Part shown: piece after piece, positions 1-64,000 of the stretch
Position numbering within the stretch: position 1 is the stretch's first letter
How the letters are laid out: every line of letters begins with the position of its first letter
Assembly: GCF_900156865.1 (NCBI RefSeq)
Contig: NZ_LT732529.1
Location: 1,009,056-1,073,055, forward strand
Source: Litchfieldia sinesaloumensis
GTDB taxonomy: Bacteria; Bacillota; Bacilli; Bacillales; Bacillaceae_L
Length of the DNA stretch: 64,000 nucleotides
Direction: 5' to 3'
Made by a program: the position numbers and the translations under genes
Notes under the pieces: generated by a model
Told to the model about the DNA's origin: nothing
The model's database searches: none
The model's input: the letters and a program-made list of their open reading frames with translations, nothing else

Positions 1-1158
1 ACTGCAAATCCTGATCGAGTAATGCAAGAATTAACTGAGCACGGTCTAGTTCCTGAAGCTTGGGGCGGCGAAACAATCTTTGTTCCCATTTCAGCGTTAA
101 CCGGAGAGGGAATTGACAATTTACTTGAAATGATTCTTTTAGTTAGTGAAGTTGAAGAATATAAAGCCAATCCAAAACGAAGAGCTACAGGTACTGTAAT
201 TGAAGCTAAGCTTGATAAAGGCAGAGGTTCTGTAGCTACTCTATTAGTACAAAATGGAACACTACGTATTGGTGACCCAATTGTAGTTGGAAACACGTTT
301 GGTCGTGTACGTGCTATGGTTAATGATTTAGGCCGTCGTGTTAAAGAAGCAGGACCTTCAACTCCAGTTGAAATTACAGGACTTAATGATGTCCCACAAG
401 CTGGTGATCAGTTTGTTGTCTTCGAAGATGAAAAGAAAGCACGCCAAGTAGGTGAAGCAAGAGCTCAGAAGCAATTAGTTGAGCAACGTGGCGATAAAGT
501 AAAGGTAAGTCTTGAAGATTTATTTGAACATATTAAACAAGGTGAAATGAAAGAAATCAACTTAATTGTTAAAGCAGATGTTCAAGGTTCTGTTGAAGCT
601 TTAGCAGCTTCTCTTCAAAAAATTGATGTAGAAGGTGTAAAAGTTAAAATTATTCATACGGGTGTTGGAGCTATTAATGAATCAGATATTACCCTTGCTT
701 CTGCGTCAAATGCGATTGTAATTGGATTTAATGTACGGCCTGATGTAAATGCCAAGCGTACTGCAGAGGCAGAAGAGGTAGATATCCGACTTCACCGTAT
801 CATTTATAAAGTAATTGAAGAAATTGAATCGGCAATGAAGGGAATGCTTGATCCAGAATTTGAAGAAAAAGTTATTGGTCAAGCAGAAGTGCGTACGACC
901 TTCAAAGTTTCAAAAATTGGAACTATTGCGGGAGCGTATGTAACAGATGGTAAAATTACCCGAGATAGTGGAGTTCGTCTCATTCGTAATGGAGTCGTTA
1001 TTTTTGAAGGTGAAATTGATACATTAAAGCGTTTCAAGGATGATGTAAAAGAAGTTGCGACAAATTATGAGTGTGGTATAACAATTGAAAAATATAACGA
1101 TATTAAAGAAGGAGATATCATTGAAGCATTCGTGATGCAAGAAGTTGATCGTAAGTGA
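1..1158 (+). CDS. infB: Translation initiation factor IF-2, C-terminal part (5' end outside window)
   Basis: The frame is open from base 1, so this is the 3' part of infB. IF-2 is the GTPase that brings initiator fMet-tRNA to the 30S subunit and promotes subunit joining. The first residues hold the end of the G domain, including the G5-type motif SALTG. Domain II (a beta-barrel following [12 protein letters not shown]), the linker, domain III ([12 protein letters not shown]) and the fMet-tRNA-binding C2 barrel at the end follow. The stop codon overlaps the GTG start of ylxP by four bases, which implies translational coupling inside the nusA-infB operon. Identity is certain; the G1-G4 motifs are simply not in the window. 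Confidence 0.98.
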
Positions 1159-1433
1159 TCGGCTATGTTGAGTGCGAATGTGTCATCTATGATGCAAATT
1201 CTCTAAAGGCAAAACGATCTGTTTTACAGAGTGTTATGACTCGACTCAAGCAAAAGTATAATGTTTCAGTAGCGGAGGTAGACTACCAGGATACATGGCA
1301 GCGTACTAAACTTGCGATTGTTACAGTATCATCTAGCCGCAAAATTACTGAACTTGAGTTAAACAATGCCCTAAAGTTTATTGATTCGTTTCCGGAATTA
1401 GATCGAACAGTAACTGATTTTGAGTGGTTATAA
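1155..1433 (+). CDS. ylxP: YlxP, DUF503 family protein
   Basis: This 92-residue protein of the DUF503/YlxP family has a predicted ferredoxin-like fold. The ending [15 protein letters not shown] and the opening [20 protein letters not shown] are typical of the family. It starts at GTG inside the infB stop (GTGA overlap). It always sits between infB and rbfA in Bacillaceae, which suggests a role in translation or 30S assembly, but I know of no firmly established biochemical function. No catalytic motif is visible. Confidence 0.9.
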
Positions 1434-1449
1434 ACGAGGTGATACTAGG

Positions 1450-1815
1450 ATGAGTTTACGACCAAATCGTGTTGGAGAACAAATGAAAAAGGAATTAAGT
1501 GACATTATTGGACGGAAGATTAAGGATCCTCGGATTGGATTTGTAACTGTAACTGACGTTCAAGTTACTGGAGACCTTCAGCAAGCAAAAGTATTTATTT
1601 CGGTTTTAGGTGATGAAGAGCAACGACAAAACACTTTAAAAGGTCTGGCAAAAGCGAAAGGTTTTATCCGCTCAGAAATCGGTCAGCGTATTCGTTTACG
1701 AAAAACACCCGAGATTCTATTTGAGTTTGATGAATCAATTGACTATGGAAATCGAATTGAAACGATTCTTCATGAAATAAATAAGGATTCAAACCAAGAA
1801 TCTAACCGAGAATAG
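1450..1815 (+). CDS. rbfA: Ribosome-binding factor A
   Basis: RbfA is a KH-like 30S maturation and cold-adaptation factor that binds near helix 1 and the 3' end of 16S rRNA. The product has about 121 residues, the usual length. It carries the family signature [14 protein letters not shown] near the N terminus and [13 protein letters not shown] after it. I chose ATG 1450 because an upstream GAGGTGAT sits at proper distance and the protein then begins [11 protein letters not shown] like other Bacillus RbfA. An in-frame ATG at 1420 would add ten unlikely residues inside ylxP. A terminator follows immediately. Confidence 0.95.
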
Positions 1816-1853
1816 AAAAAAGGATAGGCTTTTTATAAGTCTATCCCTTTTTT
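1816..1853 (+). terminator. Intrinsic terminator between rbfA and truB
   Basis: Arms GGATAGGCTT and AAGTCTATCC (10 pairs, one G-T) enclose a short loop, flanked by an A-run before and a T-run after. It begins directly after the rbfA stop and may end or attenuate the nusA-infB transcript before truB. Confidence 0.8.
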
Positions 1854-1948
1854 CAATTCATTTATTTTATAACATTAAAGTAACACCAAAGAAATTATAC
1901 TTACTATATATAAGTAGCAATTAATCAAAGTTAGGGGATTGACTCTAG

Positions 1949-2875
1949 GTGGATGGAATTTTATTACTAAATAAACCAAAAGGTATGACTTCTCATGATT
2001 GTGTCTTTAAGGTACGTAAGCTCGTAAAGATGAAAAAAGTAGGACATACAGGTACGTTAGACCCTGATGTTTCAGGTGTTTTACCAATTTGTTTGGGACG
2101 GGCGACAAAAATTGTGGAATATGTGACCGCTGCAAATAAAACGTATGAAGGTGAAGTAACCCTTGGTTTTTCTACAACTACGGAAGATTCTTCTGGTGAA
2201 AAAGTAGATGAAAAAAGAGTAGACAAAGAAATAACAATCAATGAAGTTTCAAATGTCTTTCGTGCATTAACAGGTGAAATTATACAAACTCCCCCTATGT
2301 ACTCTGCAGTTAAAGTAAATGGCAAACGCCTTTATGAGTATGCGAGGCAGGGAATGGTAATCGAACGTCCATCGCGTAAAATTACTATTCATAAACTAGA
2401 GTTGCTTAGTGAAATCCAGAAAGAAAATGATACTCTCTCATTTCGCTTCCGAGTAACTTGTAGCAAGGGGACCTATGTGCGAACGCTAGCTGTACAAATA
2501 GGGGAAAAACTAGGATATCCATCACATATGTCAGACCTTAAACGAACAACCTCGGGCGATTTTACACTGGATCAGTGTCTAACACTAGAGGAAGTCGAAA
2601 ATTCAGTACAGAATGGAACCATTGAGAACCATTTACTTTCAATTGAAGATGCACTCTCTCATTTGCGGAAAGTAATAATTAATGATAAAGTAGCAGAGAA
2701 AGTAAAAAATGGGGCTGTTTTGCCGGTTCCACGAGAATTAAGCAATATACAGGTTGGAGAACCTTTTACTACCCAATATATGGGGGAAATACTAGCAATA
2801 TATCAAAGACATCCAGATAAACCACAATTGATAAAACCTATTAAAGTATTAGTTAATAACCAGGAATTAAAATAG
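1949..2875 (+). CDS. truB: tRNA pseudouridine(55) synthase
   Basis: TruB makes pseudouridine 55 in the T-loop of elongator tRNAs. The 308-residue product has the N-terminal signature LLLNKPKGMTSHD and the catalytic motif GHTGTLDP with Asp38. KVNGKRLYEYAR and GTYVRTL are further conserved blocks, and a C-terminal PUA-like extension completes it. The start is GTG 1949 behind an AGGGGATT element about 13 bases upstream; no closer in-frame start leaves the family N terminus intact. The next gene, ribF, begins 30 bases downstream. Confidence 0.96.
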   Translation: MDGILLLNKPKGMTSHDCVFKVRKLVKMKKVGHTGTLDPDVSGVLPICLGRATKIVEYVTAANKTYEGEVTLGFSTTTEDSSGEKVDEKRVDKEITINEVSNVFRALTGEIIQTPPMYSAVKVNGKRLYEYARQGMVIERPSRKITIHKLELLSEIQKENDTLSFRFRVTCSKGTYVRTLAVQIGEKLGYPSHMSDLKRTTSGDFTLDQCLTLEEVENSVQNGTIENHLLSIEDALSHLRKVIINDKVAEKVKNGAVLPVPRELSNIQVGEPFTTQYMGEILAIYQRHPDKPQLIKPIKVLVNNQELK

Positions 2876-2905
2876 GTTATTCAGTGTAGAAAAGGTGAAA
2901 TAGAA

Positions 2906-3871
2906 GTGAAAACGATACATATCACACATCCACATTCATATACTCAAACGGATTTTCCACCAACTGTGTTGGCTTTGGGATACTTTGATGGGGTGCATTT
3001 AGGCCATAAAAAGGTGGTTGAAACTGCAAAGAAGGAAGCTGAGAACCTAGGGATAGCTTGTTCAGTTATGTCATTTGACCCGCATCCATCAATTGTATTA
3101 AAAAAGGATATAACTCATGTTGAATATATTACCCCACTCAATCATAAAGAAGAGCTTTTTGCAGAAATGGGGATAGATTATTTATATATTGTCAACTTCT
3201 CTGCTGAGTTTGCAAGCCTTTCGCCACAACAATTTGTGGATGAATATATAGTTGGTCTTCAAGTTAAGCATGTTGTAGCTGGATTTGATTTCACATTTGG
3301 TCGATATGGTAAAGGTACAATGGAGTCACTCCCAGAATATGCAAAAGAAAGATTTACTCAAACGACTGTAGAAAAATTAACTTACCGGGACGAAAAGGTT
3401 AGTTCAACCCTTATCCGTGATTTAATTCAATCAGGAAAGGTTGAACAGCTTCCACCTGTTTTAGGGAGATACTATTCATTAAAAGGGACTGTCGTTGATG
3501 GCGATAAGCGCGGTAGAACCATTGGCTTCCCTACAGCTAATATAAAAGTGAACGGAGATTACATTATTCCGAAAATGGGTGTTTACGCAGTCCGCTTAAG
3601 AGTGGAATCAACATGGTATAACGGTGTATGCAACCTTGGATTAAAACCTACTTTTCATGAGAACAAGACAGAACCATCCGTTGAGGTTCATTTATTTGAT
3701 TTTAATAAAGATATTTATCATGAAGAAGTAACTGTTGAATGGCATATGAGAATCCGTTCCGAAAGAAAGTTCTCTTCAATTGATGAATTGGTGAAACAAA
3801 TAGGACTTGATAAGGAAAAAGCAAAGGAATACTTTGAGAAAATAGACGAACATACTTGCTTTTTATCGTAA
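2906..3871 (+). CDS. ribF: Bifunctional riboflavin kinase / FAD synthetase
   Basis: RibF phosphorylates riboflavin to FMN and then adenylylates it to FAD. The 321-residue protein has an N-terminal nucleotidyltransferase domain with LGYFDGVHLGH (residues 24-34). The C-terminal flavokinase domain begins near residue 180 and carries GRTIGFPTANI. The GTG start at 2906 follows AAAAGGTGA by about seven bases. It is called ribC in B. subtilis, where it likewise lies between truB and rpsO. No FMN riboswitch is visible in the 30-base gap upstream, so it is probably expressed with truB. Confidence 0.96.
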   Translation: MKTIHITHPHSYTQTDFPPTVLALGYFDGVHLGHKKVVETAKKEAENLGIACSVMSFDPHPSIVLKKDITHVEYITPLNHKEELFAEMGIDYLYIVNFSAEFASLSPQQFVDEYIVGLQVKHVVAGFDFTFGRYGKGTMESLPEYAKERFTQTTVEKLTYRDEKVSSTLIRDLIQSGKVEQLPPVLGRYYSLKGTVVDGDKRGRTIGFPTANIKVNGDYIIPKMGVYAVRLRVESTWYNGVCNLGLKPTFHENKTEPSVEVHLFDFNKDIYHEEVTVEWHMRIRSERKFSSIDELVKQIGLDKEKAKEYFEKIDEHTCFLS

Positions 3872-3901
3872 TAAGTTGTATTCTAGTTAAGTATGAAAAA
3901 G

Positions 3902-3974
3902 AACCTTTGCTTGGCAGTTCGAGTCACCAACGTCTGCTAGGTAATTGGGGATATTATAATAGGAGGTGAATAGG
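3902..3974 (+). promoter_or_regulatory. rpsO leader hairpin, candidate S15 autoregulatory element
   Basis: The arms CTTGGCAG (3910-3917) and CTGCTAGG (3934-3941) form eight consecutive pairs including G-T wobbles, closing a 16-base loop. The hairpin lies about 30 bases before the rpsO start. S15 represses its own translation through structured leaders in several bacteria including Geobacillus. That this one does so is inference from position and structure. Confidence 0.55.
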
Positions 3975-4244
3975 ATGGCTATCACACAAGAGCGTAAGAA
4001 CGAAATTATCAGCGAGTTTAAAACTCATGACAATGACACTGGTTCACCAGAGGTTCAAATCGCTGTCCTAACTGAGCAAATCAATAAGCTAAATGATCAT
4101 TTACGTACACACAAGAAAGATCATCATTCACGTCGTGGTCTATTAAAGATGGTTGGTAAACGTCGTAATTTATTAACATATCTTCGTAATAAAGACGTAA
4201 CTCGTTACCGTGAATTAATCAACAAGCTTGGACTACGTCGATAA
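3975..4244 (+). CDS. rpsO: 30S ribosomal protein S15
   Basis: S15 is the 89-residue primary 16S rRNA binder of the central domain. The sequence [12 protein letters not shown] at the start, the block [16 protein letters not shown] and the block [15 protein letters not shown] are diagnostic. ATG 3975 is preferred over the upstream ATG at 3966 because AGGAGGTGA lies at correct spacing to it and S15 proteins begin MAIT. It is followed by a strong terminator that separates it from pnp. Confidence 0.98.
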
Positions 4245-4250
4245 TCTACG

Positions 4251-4278
4251 AAAAAGCGGGAGCATTCCCGCTTTTTTA
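4251..4278 (+). terminator. Intrinsic terminator after rpsO
   Basis: AAAAAGCGGGA and TCCCGCTTTTTT form a perfect stem with a GCAT-type tight loop and a terminal T-run. It closes the translation operon; about 150 bases of AT-rich sequence separate it from pnp. Confidence 0.93.
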
Positions 4279-4432
4279 TTAGGTTAAAAACAGAGGGATT
4301 TTTTTCCTTCTTTTCTATCAAATTGAACTAAAATTCACTTTACATATGAACTGAGTATTGATATGTTCGAATAAATTAGTTCATACTATCATTACATAAA
4401 CTTGAATGTGATATAGAGAGGGGTACTATAAT

Positions 4433-6550
4433 ATGGAACAAGGAAAGCAAGTCTTCTCGATGGACTGGGCTGGACGACAGCTGACCGTTGAAGTTGGTCA
4501 ATTAGCGAAGCAAGCAAACGGCGCTGTGTTAATTCGCTATGGAGAAACGGCAGTATTAAGTACAGCAACTGCATCAAAAGAGCCAAAACCGTTGGATTTC
4601 TTTCCACTGACAGTAAACTATGAGGAACGATTATATGCAGTTGGTAAAATCCCTGGTGGTTTCATTAAACGTGAAGGTAGACCAAGTGAAAAGGCGATTC
4701 TAGCAAGTCGATTAATTGACAGACCTATTCGACCTTTATTTGCTGATGGTTTCAGAAATGAAGTTCAGGTTATTAGCATTGTTATGAGTGTGGATCAAGA
4801 TTGTTCTTCAGAAATGGCAGCAATGTTTGGTTCATCACTGGCATTATCTATTTCAGATATTCCGTTTGAAGGACCTATTGCAGGTGTAACGGTTGGTAGA
4901 GTAGATAACCAATTTATTATTAATCCATCTGTGAAAGAACAAGAAAACAGTGACATTCATCTAGTGGTTGCTGGCACAAAAGATGCAATTAACATGGTAG
5001 AAGCAGGTGCTGATGAAGTTCCTGAAGAAGTAATGCTTGAAGCCATTATGTTTGGACATGAAGAAATCAAACGTTTAATTGCATTTCAAGAGAAAATTGT
5101 TGCAGAGGTCGGTAAGGAAAAAACAGAGATTGTTCTTTTTGAATTAGACTCAGAACTAGAAGCTCAAATTCGTTCAAAGGCTGAACAAGACATTAATAAA
5201 GCTGTACAAGTTGTTGAAAAGCATGCAAGGGAAGATGCAATTAATGAAGTGAAAGCAGCGGTTGTTGCAGAATATGAGGAACAAGAAGCTGATGAAGCGA
5301 CTATTAAGCAAGTTAAGCAAATCCTGAGTAAACTTGTAAAAGAGGAAGTTAGACGTTTAATTACAGTAGAAAAAGTTCGCCCGGATGGAAGACAAATTGA
5401 TGAAATTCGTCCGCTATCTTCAGAAGTAGGATTACTTGCACGCACACATGGTTCTGGACTGTTTACACGTGGACAAACTCAAGCACTAAGCATTTGTACA
5501 TTAGGTGCATTAGGTGATGTGCAAATACTTGATGGTTTAGGAATTGAAGAAACAAAACGGTTTATGCACCACTATAACTTCCCACAGTTCAGTGTCGGTG
5601 AAACTGGCCCAATGAGAGGTCCTGGTCGTCGTGAAATTGGACATGGTGCATTGGGTGAACGAGCATTAGAACCAATTATTCCGTCCGAAAAGGATTTCCC
5701 TTATACCATTCGTCTTGTTTCTGAAGTTTTAGAATCTAATGGTTCAACTTCTCAAGCTAGTATTTGCGCAAGTACATTAGCAATGATGGATGCTGGTGTA
5801 CCAATAAAAGCTCCTGTAGCTGGTATTGCAATGGGACTTGTTAAATCGGGAGAACATTACACTGTATTATCAGATATCCAAGGGATGGAAGACCACTTAG
5901 GAGATATGGACTTTAAGGTAGCAGGAACTTCAAAAGGTGTAACTGCACTTCAAATGGATATTAAAATTGAAGGTCTATCTCGTGAGATTTTAGAAGAAGC
6001 ATTACAACAGGCTAAAAAAGGCCGTTTGCATATTCTAGATTCTATGCTAGCGACATTAACCACACCAAGATCTGAGCTTTCTAAATATGCTCCTAAGATT
6101 TTAACAATGTCAATCAACCCTGATAAGATTCGTGATGTTATTGGACCAAGCGGTAAACAAATCAATAAAATCATTGATGAAACTGGTGTTAAAATCGATA
6201 TTGAACAAGATGGTACAGTCTTCATATCTTCAGTGCATGAAGATATGAATCAAAAAGCTAAGAAAATCATTGAGGATATAGTTCGTGAAGTTGAAGTTGG
6301 ACAGATGTATCTTGGAAAAGTAAAGCGAATTGAAAAATTCGGTGCATTTGTTGAAATTTTCAGTGGAAAAGACGGTTTAGTTCATATTTCTGAGCTTGCT
6401 GAAGAGCGAGTTGGAAAAGTTGAGGATGTTGTTTCCATCGGAGATGAAATCCTTGTAAAGGTTACAGAAATTGATAAACAAGGACGTGTAAACCTTTCTA
6501 GAAAAGCCGTTCTACGTGAACAAAAAGAAAAAGAACAACAACAACAATAA
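4433..6550 (+). CDS. pnp: Polyribonucleotide nucleotidyltransferase (PNPase)
   Basis: PNPase is the phosphorolytic 3'-5' exoribonuclease of RNA decay. The 705-residue protein has the normal architecture: first RNase PH domain (residues about 10-145), an all-helical domain, and second RNase PH domain (about 310-540). A KH domain at about 555-615 ([16 protein letters not shown]) and an S1 domain at about 620-690 follow. The start at ATG 4433 follows GAGAGGGG at good distance. It has its own terminator. In RNA turnover it would work with RNase Y, encoded in this window at 36384. Confidence 0.98.
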
Positions 6551-6558
6551 ATTAACAT

Positions 6559-6590
6559 CCTAAAGCCTGGTGAACCGGGCTTTTTAGGTT
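6559..6590 (+). terminator. Intrinsic terminator after pnp
   Basis: CCTAAAGCC and GGCTTTTTAGG arms with an inner GG/CC extension close a TGAA-centred loop, followed by T-rich sequence. It isolates pnp from ylxY. Confidence 0.85.
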
Positions 6591-6707
6591 TTAATCGAAA
6601 TGGTACAATTTTGTTTTGTTGTCTAGATCTAGCTCGATATACTTTTCTTAATTTATGTTCTACCTTGTCCCTCCTTTACATATTTTCTAGTAAAGAGGGG
6701 GATAGCT

Positions 6708-7682
6708 ATGAAAAAACAATACATACATTTCATTGTTTTTATATGCATTTTATTGATTTCAATAGGCTCATTACATAATCCGTTTACAAATGAGTACGTT
6801 CAGGGACTGAAAGAACGTACAGAAGCCGTCCCAGTTAGTAGTAAAGGTGATCAACTTCTTAATGAAATAGAAAAAAGGGCAATCGAATATAATATTCCTG
6901 CAGAAGATGCAAAAATTGATCCTGTTTGGAAAGCAACACCCGGTCTAAATGGACTAGAAGTAGACATAAAAGCTTCATATGAAAAAATGAAAAAAGATGG
7001 TGTGTTTAATGAGAGTAAGCTTGTGTATAAGCAACTTCCACCAAAGGTACATCTCGATGAACTACCTTCTTCTGCCATTTATCGTGGAAACCCAAACAAA
7101 CCAGTTGTTTCATTTTTAATAAATGTAGCGTGGGGGAATGAATATATCCCGGATATGCTAGAAACTCTAAAAAAACATAATGTGAAAGCGACCTTTTTCT
7201 TAGAAGGTAGGTGGGTAAAGGAACATCCTGATTTAGCAAAAATGATTGCGGATGCTGGTCACGAAATTGGTAACCATTCTTATACCCATCCAAATATGAA
7301 AACATTGTCCGCGGATCTTGTAAGAGAGGAATTAATTAAGACGAATCAGGTAATCGAGGCAGCTACTGGTAAACAGCCAACTCTGTTTGCACCTCCTAGT
7401 GGTAATTATCGGGATGAGGTTGTGAAAATATCAGATGAACTTGGTATGAAAACAATTATGTGGAGTGTTGACACGATAGATTGGCAGCGTCCCCAACCAC
7501 ATATCTTAGTTCAAAGGGTAATGGGTAAGGTTCATCCCGGAGCAATGGTTTTAATGCATCCAACATCACCAACCGCCCAAAGCCTTGAAAGATTGATTTT
7601 ATCTATTAAACAAAAAAATCTCGAAATCGACAATGTTTCTACATTATTAAGTGAAGAACGTATAATACTAAAGAAAAAGTAA
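6708..7682 (+). CDS. ylxY: YlxY, secreted polysaccharide deacetylase-like protein (NodB fold)
   Basis: The 324-residue protein has an N-terminal hydrophobic segment (residues about 5-22) that is a signal peptide or anchor. The C-terminal NodB-homology domain includes VKATFFLEGRWVKEHPD, GHEIGNHSYTHPN and FAPPSGNYRDEV. The His-x3-His metal motif (HSYTH) is present. However, the position where active NodB enzymes carry the catalytic and metal-binding Asp-Asp pair reads INVAWGN, with no aspartates. It may therefore lack ordinary deacetylase activity. It sits between pnp and mlpA as in B. subtilis. The ATG follows AGAGGGGG. Confidence 0.88.
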   Translation: MKKQYIHFIVFICILLISIGSLHNPFTNEYVQGLKERTEAVPVSSKGDQLLNEIEKRAIEYNIPAEDAKIDPVWKATPGLNGLEVDIKASYEKMKKDGVFNESKLVYKQLPPKVHLDELPSSAIYRGNPNKPVVSFLINVAWGNEYIPDMLETLKKHNVKATFFLEGRWVKEHPDLAKMIADAGHEIGNHSYTHPNMKTLSADLVREELIKTNQVIEAATGKQPTLFAPPSGNYRDEVVKISDELGMKTIMWSVDTIDWQRPQPHILVQRVMGKVHPGAMVLMHPTSPTAQSLERLILSIKQKNLEIDNVSTLLSEERIILKKK

Positions 7683-7713
7683 TGTCGTGTCCTAGAACAG
7701 GAGGAATATAGCT

Positions 7714-8955
7714 TTGATCAAAAAACATACTTGTCAAAATGGAGTAAGAATTGTATTAGAAAATATCCCAACTGTTCGATCAGTTGCAATTGGCGTTTGG
7801 ATTGGGACAGGTTCAAGAAATGAAACACCAGAGAACAATGGAATTTCACATTTTCTAGAGCACATGTTTTTCAAAGGAACAAAATCTAGGACTGCTAGGG
7901 AAATTGCCGAGTCTTTTGACAGTGTTGGTGGCCAGGTAAATGCATTTACTTCTAAAGAATATACATGTTATTACGCAAAGGTCTTGGATGAACATGCAAA
8001 ATATGCATTAGATGTGCTTGCTGACATGTTCTTTAATTCGACCTTTGATGAAGAAGAATTGAAAAAAGAAAAAAATGTCGTCTATGAAGAAATTAAAATG
8101 TATGAAGATACTCCAGATGATATTGTTCATGATATATTAAGTAAAGCTACATATGAAAACCACCCACTCGGGTTTCCGATTTTAGGTACAGAAGAAACTC
8201 TTGAAACCTTTAATGGTGATAAACTACGTCAATATATGACTGAAATGTATACACCAGAAAATGTGGTTGTGTCAATAGCAGGTAATATTGATGATTCGTT
8301 TATTTCAGAGGTTGAAGCTTATTTTGGTAAATATTCGGGTAATCACTCCAATCAGGAATTGCAAAAACCTTTATTCCATACGAATAAAATTACTCGTAAA
8401 AAAGATACAGAGCAAGCTCACCTATGTCTCGGCTTTAATGGCCTGCAAATCGGTGATAAAGATGTGTATGATTTAATTGTGTTGAACAACATTTTGGGTG
8501 GCAGTATGAGCAGTAGATTGTTCCAAGAAGTACGTGAGCAAAGAGGCTTAGCGTATTCTGTCTTTTCCTATCATTCTTCTTATAAAGATACTGGTATGGT
8601 TACAATATACGGTGGAACAGGAAGCAATCAATTAAACCTATTGTACGAAACAATTCAAGATACATTAGCAAAGCTTAAGGCTGAAGGGATTACTGAAAAA
8701 GAACTAAAGAACAGTAAAGAGCAGATGAAGGGTAGTCTCATGTTAGGTCTAGAAAGTACAAACAGCAGGATGAGCCGAAATGGTAAAAATGAATTACTAT
8801 TAAGAGAACATAAAAGCCTTGATCAAATTCTGGACGAAATTAATGCAGTTAATGAAGACAGTGTAAATGCAATGGGGAAACGAGTGTTTACCGAGGACTT
8901 TTCACTAGCTTTAATTAGTCCTACAGACGACCTACCAGTAAAACTTACAAACTGA
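7714..8955 (+). CDS. mlpA: M16 family zinc metallopeptidase (MlpA/YmxG)
   Basis: This 413-residue pitrilysin-type peptidase carries the inverted zinc motif HFLEH at residues 46-50. The distal glutamate region is in EEIKMYEDTPDD, and the R/Y substrate-binding stretch near residues 275-285 reads EQRGLAYSVFSYH. The TTG start at 7714 follows AGGAGGAATATAGC, a strong site, and the protein begins MIKKHTCQNGVRIV like its relatives. In B. subtilis it lies at the same place before ymxH. It is expected to be cytoplasmic and single-domain-pair, and its physiological substrate is not evident from sequence. Confidence 0.93.
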   Translation: MIKKHTCQNGVRIVLENIPTVRSVAIGVWIGTGSRNETPENNGISHFLEHMFFKGTKSRTAREIAESFDSVGGQVNAFTSKEYTCYYAKVLDEHAKYALDVLADMFFNSTFDEEELKKEKNVVYEEIKMYEDTPDDIVHDILSKATYENHPLGFPILGTEETLETFNGDKLRQYMTEMYTPENVVVSIAGNIDDSFISEVEAYFGKYSGNHSNQELQKPLFHTNKITRKKDTEQAHLCLGFNGLQIGDKDVYDLIVLNNILGGSMSSRLFQEVREQRGLAYSVFSYHSSYKDTGMVTIYGGTGSNQLNLLYETIQDTLAKLKAEGITEKELKNSKEQMKGSLMLGLESTNSRMSRNGKNELLLREHKSLDQILDEINAVNEDSVNAMGKRVFTEDFSLALISPTDDLPVKLTN

Positions 8956-9019
8956 TTTTGCTTCTAAAAATGTGGACTACTCCATAGAATGTAGTAAGGA
9001 TATTGAAGGGGTGGTCTTT

Positions 9020-9280
9020 TTGAGGCTAAGTGAACTAAGTGGAAAAGAAATTGTCGATGTAAAGCGAGCCGAGAGACTCGGTGTTTTGGGTCAAACGGAT
9101 TTAGAAATTGATGAAAGAACAGGTCAAATAAAGGCTCTAATCATTCCTTCTTTAAAATGGTTTGGCCTTAAGAAACAAGGAAGTGAAGTCCGTGTTTCAT
9201 GGCAACATATACGCAAAATTGGAACGGATATGATTATTATTGATATACCGGACGAATTTGGAACAAATGAAAATGATTAG
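9020..9280 (+). CDS. ymxH: YlmC/YmxH family sporulation-associated PRC-barrel protein
   Basis: This 86-residue PRC-barrel-like protein of the YlmC/YmxH family begins RLSELSGKEIVD and contains RLGVLGQTDLEID. The TTG at 9020 behind AAGGGGTGG gives exactly the family N terminus; an upstream in-frame start at 8972 would add sixteen residues with no homology. It lies 64 bases after mlpA and ends at a strong terminator. Family members occur in spore formers, but their molecular role is unclear. Confidence 0.87.
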   Translation: MRLSELSGKEIVDVKRAERLGVLGQTDLEIDERTGQIKALIIPSLKWFGLKKQGSEVRVSWQHIRKIGTDMIIIDIPDEFGTNEND

Positions 9281-9289
9281 CAATCCATT

Positions 9290-9317
9290 AAACCCACGGG
9301 AACTCCGTGGGTTTTTT
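9290..9317 (+). terminator. Intrinsic terminator after ymxH
   Basis: AAACCCACGG and CCGTGGGTTT arms around a GAACT loop, followed by a T-run. Confidence 0.93.
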
Positions 9318-9415
9318 ATTTATGTCTCGTACTATCCCACAGTTAAAAATCCAACTAGAGTGATTCTTATTTATGTGTAATTACTATCGCAAGAAAATTT
9401 CAACTTGTTCATTCA

Positions 9416-9442
9416 CCTATTTTAACAATGCCTCATAGTATG
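9416..9442 (+). promoter_or_regulatory. Candidate mother-cell sigma-K-type promoter before dpaA; rest of 332-base gap featureless
   Basis: AC at 9415-9416 and CATAGTATG at 9434-9442 are separated by 17 bases, close to the sigma-K consensus (AC, about 16-17 bases, CATAnnnTA; one mismatch at the end). Dipicolinate synthase is made under sigma-K in B. subtilis. In the rest of the gap between the ymxH terminator and dpaA I see no further gene. Confidence 0.4.
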
Positions 9443-9612
9443 GTGAAGTAAATAAAGTTATGGTGATTTTATTGAATAGCAGTACATGTGTAATCACGAG
9501 ATTTAAAATGATGTAGAAGGTAAAAGGATTATGATGCTAGCGAGCATCGCCTTATGTTTAAACTCAACTAAATTTTGAGTTTCACTTTAGGTAAAAGAAG
9601 GTGATAAAACGT

Positions 9613-10512
9613 ATGTTGACAGATATGCATGTTGCAATAATTGGTGGAGATGCACGACAGTTAGAAGTGATTCGTAAGCTTATTGAATTGGATGCAAGAC
9701 TTTCTTTAATTGGTTTTGATCAATTAGATCATGGATTTACAGGGGCATCAAAAGTACGATTAGATGAGATTGATTTTTCAGATATAGACGCAATTATTTT
9801 ACCCGTTGCCGGAACTAACAGTGAAGGAGAAGTTGAGACAATTTTCTCAAATGAAACAGTTGTTTTATCTGAAGAAATTTTATCAGAAACACCTGAACAC
9901 TGTGTGGTTTATTCGGGAATAAGTAATGCGTATTTGGATGGAATCATTAGTGCTACAAATCGAAAGTTAGTTCGATTATTTGAAAGAGATGATGTTGCAA
10001 TTTTCAATTCCATTCCGACGGTTGAAGGTACCATTATGATGGTGATCCAACACACAGATATAACGATTCATAATTCAAATGTGGTAGTTCTAGGACTTGG
10101 AAGAGTTGGAATGAGTGTTGCAAGAAGTTTTGCAGCATTAGGAGCACATGTAAAGGTTGGTGCTCGAAAAACGGAGCATATCGCAAGAATTACGGAAATG
10201 GGATTGACACCATTTCATTTATCGAACATTGCTGAAGAGGTTAAGGATGTTGATGTTTGTATCAATACAATCCCACATTTAATTGTAACGGCGAGTGTTA
10301 TTTCGAAGATGCCTGCTCACACTTTGATTGTTGATCTAGCCTCTAAACCAGGAGGGACGGATTTTAGATATGCAGAAAAACGAGGAATTAAAGCACTATT
10401 AGCACCAGGATTACCTGGTATTGTCGCACCAAAGACTGCTGGGCAAATTGTTGCGAATGTATTGTCTCAATTACTTCTTGAGTTATTGCAACAAAGAAAG
10501 GAGAACGAATAA
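9613..10512 (+). CDS. spoVFA: Dipicolinate synthase subunit A
   Basis: Subunit A (DpaA) of the enzyme that oxidises dihydrodipicolinate to dipicolinic acid in the mother cell; the product loads the spore core with calcium. The 299-residue protein has an N-terminal domain beginning HVAIIGGDARQLEVI and the segment FERDDVAIFNSIPTVEGTIM. An NAD(P)-binding Rossmann motif VLGLGRVGMSVA lies near residue 155. I chose ATG 9613 because GAAGGTGAT is at proper spacing and relatives begin with Met-Leu-Thr; GTG at 9601 is an alternative. It abuts spoVFB without a gap. Confidence 0.95.
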   Translation: MLTDMHVAIIGGDARQLEVIRKLIELDARLSLIGFDQLDHGFTGASKVRLDEIDFSDIDAIILPVAGTNSEGEVETIFSNETVVLSEEILSETPEHCVVYSGISNAYLDGIISATNRKLVRLFERDDVAIFNSIPTVEGTIMMVIQHTDITIHNSNVVVLGLGRVGMSVARSFAALGAHVKVGARKTEHIARITEMGLTPFHLSNIAEEVKDVDVCINTIPHLIVTASVISKMPAHTLIVDLASKPGGTDFRYAEKRGIKALLAPGLPGIVAPKTAGQIVANVLSQLLLELLQQRKENE

Positions 10513-11118
10513 ATGACTTCATTAAAAGGAAAAAGAATTGGTTTTGGTGTTACAGGATCCCATTGTACGTACGATGCAGTATTTCCAGAGATTGTGAAAC
10601 TAGTAAATGAGGGTGCTGAAGTAATACCAGTCGTCTCATGGACGGTTCAATCAACAAATACCCATTTCGGAGAAGGAGCAGAATGGATTGAACGGATAGA
10701 AAAAGCCACTGGTAATAAAGTGATTGATTCAATTGTAAAAGCAGAGCCATTGGGGCCAAGAATGCCTCTAGATTGTATGGTTATTGCACCACTTACTGGG
10801 AATTCAATGAGTAAATTCGCGAACGCTTTAACAGATTCTCCAGTTTTGATGGCAGCTAAAGCAACATTGAGAAATCAAAATCCAGTTGTCTTGGGAATCT
10901 CAACAAATGATGCACTAGGACTAAATGGTATAAACTTAATGAGACTTATGGCTACAAAGAATATCTATTTTATCCCATATGGCCAGGATGCACCAACAAA
11001 GAAGCCAAATTCAATGGTAGCTCGTATGACAATGCTAAGAGATACTGTTGTCGCGGCGATTGATGGAAAACAAATACAGCCGGTAGTTATTGAAAAATTC
11101 CGAGATGATGAGAAATAG
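10513..11118 (+). CDS. spoVFB: Dipicolinate synthase subunit B
   Basis: DpaB is a 201-residue flavoprotein of the Dfp/UbiX-like fold that partners DpaA in dipicolinic acid synthesis. Visible family features are GKRIGFGVTGSHCTYD at the N terminus and MVIAPLTGNSMSKFANALTDSPV mid-protein (flavin-binding region). The ATG follows AAAGGAGAACGAATA and starts one base after the DpaA stop, so the subunits are co-translated. A terminator separates the pair from asd. Confidence 0.95.
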   Translation: MTSLKGKRIGFGVTGSHCTYDAVFPEIVKLVNEGAEVIPVVSWTVQSTNTHFGEGAEWIERIEKATGNKVIDSIVKAEPLGPRMPLDCMVIAPLTGNSMSKFANALTDSPVLMAAKATLRNQNPVVLGISTNDALGLNGINLMRLMATKNIYFIPYGQDAPTKKPNSMVARMTMLRDTVVAAIDGKQIQPVVIEKFRDDEK

Positions 11119-11132
11119 TCATAATTTCAACA

Positions 11133-11168
11133 AAAAGGAGAAAGAATGAAAAATTCTTCTCTCCTTTT
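11133..11168 (+). terminator. Terminator-like hairpin between spoVFB and asd
   Basis: AAAAGGAGA/AAGAA pairs with TTCTT/CTCTCCTTTT around a short A-rich loop. The 3' side is T-rich but interrupted. It would uncouple sporulation-specific dpaAB from vegetative asd. Confidence 0.75.
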
Positions 11169-11243
11169 ACTTGTATGTGGTAGAATATATATCATTAAAC
11201 GTAAATTAGACAATCTAGTGGGACTAGGAAGGGGATATTCAAA

Positions 11244-12296
11244 ATGACAGTTGAAAGAGAAATACATGTTGCAGTAGTGGGTGCTACCGGAGCGGTTGGA
11301 ATGCAAATGATCAAAACACTCGAAGAAACAGATTTTCCATTAACTAAGTTAACTTTATTATCATCAGAACGTTCTGCTGGTAAAAAAATTATGTATAAAG
11401 GTCAGGAGATAACAGTTGAGGTTGCAACACCAGAAAAATTTGAGGGTGTTGATATAGCATTATTTAGTGCTGGTGGAGGAGTTTCAAAGGAGTTAGCTCC
11501 AGAAGCAGTAAAAAGAGGTGCGATTGTAGTAGATAATACAAGTGCATTTAGGATGGATGAAAATGTACCACTTGTTGTACCAGAGGTAAACGAAAAAGAC
11601 CTTCTCAATCACAATGGTATAATTGCAAATCCAAACTGTTCAACAATCCAAATGGTTGTTGCTTTAGAGCCTATTCGTCAGACATATGGATTGAGTAAGG
11701 TCATCGTTTCAACATATCAAGCAGTTTCCGGATCAGGTGTTGCAGCGATAGAAGAAATGAATGAACAAACAAAAGATATCATTGAGGGAAATGAGATTTC
11801 GGCAAAGGTTTTACCTGTTAAAGGTGATAAGAAGCATTACCAAATTGCTTTTAACGCAATTCCACAAATTGACAAATTTGAGGATAATGGGTTTACTTTT
11901 GAAGAAATGAAGATGATAAATGAAACTAAGAAGATTATGCATTTACCAGATCTTCATGTGGCTGCTACATGTGTTCGTCTTCCGGTTGAAACAGGTCATT
12001 CAGAATCAGTATATTTTGAAATCTCACAACCTGGTGTTTCTTCACAGGATGTAAAAGAATTATTAGCATCTTCACCGGGAGTTGTTTTAGAAGACAATCC
12101 GGCAGAGCAAGTGTATCCAATGCCTATCCATGCTGTTGGTAAAAAGGATGTATTTGTAGGTAGAATTAGAAAAGATCTCGACCAGGATAATGGGTTCCAC
12201 ATGTGGGTAGTATCTGATAACCTATTAAAAGGCGCAGCATGGAACTCCGTACAGATAGCTGGAAGTTTATTAAAACTAGGTTTAGTTGCAAAATAA
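11244..12296 (+). CDS. asd: Aspartate-semialdehyde dehydrogenase
   Basis: The enzyme reduces L-aspartyl-4-phosphate to aspartate semialdehyde with NADPH, the branch point to lysine, diaminopimelate, threonine and methionine. The 350-residue protein has the nucleotide-binding N terminus [14 protein letters not shown] and the catalytic cysteine in NPNCSTIQ (Cys132). The motif [14 protein letters not shown] is also typical. The gene precedes dapG and dapA, giving the three first steps toward dihydrodipicolinate in a row, directly behind the dipicolinate synthase genes. Confidence 0.97.
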
Positions 12297-12324
12297 TCGT
12301 TTCAACCAGACAAGAGGTGGTAAC

Positions 12325-13560
12325 ATGAATATTGTTGTACAAAAATTTGGAGGAACATCAGTACGGGATGAAGCATCACGAGAAAGAGCTAAAAAACATA
12401 TTGAGAATGCCATCTCGGATGGATATAAGGTCGTCGTCGTTGTTTCAGCTATGGGACGTTCAGGTGATCCATATTCTACCGATACGCTACTTGGTTTAGT
12501 TGGTGAGCAAAATCCAGGAATAAGTAATAGAGAAATGGATATGTTAGTGTCCTGCGGAGAGATTATTTCCAGTGTTGTTTTTACCAGCATGTTAAACAAA
12601 TCAGGGATAACAGCCACTGCACTTAATGGTGGGCAGGCAGGTTTCCGTACAAATAATGATCATACAAACGCTAGAATTACTGAAATGAAGTGTGACCGTT
12701 TGCTTCAAACACTTCAAACCCATGACGTGGTCGTAGTTACTGGCTTTCAAGGAATCTCTAAAATAGGTGATGTTACTACCCTAGGTAGAGGTGGAAGTGA
12801 CACATCTGCAGCAGCTCTAGGAGTCGCTCTACAAGCAGACTGGATTGATATTTTTACTGACGTAGAAGGTGTTATGACAGCAGACCCTCGCATCGTTGGA
12901 GATGCAAAACCATTATCTGTTGTCACATATAACGAAATTGTAAATATGGCGTACCAAGGGGCGAAAGTAATTCACCCCCGAGCTGTTGAAATTGCAATGG
13001 AAGCAAAGATACCAATTCGTGTTCGTTCAACTTATTCCGACGGGCTTGGTACACTTGTGACATCTATAGATAAACATAAAGGTTTCGAGGTTAAGGAAAG
13101 ATTAATTACCGGTATTGCACATGTAACCAATGTAACTCAATTAAAGGTCAGAGCTAAAGAAGGCCAATATAATCTTCAAACAGAAGTTTTTAAGGCAATG
13201 GCAAAGGAACAAATCAGTGTCGACTTTTTTAATATAACTCCTAATGGAGTCGTGTATACTGTTGCGGGCGAGATGACTGAACGTGCAGTTTCTAAACTGA
13301 AAGAAATGGGCTATGAACCAATCGTAACTGAAAAATGCGCAAAAGTAGCAACAGTTGGTGCGGGAATGACGGGAGTTCCTGGAGTCACTGCAAAAATTGT
13401 AACTGCACTATCTGAAAAAGGGATTCAGATTTTACAGTCGGCAGACAGTCTCTCAACGATTTGGGTACTTGTTAAGGAATCCGAAATGAAGGAAGCAATA
13501 AATGCGCTCCACAAAGCGTTCCAATTGTCTAGTGGACCTATTGGATCAGAAGTAGACTGA
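12325..13560 (+). CDS. dapG: Aspartate kinase I (diaminopimelate-sensitive type)
   Basis: Aspartokinase phosphorylates L-aspartate. The 411-residue protein opens with the kinase signature VQKFGGTSV and contains LGRGGSDTSAAAL. Two C-terminal ACT domains (about residues 265-400) serve allosteric control. ATG 12325 is preferred over an upstream in-frame ATG at 12286 because AGAGGTGG is at proper spacing and the kinase motif then lies at the start. Placement after asd and before dapA matches B. subtilis dapG, whose product is inhibited by meso-diaminopimelate. No lysine riboswitch is visible upstream, consistent with dapG rather than lysC. Confidence 0.95.
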   Translation: MNIVVQKFGGTSVRDEASRERAKKHIENAISDGYKVVVVVSAMGRSGDPYSTDTLLGLVGEQNPGISNREMDMLVSCGEIISSVVFTSMLNKSGITATALNGGQAGFRTNNDHTNARITEMKCDRLLQTLQTHDVVVVTGFQGISKIGDVTTLGRGGSDTSAAALGVALQADWIDIFTDVEGVMTADPRIVGDAKPLSVVTYNEIVNMAYQGAKVIHPRAVEIAMEAKIPIRVRSTYSDGLGTLVTSIDKHKGFEVKERLITGIAHVTNVTQLKVRAKEGQYNLQTEVFKAMAKEQISVDFFNITPNGVVYTVAGEMTERAVSKLKEMGYEPIVTEKCAKVATVGAGMTGVPGVTAKIVTALSEKGIQILQSADSLSTIWVLVKESEMKEAINALHKAFQLSSGPIGSEVD

Positions 13561-13779
13561 TAATCTGTCCCTCGAACTGCTACAATAGAAAATGATAATA
13601 AGGTTATCGATAAATAATGAGACGAACACTAGTAAAGTAGATTTTAACAAAAAAAACGTACGACAAGATACTACAATTATGAATTCTATTCGTGTCGTTT
13701 CATTCTATGAAAATTTTTAAAGCAAGCCCAGGTAAACGATCATTAAATGCCTGGCGTATTTGATGGGAGTTGTAAGTAC

Positions 13780-14649
13780 ATGATTGATTTTGGAAGAATT
13801 TCTACAGCTATGGTGACACCCTTTGATAATAAAGGAAACATTGATTTCGGTAAAACTACACAGTTAATCAACTATTTAGTAAACAATGGTACAGAATCAT
13901 TGGTTGTAGCAGGGACAACTGGTGAATCGCCAACATTATCATCTGAGGAAAAAATTGCTCTTTTCCGTCATGTAGTAAAAGTCGTTGACGGCCGAGTTCC
14001 AGTTATTGCTGGGACAGGAAGCAATAATACGTACGCATCTATTGAACTTACAAGAAAGGCTCAAGAAGCTGGTGTGGATGCAATTATGTTAGTCGTACCG
14101 TATTATAACAAGCCAAGTCAAGAAGGACTCTACCAGCATTTCAAAACCATAGCAGAAAATACAGAACTACCTGTTATGCTATATAATATACCGGGTAGAT
14201 CAGTAATAAACATGTCAGTAGAAACAATTATTAAATTATCTAAGATTCCAAATATCGTTGCGGTTAAAGAAGCGAGTGGGAGCTTAGAATCAATGACTGA
14301 AATTATTGCAAATACCGACGATGCCTTTGAATTATACAGCGGTGACGATGGAATTACATTACCTGCCCTTTCTATTGGCGCTAAAGGTGTGGTTTCAGTT
14401 GCGGCTCATGTTATTGGTAACGAAATGCAACAAATGATAAAGGCATATTTAGCTGGAAACATATCAGAGGCAGCAACTTTTCATCAGCAACTATTACCAA
14501 TCATGAAGGGACTATTTACAGCCCCGAATCCTGTTCCAGTAAAAACAGCTCTTCAACTGAAAGGATTAGATGTAGGTTCTGTCCGTTTACCACTCGTGCC
14601 ATTAAACGAGCAAGAACGACTTCAACTATCAAACCTAATATCAAGATAA
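13780..14649 (+). CDS. dapA: 4-hydroxy-tetrahydrodipicolinate synthase
   Basis: DapA condenses pyruvate with aspartate semialdehyde. The 289-residue TIM-barrel protein shows AGTTGESPTLS, the catalytic Tyr135 in LYNIPGRS and the Schiff-base lysine Lys163 in VAVKEASG. ATG 13780 gives MIDFGRISTAMVTPF, close to relatives, with GGGAG upstream; the in-frame ATG at 13747 adds eleven residues of no family resemblance. The 219-base gap from dapG contains no recognisable gene. Confidence 0.96.
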   Translation: MIDFGRISTAMVTPFDNKGNIDFGKTTQLINYLVNNGTESLVVAGTTGESPTLSSEEKIALFRHVVKVVDGRVPVIAGTGSNNTYASIELTRKAQEAGVDAIMLVVPYYNKPSQEGLYQHFKTIAENTELPVMLYNIPGRSVINMSVETIIKLSKIPNIVAVKEASGSLESMTEIIANTDDAFELYSGDDGITLPALSIGAKGVVSVAAHVIGNEMQQMIKAYLAGNISEAATFHQQLLPIMKGLFTAPNPVPVKTALQLKGLDVGSVRLPLVPLNEQERLQLSNLISR

Positions 14650-14666
14650 AAATTATAAATATATTC

Positions 14667-14695
14667 AAAACCAATCATAGCGATTGGTTTTTTTA
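14667..14695 (+). terminator. Intrinsic terminator after dapA
   Basis: AAACCAATC and GATTGGTTT arms around ATAGC, followed by a T-run. Confidence 0.92.
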
Positions 14696-14795
14696 TGTTT
14701 TTGCAGACTGATGTATTGTGATTTATTACTTTACGCGGAATGAAATAAAGCTATGTGTTTATACTAATTGGTAAATGGGTTGAAAGGAGATTACG

Positions 14796-15551
14796 ATGAA
14801 TAATAACCAATACATAAATGAAAATCAACCACAAGGGGATCAAGATAAAAACGAAACAAAGGGCTCTTCTTTAGTCGAAAAAATCCAATCGTTAGGACAA
14901 ACAAATGTTCCTCAATTGTCAAATGACAGTAAAATTCATTGTCTTACGATTGTCGGTCAAATTGAGGGGCATATTCAATTACCTCCACAAAATAAAACGA
15001 CGAAATATGAACATGTAATACCACAGATTGTAGCAATTGAACAAAATCCAAAGATTGAGGGTTTATTAGTCATATTAAATACAGTTGGAGGAGATGTAGA
15101 GGCAGGACTTGCAATTTCTGAAATGCTAGCTTCACTCTCAAAACCAACTGTTTCAATTGTTTTAGGAGGGGGACATTCAATCGGAGTTCCGATTGCTGTA
15201 GCTTGCGACTATTCTTTTATTGCTGAAACAGCAACTATGACAATACACCCAGTTAGGCTGACTGGTCTTGTAATTGGGGTTCCACAGACATTTGAATATC
15301 TAGATAAAATGCAAGACCGTGTTGTTAACTTTGTGATAGGGCATTCTGATATTACGGAAGAAAAATTTAAAGAATTAATGTTTTCAAAGGGTAATTTAAC
15401 AAGGGACATCGGTACAAATGTTATTGGCTCTGATGCAGTTGATTATGGTTTAATAAATGAAATTGGAGGAATTGGACAGGCCATTAAAAAACTAAATGAG
15501 CTAATTGAGGAGAAAAATCTATCCGAAGAAAGTGGGCAGATGATCCAATGA
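14796..15551 (+). CDS. tepA: TepA, ClpP-class peptidase-like translocation-enhancing protein
   Basis: This 251-residue member of the ClpP/crotonase superfamily corresponds to B. subtilis TepA (YmfB), linked there to protein export and spore processes. After a polar N-terminal extension (residues 1-45) comes the ClpP-like core. [14 protein letters not shown], the nucleophile-elbow equivalent [13 protein letters not shown] and [14 protein letters not shown] (His region) are all present. The Ser is in GGGHSIG rather than the GxSAS form of true ClpP. Its stop overlaps the ylzJ start by ATGA, indicating coupling. Confidence 0.92.
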
Positions 15552-15757
15552 TTTTATATACTATGATGCCGCAGGAACTGATATATCCACAAACCGAAAC
15601 AGAGTCAAGCAATTTAAAATATGTGGATATAGAAGGAGTTTCATTAGCAGTTAGCCAAGGCACGAATGGTGAATACACAATCGAGAGAGTTATGAGCACA
15701 AATCCACAGCACTTTTTAGAAGGCAGATACGCACCAGGGCAGAAAATAAGGTTTTGA
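15548..15757 (+). CDS. ylzJ: YlzJ-like small protein
   Basis: This 69-residue protein matches the position and length of B. subtilis ylzJ. Its start overlaps the tepA stop (ATGA), so it is translated as a unit with TepA. Features seen are an N terminus [13 protein letters not shown] and a C terminus ending [11 protein letters not shown], with no membrane segment. Function is unknown; constant association with TepA suggests a shared role, by inference. Confidence 0.85.
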
Positions 15758-15775
15758 TTGATACTCTATCACTAA

Positions 15776-15805
15776 TTGTCCCAAATTGGTATAATGTGCT
15801 ATAAT
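15776..15805 (+). promoter_or_regulatory. Candidate sigma-A promoter for spoIIIE
   Basis: TTGTCC (15776-15781) and TATAAT (15800-15805) are 18 bases apart. Transcription would begin near 15812, upstream of the hairpin at 15828 and of the spoIIIE start. Confidence 0.5.
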
Positions 15806-15827
15806 TTAACTGAATTTCATTAAGTAT

Positions 15828-15852
15828 GCAGCCAAAATTTGGCTGCTTTCTT
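15828..15852 (+). terminator. Hairpin with T-rich tail before spoIIIE
   Basis: GCAGCCAAA and TTTGGCTGC form a nine-pair stem with a single-base loop centre, followed by TTTCTTCTT. It may be the tepA-ylzJ terminator, but it lies downstream of the candidate spoIIIE promoter and could also attenuate spoIIIE. Confidence 0.7.
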
Positions 15853-15879
15853 CTTATTTATTGGTAGAGTAGGTGTAGT

Positions 15880-18210
15880 ATGGCAAAACGAAAACGAAGG
15901 CAATCGAAGAAAAAAGATGAGTGGAAAAAAACTCTTAAATTTGAATTGTTAGGATTATTATTACTAGCTCTAGCTTGTATTGGATTAGCTAGACTTGGTA
16001 CCGTTGGAACTGGACTTGTCTATTTATTTCGATTCTTCCTTGGGAATTGGGACATTCTCGGGTTGATTGGATTATTACTAGTATCGGTTTATATCATTTG
16101 GAACCGTACCTGGCCAACATTAGTTACAAGGCAGTTAATCGGGGTCTACTTAATTATAAGCGCCATTTTATTGTTAAGTCATATTCCGTTATTTAACTTA
16201 CAAACGAATGAAGGCAAATTTACGGATCCCAGTGTAATTAAAAATACGTGGAGTATGTTTTGGGCTGTTGTCAATGGTAATACGAGTACAACAGATTTAG
16301 GCGGGGGGATGATTGGATCGCTTTTGTTTGCCGCGTCGTATTTCTTATTTGACGAAGCTGGTACAAAAATTATTTCTGTATTCCTAATCATTATTGGTGG
16401 TGTACTTGTAACGGGTAAGTCACTCCACGATACCTTAGCAAAAATCCTAAGTCCAATTGCTTCCTTCTTTAAGAACCAATGGGTTGCTTTTATTGAAGAT
16501 ATCAGGAATTGGTTTCAACAAAGGCAAAATAAACCTAAAAAAGAAAAACAAAAGAAGAGAAAGGAAAATAAACAATCCGATGATCAAGCAAAACCCAATT
16601 ATGTGATGGAAGAAGCAACGGCTGAAATACCGATTGAACCTATCATTTCAAATTTCGCAGATAAAGCTTATACAAAAGACCAGGAAGCACAGGATAGAAA
16701 AGGCGAGAAAGTGCAACAGGATAGTAATGTAGAAGACCATGATGAAAAAATAGCGATTACCTTTACCGAGGGTGTACTTGAAAATGTAGATTATGAACTA
16801 CCTCCTATCGATCTTCTTCATCCACCAAAGCAAACAAACCAAAGTGCAGAGCATGAAAATATTTATGAAAATGCTAGAAAGCTAGAGAAAACTTTTCATA
16901 GCTTTGGTGTAAAAGCAAAGGTTACAAAAGTCCATCTCGGACCAGCTGTAACTAAATATGAAGTGTACCCGGATGTTGGTGTAAAGGTAAGTAAAATTGT
17001 GAATCTAAGTGATGATTTAGCCTTAGCTTTAGCTGCAAAAGATATTCGTATCGAAGCACCTATTCCTGGAAAATCAGCAGTTGGAATCGAGGTTCCAAAT
17101 TCCGAAATTGCAATGGTATCTTTACGTGAGGTGCTCGAGGATATTGAGCCTCAGCGTGATTCCAAATTGCTAATCGGTCTTGGTCGCGATATATCAGGTG
17201 AAGCAAAATTTGCAGAACTAAACAAAATGCCTCACTTATTGGTAGCTGGAGCTACGGGTAGTGGGAAAAGTGTGTGTATCAATGGCATTATTACAAGTGT
17301 TTTAATGCGGGCAAAACCACATGAAGTAAAAATGATGATGATTGACCCAAAGATGGTTGAACTTAATGTCTATAATGGTATCCCGCATTTGTTGGCGCCA
17401 GTAGTGACAGATCCAAAAAAGGCATCCCAAGCACTGAAAAAAGTTGTGAATGAGATGGAACGAAGATATGAACTATTTTCTCATACACATACGAGAAACA
17501 TTGAGGGGTACAACGAGTACATTCGCCGCCATAACAATGAGGAAGAAGCAAAGCAACCAACTCTCCCTTATATCATTGTAATTGTAGACGAACTAGCAGA
17601 CTTAATGATGGTCGCTTCTTCGGATGTTGAAGATTCTATTACGCGTTTAGCACAGATGGCACGTGCTGCAGGAATTCACTTAATAATAGCAACACAACGA
17701 CCATCCGTAGATGTGATCACTGGGGTTATTAAGGCGAATATCCCTTCCCGTATAGCCTTTAGTGTATCTTCTCAAACTGACTCTAGAACTATTTTAGATA
17801 TGGGTGGAGCAGAAAAGCTGTTAGGTCGTGGCGATATGCTATTTTTACCTGTTGGTGCATCAAAGCCAGTACGTGTTCAGGGAGCCTTTTTATCAGATGA
17901 TGAAGTTGAAGAAATTGTTAACTTTGTCATTGCACAACAAAAAGCTCAGTATCAAGAGGAAATGATTCCAAACGATACTGTTGAACCAATTGAAGAAGTA
18001 GAAGATGAGTTATATGATGAAGCAGTTCAGCTCGTTATTGAAATGCAAACGGCATCTGTTTCTATGCTGCAACGTAGATTTAGAGTTGGATACACTAGAG
18101 CAGCGAGATTGATTGACGCAATGGAAGCTAGAGGTGTAGTAGGTCCGTATGAGGGAAGTAAGCCTAGAACTGTTCTTGTTTCTGCAAAAAGTGAAGACGT
18201 TGGAAGTTAA
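15880..18210 (+). CDS. spoIIIE: DNA translocase SpoIIIE/FtsK
   Basis: SpoIIIE pumps the chromosome through the sporulation septum and clears trapped DNA at division. The 776-residue protein has a basic N terminus and four membrane segments within residues about 25-190. A charged linker (lysine-rich near 205-235, then acidic) follows, and then the RecA-like motor with Walker A GATGSGKS at 457-464 and Walker [13 protein letters not shown]. The C-terminal gamma winged-helix DNA-reading domain is near residues 705-765 ([19 protein letters not shown]). Length and layout are standard. It sits after tepA-ylzJ as in B. subtilis. Confidence 0.97.
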
Positions 18211-18275
18211 TGGAAAATATATTTTACTTTGAAGTAAAACATAAAGAGAAAACAGAAATATTACATCTTTTTGAA

Positions 18276-18304
18276 AGAAGAAGAGCATTTGCTCTTCTTT
18301 TTTT
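18276..18304 (+). terminator. Intrinsic terminator after spoIIIE
   Basis: AGAAGAAGAGC and GCTCTTCTTT arms with an ATTT loop and a seven-base T-run. Confidence 0.92.
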
Positions 18305-18378
18305 CGACAAATTGCGCAATTTATATTTCTTTCTTTACAAAAAAATGATATATTTATGTCGGATTGATATCGGTCTAA

Positions 18379-18394
18379 CATCAGAGGTCTGATG
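18379..18394 (+). promoter_or_regulatory. Palindromic operator candidate upstream of the GntR gene
   Basis: CATCAGA and TCTGATG are perfect inverted repeats separated by GG, 26 bases before the nupR start. A partial second half-site (GGTCTAACA) precedes it. GntR/HutC repressors commonly bind such palindromes, so autoregulation by NupR is a reasonable inference. Confidence 0.5.
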
Positions 18395-18419
18395 ACTATA
18401 CATAAATGGGGGGAAGAAG

Positions 18420-19145
18420 ATGAGTATCAAGTTAGATAATCGACCATTGTACTTGCAAGTTATTGATCAAATCAGACTTGATATTGAAAATGGTGTTTAC
18501 AAAGAGAAGGAAAAACTACCATCCGAATTTCTCCTAGCAAAACAATTAGGTGTGAGTAGAGCAACTCTAAGAGAGGCATTGCGCATCCTAGAAGAAGAGA
18601 GCGTCATTATTCGAAGACATGGTGTTGGAACCTTTATTAATGCGAAACCTCTTTTTAACTCAGGGATTGAGCAAATAAGCAGTATAACAGATATGATTAT
18701 CAATGCTGGGATGTCACCAGGTACTATCTTCTTATCGAAAACAATAAAAGGACCTACAGATGGTGATATAAAAGGTTTTAATTGCTTGGAAAATGAAGAA
18801 ATAACCGTAATTGAAAGAGTTCGTACTGCGAATGGTGAGCCAGTGGTTTATTGTATTGATAAAATATTAAGTGAAAATTTACCATCTAGCTATTCTCATG
18901 AAGAATCAATATTTGATCTATTAGAGAAAAAAGCAGGAAGAAAAATCACATATGCGGTTACACATATTGAGCCGATTGGGTATCACGATACAATTTCCCC
19001 TATATTGAATTGTGATCCAGAAACAGCTCTACTATTGTTAAAACAAATGCACTATGATGAAAATGATGAACCTATCTTATTTTCACTCAACTATTTTAGA
19101 GCTGACAAGTTTTCATTCCATGTCGTTCGAAAACGCACGGTATAG
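18420..19145 (+). CDS. nupR: GntR/HutC family regulator, likely repressor of the adjacent nucleoside transporter
   Basis: The 241-residue protein has an N-terminal winged-helix domain (residues about 5-72: [21 protein letters not shown], then [17 protein letters not shown]). A C-terminal UTRA effector domain of the HutC subgroup follows (about 95-235). It corresponds to B. subtilis YmfC, at the same place after spoIIIE, which as I recall is NupR, the repressor of the nupNOPQ guanosine transporter genes. Here the transporter genes follow directly. ATG 18420 has GGGGGAAG upstream. Confidence 0.88.
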
Positions 19146-19249
19146 AACTGTAGTAGATTCTGACTTTAAGGGGGTGAATAAATAATCAGGTATTAACAAA
19201 TATTTATTTTATAGAATTGTTACATTACATTTTTTTAGGGGGTAAACTC

Positions 19250-20359
19250 ATGTTTAAAAAGAAGGCTAGTTTTGGACTTGCTTTTCTTCTAGCAGCTGGT
19301 ACATTGCTTGGTGCATGTGGAGGCGCAGATGAAGAAGGTACAGGATCAGGTGAAGGTAATAACAAAGGTAAAGATCTTAAAGTAGGTATGGTAACTGACG
19401 CTGGTACAATCGATGATAAATCGTTTAACCAGGGTACATGGGAAGGGATTCTAGCTGCGAAAGAAGAGCTTGGAATTCAAGAGAAATATCTTAAGCCAGC
19501 AGGTACTACAGAAGCTGAATATTTAAAAGAGATGGGTAACCTTTACGATGCAGATTATAAATTCATCGTAGCACCAGGTTTCAAATTTGAAACTGCAATT
19601 TACCAAGCTCAATCTAAATACGAAGATGCGAAATTCGTAATTCTAGACGGTAATCCACATAAGGGAGACTTTGTTCCAGCTGTCGCTGACAACACTGTTG
19701 CTGTATTCTTTGCAGAGCATGAATCTGGATTCTTAGCTGGTGTAGCTACTGCTCTTGAATTAAAAGAAGGAGAAGCTGGTTTCATCGGTGGTATGGAAAT
19801 CCCAGCAGTTCAAAAATTCAATTGGGGCTTCCAACAAGGTCTTGCTTATGCTAATGAAAACCTAGGAACAAACTTCACAATTAAAGAAGATAACGTAGTA
19901 TATCAAGGTTCATTTGATAATGTAGCTGCTGGACAACAAATTGCAGCTCAAATGTATGATCGTGGTGTTAATGTAATCTTCGCTGCTGCTGGTGGTGTAG
20001 GTGTTGGTGCTTTTAATGAAGCTAAAACTCGTGTTAAAGCAGGAGACGATGTCTGGATGGTTGGAGTTGACGTAGACCAATATTCAGAAGGAATCTACGA
20101 AGGTGAAAAATCAGTAACTCTAACTTCAGCAATGAAGAAATTAGCTCATGCTACACAAGAACTAATTGAAAGAGAGTTAGATGGAGATTTCCCTGGTGGA
20201 GAAACTCTAACTTATGATGTGAAAAATGACGGAGTTGGTATCCCAGAGGAAAATCCAAACTTAAGCGAAGAAACTGTTAATAAGGTAAAAGAAGTCTTCG
20301 AACAAATTAAATCTGGTGAAATTAAAGTCTCCGGCGAACAAGGTAATTTAATCAAGTAA
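19250..20359 (+). CDS. nupN: BMP-family lipoprotein, nucleoside ABC transporter substrate-binding protein
   Basis: The 369-residue secreted lipoprotein has a signal peptide with lipobox LLGAC and acylation at Cys23. A Gly/Asp/Glu-rich linker and a Bmp/PnrA-type domain follow, with VGMVTDAGTIDDKSFNQG at its start, GGMEIPAVQKFNWGF and VGVDVDQY. PnrA-type proteins bind purine nucleosides. ATG 19250 follows AGGGGGT and gives the signal peptide directly; an in-frame ATG at 19217 would add eleven residues before it. It heads the permease genes and is separated from them by a hairpin. Confidence 0.92.
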   Translation: MFKKKASFGLAFLLAAGTLLGACGGADEEGTGSGEGNNKGKDLKVGMVTDAGTIDDKSFNQGTWEGILAAKEELGIQEKYLKPAGTTEAEYLKEMGNLYDADYKFIVAPGFKFETAIYQAQSKYEDAKFVILDGNPHKGDFVPAVADNTVAVFFAEHESGFLAGVATALELKEGEAGFIGGMEIPAVQKFNWGFQQGLAYANENLGTNFTIKEDNVVYQGSFDNVAAGQQIAAQMYDRGVNVIFAAAGGVGVGAFNEAKTRVKAGDDVWMVGVDVDQYSEGIYEGEKSVTLTSAMKKLAHATQELIERELDGDFPGGETLTYDVKNDGVGIPEENPNLSEETVNKVKEVFEQIKSGEIKVSGEQGNLIK

Positions 20360-20369
20360 GATGAGTTGA

Positions 20370-20400
20370 AAAAGAGGCGGTTTTCATCCGTCTCTTTTAT
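20370..20400 (+). terminator. Hairpin between binding-protein gene and ABC ATPase gene
   Basis: AAAAGAGGCGG and CCGTCTCTTTT pair along eleven positions with one G-T wobble. The T-tract is short. Such partial terminators after a binding-protein gene commonly keep it more abundant than its permease. Confidence 0.75.
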
Positions 20401-20495
20401 ATGTAACTTCAAATGTCAATTTCTACATTATTTATGTGTGGATAGGGGACTCCTAATTACAAGGATTTGAGTCTAGAAAAAAGGTGAGTGCTACT

Positions 20496-22022
20496 ATGGA
20501 ATATGTTGTAGAAATGCTGAATATTAGGAAAGAATTTCCTGGTATTGTAGCAAATGATAATATCACTCTTACTTTAAAAAAGGGAGAGATACATGCTCTA
20601 CTTGGTGAAAATGGGGCAGGGAAGTCCACTCTAATGGGCGTGTTATTTGGAATGTACCAACCTGAACAAGGGATTATTAAGGTGAATGGGGAACAAGTGC
20701 ATATCACCAACCCTAATGTGGCAAACCGTTTAGGTATTGGTATGGTACACCAACACTTCAAGTTGGTTGATAATTTCACAGTAACTGAAAATATCATCTT
20801 AGGAAGCGAACCATTAAAGAGCGGGGTAGTTCTTGATATTGAAAGTGCCGCAAAACGAATTGAGGAATTGTCCAAGCATTATGGACTGAATGTGGACCCG
20901 CATGCAAAAATAGAAGATATTTCTGTTGGTATGCAACAACGTGTTGAAATTATTAAAATGCTTTTCCGTGAAGCAGATGTGCTTATTTTTGATGAGCCTA
21001 CAGCTGTGTTAACTCCTACTGAAATTGATGAATTAATGAAAATCATGCGAAACCTTATTAATGAGGGAAAATCAATTATAATCATTACTCATAAATTAAA
21101 AGAAATAAAAGCTGTTGCCAATCGCTGTACAGTCATTCGTCGAGGAAAATATATTGGGACGGTTAATGTTGCTGAATCAAGTGAAGCTAGCTTAGCAGAA
21201 ATGATGGTAGGTAGACATGTATCCTTTAAAGTTGAAAAAGAAGATAGTAAACCAGGTGATGTGGTTTTAGAAATAGATTCGCTTTCTGTCAAGAATAACA
21301 GAAAAGTCATGGGATTAAAAAACTTTTCACTTACCGTTCAAAAAGGTGAAATAGTAGGGATTGCAGGTGTTGAAGGGAATGGCCAGTCTGAGCTCGTGGA
21401 AGCGATTACAGGCCTTCGTAAGGCAGAATCTGGAAAGGTTCTCTTAAATGGCCAAGATATTACGACAATCCCTGTTCGTCAAAGAATTGAAAAAGGAATT
21501 GCTCATATTCCCGAAGATAGACAAAAGCGTGGCCTTGTTTTAGACTACACACTTCAATCCAATATGGTACTTGAGGTTTATAATAAACCACCGTTTTCAA
21601 AGTATGGATTATTGAATGTGGCAGCAATGAAAGAGTATGCAAAAAAAATTCTGCAAAATTTTGATGTACGCTCAGGAGAAGGGGAAGTTTCCATCGCAAG
21701 AACCTTATCTGGTGGTAACCAACAAAAAGCGATTATCGGGCGCGAACTAGAGTTGGATCCAGATTTGCTAGTTGCTGTTCAACCAACACGTGGCCTTGAT
21801 GTTGGCTCAATTGAATATATTCATAAACGGTTAATTGAGCACCGTGATAAAGGTAAAGCAGTACTTTTAGTATCACTCGAATTAGATGAAGTATTGCAAC
21901 TATCTGATCGTATTGCCATCGTCAATAATGGAGAACTTATTGGGGTTGTAAATGCCTCTGAAACAAATGAAAATGAGGTAGGTCTCATGATGGCTGGTGT
22001 AGGTAAGGAGAGAAGTGTATGA
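20496..22022 (+). CDS. nupO: Nucleoside ABC transporter ATP-binding protein
   Basis: The 508-residue protein has two tandem ABC domains like RbsA/MglA. The first carries Walker A GENGAGKST (about residues 38-46) and Walker B VLIFDEPTAVLTP. The second has a degenerate Walker A GVEGNGQSE and the signature TLSGGNQQKAII. This asymmetry is normal for carbohydrate/nucleoside-type fused ATPases. I prefer ATG 20496 because AAGGTGAG lies eight bases upstream; GTG 20484 is an alternative four codons longer. The end overlaps nupP by ATGA. Confidence 0.92.
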   Translation: MEYVVEMLNIRKEFPGIVANDNITLTLKKGEIHALLGENGAGKSTLMGVLFGMYQPEQGIIKVNGEQVHITNPNVANRLGIGMVHQHFKLVDNFTVTENIILGSEPLKSGVVLDIESAAKRIEELSKHYGLNVDPHAKIEDISVGMQQRVEIIKMLFREADVLIFDEPTAVLTPTEIDELMKIMRNLINEGKSIIIITHKLKEIKAVANRCTVIRRGKYIGTVNVAESSEASLAEMMVGRHVSFKVEKEDSKPGDVVLEIDSLSVKNNRKVMGLKNFSLTVQKGEIVGIAGVEGNGQSELVEAITGLRKAESGKVLLNGQDITTIPVRQRIEKGIAHIPEDRQKRGLVLDYTLQSNMVLEVYNKPPFSKYGLLNVAAMKEYAKKILQNFDVRSGEGEVSIARTLSGGNQQKAIIGRELELDPDLLVAVQPTRGLDVGSIEYIHKRLIEHRDKGKAVLLVSLELDEVLQLSDRIAIVNNGELIGVVNASETNENEVGLMMAGVGKERSV

Positions 22023-23083
22023 GAAATACAATCATTTCATTAATCGCAGTACTTCTGGGTCTAATAGCTGGTGGATTATTAATGTTGTTTATAGGTAGTA
22101 ATCCATTTGAAGGGTACACATACTTATTTCAAGGTGGACTTAAAAATATCTCAAGAATTGGTGATACATTAGCAACTGCAACACCTCTAATCTTTACTGG
22201 ATTATCGGTAGCATTTGCTTTCCGTACAGGTCTATTTAATATAGGAGCCTCTGGTCAAATGCTAATTGGTGGTTTACTTGCAACCGCTATTGGTCTAACA
22301 TTTGACTGGTCTAGACCTATCCTACTTCTTGCTATGATTTTAATGGGGTTCCTTGGTGGAGCTCTCTGGGCTTTTATACCTGGGCTGCTTAAAGCAAGAT
22401 TTAATGTTCATGAAGTAGTTTCAACTATTATGATGAACTGGGTTGCCTATTGGACCGTGTATTATGTTGTTCCTGGTTATTTTAAGGGTGAATTTTTAGA
22501 AACTGAATCAAGAAAATTACCAGATGAAGCAACATTACGAGTACCCTTTTTAACAGATATGTTCCAAGGCTCGTATATTAACCTAGGTTTGTTCTTAGGT
22601 ATTATTGCGGTTATCGTCGTTGGATTTATTATTAATAAAACAACGCTAGGGTTTGAATTAAAAGCAGTAGGTTTTAATCGACATGCCGCTGAATATGCAG
22701 GTATGAGAGTTAATTCCAATATCATATTATCAATGTTAATATCAGGTGGTTTAGCAGGACTAGCAGGAGTTGCAATGTATACCGGTAATGCGACGAGTAT
22801 GCAAATAGGTATTCTACCTGCGCAGGGGTTTGATGGCATTGCGGTAGCTTTATTAGGGGCCAACAGTCCGATAGGAGTATTTTTTGCAGCCATATTCTTC
22901 GGAATCCTATACTCTGGTACAGGATTTATGAACGCAATGACGGAAATTCCACCTGAGATTGCAAATACGATTATAGCAATTATTATTTATTTTGCAGCTA
23001 CAAGTATATTAATGGAACGCTTACTAAATAAATTTAAAAAACGAAAAAGCGATAATTCTGCTGTGAAAAAGGAGGAAGCGTAA
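22019..23083 (+). CDS. nupP: Nucleoside ABC transporter permease 1
   Basis: This 354-residue multi-spanning protein of the branched-chain/ribose permease fold (BPD_transp_2) shows the stretch VHEVVSTIMMNWVAYWTVYYVV and a cytoplasmic coupling region GFELKAVGFNRHAAEYAGM. Hydrophobic segments run through residues about 5-335, with a basic C-terminal tail. The ATG overlaps the nupO stop, and nupQ begins two bases after its stop, so the three are translationally linked. Confidence 0.92.
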   Translation: MRNTIISLIAVLLGLIAGGLLMLFIGSNPFEGYTYLFQGGLKNISRIGDTLATATPLIFTGLSVAFAFRTGLFNIGASGQMLIGGLLATAIGLTFDWSRPILLLAMILMGFLGGALWAFIPGLLKARFNVHEVVSTIMMNWVAYWTVYYVVPGYFKGEFLETESRKLPDEATLRVPFLTDMFQGSYINLGLFLGIIAVIVVGFIINKTTLGFELKAVGFNRHAAEYAGMRVNSNIILSMLISGGLAGLAGVAMYTGNATSMQIGILPAQGFDGIAVALLGANSPIGVFFAAIFFGILYSGTGFMNAMTEIPPEIANTIIAIIIYFAATSILMERLLNKFKKRKSDNSAVKKEEA

Positions 23084-23084
23084 A

Positions 23085-24038
23085 ATGTGGGCTTTAATTG
23101 AACAGATTTTTCCATACGCCATTGTTTTTACAATCCCTCTTCTTATAACAGCGCTTGGTGGATTATTTAGTGAACGAAGTGGTGTTGTAAATATCGGCTT
23201 AGATGGGCTGATGATCTTTGGAGCTTTTGCAGGGTCACTTACGATTTACTACCTCCAAGATAATATGGCAAATCAAAGCTTAGTTCTTTGGATAGGTTTA
23301 TTAGTTGCTGCGATTGTGGGAATGCTCTTTTCCCTTCTACATGCATTTGCAAGTATTAACTTAAATGCTAACCAAATCATAAGTGGTACCGCAATCAATA
23401 TGATTGCTGGAGCACTTACTGTGTTTTTAGCTAGAAATATTACAGGTAGTGGGAATATCCGAATTACAAGTGGATTTTCACCTAGTGACATTCCTGGTTT
23501 ATCTTCAATCCCTGTAATTGGTGACTTGTTTTTCACAAAAACATACCCAACTACTTGGTTTATCTTATTTGTCTTATTAGTTAGCTCTTTTGTTTTATAT
23601 AAAACAAAAACAGGGCTTCGGTTACGTTCTTGTGGAGAATATCCTCAAGCTGCAGAAGCGGCTGGTGTAAATGTTAGAAGAATACGCTATCTAGGTGTAT
23701 TACTATCTGGTGCATTTTCTGGGTTAGGAGGAGCACTAATTATTGTAACGTATGCTGGTGAGTTTACAGGTACCGTTTCAGGATTAGGATTCTTAGCTCT
23801 TGCTTCACTAATCTTTGGACAATGGAAACCACTTGGTATTCTAGGTGCTACATTGTTCTTCGGCTTTGCGAGTACTGTAGCAAACGTATCACAGGTTATT
23901 CCAGAACTCGCTGTGATACCACCAATCATTTTGAAGATTTTTCCATATGTGGTAACACTTATAGCTTTAGTGTTGTTTTCTAAATCTTCGCAGGCACCAA
24001 AAGCTGCAGGAGAGCCATTTGACTCTGGTAAACGTTAA
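23085..24038 (+). CDS. nupQ: Nucleoside ABC transporter permease 2
   Basis: The 317-residue permease is the second of the heterodimeric membrane part. Near its N terminus it has FSERSGVVNIGLDGLM, typical of the nucleoside-type subgroup. The central block NLNANQIISGTAINMIA and the coupling helix TGLRLRSCGEYPQAAEAAGV complete the family pattern. About nine hydrophobic segments are visible. A strong terminator follows, ending the nup operon. Confidence 0.92.
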   Translation: MWALIEQIFPYAIVFTIPLLITALGGLFSERSGVVNIGLDGLMIFGAFAGSLTIYYLQDNMANQSLVLWIGLLVAAIVGMLFSLLHAFASINLNANQIISGTAINMIAGALTVFLARNITGSGNIRITSGFSPSDIPGLSSIPVIGDLFFTKTYPTTWFILFVLLVSSFVLYKTKTGLRLRSCGEYPQAAEAAGVNVRRIRYLGVLLSGAFSGLGGALIIVTYAGEFTGTVSGLGFLALASLIFGQWKPLGILGATLFFGFASTVANVSQVIPELAVIPPIILKIFPYVVTLIALVLFSKSSQAPKAAGEPFDSGKR

Positions 24039-24049
24039 GAATATAGTTA

Positions 24050-24084
24050 AAAAAAGGAATGGCAGTATTGTCATTCCTTTTTTT
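24050..24084 (+). terminator. Intrinsic terminator after nupQ
   Basis: AAAAAAGGAATG and CATTCCTTTTTTT form a perfect stem around a ten-base loop. Confidence 0.93.
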
Positions 24085-24107
24085 AAACTTTTTCAGGGAG
24101 GAAAAAA

Positions 24108-24287
24108 ATGAGTAAAAAGGAGATTTTTTGGGGGAGTATATGCCTCATTGTAGTTGTGATGGCCTATATTGTTCCTTATGTTTTCTTATCTGATGTAGCG
24201 GTGTGGTATGGAAGTTTTCTGCTATGGGTTGTTTTAGGTTTAATTATTATCGTAATCAATTATATATTGACTAGAAACTGGAGGTGA
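24108..24287 (+). CDS. Small two-span membrane protein preceding a sodium:solute symporter
   Basis: The 59-residue ORF has a strong site (CAGGGAGG) nine bases before ATG 24108. It begins MSKKEIFWG and has two hydrophobic stretches (about residues 9-27 and 36-54) separated by a short YVFLSDVAVWYG segment. It ends RNWR, seven bases before the symporter start. Small DUF3311-type proteins such as B. subtilis YhjC occur directly upstream of SSS transporters such as YhjB; length, topology and position fit that family, though I assign it by analogy. It may be an accessory subunit. Confidence 0.72.
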   Translation: MSKKEIFWGSICLIVVVMAYIVPYVFLSDVAVWYGSFLLWVVLGLIIIVINYILTRNWR

Positions 24288-24294
24288 GACATGA

Positions 24295-25764
24295 ATGAGT
24301 GCAAACATTGTTTGGTGGGGAATAGTTATTTATGTTGCTCTAGCCGTATATATTGCTTATTTATCTCGAAGTGAAAAGCAGGTAAATATGGAAGGGTATT
24401 TTTTAGGAAACAGAAAAATGAATGGTTTTGTTTCTGCTCTAAGTTATAGTGCTACAACCTATAGTGCATTTATGATGGTTGGTTTAGCTGGTTTGACTTA
24501 TCGAGGTGGTGTCGGAGCTTTAGGTTTTGAAATTATATATTTTATTGGTGTTTCACTAGTTGCCTTTTTTGGTCCTCGATTTTGGATAGTAGGAAAGAAA
24601 TATGGTTATGTAACACCATCCGAGATGTTAGGTGATCGCTACAATGATAAAAGAGTCGCCGCTATTATCTCAATTTCTAGTTGTATTTTTCTTATCCCTT
24701 ACAGTGCTGTTCAATTAGCGGGTGTAGGTTATTTACTAGAGGGAATGACAAATGGTGGAATTTCTTTTACAACAGGTGCAATTTTAGCTACAGTATTAGC
24801 ATTAATTTTTACATATATTTCAGGTATCCGTTCAGTAATGTGGACAGATTCCCTTCAGGCACTTGTAATGATTGTATCATCTAGTTTAGTTGTCATTTTA
24901 GTAGTAAATGCTCTAGGCGGGTTTGGAAGTTTCTTTAGTGAATTAAGGACTAACCATCCAGAGTCGTTAACCGTTCCTGGAAACGGATATTTCAGCTTCC
25001 CAACCTTTCTATCTTTAACCATTCCCTGGATTTTCTTTAGTCTTTCAAATCCTCAAGTGAGCCAGCGATTATACATGCCAGCATCCTTAGGAGACTTACG
25101 TAAAATGTTATTAGGGTTCCTAGGTTTTGGTTTTATTTATACAATTGTTTCTGTTATGTGGGGGTATTCAGCTATATTAATATTCCCAGGACTTAAGAAT
25201 CCCGATGTTGCAACTCCAAATCTACTTTCATCGGAATATGTACCAGTGATATTAGGTGTTATTGTGATGGTGTCGATTATGGCAGCTGCTATTTCAACAA
25301 TTGATTCAATCTTGTTGACACTCTCTTCGTTATTTGCAAGAGATGTTTATGGCATGTCGTTAAAACGTAAGGATGAACAACGACAGTTAAAGGTAGGTAA
25401 ATTTGTAATTCCAGTAATTGCTGTTCTTGCATATGGCTTTGCTGAATTACAGTTAGATTTAATAGCGGTACTGTCAGTTGCATCCTCTGCAGGCTTAATC
25501 GTTGTCGTTCCAGCAATCATAGGTGCTTTTTTCTGGAGAAGGGGTACAGCGGCGGGAGTTATTTTAAGTGTAACGATAAGTGGAGCCGTTGTGATTTTTT
25601 TGGAAGCTCTGCAGCTTAAGCCATTTGGATATGGTTCGGGTGTTTGGGGGCTTCTACTTTCCATCCTGATCTATGTTGTTGTAAGTTACATGACGAAAGC
25701 ACCTGAAAAGAAGGCAAATGAATTCTTAACATATTTAAAAACCGAACTTGCAAAAAATCAATAA
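24295..25764 (+). CDS. Sodium:solute symporter (SSS family)
   Basis: The 489-residue protein has about thirteen membrane segments and SSS features. These are a SRSEKQVNMEGYFLGNRKM loop after the first span, SYSATTYSAFMMVG, FWIVGKKYGYVTPSEMLGDRY, and FARDVYG in the later conserved block after SILLTLSS. It is closest in feel to the YhjB/PanF subgroup, but the substrate cannot be read from sequence. It has GGAGGTGAG upstream and forms a pair with the 59-residue protein; its own terminator follows. The nup operon lies just upstream but is separated by a terminator. Confidence 0.9.
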   Translation: MSANIVWWGIVIYVALAVYIAYLSRSEKQVNMEGYFLGNRKMNGFVSALSYSATTYSAFMMVGLAGLTYRGGVGALGFEIIYFIGVSLVAFFGPRFWIVGKKYGYVTPSEMLGDRYNDKRVAAIISISSCIFLIPYSAVQLAGVGYLLEGMTNGGISFTTGAILATVLALIFTYISGIRSVMWTDSLQALVMIVSSSLVVILVVNALGGFGSFFSELRTNHPESLTVPGNGYFSFPTFLSLTIPWIFFSLSNPQVSQRLYMPASLGDLRKMLLGFLGFGFIYTIVSVMWGYSAILIFPGLKNPDVATPNLLSSEYVPVILGVIVMVSIMAAAISTIDSILLTLSSLFARDVYGMSLKRKDEQRQLKVGKFVIPVIAVLAYGFAELQLDLIAVLSVASSAGLIVVVPAIIGAFFWRRGTAAGVILSVTISGAVVIFLEALQLKPFGYGSGVWGLLLSILIYVVVSYMTKAPEKKANEFLTYLKTELAKNQ

Positions 25765-25771
25765 ACAAAGG

Positions 25772-25798
25772 ACAAACCGGTTACGGTTTGTTTTTTTT
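25772..25798 (+). terminator. Intrinsic terminator after the symporter gene
   Basis: ACAAACCG and CGGTTTGT arms with a GTTA loop and a T-run of eight. Confidence 0.93.
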
Positions 25799-25933
25799 AT
25801 ATAAGGAAAATCTTGGAGCCAAAACTTGAATTTATTGCTAATTTGAGGTTATAGTGATTTTAAGATTAAATAAACGGTTTTAGTTGAAAAATAGCCATAT
25901 AGGATTTGGAATGACCAAAAAGGAGGCTGTTAC

Positions 25934-27214
25934 ATGTTTTTACTGGACGAAACTGAGCAAAAAGTCAATGGCTTAACTCTCCATACGATTCATACAGATA
26001 AATTTAAAACAAATACAATTGTGCTTAGAATGAAAGCTCCATTGGATGAAGAAAATGTAACACAAAGAGCATTATTACCTTATGTTTTGCAAAGTGCAAC
26101 ACCTAGCTATCCGCAAACAACCCTATTACGATCTTATTTGGATGAATTATACGGTGCAGTTTTATATGTGGACCTAGCAAAAAAAGGGGAACACCATATT
26201 ATTACTTTCTTCATGGAAGTTGCTAACGAAATTTTCTTAAAGGACCAAACACCACTTCTAGATAAAGCGCTAACGTTGTTACAGGAAATTGTACTTTCCC
26301 CGGTCACTGAAAATGGAGCCTTTAAAAGCGAGATTATTGAGAAAGAGAAACGTAGCTTAAAACAACGGATTCAAGCCGTCTACGATGATAAAATGAGGTA
26401 TTCAAATTTACGATTAATTGAAGAAATGTGTAAAGATGAGCCCTATCATCTTCATGTAAATGGACGAATTGAGGATCTTGAGGTTATTTCTGCTGAATCT
26501 CTCTATGCCTATTATCAAAAAGCAATCGCAGAGGATGAAATTGATTTATATATTATCGGTCATATTGATTCAGCGAAGGTAGCTGAAACAGTGTCATCAA
26601 CATTTAATTTTTCCGATAGAAACGTGCGTTTACAACCGGAAGCAAAAACAAAACATGTTGCTGAAGTTAATGAAGTCATCGAAAAGCAAGATGTAAAACA
26701 AGGAAAACTCAATATTGGGTTTAGAACAAATACCACGTATAGTGATTCAGACTATGATGCTCTCCAAGTGTTTAATGGAATTTTTGGCGGGTTTTCACAT
26801 TCTAAATTATTTATAAATGTTCGCGAAAAAGAAAGTTTAGCGTACTACGCGGCGTCACGTGTAGAAAGTCATAAAGGGCTTCTAATGGTGATGTCAGGAA
26901 TCGACGCTGCAAATTATGAACGTGCAGTTACCATCATTAAGGAACAAATGAAGGCAATGATCGACGGAGATTTTACTGATGAAGTCCTGGCTCAAACAAA
27001 AGCGGTGATTAGAAACCAGTTATTAGAAACGATTGATACATCAAGAGGGATTGCAGAGGTATTATACCACAATGTTGTCTCTTCAAAATCGAGAAAGCTT
27101 GAGGAATGGATAGCTGGAATTGAGGCAGTTACGAAGGAGGAAGTAGTCAATGTTGCAAAGAAAATTGAACTTGATACCATCTACTTCCTTACTGGATTGG
27201 AGGGCGGCAAGTAA
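25934..27214 (+). CDS. ymfF: YmfF, M16-like protein lacking the zinc motif
   Basis: The 426-residue protein has the M16 peptidase fold, but the region that should carry HxxEH reads LLPYVLQSATPSY. No zinc ligands are visible. The C-terminal half keeps KESLAYYAASRVESHKG, the substrate-binding block of M16B proteins. It starts behind AAGGAGG and its stop shares one base with the ymfH start. Heterodimeric M16B enzymes pair an inactive with an active subunit, so YmfF probably pairs with YmfH; that pairing is inference. Confidence 0.9.
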   Translation: MFLLDETEQKVNGLTLHTIHTDKFKTNTIVLRMKAPLDEENVTQRALLPYVLQSATPSYPQTTLLRSYLDELYGAVLYVDLAKKGEHHIITFFMEVANEIFLKDQTPLLDKALTLLQEIVLSPVTENGAFKSEIIEKEKRSLKQRIQAVYDDKMRYSNLRLIEEMCKDEPYHLHVNGRIEDLEVISAESLYAYYQKAIAEDEIDLYIIGHIDSAKVAETVSSTFNFSDRNVRLQPEAKTKHVAEVNEVIEKQDVKQGKLNIGFRTNTTYSDSDYDALQVFNGIFGGFSHSKLFINVREKESLAYYAASRVESHKGLLMVMSGIDAANYERAVTIIKEQMKAMIDGDFTDEVLAQTKAVIRNQLLETIDTSRGIAEVLYHNVVSSKSRKLEEWIAGIEAVTKEEVVNVAKKIELDTIYFLTGLEGGK

Positions 27215-28503
27215 TGGAAAAAATCACATTTGATCAATTACAAGAGGATCTTTTTCATGAAAAGCTTGAGAATGGCCTTAATGTCTACATCCTCCCAAAA
27301 AAGGGTTTTAACAAAACGTATGCAACCTTCACCACAAATTATGGCTCTGTAGATAATCAATTTGTACCTTTAGGTAAAGATGAATTTGTTCATGTACCCG
27401 ATGGAATTGCTCACTTTTTAGAACATAAGTTATTTGAGAAAGAAGATGGGGATGTATTCCAGGATTTTAGTAAACAAGGTGCATCAGCAAATGCGTTTAC
27501 GTCATTTACAAGAACGGCCTATCTTTTTTCAAGTACATCTAATGTTGAATTAAACCTTGAAACCTTAATTGACTTTGTTCAAAGTCCGTATTTTACCGAG
27601 AACACTGTCGAAAAAGAAAAAGGAATTATCGGTCAAGAGATTACGATGTATGATGACAATCCGGATTGGAGACTCTATTTTGGTGTTATTGAAAATATGT
27701 ATAAAAACCATCCTGTACGCATCGATATAGCCGGTACGATTGACTCTATTGCAAAAATAACAAAAGACATGCTTTACGAATGTTATGAAACCTTCTATCA
27801 CCCAAGTAATATGGTGTTATTTGTAGTTGGTCCAATCGAACCAGAAAAAATCATAGAACAAATACGATCAAACCAAGCGAAAAAGGATTATAAGGATCAA
27901 TCAGAGATTAATCGTCATTTTGAAGATGAGCCTGTAGAAGTGAATGAAAAGAAGAAAGTGCTTGAAATGAATGTCCAGTCCTCAAAATGTATGGTAGGTG
28001 TAAAAGCTTTAAATCCAACCCTTCGTGGCAATGAATTGCTAAAACGGGAATTATCGATTACGATTATTTTAGATTGGTTATTTGGAAAGAGCTCAAAACA
28101 TTATCAAGCACTCTATGACGAAGGTTTAATTGATGATACCTTTACGTACGATTATACGGAAGAACTAGGATTTGGCTTTGCTGTTATTGGGGGAGATACA
28201 TCCAACCCAGATGAATTATCTTCAAGAGTTAGAACTATTATGCTTTCCAGTAAGGGTGCAGCGATAACTTCGGAAGAACTTGAACGAGTTAAAAAGAAAA
28301 AAATTGGAGCCTTTTTACGTTCTCTAAATTCACCGGATTACATTGCAAACCAATTCACGAGATACGCATTTAATGATATGAATTTATTCGATGTGGTGCC
28401 AGTGATGGAAAGTCTGACTGTCGATGATATAACGCATACAGTGAATGAATTTTTTGATGAGATTCGAATGACAGAGTGCCAAGTTGTACCTAAAAAACAA
28501 TGA
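27214..28503 (+). CDS. ymfH: YmfH, M16 family zinc metallopeptidase
   Basis: The 429-residue M16 peptidase has an intact inverted zinc motif HFLEHKLFE near residue 67 and a downstream glutamate region IGQEITMYDDNPDW. The KITKDMLYECYETFYHPSNM block is also typical. It overlaps ymfF by one base. The product of this operon is expected in the cytoplasm, as no signal peptide is visible. A clear terminator follows. Confidence 0.92.
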   Translation: MEKITFDQLQEDLFHEKLENGLNVYILPKKGFNKTYATFTTNYGSVDNQFVPLGKDEFVHVPDGIAHFLEHKLFEKEDGDVFQDFSKQGASANAFTSFTRTAYLFSSTSNVELNLETLIDFVQSPYFTENTVEKEKGIIGQEITMYDDNPDWRLYFGVIENMYKNHPVRIDIAGTIDSIAKITKDMLYECYETFYHPSNMVLFVVGPIEPEKIIEQIRSNQAKKDYKDQSEINRHFEDEPVEVNEKKKVLEMNVQSSKCMVGVKALNPTLRGNELLKRELSITIILDWLFGKSSKHYQALYDEGLIDDTFTYDYTEELGFGFAVIGGDTSNPDELSSRVRTIMLSSKGAAITSEELERVKKKKIGAFLRSLNSPDYIANQFTRYAFNDMNLFDVVPVMESLTVDDITHTVNEFFDEIRMTECQVVPKKQ

Positions 28504-28509
28504 GTTGTA

Positions 28510-28538
28510 AGCATCCTTTAACTAAAGGATGCTTTTTT
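28510..28538 (+). terminator. Intrinsic terminator after ymfH
   Basis: AGCATCCTTT and AAAGGATGCT arms followed by T6; it lies between ymfH and ymfI. Confidence 0.92.
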
Positions 28539-28551
28539 AAGGGGAATGGTT

Positions 28552-29277
28552 ATGAAAAAATATGCATTAGTAACGGGTGCAAGCGGAGGTATTGGAGGTG
28601 CAATTGCGAAAAAGCTTGCATATTGTGGTTATTTGCTATACCTCCATTATAATCAAAATGAACAAGCTGTTATTAAAGTAGCAGAGGAATTAAAGCATAT
28701 TGGAGTAGAGACATATCTTGTTAAAGCTGATTTAAGTCAACCAGAAGGTGTCGAGGTGCTCGTTAACCAGATTCAGCATCCGATTGATACAATCATCCAC
28801 AATTCAGGTAAAAGCGTATACGGCCTCATGACCGATTTTAATCAGCAAACTGTGGATTATATGGTTCAATTACATATAAGTACACCATATATGCTTACAA
28901 AAGCTTTGCTCCCTACCATGATTACAAAGAAAAGTGGTAATATTATCGTTATTTCTTCAATCTGGGGTATCGCGGGTGCTTCATGTGAGGTCCTTTATTC
29001 GATGGTAAAGGGCGGACAAATTTCGTTTGTCAAAGCACTAGCTAAAGAAGTTGCTTTAAGTGGAATTCGTGTTAACGCTGTTGCACCAGGTGCAATACAC
29101 ACAAATATGCTTCAAGAGTTTACAGAAGAGGATATACAAGGAATAAGTAATGAAATCCCTATGGGGAGAATAGGAGAGCCAAGTGAAGTAGCAAATGCTG
29201 TGGCATTTTTACTTTCAAATAAGGCTTCTTATATTACTGGGCAAGTTCTTTCTGTAAATGGTGGCTGGTACTGTTAA
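28552..29277 (+). CDS. ymfI: YmfI, short-chain dehydrogenase/reductase
   Basis: This 241-residue SDR protein resembles FabG. It has the cofactor motif TGASGGIGGAIA, NSG for the NAG position, the catalytic Ser in ISSIWG and Tyr-x3-Lys as YSMVK. NGGWYC is at the C terminus. ATG 28552 has AAGGGG seven bases upstream; ATG 28546 is in frame but only one base from that site. The substrate is unknown. It follows ymfFH as in B. subtilis but lies behind a terminator. Confidence 0.92.
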   Translation: MKKYALVTGASGGIGGAIAKKLAYCGYLLYLHYNQNEQAVIKVAEELKHIGVETYLVKADLSQPEGVEVLVNQIQHPIDTIIHNSGKSVYGLMTDFNQQTVDYMVQLHISTPYMLTKALLPTMITKKSGNIIVISSIWGIAGASCEVLYSMVKGGQISFVKALAKEVALSGIRVNAVAPGAIHTNMLQEFTEEDIQGISNEIPMGRIGEPSEVANAVAFLLSNKASYITGQVLSVNGGWYC

Positions 29278-29299
29278 GTAGTCATTACTTAACTTTTAC

Positions 29300-29328
29300 G
29301 AATAATTTAGTTTACAATTGACAAACTA
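29300..29328 (+). promoter_or_regulatory. Candidate forespore (sigma-F/G type) promoter for ymfJ
   Basis: GAATA at 29300-29304 and CAAACTA at 29322-29328 are 17 bases apart, resembling the sigma-G pattern (TGAATA, CATACTA). It sits 32 bases before the ymfJ start. Forespore expression of ymfJ in B. subtilis is from memory. Confidence 0.4.
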
Positions 29329-29360
29329 ACTATGTACTAACCTAATAAGGAGGGTCACTT

Positions 29361-29606
29361 ATGTCAGTATTAGATAACTTTGAAGAGTGGAAAGATTTTT
29401 TAGGTGATCGCTTGCAGCATGCAAAGTCTGAGGGAATGGATCAAAACGTAATCAATAACATGGCTCATCAACTAGGTGACTACCTAGCAAGTGAAGTTGA
29501 GCCAAAAAATGCTCAAGAAAAAGTATTACGAGACCTTTGGAATGTCGCTTCAGAAGAAGAGCAACAAGCGATTGCAAATGTAATGGTTAAGCTTGTCCAA
29601 GGGTAA
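29361..29606 (+). CDS. ymfJ: YmfJ, DUF3243 protein
   Basis: The 81-residue acidic, helical protein of the DUF3243 family shows LDNFEEWKDFLGDRL at the N terminus and NNMAHQLGDYLA in the middle. ATG follows AAGGAGGG. No membrane segment or catalytic motif is visible. It stands alone between ymfI and ymfK with its own terminator. Function unknown. Confidence 0.9.
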   Translation: MSVLDNFEEWKDFLGDRLQHAKSEGMDQNVINNMAHQLGDYLASEVEPKNAQEKVLRDLWNVASEEEQQAIANVMVKLVQG

Positions 29607-29624
29607 GTAGATTACACAAAAACT

Positions 29625-29648
29625 AGAGAGGATTTTCCTCTCTTTTTT
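29625..29648 (+). terminator. Intrinsic terminator after ymfJ
   Basis: AGAGAGGA and TCCTCTCT arms with a TTT loop, followed by T-rich sequence. Confidence 0.9.
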
Positions 29649-29707
29649 GTTTATGCATAATAAATCTAAATTTCACCACTTTATAAAACAAAGAAAACGT
29701 TTACTTC

Positions 29708-29730
29708 AATAAAATTAACTTAATTTTATT
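29708..29730 (+). repeat. Perfect AT-only inverted repeat upstream of ymfK
   Basis: Arms AATAAAATTAA and TTAATTTTATT (11 bases each) are separated by a single C. It lies about 110 bases before the ymfK start in a 232-base gap. It has no T-tail typical of a terminator and could be an operator or a cruciform-prone element. Confidence 0.6.
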
Positions 29731-29838
29731 ATCCCCTACTATAAAATATCAATTGATTAGTTTATAATGAAAATGATGCTTGAATTCTAAATTGGTAATA
29801 ATATCCACAAATCGTTAGTGGCGAGGGGCTGGGACACT

Positions 29839-30624
29839 TTGGAGAAAAAAGAGTGGTATTTGGAATATGAAATAGCAAAAAATCGCCCTGGACTTCTTGG
29901 TGATATTTCTTCTCTACTAGGAATGCTTTCGATAAATATTGTTACAATAAATGGTGTAGATGATCGTAGAAGGGGCATGCTTTTATTAAGTGATAATAAT
30001 GAGCAAATTGAGAGACTTGAATCAATTTTACATACAATGGATACGATAAACGTCACAAAATTAAGGGAGCCCAAGTTACGTGATAAGCTTGCTGTAAGAC
30101 ATGGTAGATATATTCAACGAGATGGTGATGATAAAAAGACATTTCGTTTTACTCGAGACGAACTAGGTCTACTCGTTGACTTCATGGCTGAACTAATTAA
30201 ACAAGAGGGCCATAAGCTTATTGGGATTCGAGGCATGCCAAGGGTCGGTAAGACAGAATCAGTTGTTGCGGCAAGTGTGTGTGCACATAAAAAATGGTTA
30301 TTTGTTTCCTCGACATTACTAAAACAAACAGTGAGAAATGAGCTTATTCAGGATGAGTATAATGTTGATAATCTTTTTATAATAGATGGCATTGTTTCTA
30401 CAAAGCGTGCAACAGAAAGGCATCTGCAGCTAGTAAGGGAAATAATGAGGTTGCCCGCTGTTAAATTAGTAGAACATCCTGATATATTTGTACGTTACAC
30501 AGAGTATTCATTGAAGGATTTTGATTATATCATTGAACTCCGAAATGATCCTGAAGAGGAAATTACATACGATATTGAAGACCAACAGTTTTCACAATCT
30601 GATTTTTCAGGTTTTGATTTTTGA
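29839..30624 (+). CDS. ymfK: YmfK, DUF3388 protein with N-terminal ACT-like domain and a P-loop
   Basis: The 261-residue protein begins with an ACT-like domain (residues about 4-72; NRPGLLGDISSLLGMLSINI). Its C-terminal part contains a Walker A-like GMPRVGKT near residue 132 and WLFVSSTLLKQTVRNEL. TTG 29839 is preferred because GAGGGG is ten bases upstream; GTG 29818 in frame lacks a clear site. An amino-acid- or ligand-sensing ATPase is a possible reading, but no function is established to my knowledge. It precedes rodZ. Confidence 0.82.
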   Translation: MEKKEWYLEYEIAKNRPGLLGDISSLLGMLSINIVTINGVDDRRRGMLLLSDNNEQIERLESILHTMDTINVTKLREPKLRDKLAVRHGRYIQRDGDDKKTFRFTRDELGLLVDFMAELIKQEGHKLIGIRGMPRVGKTESVVAASVCAHKKWLFVSSTLLKQTVRNELIQDEYNVDNLFIIDGIVSTKRATERHLQLVREIMRLPAVKLVEHPDIFVRYTEYSLKDFDYIIELRNDPEEEITYDIEDQQFSQSDFSGFDF

Positions 30625-30710
30625 TAAGATGAAACTAAATCTTTACTAAAAAAGGTTAAAAGTGCTAATATTATGAACGCGAATACGCCTTGAAGTGGTA
30701 GGTGAAAATA

Positions 30711-31622
30711 ATGACTGAATTAGGATCTCGACTTAAAGAAGCTAGGGAACAAAGGGATTTAAGTTTAGATGACTTACAACAAATGACAAAAATTCAAAAA
30801 AGGTATCTAGTTGGGATTGAAGAAGGTAATTATAATGTAATGCCTGGAAAATTCTATATCCGAGCATTTATTAAACAGTATGCAGAGGCGGTAGGATTAA
30901 ATCCAGAGCAATTATTTGAGGAGTTTAAATCCGAGATTCCTGGAACAAATACCGATGAAATTCCTGAACAAATATCAAGAGTAAAATCGAGAAGACAACT
31001 ACCAACGTCTAACTCAAAAATTATAGACAAAGTCCCAATGATTATATTGGCACTTTTCCTCCTTGGTGGTGCAATGACCATCTATTGGTTTGTATCTAAA
31101 AAGGATGTTGCACAGGAACCTGAAAAGCAAATCGAAAATCAGGCGACAGAGTATGAAGAATCGAATGAGCCACCTCCTACTCCTACTGAACCAAAGGAAG
31201 AGCCAGGTGAAGAGGAACAGGTAGCGGGTGAGACGGACAATGATCCTTCTCAAGAAGATGAGGAATCTTCCGACGAAACAACTACTCAGGAGTTAGTTGA
31301 AGTTGAAAAGGAAAAAAGTACTGCAACCTATGAATTAAAAAATACGGATTCATTTAAAGTGAAACTCACAGCCAAAGAAGGTGGTCAAGCGTGGGTTGCT
31401 GTCACAAATAGACAAAATGAAAGATTTGTCTGGAAAAACATTGCTGATGGTCAGTCAGAGGAAGTGGACTTAACTAACCAATCTGAAATTAATTTTAATA
31501 TTGGAAGGTCAGCAGATCTTGCAATCGAAATAAATGGTGAACCATTCCAATATCCATTTAGCACTGGCGAAGTTGTTCAACAAATATTTACCATTAAATT
31601 TACTCCTGAAACAGCGGAATAA
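30711..31622 (+). CDS. rodZ: RodZ-type cell-shape protein (YmfM)
   Basis: The 303-residue bitopic membrane protein has an N-terminal cytoplasmic helix-turn-helix domain (residues 3-70: LGSRLKEAREQRDLSLDDL) and one membrane span (about 108-128, MIILALFLLGGAMTIYWFV). An acidic, Pro/Glu-rich periplasm-side linker and a C-terminal beta domain (about 205-300, DUF4115) follow. RodZ links MreB to the wall elongation machinery. ATG 30711 follows AGGTGA; the in-frame GTG at 30702 lies inside that site. The gene precedes pgsA as in B. subtilis. Confidence 0.93.
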   Translation: MTELGSRLKEAREQRDLSLDDLQQMTKIQKRYLVGIEEGNYNVMPGKFYIRAFIKQYAEAVGLNPEQLFEEFKSEIPGTNTDEIPEQISRVKSRRQLPTSNSKIIDKVPMIILALFLLGGAMTIYWFVSKKDVAQEPEKQIENQATEYEESNEPPPTPTEPKEEPGEEEQVAGETDNDPSQEDEESSDETTTQELVEVEKEKSTATYELKNTDSFKVKLTAKEGGQAWVAVTNRQNERFVWKNIADGQSEEVDLTNQSEINFNIGRSADLAIEINGEPFQYPFSTGEVVQQIFTIKFTPETAE

Positions 31623-31623
31623 C

Positions 31624-31655
31624 AAAAAAAGTCATCATTCTGATGGCTTTTTGTT
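31624..31655 (+). terminator. Intrinsic terminator after rodZ
   Basis: AAAAAGTCATCA and TGATGGCTTTTT arms with a TTC loop and a T-rich tail; it lies between rodZ and pgsA. Confidence 0.88.
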
Positions 31656-31723
31656 TCTTATAAGTGGTATTATCACTATTGTAGATATTTTAGTATATTT
31701 TAGTATTTCTTGGAGGTATGAAC

Positions 31724-32302
31724 GTGAATTTACCAAATAAAATTACTGTAGCAAGGATTTGTTTAATTCCACTCTTTTTAATTGTAATGTTTGTTCCATT
31801 TGGTTGGGGAGATGTTGCGATAGGCTCAATGTCCATACCAATAGCCCACTTGGTAGGTGCAATTATTTTTATAGTTGCTTCAAGTACAGATTGGATTGAT
31901 GGTCATTTGGCTCGAAAGCATAACTTAGTAACAAACTTGGGGAAATTTCTAGACCCACTAGCGGACAAGCTACTTGTTTGTGCTGCATTAGTTAGTCTAG
32001 TACAGTTTGGTCTAGCCCCTGCTTGGATGGTTGTAATTATTATAAGTAGAGAATTTGCTGTAACCGGATTACGTTTGTTATTAGCTGAAGGTGGAGAGGT
32101 TTCTGCTGCCAAGATGCTTGGGAAAATTAAAATGTGGGCTCAAGTAGTGGCTGTTTCGGCCCTTCTGTTACATAATTGGCCGTTTGAATTCCTTTCAATC
32201 CCGTTTGATATGATTGCCCTTTGGATTGCAGTTATTTTTACGGTTATTTCTGGTTGGGATTATTTTGCAAAGAACAAAGGAGTCTTTGTTAACTCCAAAT
32301 AG
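31724..32302 (+). CDS. pgsA: CDP-diacylglycerol--glycerol-3-phosphate 3-phosphatidyltransferase
   Basis: PgsA makes phosphatidylglycerophosphate, the committed step to phosphatidylglycerol. The 192-residue membrane enzyme has the CDP-alcohol phosphotransferase signature with DWIDGHLAR followed by GKFLDPLADK, and four to five membrane spans. GTG 31724 has GGAGGT six bases upstream and gives MNLPNKITVARI. ATG 31718 is in frame but directly abuts the binding site, so it is less likely. Confidence 0.95.
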   Translation: MNLPNKITVARICLIPLFLIVMFVPFGWGDVAIGSMSIPIAHLVGAIIFIVASSTDWIDGHLARKHNLVTNLGKFLDPLADKLLVCAALVSLVQFGLAPAWMVVIIISREFAVTGLRLLLAEGGEVSAAKMLGKIKMWAQVVAVSALLLHNWPFEFLSIPFDMIALWIAVIFTVISGWDYFAKNKGVFVNSK

Positions 32303-32319
32303 GATGGTGACTTTATCTA

Positions 32320-33558
32320 ATGAATGCTGAAATAATTGCTGTTGGCTCTGAGCTCCTATTGGGTCAAATCGCTAATACAAATGCTCAATTCCTTTCAAAA
32401 CAATTAGCTGAGTTAGGAATCAATGTTTATTTCCACACAGTCGTTGGTGACAATTCTAATCGTTTAGAGGAAGCAATTAAAATCTCCCAATCTCGTTCAG
32501 ACTTAATCATTTTTACAGGTGGTTTAGGACCAACAAAGGATGATTTAACAAAAGAGACAATCGCAAAGGTATTAGGTAAAAAGCTCACCTTTGATGAGGA
32601 TGCATTACGTAGTATAGAAGATTACTTTAAAAAGACAAATCGACATATGACAGAGAATAATAAAAAACAGGCACTTGTGTTAGAAGGGTCTAAGATTCTC
32701 CCGAATGACCATGGTATGGCACCTGGTATGGGCCTTGAAGTAGATAAGAAAACATATATGCTATTCCCGGGGCCTCCAAAAGAGCTTAATCCAATGTTCT
32801 TATCGTATGGATCCCCATTCTTATTAAATTCACTAGGTGCTGTCGAACGAATTGAATCAAGAGTATTGCGTTTCTTTGGTATTGGAGAATCACAGCTTGA
32901 AACGGAGATCGAGGATTTAATTGATAATCAATCGAACCCTACGATAGCGCCTTTGGCGAGCGATGGTGAAGTGACCATTCGATTAACAGCAAAGCATAGC
33001 TCACTTGACACTGCTAATAAATTATTGGATGAGACTGAGGAGCAAATTCTAAAAAGAGTAGGAACGTTCTTTTACGGATATAATTCGACGTCGTTAGTCA
33101 ATGAACTTATGAATCAACTCAAAGATAAGAAATATACGATAGCTAGTGCTGAAAGCTTAACAGGAGGATTGTTCGCTGAAGAACTTACCAATTTAGCGGG
33201 TTCCTCATCCGTAGTAAAGGGTGGAGTTGTGTGCTATACGAACGAAGTAAAGGAACATGTACTACATGTTAAGAAAGAAACTCTCGATACAGATGGGGCT
33301 GTTAGTCACTCGACAGCAGAAGAACTTGCGGAGAATGTAAAGAGTCTCTTAAACTCTGATATTGGGATTAGTTTTACAGGTGTAGCGGGTCCTGGTGAAT
33401 CGGAGGGTAAACCAGTAGGGACAGTGTATATCGGAATCTCCATTTTAGATCAACCAACAAAGGTGTACTCATTAAAGTTAGCAGGTTCCCGTCAAGGAAT
33501 ACGAACGAGAACGGTTAAATATGGTTTTTATTATTTACTACAATTATTAAACGCATAA
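32320..33558 (+). CDS. cinA: Competence/damage-inducible protein CinA
   Basis: The 412-residue protein has an N-terminal MoCF-like domain ([33 protein letters not shown]). Its C-terminal domain is related to NMN deamidase ([34 protein letters not shown]). In B. subtilis cinA lies directly before recA and helps recruit RecA during competence. Here two extra genes intervene and cinA has its own terminator, so cotranscription with recA is unlikely. Confidence 0.95.
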
Positions 33559-33573
33559 GACAGGTAAGCATTC

Positions 33574-33603
33574 AAAAAGACGATTAATGGATCGTCTTTT
33601 TTT
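33574..33603 (+). terminator. Intrinsic terminator after cinA
   Basis: AAAAGACGAT and ATCGTCTTTT arms with a TAATGG loop and a T-run. Confidence 0.93.
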
Positions 33604-33714
33604 AGTTGACAGTAGAGTAAATAATATAAATTTTACTCCTTGGTTCAATTATTAGAAATCATGAGGAAATTCATTTAAACTAATTATAGTGGAAATAGTA
33701 AGGAGGAATACTTG

Positions 33715-33903
33715 ATGTTAAATGACAAGCAAGACAATCCTGTAACAGGCCCAATCGAAGGCAAAGATAAAGGAGTTTTGAAAGAACAAAATGGCAACAA
33801 GAAGTTAAAAAGCTTGAACTTTGACAGTTCCTCAGGTTTTATCTGTGATATCAATACTGGAATCTGTGGTCCGGTAACTCAAAAGAAAGAGGGAGAAAAA
33901 TGA
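33715..33903 (+). CDS. Small two-cysteine protein coupled to a DsbA/FrnE-family gene
   Basis: The 62-residue soluble protein follows AAGGAGG; ATG 33715 is preferred to the TTG three bases earlier. The N-terminal half is polar (lysine- and asparagine-rich); the C-terminal half carries FDSSSGFICDINTGICGPV with Cys44 and Cys51, a CX6C pair. The stop overlaps the next ATG (ATGA), so it is translated with the DsbA-family protein. I do not recognise a named family. A redox substrate, partner or metal-binding chaperone of its neighbour is a reasonable guess only. Confidence 0.8.
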   Translation: MLNDKQDNPVTGPIEGKDKGVLKEQNGNKKLKSLNFDSSSGFICDINTGICGPVTQKKEGEK

Positions 33904-34550
33904 AGATAACAATATGGTCGGATTTTGTGTGTCCTTTCTGTTTTATAGGAGAATCACATCTTGACAAAGCATTAGAGAAATTTAGCCATGCCCAAGAAGT
34001 TGAAATAGAATATAAAAGCTTTTTATTAATGCCAGACGCAAAATATGTTCCTGGTCAAGATTACGCTGAAACCTTCTCGAGTATGAAGGGAGTACCGATA
34101 GAGCAAGCTAGGACAATGCTTAAACAAGTGACTGATATGGGGAAAAATTCAGGAGTTGAAATCAACTATGATATAGCTAAGTTGACCAGCACGTATGATA
34201 CTCATCGCGTCTTCCAGTATGCTAAGGAACAAGGAAAAGGTAATGAATTTTTCAATCGCTTTTATGCTGCCCATTTTACGGAAGGTGAGATTTTAAGTGA
34301 TACTGAAACAATTGTTCGATTAGCAGAAGAGTTAGGTCTTGATAGCACCGAAGTACGTAGAATCATCACGGATAATAATGAAAATACCGATAAGGTAACA
34401 AATGATATCTCTGAGGCTCGTTCAGTTGGTGTGCAAGGAGTTCCTTTTTTTGTTATTGATGACAAGTATGCTGTATCTGGCGCTCAACCAGTTGAAGTGT
34501 TCAATCAAGTTTTAGATAAAGTATGGGAAGAGGAATATACGAAGAAATAA
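33900..34550 (+). CDS. DsbA family oxidoreductase, FrnE subgroup
   Basis: The 216-residue cytoplasmic thioredoxin-fold protein has the active site CPFC (Cys11, Cys14) in SDFVCPFCFIG. A helical insertion and the cis-proline block VQGVPFFVIDDKYAVSGAQP near the C terminus are also seen. No signal peptide is present. FrnE-type proteins are 2-hydroxychromene-2-carboxylate isomerase-like DsbA relatives tied to oxidative-stress resistance in some bacteria. It overlaps the preceding small CX6C gene and is followed by a terminator. This pair is absent between cinA and recA in B. subtilis. Confidence 0.92.
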   Translation: MKITIWSDFVCPFCFIGESHLDKALEKFSHAQEVEIEYKSFLLMPDAKYVPGQDYAETFSSMKGVPIEQARTMLKQVTDMGKNSGVEINYDIAKLTSTYDTHRVFQYAKEQGKGNEFFNRFYAAHFTEGEILSDTETIVRLAEELGLDSTEVRRIITDNNENTDKVTNDISEARSVGVQGVPFFVIDDKYAVSGAQPVEVFNQVLDKVWEEEYTKK

Positions 34551-34574
34551 CGTACGGTAGTGGAGTAGATTATG

Positions 34575-34609
34575 AAATAGCGTAGGTTATCAAATTTACG
34601 CTATTTTTT
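34575..34609 (+). terminator. Intrinsic terminator after the FrnE-type gene
   Basis: AAATAGCGTA and TACGCTATTT arms with a 12-base loop and a T-run. Confidence 0.9.
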
Positions 34610-34729
34610 ATTATGTGTAAAATTTTTAAAGAGATAAAAACCAAATTTGATGGTCTCTAATTCTGTGAAAATATGATTTTTATCTATTTAAAAATGGGAT
34701 ATATGGAAAAAACTATTAACGAAAATAAT

Positions 34730-34743
34730 CGAATGAATGTTCG
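34730..34743 (+). promoter_or_regulatory. LexA (SOS) box upstream of recA
   Basis: CGAATGAATGTTCG matches the Bacillus SOS consensus CGAACnnnnGTTCG with one mismatch. It lies ten bases upstream of the candidate -35 of recA. Confidence 0.9.
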
Positions 34744-34753
34744 ATTTTTTGCT

Positions 34754-34781
34754 TGTTAAATCGAACAAAACATTGTATAGT
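34754..34781 (+). promoter_or_regulatory. Candidate sigma-A promoter of recA
   Basis: TTGTTA (34754-34759) and TATAGT (34776-34781) are 16 bases apart, just downstream of the LexA box; transcription would start near 34788, before the AAAGGAGG ribosome site. Confidence 0.65.
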
Positions 34782-34814
34782 AATAATAGTTTCACGAATA
34801 AAGGAGGAAATATA

Positions 34815-35858
34815 GTGAGTGATCGTCAAGCGGCCTTAGAAATGGCATTGAAGCAGATAGAGAAACAGTTTGGTAAGGGCTCAATCATGAAGCTTGGAGA
34901 ACAAACTGATCGTAGAATTTCCACTATATCAAGTGGTTCACTAGCAGTAGACGTAGCATTAGGTGTTGGAGGATATCCAAGAGGACGGATAATTGAAATA
35001 TATGGACCAGAAAGCTCTGGTAAAACAACTGTAGCACTTCATGCGATTGCTGAAGTACAAAAAACTGGTGGACAAGCAGCGTTTATTGACGCGGAACATG
35101 CGCTTGATCCAGCATATGCACAAAAATTAGGTGTAAACATTGACGAACTATTATTATCGCAGCCTGACACTGGTGAACAAGCATTAGAAATAGCTGAAGC
35201 ATTAGTACGTAGTGGTGCAGTCGATATTTTAGTAGTTGACTCTGTTGCAGCACTTGTTCCAAAAGCGGAAATTGAAGGTGAAATGGGTGACTCCCATATG
35301 GGTCTGCAAGCCCGCTTAATGTCACAAGCACTACGTAAGCTTTCAGGTGCAATTAATAAATCAAATACAATTGCTATTTTCATTAACCAAGTCCGTGAAA
35401 AAATTGGGGTTATGTTCGGAAACCCAGAAACAACACCAGGCGGACGTGCGCTTAAATTCTATTCTTCTGTAAGACTAGAGGTTCGACGTGCGGAACAATT
35501 AAAACAAGGCAATGAACTTGTTGGTAATAGAACAAAAGTGAAGGTTGTTAAAAATAAAGTAGCACCACCATTTAAAACAGCTGAAGTAGACATTATGTAC
35601 GGAGAAGGAATTTCAATTGAGGGTGAAATCATTGATATCGGTTCGGAACTCGATATCGTCCAAAAGAGTGGCTCTTGGTATTCTTATAATGAAGAAAGAG
35701 TTGGTCAGGGTCGCGAAAATGCGAAACAATTCTTAAAAGAAAACCCTGATGTTCGTAATGAAATCCTTCAGCAAATTAGAAACCATTATGGACTTGATGG
35801 TGTTTTAGTTGCCCCTGAAGAAGATAAAGAGCAAGAAGAATTTGATTTACTAGACTAA
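34815..35858 (+). CDS. recA: Recombinase A
   Basis: RecA forms filaments on single-stranded DNA for homologous recombination and triggers LexA self-cleavage. The 347-residue protein begins with GTG 34815 behind AAAGGAGG and reads [19 protein letters not shown]. Walker A is GPESSGKT at 64-71, and Walker B is in [12 protein letters not shown]. The C terminus is acidic, as usual. An in-frame upstream ATG at 34737 lies within the LexA box and is not the start. With LexA (58980) the SOS circuit is complete in this window. Confidence 0.98.
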
Positions 35859-35870
35859 ACATGTGATATT

Positions 35871-35903
35871 GAGGCGCAACAAACTGTGCCTCTCTTCTTT
35901 TAT
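35871..35903 (+). terminator. Intrinsic terminator after recA
   Basis: GAGGCGCA and TGTGCCTC arms (one G-T) around ACAAAC, followed by TCTTCTTTT. Confidence 0.85.
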
Positions 35904-36006
35904 TATGCAGAAAAAATAATCCTCCTCTATTACTCCCCCATAACGCAAAAACACAATTTAACTACTTAAAATTTCCATTTTCATGTAACACTATTTCTGA
36001 CAGGTC

Positions 36007-36035
36007 TTGACAATAAAATTTCACACATTTACAAT
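36007..36035 (+). promoter_or_regulatory. Strong sigma-A promoter of the rny leader
   Basis: TTGACA (36007-36012), 17 bases, TACAAT (36030-36035). Start of transcription near 36042 would give an rny leader of about 340 bases. Confidence 0.75.
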
Positions 36036-36041
36036 TAAAAT

Positions 36042-36222
36042 GTATATTTTACATTTTGTTAGAATTAAAACGTTAGAAGCAAAACTCGGTTTGAGCTTTT
36101 GCTATTCAGACCCGGAGTAGTCTGAGCTGCTTTCGGTCGCAACCTAAGAATCTGATTAGCTTAAAAAGCCTTTGTGCTGTATATTGTCTAATTTTATTCA
36201 GCAGACTTATAAACACTGTTGG
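36042..36222 (+). promoter_or_regulatory. Structured 5' part of the rny leader
   Basis: Two adjacent hairpins are visible. AGCAAAA/TTTTGCT with inner CTC/GAG lies at 36078-36103, and TCAGAC/GTCTGA with an eight-base loop lies at 36106-36125. No coding frame of note occurs. The leader then runs into the 98-base repeat. I do not recognise a named riboswitch. Autocontrol by RNase Y cleavage is a possible role. Confidence 0.45.
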
Positions 36223-36320
36223 ATAAAGTTAAGCCTTAGGCGTAGACATGCGATTTTCAATGGAAGTTTTCGAGCAGGCTCGAAAAAAATCTGGGCGCTA
36301 ATACGTCAAGGCGCATTTGA
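36223..36320 (+). repeat. 98-base structured intergenic repeat, copy A
   Basis: It starts ATAAAGTTAAGCCT and ends CAAGGCGCATTTGA. It is shared with 46668-46765: both copies are 98 bases long, with near-identical ends and a variable middle. Nested pairings are visible: GCCTT/AAGGC outer, GGCGTA/TACGTC, GATTT/AAATC, and an apical TTTTCGAG/CTCGAAAA hairpin. It lies inside the rny leader. Confidence 0.85.
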
Positions 36321-36383
36321 TTATGTACATGCCGACATTTTGATCTAGCAAGAAAAAGTTTATAGCAAGAGGAGGTGAAGAAG

Positions 36384-37946
36384 ATGGATCCCATTTCTAT
36401 AATCATCTCCGCTTTGTTTGGCCTAATCGTCGGTGCGATTGTTGGCTTTTATGTTCGTAAGTCTATTGCCGAAACTAAAATTGCTGGTGCAAAAAGTGTT
36501 GCCGAACAAATTATTGAAGATGCAAATAGAGAAGCAGATTCTTTAAAGAAGGAAGCACTATTAGAGGCAAAGGATGAAATTCACAAACTTCGTACAGAGG
36601 CCGAAAAGGAAATCCGTGATCGAAGAAACGAACTACAAAAACAAGAAAATCGTTTATTGCAGAAGGAAGAGAACCTTGATCGCAAGGATGAAACATTAGA
36701 TAAACGTGAATCCATGTTAGAAAAGAAAGAGGATTCTCTCGCTCAAAGACAACAGCATATTGAAGAGATGGAAAGCAAAGTGGAAGAGATGGTGCATAAT
36801 CAACAAGCTGAACTTGAGCGTATTTCTAGCTTAACACGTGAAGAAGCAAAGCAAATCATCCTTGAACGTATTGAAAATGAGCTTTCCCATGATATAGCTA
36901 TGATGGTGAAAGAGGCAGAAAATCGTGCAAAGGAAGAATCTGATAAGAAAGCAAAAGAAGTACTTTCGCTTGCTATTCAAAGATGTGCCGCTGATCATGT
37001 TGCAGAAACTACAGTATCTGTAGTGAACTTGCCAAATGATGAGATGAAGGGACGTATTATCGGTCGAGAAGGAAGAAACATTCGTACCCTTGAAACATTA
37101 ACGGGTATTGACCTTATCATTGATGATACACCAGAGGCAGTTATTTTATCCGGCTTTGACCCAATTCGTCGTGAAACAGCAAGAATCGCACTTGAAAAAC
37201 TTGTTCAAGACGGACGTATTCACCCTGCGCGTATTGAAGAGATGGTTGATAAATCGAGACGTGAAGTGGATGAGTATATTCGTGAAGTGGGTGAACAAAC
37301 AACCTTTGAGGTTGGTGTTCATGGACTCCATCCGGATTTAATTAAGATTTTAGGTCGCTTGAAGTATCGTACAAGCTATGGCCAAAATGTCTTAAAACAC
37401 TCAATGGAAGTATCAATCTTAGCAGGCCTAATGGCTGCTGAGTTAGGTGAAGATGAAACATTAGCTCGTCGTGCTGGACTCTTACACGACATCGGTAAAG
37501 CTATTGACCATGAAGTGGAAGGTAGCCATGTTGAAATTGGAGTAGAGCTAGCTACGAAATATAAAGAGCACCCAGTGGTTATCAATAGTATTGCTTCCCA
37601 CCATGGTGACACAGAGCCGACATCAATTATTGCTGTGTTAGTTGCAGCAGCCGATGCTCTATCTGCGGCAAGACCTGGTGCAAGAAGTGAGACACTTGAG
37701 AACTATATACGTCGCCTAGAAAAGCTAGAGGAGATTTCAGAATCCTATGAAGGTGTCGAAAAATCCTTTGCAATTCAAGCTGGGCGTGAAGTTAGAATAA
37801 TTGTGAAACCTGATACGATTGATGATTTAAATGCGCACCGATTAGCTCGTGATATCCGCAAGCGAATCGAAGAAGAGTTAGATTATCCGGGTCATATCAA
37901 GGTAACTGTTATTCGTGAAACAAGAGCAGTTGAATATGCAAAATAA
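36384..37946 (+). CDS. rny: Ribonuclease Y
   Basis: RNase Y is the membrane-bound endonuclease that starts decay of many Bacillus mRNAs. The 520-residue protein has an N-terminal membrane span (residues about 3-23) and a long coiled coil (about 30-200). A KH domain ([17 protein letters not shown]) and an HD domain with the metal pair in [14 protein letters not shown] follow. ATG 36384 is chosen because GGAGGTGA is five bases upstream; GTG 36375 in frame overlaps that site. It works with RicA (45197) and PNPase (4433). B. subtilis has pbpX between recA and rny; here that space is non-coding. Confidence 0.97.
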
Positions 37947-37947
37947 A

Positions 37948-37984
37948 AATAAAGTGGTCGTTTTTGACCACTTTATTTTTTTTG
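37948..37984 (+). terminator. Intrinsic terminator after rny
   Basis: AATAAAGTGGTC and GACCACTTTATT arms with a GTTTTT loop and a T-run. Confidence 0.95.
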
Positions 37985-38081
37985 TTTTGAAGCTTCTCAC
38001 ACGTCTGTCATTGAAAAAATCTTCTTTGGCGTTGAGATTTTTTAATTTTTATGATTCACTTATGTTGAAAGGGGCTTTTAC

Positions 38082-38876
38082 ATGAAGATTTTATTTATTG
38101 GTGATGTAGTCGGTTCACCAGGAAGAGCTATGATTCACGAATATCTTCCTAAACTGAAGGCGAAATTCCATCCTGCACTTACAATCGTAAATGGAGAAAA
38201 TGCAGCATCAGGTAGAGGAATTACTAAAAAAATCTATAACCAATTTCTCGAAAATGGTGCTGGGGCTATTACCCTTGGTAATCATGCATGGGATAATAAA
38301 GATATTTTCGAATTTATCGATACTGCGAAAAATTTGGTGCGACCAGCGAATTTCCCTGAAGGTACTCCAGGCCAAGGGATCATATACAGTAAAGTGAATG
38401 GACAAGAGGTTGCTATTATTAACTTACAAGGAAGGACATTTCTTCCTGCCATTGATGATCCTTTTAAAAGGTGCGATGAACTAATTAAACAAGCGAAAAA
38501 ACGAACTTCTATTATTTTTGTGGATTTTCATGCCGAAGCAACAAGTGAAAAAATTGCAATGGGCTGGTACCTCGATGGAAGGGTAACTGCTGTTGTTGGA
38601 ACACATACACATGTACAAACAGCTGACAATCGTGTTTTACCACAAGGTACTGCATTTATCACCGATGTGGGCATGACAGGCCCTTACGATGGAATTTTGG
38701 GTATGGAAAAAGAAGCTGTAATTCATAGATTTAAAACGGCGTTACCAGTTCGATTCGAGGTTGTTGAAGGAAGAACACAATTAAATGGAGTCGTTGTTGA
38801 TGTAGATACTAAGAGCGGTAAGGCAAAGGGAATCCAACGAATTCTCATTAACGACGATCATCCGTTTTTTGATTAA
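38082..38876 (+). CDS. ymdB: YmdB, 2',3'-cyclic nucleotide phosphodiesterase-like metallophosphatase
   Basis: The 264-residue dinuclear metal phosphodiesterase has metal-ligand motifs FIGDVVG, NGENAA, TLGNHAWDN and VDFHAEATSEK. VVGTHTHVQTADNR completes the site. In B. subtilis YmdB affects the switch between motility and biofilm gene expression. The ATG follows AAAGGGG. It lies after rny as in B. subtilis, but both genes have terminators, so they are separate units here. Confidence 0.95.
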   Translation: MKILFIGDVVGSPGRAMIHEYLPKLKAKFHPALTIVNGENAASGRGITKKIYNQFLENGAGAITLGNHAWDNKDIFEFIDTAKNLVRPANFPEGTPGQGIIYSKVNGQEVAIINLQGRTFLPAIDDPFKRCDELIKQAKKRTSIIFVDFHAEATSEKIAMGWYLDGRVTAVVGTHTHVQTADNRVLPQGTAFITDVGMTGPYDGILGMEKEAVIHRFKTALPVRFEVVEGRTQLNGVVVDVDTKSGKAKGIQRILINDDHPFFD

Positions 38877-38885
38877 TTATTTTTT

Positions 38886-38919
38886 AACCAAGATACTTTG
38901 TAGATATCTTGGTTTTTTC
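38886..38919 (+). terminator. Intrinsic terminator after ymdB
   Basis: AACCAAGATA and TATCTTGGTT arms followed by T-run. Confidence 0.93.
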
Positions 38920-38965
38920 ATGTTATATTTAAGTTTTTGAATTTTTCGAAAAAGATTAGAAACAA

Positions 38966-38995
38966 GCAGGAATACTGATAGTTTCTAGTGAATAT
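38966..38995 (+). promoter_or_regulatory. Sigma-H promoter of spoVS
   Basis: GCAGGAATA (-35) and AGTGAATAT (-10) are separated by 12 bases and fit the sigma-H consensus (RnAGGAwww, 11-12, RnnGAATww). spoVS is a known sigma-H gene in B. subtilis. It leaves a leader of about 190 bases; the rest of this 317-base gap shows no gene. Confidence 0.8.
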
Positions 38996-39193
38996 AGTAG
39001 TTATGGGATGATTATTGTTGTTCAAAAGGACTCGGTAATCCCTGGTTGAATAGATATCCTCTGGTAGATTTGGCGATGTATATACTTATAAAAAAATATA
39101 AGAAACTCGCATAAGATACTAGCGGTGATCTAGTTTGTATGGTTCTACCGATCACTCAGGGAAACATTGTAAAGAACAAGGAGGAAAGTAGAA

Positions 39194-39454
39194 ATGGAAA
39201 TATTAAAAGTTTCAGCAAAATCTAATCCTAATTCTGTAGCAGGAGCGCTTGCAGGTGTATTGCGTGAGAGGGGAGCTGCAGAAATCCAAGCGATTGGTGC
39301 AGGTGCATTAAATCAGGCAGTGAAGGCAGTAGCGATAGCCAGAGGGTTTGTGGCACCGAGTGGAGTGGACCTGATTTGTATTCCGGCATTTACTGATATT
39401 TTAATTGATGGTGAAGAAAGAACCGCGATAAAATTAATTATTGAACCACGATAA
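39194..39454 (+). CDS. spoVS: Stage V sporulation protein S
   Basis: This 86-residue protein is among the most conserved of spore formers. It has an Alba-like fold and begins MEILKVSAKSNPNSVAGAL, with AGALNQAVKAVAIARGFV in the middle. It acts at the onset of sporulation and in coat assembly in B. subtilis. ATG follows AAGGAGG, and a sigma-H promoter lies upstream. A terminator separates it from the following dipeptidase gene. Confidence 0.97.
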   Translation: MEILKVSAKSNPNSVAGALAGVLRERGAAEIQAIGAGALNQAVKAVAIARGFVAPSGVDLICIPAFTDILIDGEERTAIKLIIEPR

Positions 39455-39496
39455 TTATATGTACACCTATATAAAGTGGTCAAGTGACGGGTAATG

Positions 39497-39531
39497 ACCT
39501 GTTTGTCCAGTGAGACAGACAGGTATTTTTG
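39497..39531 (+). terminator. Terminator-like hairpin after spoVS
   Basis: ACCTGTTTGTC and GACAGACAGGT arms (one mismatch) around CAGTGA, then ATTTTTG. Confidence 0.8.
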
Positions 39532-39560
39532 TGTAAAATAAGAGAAAGGAGTGACGTGAT

Positions 39561-40484
39561 GTGAAAATATTCGATGCACATTCAGATGTACTATATAAAA
39601 TGTGGATGGATCCCACGATTGACTTTAAAGACTCAGCTAACTTACACATTACCTATAACCGACTAAAAGCATCGGGGAGTAAGGTGCAATGTTTTGCTAT
39701 TTATATACCTGAAGAGGTTAAACCTGAAAGCAGATTTGAAGTAGCGTTAGAGATGGTTGAAATCTTTTATACGAAAATTGTTGCTCCATTTCCATTATTA
39801 AAACTAGTTAGGACAAAGGAAGATATTTTAGCCTTAAAAGAAGAAGAAATAGGTGTACTGTTAACATTAGAAGGCTGTGACGCAATTGAACAAAGCATAG
39901 TGAGGCTCCAGTCATTATTAAGACTTGGGGTGTCTTCTGTGGGCTTAACATGGAATTATGCTAATTATGTTGCAGATGGCGTTGGAGAGCCGCGTGGAGG
40001 TGGATTATCCACCTTTGGGACCGAAGTGGTTAGAGAGCTTAACCTGGCGTCAGTATGGACAGATGTATCTCATTTATCGGTAAGGGGATTTTGGGATGTC
40101 ATTGAAGTAGCTGATTATCCTATTGCTTCTCATTCAAATGCGAAGGCAATATGCAACCATCGTCGTAATTTAGATAATGAACAAATTGAAGCCCTAATAA
40201 AAAAGAATGGCATGATCGGAATTACATTTGTACCGCAATTTTTAAGTAGTCATGGTCATGCATCAATAAATGATGTATTAAGACATCTAGACTACATCTG
40301 TTCGTTAGGTGGGGAGAATCATGTGGGGTTTGGCTCTGACTTTGACGGTATAACAGATACGACGTCAGGTCTTGAGAACTTTTCGGGATATGAAGCCCTT
40401 ATTAATATGCTACTAAAACATTACTCCGAAAATCAGGTAAAAAAATTCTTGTTTAACAATTTTATGGGGACATTGCCAATATAA
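39561..40484 (+). CDS. M19 family (renal dipeptidase-type) membrane dipeptidase
   Basis: The 307-residue zinc dipeptidase shows DAHSD (His7, Asp9), the bridging glutamate in LLTLEGCD, and ASHSN. NHRRNLDNEQI and GFGSDFDG complete the dinuclear site. No signal peptide is visible, so a cytoplasmic enzyme is expected. GTG 39561 follows AAAGGAGTGA. B. subtilis carries tdh-kbl after spoVS instead, so this is accessory relative to that species. The natural substrate is not evident; peptidoglycan-derived or dietary dipeptides are both possible. Confidence 0.92.
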   Translation: MKIFDAHSDVLYKMWMDPTIDFKDSANLHITYNRLKASGSKVQCFAIYIPEEVKPESRFEVALEMVEIFYTKIVAPFPLLKLVRTKEDILALKEEEIGVLLTLEGCDAIEQSIVRLQSLLRLGVSSVGLTWNYANYVADGVGEPRGGGLSTFGTEVVRELNLASVWTDVSHLSVRGFWDVIEVADYPIASHSNAKAICNHRRNLDNEQIEALIKKNGMIGITFVPQFLSSHGHASINDVLRHLDYICSLGGENHVGFGSDFDGITDTTSGLENFSGYEALINMLLKHYSENQVKKFLFNNFMGTLPI

Positions 40485-40598
40485 AAAAATCATTTTATTT
40501 GGCTGTAATATAAAATTTATTGAAAAGTATAAAAATATTCATTTTTCTTCACAATTTACTGGCTAAGGGTTGCTTTTTTTCGTTGATAGGTCTAGAAT

Positions 40599-40612
40599 TG
40601 AAAGCGTTTAGT
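40599..40612 (+). promoter_or_regulatory. Candidate CcpA cre site before the oxoacid oxidoreductase genes
   Basis: TGAAAGCGTTTAGT resembles the cre consensus TGWAANCGNTNWCA, with mismatches in the last two bases. It lies about 200 bases before korA. No clear terminator follows the dipeptidase and I find no other gene in this 326-base gap. Confidence 0.4.
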
Positions 40613-40810
40613 ACATATCCAACAGTATAAAAATGGACATCATTTTACACTTCGATTTTGGGGTTCTTTTCCACTTTTGAACTTAAAAAAGTCCAATTTC
40701 ATTTAAATAGAATTTACATAAGAAATAAAAATTCAGCTCGGTTGGAAAGTGCTATTCGCTGCTCATCTTAAAATATCTTATTTAGAATGTATTCCAAAGG
40801 GGTGTAAGTC

Positions 40811-42547
40811 ATGATCAATCAACTTTCGTGGAAAGTTGGCGGACAACAAGGCGAGGGAATTGAGAGTACAGGGGAAATCTTTTCCATAGCGCTAAACCGT
40901 CTAGGCTACTATTTATACGGTTATCGCCACTTTTCATCACGTATTAAAGGTGGACATACGAATAACAAAATTCGTGTAAGTACAACTCAAGTTCGTGCTA
41001 TCTCTGATGATCTTGATATTTTAGTAGCTTTTGATCAGGAAACTATTGATTTTAATTTCCATGAATTACGCGATGGTGGAGTCGTATTAGCGGATGCGAA
41101 ATTTGGACCGACTATTCCTGAAAACACCAATGTACATTTATTTTCCGTACCTTTTACTGAAATCGCAACTGAACTAGGAACATCGTTAATGAAAAACATG
41201 GTTGCGATTGGCGCAACTAGCACATTGCTAGATCTGGAATTAAGCGTTTATCTTAATGTGGTAGAGGAAATATTTGGTCGAAAAGGCCAGCAAGTTGTAG
41301 AAAAAAATATGGAAGCAATCAAGGCTGGTGCTGAATTTTTAAATAATCAACTGAGCGAAGACATTAAAATGAAGCTAGAAAAAGCTGATGGAAAGCAACG
41401 TATGTTCATGATTGGTAATGATGCAATTGCTTTAGGTGCTCTAGCAGGTGGTGCAAGATTTATGCCTGCATATCCAATTACACCAGCTTCTGAAATTATG
41501 GAATACTTAATTAGCAAATTACCTGATTTTGGTGGTACAGTAATTCAAACCGAGGATGAAATCGCTGCATGTACAATGGCAATTGGATCCAACTATGCTG
41601 GGGTTCGTGCATTTACGGCTTCTGCCGGACCTGGATTATCGTTAATGATGGAATCAATTGGACTTTCAGGTATTACAGAAACACCACTTGTCATTATTGA
41701 TACACAACGTGGAGGTCCAAGTACAGGTCTTCCAACAAAGCAAGAACAATCGGACTTAATGGCAATGATTTATGGGACTCATGGTGAAATACCTAAGATT
41801 GTCATGGCTCCAAGTACTGTTCAGGAAGCATTTTATGACATTATTGAAGCATTTAATCTTGCTGAAGAATATCAATGTCCAGTCATTTTCTTAACAGATT
41901 TACAACTTTCACTTGGTAAGCAAACAGTTGAACCCCTTGATTATTCAAAAATTGAGATTAGACGTGGTAATCTTATCCTTAAAGATGAATTACCTGAATT
42001 AGAGAATAAAGAGTATTTTAGGCGCTATGAAGTAACGGAAAGCGGAGTGTCTCCACGTGTAGTACCTGGTGTCAAAAATGGAATTCACCATGTAACAGGT
42101 GTTGAACATAATGAACAAGGAAAACCGTCTGAGGTTGCAGGTAACCGTATTAATCAAATGGAAAAACGACTTAAAAAAATCAATAATATACAATTTAAGA
42201 CTCCGGTCCATAAAGATGTGAAGCATGAGGATGCAGACCTGTTAGTTGTTGGCTTCAATTCAACTCGCGGTGCGATTGAAGAAGCAATGACTCGGCTTGA
42301 GAATGATGGTATTAAAGTGAACCATGCTCAAATTCGTTTGATCCATCCGTTCCCAACTGATGAAGTGTTACCTTTAGTTCAATCTGCTAAAAAAGTAATG
42401 GTAGTTGAAAATAATGCAACTGGTCAGCTCGCAAACATTATGAAGATGAATGTAGGACATGCAGATAAGATTACTAGTTTCTTAAAATATGACGGTAATC
42501 CATTCCTACCTCATGAGGTTCACACAAAATGTAAGGAGTTGTTCTAA
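40811..42547 (+). CDS. korA: 2-oxoacid:ferredoxin oxidoreductase, fused gamma-alpha subunit
   Basis: The 578-residue protein joins a gamma domain (residues about 1-180: WKVGGQQGEGIESTG, HFSSRIKGGHTNN) with an alpha pyrimidine-binding domain (from about 195: GARFMPAYPITPASEIME). A C-terminal transketolase-like domain follows. With KorB it should oxidatively decarboxylate 2-oxoglutarate or a related 2-oxoacid to acyl-CoA using ferredoxin. The substrate is inferred from the gamma-alpha fusion seen in Bacillus homologues. No delta ferredoxin subunit is encoded nearby. korB starts two bases after its stop. The pair is absent from B. subtilis 168 as I recall. Confidence 0.92.
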   Translation: MINQLSWKVGGQQGEGIESTGEIFSIALNRLGYYLYGYRHFSSRIKGGHTNNKIRVSTTQVRAISDDLDILVAFDQETIDFNFHELRDGGVVLADAKFGPTIPENTNVHLFSVPFTEIATELGTSLMKNMVAIGATSTLLDLELSVYLNVVEEIFGRKGQQVVEKNMEAIKAGAEFLNNQLSEDIKMKLEKADGKQRMFMIGNDAIALGALAGGARFMPAYPITPASEIMEYLISKLPDFGGTVIQTEDEIAACTMAIGSNYAGVRAFTASAGPGLSLMMESIGLSGITETPLVIIDTQRGGPSTGLPTKQEQSDLMAMIYGTHGEIPKIVMAPSTVQEAFYDIIEAFNLAEEYQCPVIFLTDLQLSLGKQTVEPLDYSKIEIRRGNLILKDELPELENKEYFRRYEVTESGVSPRVVPGVKNGIHHVTGVEHNEQGKPSEVAGNRINQMEKRLKKINNIQFKTPVHKDVKHEDADLLVVGFNSTRGAIEEAMTRLENDGIKVNHAQIRLIHPFPTDEVLPLVQSAKKVMVVENNATGQLANIMKMNVGHADKITSFLKYDGNPFLPHEVHTKCKELF

Positions 42548-42549
42548 AT

Positions 42550-43416
42550 ATGGCGACATTTAAAGACTTTCGTAATAATGTAAAACCAAACTGGTGCCCA
42601 GGGTGTGGGGACTTCTCCGTACAAGCAGCAATTCAACGTGCTGCAGCGAATATTGGTCTGGAGCCTGAACAGCTAGCGGTTATATCTGGAATCGGATGTT
42701 CTGGACGTATCTCTGGATACATTAATGCATATGGATTGCACGGAATTCACGGGCGTTCTTTACCAATTGCCCAAGGTGTAAAAATGGCAAACCGTGATTT
42801 AACTGTTATTGCTTCAGGGGGGGATGGTGACGGATATGCAATTGGAATGAGCCACACAATTCATGCAATCCGTCGTAATGTCGATATCACATACATTGTT
42901 ATGGATAACCAAATCTATGGACTAACCAAGGGTCAGACTTCACCTAGAAGTGAAATGGGCTTTAAAACAAAGAGTACCCCAAAAGGATCAATTGAATCTG
43001 CCCTTTCAGTCATGGAGATGGCGTTAACTGCTGGAGCTACTTTTGTAGCACAAAGCTTCTCAACAGATCTTAAGGATTTAACTGCTCTAATCGAAGCAGG
43101 AATCAAACATAAAGGATTCTCCTTAATCAATGTGTTCAGCCCATGTGTTACGTATAACAAAGTCAACACATATGATTGGTTTAAGGAAAACCTTACAAAA
43201 CTCGCTGATGTGGAAGGTTATGATCCTTCAGACCGTTCACTAGCGATGCAAACTTTAATGAAAAATAACAGTCTTGTAACAGGTCTTATCTATCAAAACA
43301 CAGAAAAGCCTTCCTACCAAGAACTTGTACATGGATACAGTGAGACACCACTTGTACACGCCGATTTGAATTTGAATGAGGAAAAATTCAACAAGTTAGT
43401 CTCAGAATTTATGTAA
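42550..43416 (+). CDS. korB: 2-oxoacid:ferredoxin oxidoreductase, beta subunit
   Basis: The 288-residue thiamine diphosphate subunit shows WCPGCGDFSVQAA at the N terminus and GIGCSGRISGY. The TPP/Mg motif GGDGDGYAIGMSHTIHA continues to DNQIYGLTKGQTSP. The cysteines in CPGCGD and GIGCSG, with Cys near residue 197 (FSPCVTY), are the usual 4Fe-4S ligands. It is immediately downstream of korA and followed by a terminator, so the operon is korAB only. Confidence 0.94.
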   Translation: MATFKDFRNNVKPNWCPGCGDFSVQAAIQRAAANIGLEPEQLAVISGIGCSGRISGYINAYGLHGIHGRSLPIAQGVKMANRDLTVIASGGDGDGYAIGMSHTIHAIRRNVDITYIVMDNQIYGLTKGQTSPRSEMGFKTKSTPKGSIESALSVMEMALTAGATFVAQSFSTDLKDLTALIEAGIKHKGFSLINVFSPCVTYNKVNTYDWFKENLTKLADVEGYDPSDRSLAMQTLMKNNSLVTGLIYQNTEKPSYQELVHGYSETPLVHADLNLNEEKFNKLVSEFM

Positions 43417-43430
43417 ATTATCAATCGTAG

Positions 43431-43467
43431 AACCCTACTAGAGGTTTTTCTCTAAGTAGGGTTTTAT
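43431..43467 (+). terminator. Intrinsic terminator after korB
   Basis: AACCCTACT and AGTAGGGTT arms with inner AGAG/CTCT pairing, followed by TTAT. Confidence 0.85.
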
Positions 43468-43665
43468 GATTTGTCTAATAGTGGGAGTATCTGCTTTTCT
43501 TATATCTTTACTCGTTGTTTGTTGAATGATAGAATAGGCATGTGTATCTTGTCTAAAAATGTACATTTTTCTACAATTATATGGTTTTATTGTATTAAAA
43601 CTTGTTAAACCTTATACTAGTTAAATGTGTAGGTTTGTAGCGTAACTAGAGGAAGGAGATCTAAC

Positions 43666-45195
43666 ATGAACGAAAAACAGCGTCTTGAAAGTACTCAAGT
43701 AAAACCTGCGGACAAAAAATCCGAAAAGGATTACAGCCAGTATTTTCAATCCGTTTATCAACCACCTTCATTAAAAGATGCGAAGAAACGTGGTAAAGAA
43801 CAAGTAAATTACTTAAAAGAATTTTCAATTCCTGAGGACATGATTCATGCAGGAAAAGGAAAACGCTTTTTAATCCGTACGTACGGGTGTCAAATGAATG
43901 AACATGATACGGAGGTAATGGCAGGTATTTTTATGGAAATGGGCTATGAGCCTACTGAAAATACTGAGGATGCTGATATTATCTTACTAAATACATGTGC
44001 GATTCGTGAAAATGCAGAAAACAAAGTATTTGGTGAACTTGGTCATCTTAAACCATTAAAATTAGAAAATCCAAATCTAATCATCGGTGTTTGTGGATGT
44101 ATGTCCCAAGAAGAGTCAGTTGTTAATAAAATTCTTGAAAAGCACCAATTTGTTGATATGATCTTCGGTACCCATAATATTCACCGCCTTCCTTACATCG
44201 TAAAAGAAGCAATGTTCAGTAAAGAAATGGTTGTTGAAGTATGGTCCAAAGAAGGGGACATCATTGAGAACCTTCCAAAAGTACGTAAAGGTAATATTAA
44301 GGGTTGGGTAAACATTATGTACGGTTGCGACAAATTCTGTACGTATTGTATCGTACCTTACACACGCGGTAAGGAGCGTAGCCGTCGTCCTGAGGATATT
44401 ATTGAAGAAGTACGTCACTTAGCAAGGCAAGGCTATCAAGAGATTACGTTACTTGGTCAAAATGTAAATGCCTATGGTAAGGATTTTGAAGATGTTAAAT
44501 ACGGTTTAGGAGACTTAATGGACGAATTGCGTAAGATTGATATACCACGTATTCGCTTCACAACAAGTCATCCTCGTGATTTCGATGATCATTTAATTGA
44601 GGTTCTTGCTAAAGGTGGCAACCTTATGGAGCATATCCATCTGCCAGTTCAGTCAGGAAGCTCACAAGTTTTAAAGTTAATGTCTCGAAAGTACACAAGA
44701 GAATCATATTTAGAGCTTGTTAGAAAAATGAAGGAACAAATTCCGAATGCTTCCTTTACTACGGATATTATTGTTGGATTCCCGAATGAAACGGATGAAC
44801 AATTTGAAGAGACTATGTCTCTATATAGAGAAGTAGAATTTGATTCTGCCTATACATTCATCTATTCACCACGTGAAGGAACACCTGCAGCAAAAATGGA
44901 AGACAACATTCCGATGGAAGTGAAAAAGGAACGACTTCAACGACTAAATGCATTGGTTAATGAAATTTCAGCAAAGAAAAATCTTGCATACAAAGATCAA
45001 ATAGTGGATGTGCTTGTTGAAGGTGAGAGCAAAAATAATCCTGAAGTATTAGCAGGTTATACGAGTAAAAATAAACTAGTTAACTTCAGAGGTCCAAAAT
45101 CTGCGATAGGTAAAATTGTAAAAGTGAAAATTACTCAAGCAAAAACATGGACACTAGATGGAGAAATGATTGAGGAAGCGGTAGAGGTGAACTAA
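43666..45195 (+). CDS. miaB: tRNA (N6-isopentenyl adenosine(37)-C2)-methylthiotransferase MiaB
   Basis: The 509-residue radical-SAM methylthiotransferase has a polar N-terminal extension (residues 1-65), then a UPF0004 domain ([10 protein letters not shown]). The radical-SAM cluster motif is [10 protein letters not shown], followed by [14 protein letters not shown] and a C-terminal TRAM domain. It adds the methylthio group to i6A37 made by MiaA (51627). The ATG follows GAAGGAG. The ricA gene starts one base after its stop, forming a miaB-ricA operon as in B. subtilis (ymcB-ymcA). Confidence 0.96.
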
Positions 45196-45196
45196 C

Positions 45197-45628
45197 ATGG
45201 GTCAATATACAAAAGAACAAATCGTAGAGCGCGCAACAGAGCTTGCGAAAATGATAGCAGAAACACAAGAAGTTGATTTCTTTAAACGTGCAGAAGCACA
45301 AATCAACCAAAACAAAAAAGTGCAAGAGATTATCGAAACAATTAAGAGTTTGCAAAAACAAGCTGTAAACTTCCAACATTATGGAAAGTCTGAAGCATTA
45401 AAGCAAGTTGAAGATAAGATTGATAAACTACAAGAAGAACTTGACAGCATTCCAGTTGTAGAAGAATTCAAGAATTCTCAAATTGAAGTGAACGATCTAT
45501 TACAACTTGTAGCACATACTATTTCAAACAATGTAACGAATGAAATTGTTGTTTCTACTGGTGGAGATTTATTAGCAGGTGAAACAGGTTCAAAACTAAA
45601 TAATAAAAGTGGTTGTGGATGCCACTAA
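45197..45628 (+). CDS. ricA: RicA (YmcA), RNase Y-interacting Fe-S complex subunit
   Basis: The 143-residue helical protein of the YlbF/YmcA family is part of the RicA-RicF-RicT complex. That complex binds RNase Y and is needed for biofilm formation, competence and sporulation in B. subtilis. Helical segments with heptad-like pattern fill residues 5-120; the C terminus SGCGCH carries two cysteines consistent with the Fe-S role. It is translated right after miaB. It links this locus with rny at 36384. Confidence 0.93.
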   Translation: MGQYTKEQIVERATELAKMIAETQEVDFFKRAEAQINQNKKVQEIIETIKSLQKQAVNFQHYGKSEALKQVEDKIDKLQEELDSIPVVEEFKNSQIEVNDLLQLVAHTISNNVTNEIVVSTGGDLLAGETGSKLNNKSGCGCH

Positions 45629-45636
45629 GAAAGAAG

Positions 45637-45665
45637 GCAAAAGCGTTTAGCTTTTGCTTTTTTTT
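45637..45665 (+). terminator. Intrinsic terminator after ricA
   Basis: GCAAAAGC and GCTTTTGC arms with a GTTTA loop and T-run of eight. Confidence 0.93.
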
Positions 45666-45732
45666 ATTTTATTATTGCTTCCTCAGACCTCAGATTCTTA
45701 TTTTAGCTCGTACGGCTTATAAAAAAAGGTAC

Positions 45733-45757
45733 ATAAATGGGCGAACGCGCATACAAT
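45733..45757 (+). promoter_or_regulatory. Candidate sigma-E promoter (P1) of cotE
   Basis: ATA at 45733-45735 and a consensus -10 CATACAAT at 45750-45757 with 14 bases between. In B. subtilis cotE is first transcribed by sigma-E. Confidence 0.6.
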
Positions 45758-45909
45758 GAATTATACGGTAATCGTAAGGTTCATGTATAAAGAGAAGGAC
45801 AATGCGTTCTTTTAGGTACTTACTTGAATGGCAAATTCCACTTTTTCGGTGTACACCAAGAAAGAGCATGACTTGCAAAAAGTTTTGAAAAAGAAATCAG
45901 TCTTTAGCA

Positions 45910-45936
45910 CACTAGTCAAATGTCCCGCATAGGATG
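45910..45936 (+). promoter_or_regulatory. Candidate sigma-K promoter (P2) of cotE
   Basis: AC near 45910 and CATAGGATG at 45928-45936, about 17 bases apart, resemble the sigma-K pattern (AC, CATAnnnTA). It lies 32 bases before the cotE start, downstream of the sigma-E-like site. Confidence 0.5.
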
Positions 45937-45968
45937 AATTGAAGATTGATTGAGGAGGGTTTGTTCGA

Positions 45969-46511
45969 ATGTCTGAATACAGAGAAATTATCACAAAAGC
46001 TGTTGTAGGTAAAGGACGTAAGTTTTCACAGTCTACTTATACAATTAATCCACCGCACCACCCATCTAGCATTTTGGGATGCTGGATCATTAACCACAGC
46101 TACGAAGCAGAGAAAAAAGGTAATACTGTAGAAGTGAAAGGCAGGTTCGATGTAAACGTTTGGTATTCTTTCGGTAACAATACAAAAACAGAAGTCGTTA
46201 CCGAAACGCTTTCATACTGTGACAATATCAAACTGAAGTATAGAGATGAGAATTTCTTAGGTGACAGCTGTGACGTGATCGTTGAAGTACTTCAACAACC
46301 AAATTGCTTAGAATGCACAATTTCACCTAATGGAAACAAGATTCTCGTTGAGGTTGAGAGAGAGCTTCTTGCAGAAGTAATTGGTGAAACAAAAGTTTGT
46401 GTTCATGTCAATCCTGATGGATGCTACGAGGATATCAAGGATTGGGATGTAGACGACGAAGAATTTGAGGATTTAAATCCTGACTTTTTAGTTGGTGATT
46501 TAGAAGAATAG
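45969..46511 (+). CDS. cotE: Outer spore coat morphogenetic protein CotE
   Basis: CotE organises assembly of the outer spore coat in the mother cell. The 180-residue protein begins [20 protein letters not shown] and contains [18 protein letters not shown]. The C terminus is strongly acidic ([24 protein letters not shown]), all typical. ATG follows GGAGGG. Two candidate mother-cell promoters precede it within a 340-base gap that otherwise holds only the ricA terminator. Confidence 0.97.
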
Positions 46512-46515
46512 TTGA

Positions 46516-46547
46516 AACTAGGAGGCACGACTTCCTAGTTTTTTTTC
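46516..46547 (+). terminator. Intrinsic terminator after cotE
   Basis: AACTAGGA and TCCTAGTT arms with a GGCACGACT loop and T-run of eight. Confidence 0.92.
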
Positions 46548-46667
46548 ATTTATTGGGAAACAAGTACTACCCACCTCATAACTTTATTCTTTAAAAATCA
46601 CCTAATTTTACATGTGTGGCATTAAGGTGAAAAGGTATATAATTAGTTAGAATTATACTATGTAAGA

Positions 46668-46765
46668 ATAAAGTTAAGCCTCCGGCGGATGCCACAGATT
46701 CTTAAATGTAACTTTTCGCGTAAACGCGAAAAAATCTGGGCGCAAATACGCCAAGGCGCATTTGA
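46668..46765 (+). repeat. 98-base structured intergenic repeat, copy B
   Basis: Second copy of the element at 36223-36320, in the same orientation relative to the downstream gene (mutS). Conserved ends are ATAAAGTTAAGCCT and CAAGGCGCATTTGA, and the AAATCTGGGCGC block is shared. The apical hairpin TTTTCGCG/CGCGAAAA differs from copy A by a compensatory pair (A-T to C-G). A TATAAT at 46774 follows and may be a mutS -10. Confidence 0.85.
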
Positions 46766-46812
46766 ATTTATGATATAATATTGTAAGAATCAAAGTGTTG
46801 GGGGATTATTAA

Positions 46813-49419
46813 ATGGCAGAGTATACGCCGATGATTAAGCAATATTTAACGATTAAGGCAGATTATAAAGATGCCTTTTTATTTTTTCGTCTTGGAGATT
46901 TTTACGAAATGTTCTTTGAGGATGCAATTAATGCATCACAAATTTTAGAAATAACCTTAACGGCCAGAGATGGCGGGACTAATGATAAAATTCCAATGTG
47001 TGGTGTCCCTTACCACGCAGCTGCAGGGTACATTGAACAATTAGTGAATCAGGGACATAAAGTGGCAATTGCAGAGCAAACAGAAGATCCAAAACAGGCA
47101 AAAGGTGTTGTAAAACGTGAAGTTATTCAATTGATTACACCAGGAACTGTTATGGAAGGTAAAAATTTGTTAGAGAAAGAAAATAATTTTTTAGCATCTG
47201 TTACCTCATTTTCAGATGACTCTTTTGGTTTTGCATTAACTGACTTAACAACAGGTGAGAATCGTGTATCATTATTATCTTTCCATTTTGACGATGTTAT
47301 TGGGGAGATTTATGCAAATGGAGTAAAAGAAGTAGTCGTTTCATCTGATTTTGATGATAAATATAGAAAAGCGTTGATTGAGCGTTGTTCCGTAACGCTA
47401 TCGTACGAGGATAATTGCACGATAGCAAATCAATTTGAGCAATTGATACAGGGGTTAGAGGATGAAAAAATGGTCCTCACCTATGGCAGATTATTAAATT
47501 ATTTAATGAAAACACAAAAAAGATCACTGGACCACCTTCAAGAAGTTCGTATTTTTCACACAAACCAATTTATGAAAATCGACCTTTATTCGAAGCGTAA
47601 TTTAGAGCTTACTGAAACAATCCGTAGTAAGGGGAAGAAAGGATCTTTATTATGGCTATTAGATCAAACTGTTACTGCGATGGGCGGACGCTTATTAAAA
47701 CAGTGGATTGACAGACCATTATTGAATAAAAGTGAAATAGAATCACGCCATAACATGGTCCAAACCTTCATCGAACATTATTTTGAGCGATTAGAGTTAA
47801 GGGACCAATTAAAGGGAGTATATGACCTTGAACGACTTGCTGGACGAGTTGCGTATGGAAATGTAAATGCTAGAGATCTCTTACAGCTAAAGAAATCACT
47901 CGAACAGGTTCCAGGTATCTATCATCTTGTTACACAATTGAAACACCCCTATGCAACTAATCTTGCTAAGCAAATGGATCTTTGTGAATCGTTAACGGAA
48001 CTTCTTCAGCATTCCATTAAAGAATCACCGCCTCTGTCGATTAAAGAAGGCGATATTATTAAAGATGGCTTCAATGCTACACTTGATCAATATCGTGATG
48101 CAAGCCGGAATGGGAAAACTTGGATTGCTTCTTTGGAAAAGCAGGAGCGGGAGAAAACAGGAATAAAGTCTTTGAAAATAGGATATAACCGAGTATTTGG
48201 TTATTATATCGAAGTGTCTAAGGCTAATTTGCAGTTCCTACCAGAAGGTATGTATGAAAGAAAACAAACATTATCCAATGCAGAACGATTTATTACACCT
48301 GAACTTAAAGAAAAAGAAACATTGATACTTGAAGCAGAGGAAAAGATTGTTCAATTAGAATATGATCTTTTTATTGATATTCGTGAACAAGTAAAAGGTT
48401 ATATTCCGCGACTACAGGCCTTGGCGAAAGTAATTAGTGAATTAGATGTGCTTCAATGTTTCGCAACCATAAGTGAAGAGCGTCATTATTGTAAGCCACA
48501 ATTTTCTGAAGAACAGCTTTTTATTAAAGACGGTCGTCATCCAGTTGTCGAAAAGGTGATGCAGGCGCAAGAATATGTGCCAAACGATTGTGTCATGCAG
48601 CAGGGCCAAGCATTACTACTTATTACAGGACCCAATATGTCTGGTAAAAGTACGTATATGAGACAGATTGCTCTTACTTCTATCTTGGCACAGATTGGTT
48701 GCTTTGTCCCAGCTCGCGAGGCGGTCTTACCTATCTATGATCAAGTATTTACTCGGATTGGTGCAGCAGATGACTTAATCTCTGGACAGAGTACCTTTAT
48801 GGTAGAAATGCTCGAGGCTAAAAATGCTCTTGTGAATGCAACTTCAAAGAGTTTATTATTATTTGATGAAATTGGACGTGGGACTTCGACCTATGATGGT
48901 ATGGCACTTGCACAAGCGATTATCGAACATATTCATCAACAAATAGGGGCGCACACTCTATTCTCCACGCATTATCATGAACTGACAGATTTAGAGACAA
49001 AATTAGAAAACGTAAAGAATATTCATGTTAGTGCGATAGAAGAAAATGACAATGTTGTATTTCTTCATAAAGTCAAAGAAGGAGCCGCAGATAAAAGCTA
49101 CGGCATTCATGTAGCCAAGCTTGCAGAGCTTCCGGACTCTTTAATTGAACGTGCAAAAGAAATATTAGGTCAACTTGAACAAACAGAAAAAGAAGTTGCC
49201 GTTTCTTCGGAAGAATCTGAAAGGTCGGTTGAACCTGCTGATAATCTACAGTTATCATTTTTTGGAGAAACAAAAGCTTCCTATAAAATGGGGGATAAAC
49301 AAGTTACTTCGAAGGAAAAAGATGCCTTAAAATCCATCAAGGAGATGGACATTTTAGGACTTACACCACTAGAGGCAATCAACAAATTGTATGAGCTTCA
49401 AAAACAATTAAAAGGGTAG
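46813..49419 (+). CDS. mutS: DNA mismatch repair protein MutS
   Basis: The 868-residue mismatch-recognition ATPase has the mismatch-binding FYEMF motif ([15 protein letters not shown]) at about residues 31-36. Connector, lever and clamp domains follow, and then the ATPase with Walker [37 protein letters not shown] and a C-terminal helical tail complete it. Length is normal. ATG 46813 follows TTGGGGG. mutL follows after a 116-base gap with no terminator, so the two are probably cotranscribed. Confidence 0.97.
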
Positions 49420-49535
49420 TAAAACTAATACTAGAGAATGCGTAACCCCGGATTATCAAGATACGGTTGATGATGCAGAGATTTGTAGAATATCATTATT
49501 ACTTTTAAGCAATCTCTAAGGAATGAGGTGAAGGC

Positions 49536-51431
49536 ATGGGGAAAATTATTCAACTAGATGATCTTCTATCGAATAAGATAGCCGCAGGTGAGGTGGTTGA
49601 AAGGCCCGCCTCTGTTGTGAAAGAATTAGTCGAAAATGCCATTGACGCAAATAGCACAGTGATTGAAATTGAAATTGAAGAAGCGGGCCTTTCTAAAATT
49701 CGAATCATCGACAATGGGGACGGAATGGATAGTGAAGATTGCATGAATGCCTTTCATCGTCATGCAACTAGTAAAATCAAGGATGAAAATGATTTGTTTC
49801 GAATCCGAACATTAGGTTTTAGAGGTGAGGCATTACCGAGTATTGCCTCTGTTTCTGAACTCGAAATGAAGACAAGCACTGGGGATGATTCTGGAACCCA
49901 TATTGTGATTCAGGGTGGCCATATAATAGAGAAAAAAGCAACAAATAGTCGTAAAGGAACCGATATTACGGTTTCTAATCTCTTTTTCAACACACCCGCT
50001 CGTTTAAAATACTTAAAAACCGTTCATACCGAGCTTGGTAATATAACGGATGCTGTGAATCGAATTGCGCTGTCACATCCTGATATCTCATTTCGGTTAC
50101 TACACAATGGGAAGCGCCTTTTATATACAAGTGGTAATGGAGATGTTAGACAGGTTCTTGCAGCTATATATGGGCTTGGAATAGCAAAACAAATGGTGCC
50201 AATTCACATACAATCTCTTGATTTTACAGTACAAGGTTTTGTTTCGATGCCTGAAGTTACAAGGGCTTCCAGAAATTATATATCAACCATTATTAATGGG
50301 CGTTATATACGAAATTATCCGCTTGTTAAAGCCATCCAACAAGGCTACCATACTCTGTTACCGATTGGACGATTTCCGATTGTGTTACTAGATATCCAAA
50401 TGGACCCCTTGTTAGTTGATGTGAATGTGCACCCTGCAAAACTTGAAGTAAGAATAAGTAAGGAGCAGGAGTTAAATCAATTAATTGACGAGGGAATTAA
50501 GGATGTTTTCAAACAAAAGCAATTAATTCCTGATGCTGTTTATCCAAAAAAGAATGATCTTCAAAAATCTGAACAGCAGGAATTTATGTTTCAACATGCT
50601 GTAAAAACGGAACCTCGTGAACACGAACCATTGGTTCCTAGTTTTTTTGGAGGAAATACTGAGGAAACAACGCAAGAACAAGAAATTACGATTGATTTAC
50701 AAACTACATTCATACCGCCTTTTTATGAGGAAAAGGCAACTGACAAAGTAAAATCGACTATTGCAGAAAACAACACGACTAGTGTCGCTCCACAAGAAGA
50801 AACAGATACAGATTTAAACGATGTCAAAAAAGGTAGTAACGTAACTGAACGGGTACCTGTAATGTATCCAATTGGTCAAATGCACGGCACCTATATCCTT
50901 GCCCAAAATGATAAGGGTCTCTATATTATTGATCAGCATGCTGCGCAGGAGCGTATTAAATATGAATATTTCAGAGAGAAGGTCGGAGAAAATATTTCTG
51001 ATCTTCAAGAATTGCTTCTTCCTATTACTTTAGAATATTCGACAGATGATTGTATCAATATAAATGCACATAAGAATGATTTAGAACAGGTCGGGATATT
51101 TCTTGAACCATTTGGTCATAACAGTTATATCGTTCGATCACACCCTCAGTGGTTTCCTAAAGGTGAAGAAAAAGAAGTCATCGAGGAAATTATTGAACAA
51201 GTCCTTAATGATAAGAAAATCGATATTAAGAAATTGAGAGAAGCTGCCGCGATAATGATGAGCTGTAAGGCATCAATTAAAGCAAATCACCACTTACGGA
51301 ATGATGAGATTTTTGCTTTATTAGAAACTCTCCGAAGTACGAGTGATCCATTTACATGTCCACATGGACGGCCAATTATCATACATCATTCGACCTATGA
51401 AATGGAAAAAATGTTTAAACGAGTGATGTGA
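49536..51431 (+). CDS. mutL: DNA mismatch repair protein MutL
   Basis: The 631-residue MutL has a GHKL ATPase N terminus ([39 protein letters not shown]) and a variable linker (about 335-430). Its C-terminal dimerisation domain carries the endonuclease motif equivalent to [12 protein letters not shown], with CPHGRP near the end. These indicate an active latent nicking endonuclease, as in B. subtilis. ATG follows GAGGTGAAGGC. A terminator follows. Confidence 0.96.
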
Positions 51432-51453
51432 AAAAAATTGTTAGGAACGGTTG

Positions 51454-51480
51454 AAAACTCGCGGATAATGCGAGTTTTTA
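51454..51480 (+). terminator. Intrinsic terminator after mutL
   Basis: AAAACTCGC and GCGAGTTTTT arms with a GGATAAT loop. Confidence 0.9.
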
Positions 51481-51626
51481 CCGTATAAGCCGAAAGTAGT
51501 ATAGAAGTTTCGAGAAGATTAGAATAAAATGTTATTTTTACAGCCAAATTGGATATACTAATTTAGTATTCGTCTTATTATCTGTGTTACGATAATAGTA
51601 TGAATTGATGTAAAGGTAGTGGTTGA

Positions 51627-52574
51627 TTGGAAGAATTGAAAAAAGAGAAGTTAATCGTTTTAATTGGTCCAACTGCTGTTGGAAAGACGAAGCTTAGCAT
51701 AGAGCTTGCAAAGAAATTAAATGCCGAAATTATTAGTGGCGATTCCATGCAAATCTATAAAGGAATGGATATTGGGACAGCCAAAATAACAAGCGACGAA
51801 ATGGAAGGAATTCCTCATCATCTTATTGATATTAAGGAACCCCATGAAAGTTTCTCGGTTGCAGAGTTTCAAGAGATTGTTAGAAATTTAATAACTGATA
51901 TACATAATCGAGGAAAGTTGCCGATGATCGTTGGAGGAACAGGGCTTTATATTCAATCTGTTATTTTCGATTATCAGTTCACTGATAACGCCTCTAATCC
52001 AGAGTATCGAAAAACACTAGAAAAACAAGTCTCTGAAAACGGGATTGATTCCCTGTTCAAGAAGTTAAAAGAAATCGACCCTGTCAGTGCCGAACGCATT
52101 CATCCCAACAATATAAGAAGAGTTATTCGAGCTCTTGAAATCGTTGAAACAACTGGGAAAACCATGACCGAATATGTGGAGGGACAGAAGCAGGAACTAA
52201 TCTATGATGTTGCTCTTGTCGGGTTGACCATGGAACGAGGGAAATTATATGAACGAATCAATAAAAGGGTTGACTTGATGGTAGAATCTGGTCTACTAAA
52301 AGAAGTCACTAATTTCTATTCCCGTGGCTTAAGAGGTTGTCAATCCATCCAAGCAATAGGTTATAAAGAGCTTTATGCTTATTTAGAAGGAACACTAACA
52401 TTAGAAGAAGCGATTAATCAACTTAAGCAAAATACACGTAGATATGCAAAACGGCAATTGACCTGGTTTCGAAATAAAATGGATGTAAAATGGTTTGATA
52501 TGTCATTGGAAAACGGATTTAAAGAAAATTTTAATGAAATTTATAAATATATAGCAGGAAAGCTAGGAATTTAA
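51627..52574 (+). CDS. miaA: tRNA dimethylallyltransferase
   Basis: MiaA adds the isopentenyl group to A37 of tRNAs reading UNN codons, the substrate for MiaB. The 315-residue enzyme has a P-loop [29 protein letters not shown] and [26 protein letters not shown] and QAIGYKEL are also present. TTG 51627 is taken as start; its ribosome site (GGTAGTGG) is moderate, and the family N terminus fits. hfq follows 91 bases downstream, the conserved miaA-hfq order. Confidence 0.94.
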
Positions 52575-52603
52575 GAGAATAGATAATAATAGGATTATTC
52601 GTT

Positions 52604-52621
52604 TTGTCCAATATTGGACAA
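52604..52621 (+). promoter_or_regulatory. Perfect 18-base palindrome between miaA and hfq
   Basis: TTGTCCAATATTGGACAA is self-complementary over all 18 bases and lies 44 bases before the hfq start. It has the size and symmetry of a repressor operator (like a Rex box in form, not in sequence). No terminator tail follows. The binding protein is not recognised. Confidence 0.65.
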
Positions 52622-52665
52622 TTACATTTCTAGCATTTCTGGGAAGATCTAGAGGAGGACAGTTC

Positions 52666-52890
52666 ATGAAATCAGCAATCAATATTCAAGACCAAATTTT
52701 AAACCAACTGCGTAAGGATGGGACATTTGTAACTGTATTCTTATTAAATGGATACCAATTACGAGGATTAGTAAAAGGTTTCGATAACTTTACAGTCCTA
52801 TTAGAAACAGAAGGAAAGCAACAGCTTATTTATAAGCATGCAATCTCTACTTTTGCCCCACAAAAAAATATTAAACTTGAGCTTGAATAA
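52666..52890 (+). CDS. hfq: RNA chaperone Hfq
   Basis: The 74-residue Sm-like protein forms hexamers that bind small RNAs. It has [30 protein letters not shown] (Sm1) and the Sm2 block IYKHAISTF in the usual form YKHAIST. ATG follows AGAGGAGG. It is downstream of miaA as in most Firmicutes and ends at a strong terminator. Confidence 0.96.
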
Positions 52891-52898
52891 GACCAAAG

Positions 52899-52937
52899 GA
52901 CAACCTTACTTTATACTAGTAGGGTTGTCTTTTTTTA
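52899..52937 (+). terminator. Intrinsic terminator after hfq
   Basis: GACAACC and GGTTGTC arms with inner TACT/AGTA pairing and a T-run of seven. Confidence 0.92.
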
Positions 52938-53095
52938 TCTTGTCTATTTTTTCTTCAAGATTTACAAACTGCCTCATATACTTATAGTGTATGGAAATTT
53001 ATTTTCTGGGAAAGCGCAATCTTTGACAAAAAGCAATAGATTCATGTAATAAGAGTGAATATATTGTAGAAATAAAAAGGAAAAAGGCAAATGTT

Positions 53096-53243
53096 CGCGA
53101 CCTACGTCCAGTTTCAGCGCAATCTATTCTAAATCATACTATGCTTGTCGGACTTGCACGCAGAAGTGCTGATATCGATTTATGCCACAGGGTGTGGCGA
53201 TGGAAAGTCGATGTTCTTTTTGCAAGGCGCTTGCAATTTTGTT
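53096..53243 (+). repeat. Degenerate Bacillus-type intergenic repeat (possible)
   Basis: The stretch contains GACCTACGTCCAGTTTCAGCG, trimmed here as CTACGTCCAGTTTCAGCG, then TGTCGGACTTGCACGCAG and AAGGCGCTTGCAATTTTG. These resemble blocks of a well-known intergenic repeat of Bacillus genomes (CTACGTCCAGCTCCAGCG ... GGCGCTTGCGCTTTT), from memory. If so it is a decayed copy. It fills most of the 424-base gap between hfq and spoVK; a weak sigma-E-like CGTATAAT (53281-53288) may be the spoVK -10. Confidence 0.45.
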
Positions 53244-53314
53244 TTTTCCTTGGGCTTTTGTCACGAAATTAACCCAACAACGTATAATGTACACAGAATG
53301 AGAGGTGAGAGCTC

Positions 53315-54259
53315 TTGGATCAACCAATTAAAATGAAGAACAATGGACAAATAAATGTTGTTTTAAACGGTGAAAAGAAGAAGTTAAAGGTATTGCACTC
53401 AACACCAAAAGAAGAAATTACAACAAGAATCCAAACAAAACATGCAGCTCTAAAGGAAATTGAAGAAGAAATGAGCACTCTTGTTGGTATGGATGAAATG
53501 AAAAAAATGATAAAGGAAGTTTACGCTTGGATATACATTAATAAAAAACGTGAGGAACAGGGATTAAAGGCAGGAAAGCAAGCGTTGCACATGATGTTTA
53601 AAGGAAATCCCGGCACAGGAAAGACAACGGTTGCTCGACTATTAGGGAAATTATTTCTGCAAATGAATGTCCTTTCCAAGGGGCATTTAATTGAAGCCGA
53701 AAGAGCAGATTTAGTAGGAGAATACATTGGTCATACTGCACAAAAGACAAGAGATTTGATTAAAAAGGCCATTGGAGGTATCTTATTTATAGATGAGGCA
53801 TATTCACTAGCAAGAGGTGGAGAAAAGGACTTTGGTAAAGAGGCTATTGATACTCTTGTAAAACATATGGAAGATAAGCAACATGAGTTCGTGTTGATTT
53901 TAGCGGGATATTCAAAAGAAATGGAACATTTCCTTTCTTTAAACCCAGGATTATACTCTCGTTTTCCGCTTGTGATTGATTTTCCAGACTATACTGTTGA
54001 TCAGTTAATGGAAATCACAGCAAAAATGATGTCAGACCGTGAATATGTATTCAGTCCTGAAGCAGAGAGGAAATTACGTGAGCATTTACTATCTGTAAAA
54101 ATGGATTCGTATCCTGGTAAATTTAGTAATGGGCGCTATGTACGTAATATTATTGAAAAGTCAATTCGTGCACAGGCGATGAGATTACTAATTGATGATG
54201 CGTATAGTAAACAGGAACTCCAAACAATTAGAACTCAAGATCTGATTTTTAAAGAATAA
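53315..54259 (+). CDS. spoVK: Stage V sporulation protein K, AAA+ ATPase
   Basis: The 314-residue AAA+ protein of the CbbX/SpoVK family is needed for spore maturation. It has an N-terminal segment NGQINVVLNGEKKK, Walker A GNPGTGKTT, Walker B LFIDEAYSLARGG, and sensor/arginine-finger blocks in LNPGLYSRFP and FSNGRYVRNIIEKS. TTG 53315 follows AGAGGTGAGAGC. The family has a single ATPase domain, and the length is near B. subtilis SpoVK (about 320). A terminator follows. Confidence 0.95.
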   Translation: MDQPIKMKNNGQINVVLNGEKKKLKVLHSTPKEEITTRIQTKHAALKEIEEEMSTLVGMDEMKKMIKEVYAWIYINKKREEQGLKAGKQALHMMFKGNPGTGKTTVARLLGKLFLQMNVLSKGHLIEAERADLVGEYIGHTAQKTRDLIKKAIGGILFIDEAYSLARGGEKDFGKEAIDTLVKHMEDKQHEFVLILAGYSKEMEHFLSLNPGLYSRFPLVIDFPDYTVDQLMEITAKMMSDREYVFSPEAERKLREHLLSVKMDSYPGKFSNGRYVRNIIEKSIRAQAMRLLIDDAYSKQELQTIRTQDLIFKE

Positions 54260-54263
54260 CGTG

Positions 54264-54288
54264 CCGCCTATATCTAGGCGGTTCTTTC
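54264..54288 (+). terminator. Terminator-like hairpin after spoVK
   Basis: CCGCCTA and TAGGCGG arms with a TATC loop, followed by TTCTTTC. Confidence 0.8.
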
Positions 54289-54364
54289 GTGTAAATTGGT
54301 GTACTTACGCAAAATTTGTTATGATAGCAAGAGAAAAAGAACCTCATGAAAGTAGGTAAATGGA

Positions 54365-55636
54365 TTGACACACGAACAGAAAAAGGATATAGAAAAAGCT
54401 ATACTCGTAGGCTGTCAAATTCAAAATGTTGACGAAAGTCGATTTCACTATTCACTTGAAGAATTACAATCTCTTACAAAGACTGCCAATGGTCAAGTAC
54501 TTATAACCGTTACGCAGAAGCGTGAGCGAGTCCATTCAGCAACTTACATCGGCAAGGGAAAAGTGGAGGAATTGGTTAACCTTGAAGAAGAGTTAGAGCC
54601 AGATGTGATTATTTTTAATGACGAATTATCACCAAGTCAGGTAAGGAACCTTTCCTCAAAGCTTCAAGCACGGGTAATCGACAGAACCCAACTCATACTA
54701 GATATTTTTGCCTCCAGGGCAAACTCGAAAGAAGGAAAGCTACAGGTTGAATTGGCTCAACTTCAATATCTCCTTCCTCGACTCACAGGTAAAGGAATAG
54801 AACTTTCAAGACTTGGTGGAGGTATTGGTACAAGGGGGCCAGGTGAAACAAAACTGGAGACAGATAGACGACATATACATAAGCGAATCGATGATATTAA
54901 GAATCAATTATCGGTAATTGTCCAGCACCGTGAACGTTATCGTGAACGAAGAAAGAAAAATAAAACATATCAGATTGCATTAGTTGGTTATACGAATGCC
55001 GGTAAATCGACATTATTCAACCGCTTAACAGAGGCAGATTCTTTTGAGGAAAATTTATTGTTTGCAACACTTGATCCAATGACTCGAAAAATGATACTCC
55101 CTTGCGGATTGACAACTCTTTTAACCGATACAGTAGGATTTATTCAGGATTTGCCAACTTCATTAATTGCTGCATTCAGATCTACCTTGGAAGAAGTGAA
55201 GGAAGCCGATTTAATTGTACATGTGGTTGATTCGTCAAACCCAGATTATTTCAATCATGAAAAAACCGTGTTAAAACTTCTAGATGAACTTGGTGTCGAG
55301 TCTATTCCGATCCTTACACTTTATAATAAAAAAGATAAAGTTCATCCTGATTTTGTTCCTTCTTCAAAATCAAAATCAATTTTAGTTAGTGCTTTTGTAG
55401 AGAATGATCTAGTGGTAATTAAAACAAAGGTAGAGGATTCAATGATTGAAGAAATGGAAGAATATAAGGTATCGCTTCCTAGTTCAGAAGGACGAATATT
55501 GGCACATTTAAAACAAGAAACCATTTTAAAAGAACTGAGTTACAATGAAGAATCAGAAAAATATGATTGTACGGGTTATATATTTCCAAGCCATTCGTTG
55601 ACTGCTCAACTACGAGATTTTAACTCTATACATTAG
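54365..55636 (+). CDS. hflX: GTPase HflX
   Basis: HflX is a ribosome-splitting GTPase. The 423-residue protein has the N-terminal HflX domain ([24 protein letters not shown]) and a [19 protein letters not shown] linker. The G domain has G1 [10 protein letters not shown]3 [10 protein letters not shown] and G4 YNKKDK. TTG 54365 is the start consistent with the frame; the ribosome site (AAGTAGG) is weak. It corresponds to B. subtilis ynbA and lies between spoVK and ynbB as there. Confidence 0.93.
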
Positions 55637-55654
55637 AATAAATTGCATCTTTTC

Positions 55655-55695
55655 TGCCCCTTAAAACGAAGTAGGGATATCGATTACAAGGGGCA
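55655..55695 (+). terminator. Long-loop hairpin between hflX and ynbB
   Basis: TGCCCCTT and AAGGGGCA are perfect inverted repeats with a 25-base spacer, followed by TTTGATTTTA. It may be a weak terminator or a processing site. Confidence 0.45.
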
Positions 55696-55721
55696 TTTGA
55701 TTTTATAAAGGGGAATACATC

Positions 55722-57002
55722 ATGTTTACAGAATTAGATTATGGTCAACTTATATCGAAGTTAGTTGACGAAACAGAACAAAAAATTAAACAAGTACATA
55801 CGAAAATTGAAAAGACCATTGATTTTAATCAGTACCGTGTGTTAAAAAGCTTTCAAGATAACCGTGTCAGTGATTCTCATTTTATGCCTTCGACTGGTTA
55901 TGGTTATGACGATATAGGTCGCGATACATTAGAAGCAGTATACGCACACATCTTTGGCGGTGAGGCAGCTCTTGTACGCCCACAAATCATTTCAGGAACC
56001 CATGCAATATCGATTGCACTATTTGGCGTATTACGACCTAATGATGAATTACTATACATTACTGGGAATCCCTATGATACATTAGAGGAGATTGTAGGCA
56101 TTAGAGGTTCAGGAAATGGGTCATTAAAAGAGTTTCACATTGGCTATAACAAAGTTGACTTAACGTCAGATGGAAGACCCGATTTTGTCGCAATTAAGAA
56201 TGCGATCCATGAAAACACAAAAATGATTGGGATCCAACGTTCGAAAGGATATGCAACAAGGCCGTCATTTACAATTGCTGAAATCAAAGAGATGATTCAG
56301 TTTGTAAAGGAAATTAAGCCGGATGTGGTTGTATTTGTTGATAATTGCTATGGAGAATTTGTAGAACGACTAGAACCTTGTCATGTGGGTGCAGATTTAA
56401 TTGCTGGATCACTCATCAAGAATCCTGGCGGTGGACTAGCCAAAACGGGAGGATATTTAGTTGGGAAACAGGAAATGATTGAAGCATGTTCCTATCGTAT
56501 GACATCACCTGGAATTGGATCGGAAGCTGGTGCGTCACTATATACACTTCAGGAAATGTATCAAGGTCTGTTTCTTGCACCTCACATTGTTGGACAAGCG
56601 TTGAAAGGGGCTGTATTCACAGCTGCGATTCTAGAAAGAATTGGTTTAAAGACGGAGCCGAGCTGGAATTGTAAACGTACGGATTTAATTCAATCTGTAC
56701 AATTTGATAATAAGGAAATGATGGTGGCTTTTTGTCAGGCAATTCAGTTTGCCTCACCAGTCAATTCACATGTAACACCTTATCCAAGTTATATGCCTGG
56801 TTATGAGGACGACGTGATTATGGCAGCGGGTACGTTTATACAAGGAGCGAGTATCGAATTAACAGCAGATGGTCCAACGCGCCCACCATTTGTTGCATAT
56901 GTTCAAGGTGGTCTTACCTATTCACATGTCAAGATTGCGATTAGTTTAGCTATAAATCAATTATTATCAAAAGGATTAATTAGTATAGAAGCAGAGGATT
57001 AA
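55722..57002 (+). CDS. ynbB: YnbB, PLP-dependent methionine gamma-lyase-like protein
   Basis: The 426-residue fold-type I PLP protein belongs to the YnbB/aluminium-resistance subgroup. It has GYGYDDIGRDTLEAVYAHIFG near residues 60-80 and ISGTHAISIALFG. The likely PLP lysine is in SLIKNPGGGLAKTGGY. The subgroup is annotated by similarity to cystathionine/methionine gamma-lyases but its reaction is not established. ATG follows AAAGGGG. The end of the gene is part of a terminator stem before the glnRA control region. Confidence 0.9.
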   Translation: MFTELDYGQLISKLVDETEQKIKQVHTKIEKTIDFNQYRVLKSFQDNRVSDSHFMPSTGYGYDDIGRDTLEAVYAHIFGGEAALVRPQIISGTHAISIALFGVLRPNDELLYITGNPYDTLEEIVGIRGSGNGSLKEFHIGYNKVDLTSDGRPDFVAIKNAIHENTKMIGIQRSKGYATRPSFTIAEIKEMIQFVKEIKPDVVVFVDNCYGEFVERLEPCHVGADLIAGSLIKNPGGGLAKTGGYLVGKQEMIEACSYRMTSPGIGSEAGASLYTLQEMYQGLFLAPHIVGQALKGAVFTAAILERIGLKTEPSWNCKRTDLIQSVQFDNKEMMVAFCQAIQFASPVNSHVTPYPSYMPGYEDDVIMAAGTFIQGASIELTADGPTRPPFVAYVQGGLTYSHVKIAISLAINQLLSKGLISIEAED

Positions 57003-57018
57003 ATTCCTCTGCTTCTTC
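56989..57018 (+). terminator. Terminator overlapping the ynbB stop codon
   Basis: GAAGCAGAGGA and TCCTCTGCTTC form eleven perfect pairs; the 5' arm lies inside the last codons of ynbB. The T-tail is short. Confidence 0.75.
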
Positions 57019-57020
57019 AT

Positions 57021-57037
57021 GTTATGTTTTCTAACAT
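57021..57037 (+). promoter_or_regulatory. GlnR/TnrA operator, distal site
   Basis: TGTTATGTTTTCTAACA fits TGTnA-n7-TnACA perfectly. It lies just upstream of the glnRA -35. Confidence 0.88.
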
Positions 57038-57042
57038 ATTGT

Positions 57043-57071
57043 TGACAGATAATCTAACATCGGATAAAATC
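57043..57071 (+). promoter_or_regulatory. glnRA promoter with proximal GlnR operator
   Basis: TTGACA (57043-57048), 17 bases, TAAAAT (57066-57071). A second GlnR-type site, TGACAGATAATCTAACA at 57044-57060 (one mismatch), overlaps the -35 and spacer, so bound GlnR would block RNA polymerase. This two-site plan matches B. subtilis glnRA. Confidence 0.85.
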
Positions 57072-57102
57072 TAACTATTCGTTGTAAAAAGGAGGATGCC
57101 AT

Positions 57103-57504
57103 ATGGGTGACGAAATTAGACGTTCAATGCCACTCTTTCCAATTGGAATTGTCATGCAATTAACTGAATTATCTGCTAGGCAAATCCGTTATTATGAGGA
57201 AAATGGTTTGATTACTCCTGCAAGAACTGAAACAAATCGAAGACTTTATTCATTTAATGACGTTGATCGATTACTTGAAATAAAAAATTTAATCGAACAA
57301 AAGGTTAATCTAGCAGGAATAAAACAAATTTTTGCGGTTCAAAACCAAGATCCTGAGGTAGACGAAAAACCTGTTGAGCCGGTAAAACAAGAATTATCAA
57401 ATTCTGAGCTTAGAAGACTTTTAAGGAATGAGCTATTGCAAGCAGGAAGATTTAAAAAGCAATCAAGCCCACATCATAATGATATGTCTAGATTTTTTCA
57501 TTAA
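57103..57504 (+). CDS. glnR: Nitrogen regulator GlnR (MerR family)
   Basis: The 133-residue MerR-type repressor has the N-terminal winged helix [20 protein letters not shown] and a C-terminal regulatory tail (residues about 90-133). In B. subtilis that tail senses feedback-inhibited glutamine synthetase. It represses glnRA under nitrogen excess through the two sites upstream. ATG follows AAGGAGG. glnA follows 52 bases after the stop. Confidence 0.95.
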
Positions 57505-57556
57505 TAGCATTTTTGACAAAAACTATACTTACACAGAGTTTGGGGAGGAAGACTTA

Positions 57557-58891
57557 ATGTCCAAATATACGAAAGAAGATATTTTTCGTTTAGCGCAAGA
57601 AGAAAATGTAAAGTTTATTCGTTTACAATTTACTGACATTCTTGGAACAATTAAAAATGTTGAAATTCCTGTAAGTCAGTTAGAGAAAGCATTAAGTAAT
57701 AAAATGATGTTCGATGGCTCTTCAATTGAAGGATTTGTTCGTATCGAAGAATCTGACATGTACCTCTTTCCTGATTTAGACACATGGGTTATTTTCCCGT
57801 GGACTGCTGAAAAAGGGAAGGTTGCTCGTTTAATATGTGATATTCATAATGCAGATGGTACGCCTTTTGAAGGTGACCCACGTAATAATCTCAAAAGAGT
57901 TCTAAAAGAAATGGAAGAGTTAGGGTTTACGAATTTTAATCTTGGACCTGAACCAGAATTTTTCTTGTTTAAATTAGATCAACGAGGTGAACCAACTCTT
58001 GAGCTAAATGATAACGGTGGATACTTTGACTTAGCACCGACTGATCTTGGTGAAAACTGCCGCCGTGATATCGTTCTAGAACTTGAGGAGATGGGATTTG
58101 AAATTGAAGCTTCTCACCATGAAGTTGCACCTGGACAACATGAAATTGATTTTAAATACGAGGATGCACTTACAGCTTGTGATGAGATTCAAACTTTCAA
58201 GTTAGTTGTTAAAACGATTGCTCGTAAGCATGGTCTACACGCAACCTTTATGCCAAAGCCATTATTTGGGGTAGCTGGTTCAGGAATGCACTGCAACTTA
58301 TCATTGTTTAAAGGTGGAGAAAATGCATTTTTTGATCCAAAAGGGGATCTTCAATTAAGTGATACTGCAAGACAGTTTATTGCGGGGATTTTAAAGCACG
58401 CGGCTAGCTTTACAGCTGTAACGAATCCTACTGTTAACTCTTACAAACGTTTAGTACCGGGCTATGAAGCACCATGTTATGTAGCTTGGTCCGCTCAAAA
58501 CAGAAGTCCGCTTGTTCGTATTCCAGCTTCACGTGGCTTAAGTACTCGTGTAGAGGTACGTTCAGTAGACCCATCTGCAAATCCTTATATGGCAATGGCG
58601 GTATTACTAGCTGCAGGTTTAGATGGTATCAAGAATAAACTTACACCACCTGCCCCTGTTGATAGAAATATCTATATCATGAATAAAGAAGAGCGTAATG
58701 AAGCAGGTATTGTGGACTTACCACCTACATTATCACTCGCATTGGATATGCTTAAGCAGGACGAAGTGTTAATTAATGCGCTTGGCGGACACCTCTTTGA
58801 ACACTTTATCGAGGCAAAAGAGATTGAATGGGACATGTTCCGTACCCAGGTCCATCCATGGGAGAGAGAACAGTACATGACAATGTATTAA
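57557..58891 (+). CDS. glnA: Glutamine synthetase, type I-alpha
   Basis: Glutamine synthetase makes glutamine from glutamate, ammonia and ATP. The 444-residue length is that of the Gram-positive I-alpha type, which lacks the adenylylation insert. Key blocks are FDGSSIEGF, the catalytic EPEFFLF, and [21 protein letters not shown] and [13 protein letters not shown] follow. ATG 57557 has GGGGAGGAAG upstream; the frame stays open upstream to 57428, but that overlaps glnR and is not used. The feedback-inhibited enzyme also controls GlnR and TnrA in Bacillus. Confidence 0.98.
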
Positions 58892-58899
58892 TAAAGAGC

Positions 58900-58933
58900 A
58901 AACCCCTTAGCACAATGTGTTAAGGGGTTTTTT
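58900..58933 (+). terminator. Intrinsic terminator after glnA
   Basis: AAACCCCTTA and TAAGGGGTTT arms with inner CACA/TGTG pairing and a T-run. Confidence 0.95.
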
Positions 58934-58941
58934 GCGCTCCC

Positions 58942-58971
58942 AAAAAGGAACATCCCAATTAGGAATGTTCT
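58942..58971 (-). terminator. Minus-strand terminator after lexA
   Basis: On the minus strand AGAACATTCC and GGGATGTTCC pair (one G-T) around TAATT and are followed by five T, just beyond the lexA stop. Confidence 0.8.
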
Positions 58972-58979
58972 CTCTTATT

Positions 58980-59606
58980 TTAATGAATAGTGCGATATAC
59001 GCCAATGACTTTCCCTAAAATGGATACACTTTTTAGAATAATCGGTTCAAGCATAGAGTTTTCAGGTTGTAAGCGAATATGGTCTTTTTCTTTGAAGAAT
59101 CGTTTCACAGTCGCTTCATCTTCATCCGTCATTGCAACAACAATATCTCCGTTGTTTGCTGAGTGCTGTTGTCTAACAATAACATAGTCCCCATCAAGGA
59201 TACCCGCTTCAATCATACTGTCACCCATTATCTCTAGCATAAAAACTTGGTCATCATGAGCAGCAAAGCGATCAGGTAATGGAAAATATTCATCAATATT
59301 TTCGACTGCAGTTATTGGTTGACCAGCAGTGACTTTACCAATAACGGGCACGTTTATGACATTTGCAGTAGGGATAGTATCATGTTCGTCAACTTGTAAA
59401 ATTTCAATGGCACGTGGTTTTGTTGGATCTCGTCGGATTAATCCTTTGCTCTCAAGTCTAGATAAATGTCCATGCACCGTTGAACTTGATGCTAGTCCCA
59501 CAGCCTCACCAATTTCTCTTACGGAAGGTGGGTAACCCTTTGCTTTAACTTCTTGTTTAATATAATTCAATATATCTTGCTGTCTTTTTGATAGCTTTGT
59601 TGTCAT
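58980..59606 (-). CDS. lexA: SOS repressor LexA
   Basis: The 208-residue repressor has an N-terminal winged helix-turn-helix ([32 protein letters not shown]). The cleavage site is Ala94-Gly95 in KVTAGQP, and the Ser130-Lys168 dyad is in GDSM and EATVKRF. ATG at 59606 matches relatives that begin with Met-Thr; GTG at 59612 is possible. It is transcribed leftward, away from a divergent SOS-type promoter. Its own promoter has a LexA box at the -35. Confidence 0.97.
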
Positions 59607-59716
59607 CTTCACTCATCCCCTTGCGTATAACATTCTTTATATGTATCAAATTTCATTTCCATCTTGCTCGATTAAATTAAGAACTAATCCTGACAAATCC
59701 CGTAATTCTTAAAAAG

Positions 59717-59745
59717 AGTATAACATGTTTTACTAGATTATACAA
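59717..59745 (-). promoter_or_regulatory. lexA promoter
   Basis: Read on the minus strand: TTGTAT (59745-59740), 17 bases, TATACT (59722-59717). The LexA-type box at 59743-59756 overlaps its -35. Confidence 0.7.
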
Positions 59746-59756
59746 ACATAAGTTCG
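59743..59756. promoter_or_regulatory. LexA box 1 (lexA side)
   Basis: CAAACATAAGTTCG matches nine of ten defined positions of CGAACnnnnGTTCG. It overlaps the lexA -35. Confidence 0.8.
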
Positions 59757-59765
59757 AATTAGGTG

Positions 59766-59794
59766 TTGACAAAAACAGGTGTTCGCCTTATGAT
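59766..59794 (+). promoter_or_regulatory. Divergent SOS-type promoter with LexA box 2 in its spacer
   Basis: TTGACA (59766-59771), 17 bases, TATGAT (59789-59794), close to the sigma-A consensus. The spacer contains AAAACAGGTGTTCG (59772-59785), eight of ten SOS positions with an intact right half. Confidence 0.78.
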
Positions 59795-59808
59795 GAAAAT
59801 ATAAAATA

Positions 59809-59822
59809 CGAACAAACATTCT
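59809..59822. promoter_or_regulatory. LexA-like box 3
   Basis: CGAACAAACATTCT matches eight of ten SOS positions with an intact left half. It lies just downstream of the predicted start of the divergent transcript, where a bound repressor would block elongation. Confidence 0.55.
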
Positions 59823-59840
59823 GTAGGGGTGGAATTAATA

Positions 59841-59927
59841 ATGTTAAAGAAATTACAAGATGGATTTATTTATTATGTATTATTTATCTTACTAAGTATG
59901 GGAATGGTGATTATCACTGCAAGCTAA
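59841..59927 (+). CDS. 28-residue single-pass membrane peptide, candidate SOS-induced
   Basis: ATG 59841 follows AGGGGTGG by eight bases. The product begins MLKKLQDG (two lysines), then a hydrophobic span FIYYVLFILLSMGMVIIT, then only two residues before TAA. It is the first ORF of the divergent transcript whose promoter holds a LexA-like box. In B. subtilis this position carries yneA, a roughly 100-residue division inhibitor with a membrane span and LysM domain, followed by yneB; neither a LysM region nor yneB is present here. A short SOS membrane peptide resembles in form the 29-residue Caulobacter division inhibitor SidA. Function is inference; it could also be a truncated yneA relic. Confidence 0.7.
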   Translation: MLKKLQDGFIYYVLFILLSMGMVIITAS

Positions 59928-60019
59928 AGCATAGACAGCATGTAGAATGCTTGTAAAATTATCTTTCATCTAGTACTATGTAGTATGATTTAGAAAAAGA
60001 TTTTACAAGGAGTCCTAAT

Positions 60020-60250
60020 ATGCTTTCAAAAGATAAAATTCAACGGATTAATGCATTGGCAAAAAAGGCAAAATCAGTTGGTCTTACGGATAAAGAACAG
60101 ATGGAACAACAGGAACTTAGACAAGAGTATTTACGTGTCTTCCGTAGTTCGATGTCTAATACCCTACACTCAGTAACCGTTGTTGACCCTAAGGGTAATG
60201 ATGTAACGCCTGAAAAGTTAAAAGAAAGTAAACGGAAAAGATTACATTAA
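60020..60250 (+). CDS. ynzC: YnzC, DUF896 protein
   Basis: The 76-residue DUF896 protein contains KIQRINALAKKAKSVGLT and EQMEQQELRQEYLRVFR, a helical hairpin typical of YnzC. The C terminus is lysine/arginine-rich. It has ACAAGGAG upstream. In B. subtilis it is the last gene of the SOS operon yneA-yneB-ynzC. Here it follows the 28-residue ORF by 92 bases with no strong terminator between, so it may share SOS control. Function unknown. Confidence 0.92.
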   Translation: MLSKDKIQRINALAKKAKSVGLTDKEQMEQQELRQEYLRVFRSSMSNTLHSVTVVDPKGNDVTPEKLKESKRKRLH

Positions 60251-60252
60251 CA

Positions 60253-60288
60253 AAGAATACATAGACTTCTATGTATTCTTTTCTTTTT
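60253..60288 (+). terminator. Intrinsic terminator after ynzC
   Basis: AAGAATACATAG and CTATGTATTCTT arms with a short loop and T-rich tail. Confidence 0.92.
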
Positions 60289-60364
60289 GTGCATACTACA
60301 TTAGAACCCACTGTTTTTATCAAGTTGTAGATCATTAGAATTTTTTGAAAGGGATGAAAAATAA

Positions 60365-62368
60365 ATGGCACATTCTATAACTGACTTATCAATCGCATCG
60401 ATTCGTACACTCTCTATTGATGCAGTAGAAAAAGCAAATTCAGGACATCCGGGGATGCCTATGGGTGCTGCTCCAATGACATATGCCCTCTGGACTCGTC
60501 ACATGAGACACAATCCGAGTAATCCAAATTGGTTTAATCGTGACCGTTTTGTTTTATCAGCAGGTCATGGATCTGCATTATTGTACAGTATGCTTCATCT
60601 ATCTGGCTACGACCTTACAATTGATGACTTAAAACAATTTCGTCAATGGGGTAGTAAGACACCTGGACATCCAGAATATGGACATACAGCAGGTGTTGAT
60701 GCGACTACTGGTCCACTTGGCCAAGGAATTGCTATGGCTGTAGGAATGGCAATGGCAGAACGTCATTTAGCAGGTGTGTACAATAAAGGCTCGGTAGAAA
60801 TCGTTGACCATTATACATACGCGATATGTGGAGATGGTGACCTGATGGAAGGTGTATCTGCTGAAGCGTCATCTATGGCAGGTCATTTAAGATTAGGTCG
60901 TCTAATCGTTTTATATGATTCAAACGATATCTCCCTAGATGGTGACCTTGATCAAGCTTTCTCAGAATCAGTAGAGCAACGGTATAAAGCATATGGCTGG
61001 CAGTACATCCGTGTTGAGGATGGGAATGATGTTGACGCAATTGATAAGGCTTTAGAAGAAGCAAAAGGTGATCTTAATCGCCCAACTTTAATTGAGGTTC
61101 GAACGACTATTGGATATGGATCTCCAAATCGTGCCGGAAAATCAAAGGCGCACGGTGAACCATTAGGTGCAGATGAATTAAAACTAACAAAAGAAGCGTA
61201 TAACTGGACATTTGAAAATGATTTTCATGTCCCAAATGAAGTTTATGCCCATTTTGAGGAGTCAGTGAAAAAATCTGGGGAACAAAATGAACAAGAATGG
61301 AATCAAATGTTCTCTAGTTATAAAGAAAATAATCCTGAGCTTGGAAAACAGCTAGAATTGGCGATTAATGGAGATCTACCTGAAGGTTGGGAAAAGACTT
61401 TACCTGTTTATGAAGTGGGTAAAAAGCTTGCGACTCGTGCCTCTTCTGGTGAGTCTTTAAATGCTATTGCACAAAGCGTGCCACAATTCTTTGGTGGATC
61501 TGCTGATTTAGCGGGTTCAAATAAAACAATGATAAATAATGCTGCTGATTTCATGCCCAATGATTATAGCGGACGAAATATATGGTTTGGGGTACGTGAG
61601 TTCGCAATGGGTGCTGCCTTGAATGGAATGGCGCTCCATGGTGGTCTTAAGGTATTTGGAGGAACATTCTTTGTCTTCTCTGATTATTTACGCCCAGCAA
61701 TACGATTAGCTGCATTAATGAAAGTACCTGTCACATATGTGTTTACGCATGATAGCATTGCGGTTGGTGAGGACGGACCAACTCATGAGCCAGTCGAACA
61801 ATTGCCTGCATTACGTGCAATGCCAAATCTATCTGTTATCCGCCCAGCAGATGGAAATGAAACAGCTGCCGCTTGGAGAACCGCACTTGAGTCTAAAGAG
61901 GTTCCTACAGCACTAATTTTAACCCGACAGAATTTACCTACTTTAGAAGGAACCGCTGAAAAAGCATATGAAGGTGTACAAAAGGGTGCTTATGTTGTAT
62001 CACCTGCACCATCTGGACAGCCTGCTGCTCTTCTATTAGCAACTGGTTCTGAAGTAAGTCTTGCTGTAGAAGCACAGAAACAACTTGCAAGTGAAAATAT
62101 TGAGGTTTCCGTTATAAGTATGCCTTCTTGGGATCGCTTTGAGGCTCAGTCGCAAGAATATAAAGAGTCTGTCATTCCTAAGAATGTAAAAAAACGATTA
62201 GCAATTGAAATGGCGACTCCCCTTGGCTGGGAGAGATATACAGGCGATGAGGGAGATATCCTTGGTATCCATAATTTCGGAGCTTCTGCACCTGGTGAAA
62301 TTGTAATGAAGGAATATGGTTTCTCCGTTGAAAATGTCGTCAATCGTGTAAAAAAATTGCTCAAGTAA
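60365..62368 (+). CDS. tkt: Transketolase
   Basis: Transketolase is the thiamine diphosphate enzyme of the pentose phosphate pathway. The 667-residue protein has [12 protein letters not shown] at the N terminus, the TPP motif in [15 protein letters not shown], and SHDS-type block [43 protein letters not shown] carries the catalytic glutamate. ATG 60365 follows AAAGGGATG. Downstream is a strong terminator. Position after ynzC is as in B. subtilis. Confidence 0.97.
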
Positions 62369-62373
62369 GTAAT

Positions 62374-62402
62374 AAAAGGGGGTCGACTCGGACCCCTTTT
62401 CT
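62374..62402 (+). terminator. Intrinsic terminator after tkt
   Basis: AAAAGGGGGTC and GACCCCTTTT arms around GACTCG. Confidence 0.92.
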
Positions 62403-62416
62403 ACATAAGAAACAGT

Positions 62417-62423
62417 TTCGACA
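62417..62423 (+). promoter_or_regulatory. Spo0A box upstream of sirA
   Basis: TTCGACA is the complement of the Spo0A box TGTCGAA. A looser TTTCAGACA copy lies about 40 bases downstream. sirA is a direct Spo0A target in B. subtilis. Confidence 0.7.
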
Positions 62424-62514
62424 AAACTAGACCATTCTTACTCCAGTTTCAGACAAAATGCACAGACTCTTTCAAATATACTATTTTTAAAAGGTAGTAT
62501 TAGGAGGAAAGAGT

Positions 62515-62955
62515 ATGAGAGAATATCACATATATTTAATAGAAGAAGAATTTGCAACTCATTACTTTGGTCGAGAATCACTAATCTATCACCTGTTCTT
62601 GGAACATAACCAATGCGAAACCCATAGAAAAGATGTCCTACATAAACAAATCGAATTTATCACTAGAGCGATTCCTACGTTACAAATTCAAAAGAAAATC
62701 GAAACTGGTCTTTCTCATTATTCAGTTTATAAAAGACAAAGTCATATTCACATTATCGAATGGAATGAATTTAATAGCTATGCAAAACTAACAATACATA
62801 ATGATTACATTCACCTCCAATCAACAGGGAGTTATGAAGCCGAAACCGCTTTTTTTGAAATCCTGCGAAAATATGATCGATGTTTTTTAGCTATGGATTT
62901 TATCGCGAATAAATATGGATGGCTCAACCCCATCAAGGAAAGAAAGTTTGTATAA
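62515..62955 (+). CDS. sirA: Sporulation inhibitor of replication SirA
   Basis: SirA (YneE) binds DnaA and stops new rounds of replication at sporulation onset. The 146-residue protein shows YLIEEEFATHYFGRES at the N terminus, SGSYEAETAFFEILRK in the middle (here TGSYEAET) and CFLAMDFIANKYGWLNPIKER at the C terminus; these blocks are typical of the family. ATG follows AGGAGGAAAG. A Spo0A box lies about 95 bases upstream. It follows tkt as in B. subtilis. Confidence 0.93.
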   Translation: MREYHIYLIEEEFATHYFGRESLIYHLFLEHNQCETHRKDVLHKQIEFITRAIPTLQIQKKIETGLSHYSVYKRQSHIHIIEWNEFNSYAKLTIHNDYIHLQSTGSYEAETAFFEILRKYDRCFLAMDFIANKYGWLNPIKERKFV

Positions 62956-63043
62956 AAGGCTAGGAAAACACTAAACAAATATTGTATAATTGCTAATGGT
63001 TTAGTACACTGTAGTGAGACAACATGAAGGAGGAAGTTTTTGT

Positions 63044-63268
63044 ATGGAATTATGGTTAGCTATCTTACTAATCGTGGTAGCTTTACTTGGTGGCGTTGCA
63101 TTAGGCTTTTTTATTGCACGTAAATATATGATGAGCTACTTGAAGAAAAATCCACCAATTAATGAGCAAATGCTAAAAGTAATGATGATGCAAATGGGTC
63201 AAAAGCCATCACAGAAGAAGATCAATCAAATGCTAAAAGCAATGAATGGTCAAATGGACAAGCAATAA
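63044..63268 (+). CDS. yneF: YneF, UPF0154 membrane protein
   Basis: The 74-residue protein has an N-terminal membrane span (residues about 3-25, [21 protein letters not shown]). A basic, glutamine- and methionine-rich cytoplasmic part includes [29 protein letters not shown], cited here only as [10 protein letters not shown] and [15 protein letters not shown] 63044 follows AAGGAGGAAG; an in-frame start at 63014 would precede that site. Function unknown. Conserved next to sirA. Confidence 0.92.
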
Positions 63269-63300
63269 TAGCGGACAAGCATGAAGTCCTACAATCATAG

Positions 63301-63347
63301 AAAGCCACTTTTTTAGTGAGAAATCACTTGAAAAAGTGGCTTTTTTA
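63301..63347 (+). terminator. Terminator between yneF and the minus-strand VOC gene
   Basis: AAAGCCACTTTTT and AAAAAGTGGCTTT arms with inner AGTGA/TCACT pairing and T-run; it could serve both converging genes. Confidence 0.9.
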
Positions 63348-63376
63348 TTGCTAAAAAAATTTAAAAAACAACTTTG

Positions 63377-63766
63377 TTATAAATCCCTTTGATCAATATT
63401 TAATTCAATTAAATTCCCATCAGGATCGGCACAAAAGATTTGCGCAAAACCGCTGACACTATCTGGCTTTTCGAGAACGGTCACATTGTTTATTGACAAC
63501 CAATTTAACGTGTCATAGTAGTTTTCAACTCGTAGAGCGAAATGGCCCTCTCGGCTGTTAATTTTTTTGTTTTTACGGATTGTCTGAGAATCCGGTAGGA
63601 CAATTAAGTGAAGTTGTTGATTTCCAACTTCATACCAAGCACCAGGGAAATCGAAATTTGGACGGTTAATCTCTTTTAGACACAGTATATTGCTGTAAAA
63701 ATCCTTTGCCTTTTCAAGATTTGTTACTGTTAGACTCACATGATGAAGCTCTTTATAATTAATCAT
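63377..63766 (-). CDS. VOC superfamily (glyoxalase/bleomycin-resistance-type) protein
   Basis: The 129-residue protein has two beta-alpha-beta-beta-beta modules. Likely metal ligands are His in ELHHVSLTV, His in QQLHLIVLP and Glu in DPDGNLIELN, the usual pattern of VOC metalloenzymes. A further GHFALRV block begins the second module. Substrate cannot be told; lactoylglutathione lyase-like or thiol-transferase roles are both possible. Its ATG has GAGGTGA upstream on the minus strand. It converges with yneF. Confidence 0.88.
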   Translation of the reverse strand: MINYKELHHVSLTVTNLEKAKDFYSNILCLKEINRPNFDFPGAWYEVGNQQLHLIVLPDSQTIRKNKKINSREGHFALRVENYYDTLNWLSINNVTVLEKPDSVSGFAQIFCADPDGNLIELNIDQRDL

Positions 63767-63933
63767 TCTCAGGTCACCTCAATTTATCATCTATTGAACA
63801 TTATAGTAGAACTTAAAAAGAAATAGAATGATTTGTAGTTATTTTAACCTGTAACCTTTGTTTTATCTTTCTAGAAATATAAAAATTTGGTAAACTATTA
63901 TGGCACTTATTTCGTCTTTTGGAGGACTTCAGG

Positions 63934-64000
63934 ATGAAAATCTTTAAAGATTTAATGTGGTTTTTTATACAGGAGAAGAAATCATATCTAACTGGTATTA
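63934..64000 (+). CDS. ABC transporter, N-terminal fragment (continues beyond window)
   Basis: ATG 63934 follows GGAGGACTTCAGG. The 22 visible codons read MKIFKDLMWFF then IQEKKSYLTGI, resembling the N terminus of fused permease-ATPase exporters of the B. subtilis YheI type. Only the first residues are present, so the call rests on recall of that N terminus. Confidence 0.5.
   Translation, partial: MKIFKDLMWFFIQEKKSYLTGI

Follow-up and report, generated by a model that had tools for sequence, protein, structure and literature searches.

A 28-residue membrane peptide beside lexA in Litchfieldia sinesaloumensis, most likely a YneA reduced to its anchor

Introduction

What becomes of an SOS division inhibitor when only its membrane anchor is left? 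The question is raised by the region divergent from lexA in Litchfieldia sinesaloumensis, which was analysed within a stretch of 64,000 nucleotides, referred to here as the window. In Bacillus subtilis, this position is occupied by YneA, and a 2026 study of that protein assigns the targeting of FtsW to the membrane span and the blocking to the LysM domain (PMC13396833). According to the same study, the span by itself is enough to reach FtsW and the septum, it docks on FtsW TM7, and K5, E6, F10, V11, and F14 are critical residues of YneA; YneA without LysM and the C-terminal tail reaches the septum and is described there as blocking neither growth nor division (PMC13396833). SosA is reported to be inactive after removal of 30 or 40 C-terminal residues (PMC6851548). 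Anchor-only peptides, such as the one encoded in the window, keep the FtsW-targeting part, without the part said to block. A sequence-only reading of the locus had offered two options, a minimal SOS checkpoint peptide and a yneA reduced to its anchor.

Organization of the lexA locus

The peptide gene is located between lexA and ynzC, in the following arrangement:

58980 to 59612, minus strand: lexA, the divergent neighbour, 210 aa counted from an upstream GTG; probable ATG at 59606
59743 to 59756, no strand: LexA-type box 1, CAAACATAAGTTCG, 9 of 10 fixed positions, identical in nine of nine congeners (own genome included)
59766 to 59794, plus strand: sigma-A-type promoter TTGACA-17-TATGAT, 11 of 12 consensus bases in the promoter scan
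59772 to 59785, no strand: LexA-type box 2, within the promoter spacer, 8 of 10 fixed positions
59809 to 59822, no strand: LexA-type box 3, CGAACAAACATTCT, just 5' of the ribosome site, 8 of 10 fixed positions, identical in nine of nine congeners
59825 to 59833, plus strand: Shine-Dalgarno-like sequence AGGGGTGGA, from direct reading
59841 to 59927 including the stop, plus strand: 28-codon anchor-only peptide, read as YneA-derived from its reading, conservation, and span alignment
59951 to 59979, plus strand: possible separate ynzC promoter TTGTAA-17-TACTAT, from direct reading of the genus alignment
60020 to 60250, plus strand: ynzC (DUF896), the downstream neighbour, Pfam PF05979 at 3.2e-31
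60252 to 60281, plus strand: terminator-like hairpin 3' of ynzC, from a scan

The lexA product matches the Pfam families Peptidase_S24 (2.9e-38) and LexA_DNA_bind (1.3e-27). The near-consensus promoter, the ribosome site, and the short open reading frame (ORF) are present as the sequence-only reading had described them. Read directly, TTGACA (59766–59771) and TATGAT (59789–59794) are separated by a 17 bp spacer, and the ORF begins with the ATG at 59841, comprises 28 codons (MLKKLQDGFIYYVLFILLSMGMVIITAS), and ends with the stop codon at 59925–59927. The ynzC gene starts 92 bp past this stop, which confirms that the LysM tail is missing. The putative ynzC promoter is identical in eight of the nine congeners, the ninth having TTGTAT/TACGAT, and is absent from the promoter-scan list. 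On the basis of this conserved sequence, ynzC may have its own, SOS-independent promoter.

Two LexA-like boxes had been noted previously, one in the promoter spacer and one downstream of it. Both are there, and the list was incomplete, as a better third box lies at 59743–59756. A single LexA-type box means little, because the window contains 20 matches with at most two mismatches against 13.2 expected, a number reached by 5 of 100 shuffles. Genome-wide, the search at up to one mismatch gave 32 matches against 83 in the reversed control, so that there is no excess and the regulon is not delimited by scanning with the consensus alone. The cluster itself is not due to chance, because three boxes lie within 80 bp in the alignment of all nine congeneric genomes, and at least two are present in 113 of the 114 lexA slots with a called gene across the order.

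Conservation and origin of the peptide

The 28-codon ORF is a real, conserved gene under purifying selection. The genus sample consisted of nine Fredinandcohnia-like genomes, including the one studied here, each with a match in the ynzC search; close matches in named records of that search are Bacillus sp. HNG, Bacillus timonensis AF060A6, Fredinandcohnia onubensis (MAG), and Bacillus sp. REN16. An intact ORF of exactly 28 codons is found between lexA and ynzC in all nine genomes, which encode eight different peptides with 17 invariant residues. The pooled pN/pS of the ORF is 0.159, near the 0.141 of ynzC (36 pairs from nine genomes), and single pairs compared with a neutral simulation gave p values of 0.0004 to 0.0105 (four of the eight pairs that include the window). 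The ORF is free of gaps, and the stretch that follows it has gaps in 41 of 123 columns, about 30 of which come from one longer genome. The comparison with relatives that the sequence-only reading had proposed as a check thus speaks for a gene. A profile of the eight different genus peptides (A1), searched against 397 genomes of the order, had strong matches only in the nine genus genomes (67–74 bits), and the next best match, outside the genus, reached 23 bits and contains a stop. Therefore, as far as seen, the family to which the window peptide belongs does not extend beyond the genus.

Although it lacks both a model match and a LysM domain, the encoded peptide is most likely a descendant of YneA. 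LysM-bearing YneA exceeds the model cut-off in all eight sister genomes, which belong to genera g2–g4 of the same family (f1). The spans were compared using the first 35 residues of YneA, with shuffles that kept the N-terminus, span, and tail apart. Six genus peptides aligned to the eight family YneAs with a mean of 43.2, against 23.1 ± 2.8 after shuffling, and none of 600 shuffles was as high. Taken singly, the window peptide gave p ≤ 0.006 for seven of the eight YneAs and p 0.41 for the eighth (G013); the core common to the peptide and the family spans is IYYVLF/YYILF. The genus peptides compared with eight LysM-YneAs of other families gave a joint p of 0.07, which is not significant. Three features favour the reduction of yneA to its anchor, as the sequence-only reading had phrased its second option: the position, the promoter, and the resemblance of the span to YneA spans within the family, the last of which does not extend to other families. 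Its other option, a peptide that would work as an SOS checkpoint, is plausible.

The YneA-model cut-off is passed by 26 of 40 genomes, 23 of them among the matches listed; in the other three, the passing matches are each weaker than about 33 bits, so that they pass only when summed within one frame. In G001, the cut-off is reached by summed matches in a 1793-residue frame. No full LysM-YneA was present in the genus genomes among the matches listed. An intact yneA elsewhere in the genome, which was to count against the peptide, was not found: the best match to the YneA model lies in a 329-aa frame and scores 38.5 bits, below the cut-off of 60, and no YneA-sized frame was seen among 37 LysM matches, the smallest open frame being 173 aa. 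The window peptide matched no NCBIfam family, NF010723 (YneA) and NF041581 (SosA) included, at E ≤ 1. None of the peptides tested reached a Pfam or NCBIfam cut-off, and the weak sub-threshold matches include one of the Halobacillus peptide to SosA (E 0.7). The yneB gene is missing, as had been noted, with no match at E ≤ 1e-10 in any of the nine genus genomes. It is also without a match in three of the four g2 genomes, and the operon may therefore have shrunk stepwise.

Anchor-only peptides across the order

The lexA gene was placed in 130 genomes of the order, and the divergent region was taken for all of them. The class of each slot was given by the first ORF with a ribosome site and a hydrophobic span, with automatic choice of the start; 68 of the surveyed proteins themselves served to build the LysM profile, and the anchor-only class was limited to at most 40 aa. 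So defined, the slots contain a LysM-type protein in 82 genomes, a LysM-less tailed protein in 14, an anchor-only peptide in 18, and no called gene in 16. The anchor-only peptides have 27–34 aa and fill the slot in eight families (f1, f2, f7, f14, f32, f35, f36, and f42), a range that the sequence-only reading had understated. At least two boxes are present in all 18 anchor-only and all 14 tailed slots, in 81 of the 82 LysM-type slots, and in 5 of the 16 without a called gene, and SOS-type control is thus retained where the span is retained. The distance from the last box to the start codon is about 30 nt, with medians of 32.5 for anchor-only and 31 for LysM-type genes. Four of the five gene-less slots with boxes belong to f11 genomes, in which the next gene after the boxes is yneB-like; the fifth is that of G133, a genome 83% complete, and may hold a degraded gene.

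The LysM-less tailed proteins have an overall length of 57–93 aa and a SosA-like layout, and occur in families f3, f6, f21, f34, and f35 (loci L134, L135, L140, L148, L168, L169, and others). Two of them were scanned: the f21 protein matches the YneA model below the cut-off (E 1.5e-4), and the f6 protein matches nothing above the cut-off. The slots without a called span gene belong to families f11, f17, and f22 and to some genomes of f2, f8, and f9. In lineages with an empty slot, the checkpoint may be missing or encoded at another locus.

A second class of anchor-only peptides is described by profile A2, built from 14 peptides of families f2, f7, f14, f32, and f36 with the pattern M[FL]..[LI]SK.D..Y..LF..SL.F.Y. 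At E ≤ 1e-4, the profile has matches in 48 of the 397 genomes of the order, which represent 17 of 135 genera and come only from those five families; the lexA slot was examined for 24 of the 48 (14 from the 130-genome survey and 10 more). The peptides of Halobacillus dabanensis (31 aa), Oceanobacillus jordanicus (30 aa), and Virgibacillus halotolerans (30 aa, counted from an internal start) are each followed by a yneB-like gene. The second-class span resembles the LysM-bearing or tailed spans of f28, f3, f18, f6, f8, f15, f20, and others, and 13 of 39 family tests gave p ≤ 0.01 (200 shuffles, 7 of the 14 peptides). The pN/pS, calculated from two to four sequences each, is 0.11 in f2, 0.12 in f7, 0.42 in f14, and 0.40 in f36. 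Comparison of the genus peptides with five second-class peptides gave a joint p of 0.09.

In a LexA tree of 55 rows, most deep forks of which are open, the 13 second-class rows group together with support (100/99) and are separated from the six genus rows. The genus rows are not one clade, with G004 standing apart. Forcing all 19 anchor-only rows into one clade gave a p-AU of 0.054, short of rejection. LysM was apparently lost more than once, and the case for two losses is also made by the LysM-bearing YneA of the g2–g4 sister genomes; we do not claim a common anchor-only ancestor for the two classes, which may nonetheless have had one.

Four extra A2 copies (E 2e-9 to 5e-6) were found, two in G353 (L263 and L264), one in G317 (L266), and one in G162 (L267). 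Five of the seven neighbouring proteins tested match phage families, namely transcriptional regulators (3.8e-38 and 2.1e-38), a replication terminator (6.5e-47), a DNA primase (8.9e-56), and a protein best matched to a family of unknown function (5.2e-57) and also to an SbcC-like family (2.2e-31); the other two match none. Because the copies adjoin phage-type genes, we infer that prophages or like elements carry the peptide, and the copies are possibly a phage-borne division-inhibitor-like peptide. The four 2.1-kb stretches around them contain no LexA-type box cluster before the copies: two are devoid of boxes, the third contains one box, some 610 bp upstream of the copy, and in the fourth the copy is flanked by boxes at distances of about 850 bp (upstream) and 900 bp (downstream). 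A tblastn search of phage collections with three peptides gave no match, and two DNA patterns matched five IMG/VR contigs, none with such a peptide. Six peptides had weak matches only in PHROGs, the best being that of a phage-context copy to phrog_12200, of unknown function (E 1e-4). The slot DNA of the window had no match among plasmids.

FtsW of genomes with anchor-only peptides

The alignment with one Bacillus genome, which is not significant (z 0.58), sets a register in which the critical YneA residues would correspond to Q6, D7, Y11, Y12, and F15 of the window peptide; Q6, Y11, Y12, and F15 are invariant in the genus. FtsW P206 is retained in all five genus genomes compared. V204 is a leucine in these genomes, and is likewise not kept in most of the LysM-YneA genomes compared. 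In one genome, which presumably belongs to the B. subtilis group, the published FtsW positions T153, V204, P206, and N211 fit, and F166 and L196 do not. Another SEDS protein aligned as FtsW, presumably SpoVE, was rejected, as positions 204 and 206 did not fit.

The FtsW of five second-class genomes (L304, L305, L306, L311, and L315, compared with L307) lacks seven alignment columns after TM7. The gap adjoins the YneA-resistance positions V204 and P206, and P206 is kept in three of the five. It is possible that the gap represents an adaptation or plain kinship, the latter because the five genomes are close kin. The loss of a YneA-clearing protease was also considered and rejected. The model NF041438, which we associate with DdcP, matched in all 60 genomes, 58 of them over the cut-off and anchor-only ones among these, and there is thus no correlated loss.

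Discussion

We propose that LysM, as well as yneB, was lost before the genus diverged, and that what survives of yneA is a membrane peptide of 28 residues with a single span, still placed behind the former yneA promoter with its LexA control. DNA damage would lead to LexA cleavage and synthesis of the peptide, which would be inserted with its lysines inside. FtsW would be the docking site of the helix, just as its TM7 is for the YneA span, and septal peptidoglycan synthesis would be slowed without any part outside the membrane, as by the 29-residue SidA in Caulobacter. That the presumably YneA-derived peptide is an SOS-induced FtsW inhibitor acting via its helix alone is a proposal for which we see the balance as even. 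Inhibition by the helix alone is the most likely reading, because anchor-only peptides are kept under selection behind SOS-type promoters. It is favoured by anchor-only forms in another clade and the low pN/pS in two of the four families. The values of 0.40–0.42 in the two other anchor-only families, and the inactivity of LysM-less B. subtilis YneA and tail-truncated SosA, speak against it. A broader version is tentative and somewhat doubtful: at least two lineages would have independently cut YneA to a helix of 27–34 residues that arrests division via FtsW in the membrane, LysM would be dispensable once the helix or FtsW adapts, and host prophages would carry copies of the helix.

Selection on the span alone also fits a peptide that binds FtsW without arrest and is kept for a subtler effect, as a mild brake, a damage-time marker, or a divisome competitor. 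B. subtilis YneA without LysM is an example of such behaviour, since it localises to the septum without inhibition (PMC13396833). We consider this explanation, the main rival, rather unlikely, as the span and SOS control are kept in the whole genus and in a separate clade, and a binder without effect would hardly be expected to be retained.

TisB, like DinQ, acts by membrane depolarisation, and a peptide of that kind would have an SOS-induced action unrelated to division. The similar size, the single span, and the LexA control agree with such a function, which is described for DinQ (PMC3567139). It is nevertheless very unlikely here, given that the window span resembles that of YneA, occupies the YneA slot, and has no charged residue inside, and that positions 54000–64000 contain no Rfam match at gathering scores. 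The region 59550–60380 has seven promoter-like sites, against 4.7 ± 2.0 in shuffles, and the five on the minus strand correspond to about chance frequency; an antisense RNA may or may not be made there. The ORF could also be what is left of a yneA in decay, or a leader whose translation has a role only in lexA or ynzC expression; the 16 slots without a called span gene imply that the gene can be lost, and yneB has already disappeared from most g2 genomes. The ratio of pN/pS near that of ynzC, the lack of indels in nine genomes, the possible own promoter of ynzC, and the extra boxes, which are mostly absent where the span gene is absent, make a relic or leader improbable to a high degree.

The LysM domain is gone, and the span, SOS-type promoter, and purifying selection remain, in contrast with the view that the span targets and LysM blocks. 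Either the helix alone inhibits a SEDS glycan polymerase in Gram-positives, or the binding of FtsW at the time of SOS is useful without arrest, and both alternatives would be new. The conflict with the published YneA and SosA truncations is testable, because anchor-only versions exist under selection. Peptides of about 30 residues are often skipped by gene finders. Since the anchor-only peptides are of this size and lie below model cut-offs, Halobacillus, Oceanobacillus, Virgibacillus, and Fredinandcohnia may give the impression of having no SOS division checkpoint. Used as ligands of FtsW, peptides of this length (about 30 residues) would make compact tools. In titles and abstract beginnings of the open-licence literature, we found nothing on anchor-only YneA, and nothing that joins yneA with Oceanobacillus, a lexA division inhibitor with Halobacillus, or the SOS response with Fredinandcohnia.

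Among the known systems, YneA of B. subtilis (NF010723) shares with the window peptide the slot divergent from lexA and before ynzC, the LexA boxes, and the N-terminal span, the similarity of which is significant for YneAs of the same family and not for those of others; the peptide differs in the absence of LysM and yneB and in its length of 28 against about 105 residues. TisB and DinQ of Escherichia coli are likewise short SOS-controlled membrane peptides, but they are toxins of type I systems, in which an antisense RNA is the antitoxin. SosA of Staphylococcus aureus (77 aa, NF041581) is a Gram-positive SOS division inhibitor without LysM, and differs in that it requires its extracellular tail (PMC6851548), whereas the window peptide is tail-less and has no match to the model at E ≤ 1. 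SidA of Caulobacter (29 aa) is described as an SOS-induced inner-membrane peptide that inhibits division via FtsW (PMC4211646), and its predicted binding site is on the side of FtsW TM7 that YneA does not bind (PMC13396833). SidA is alphaproteobacterial, and the comparison is one of description, not of sequence; the two are alike as single-span micropeptides of the same size, with an SOS-type promoter and no outside domain.
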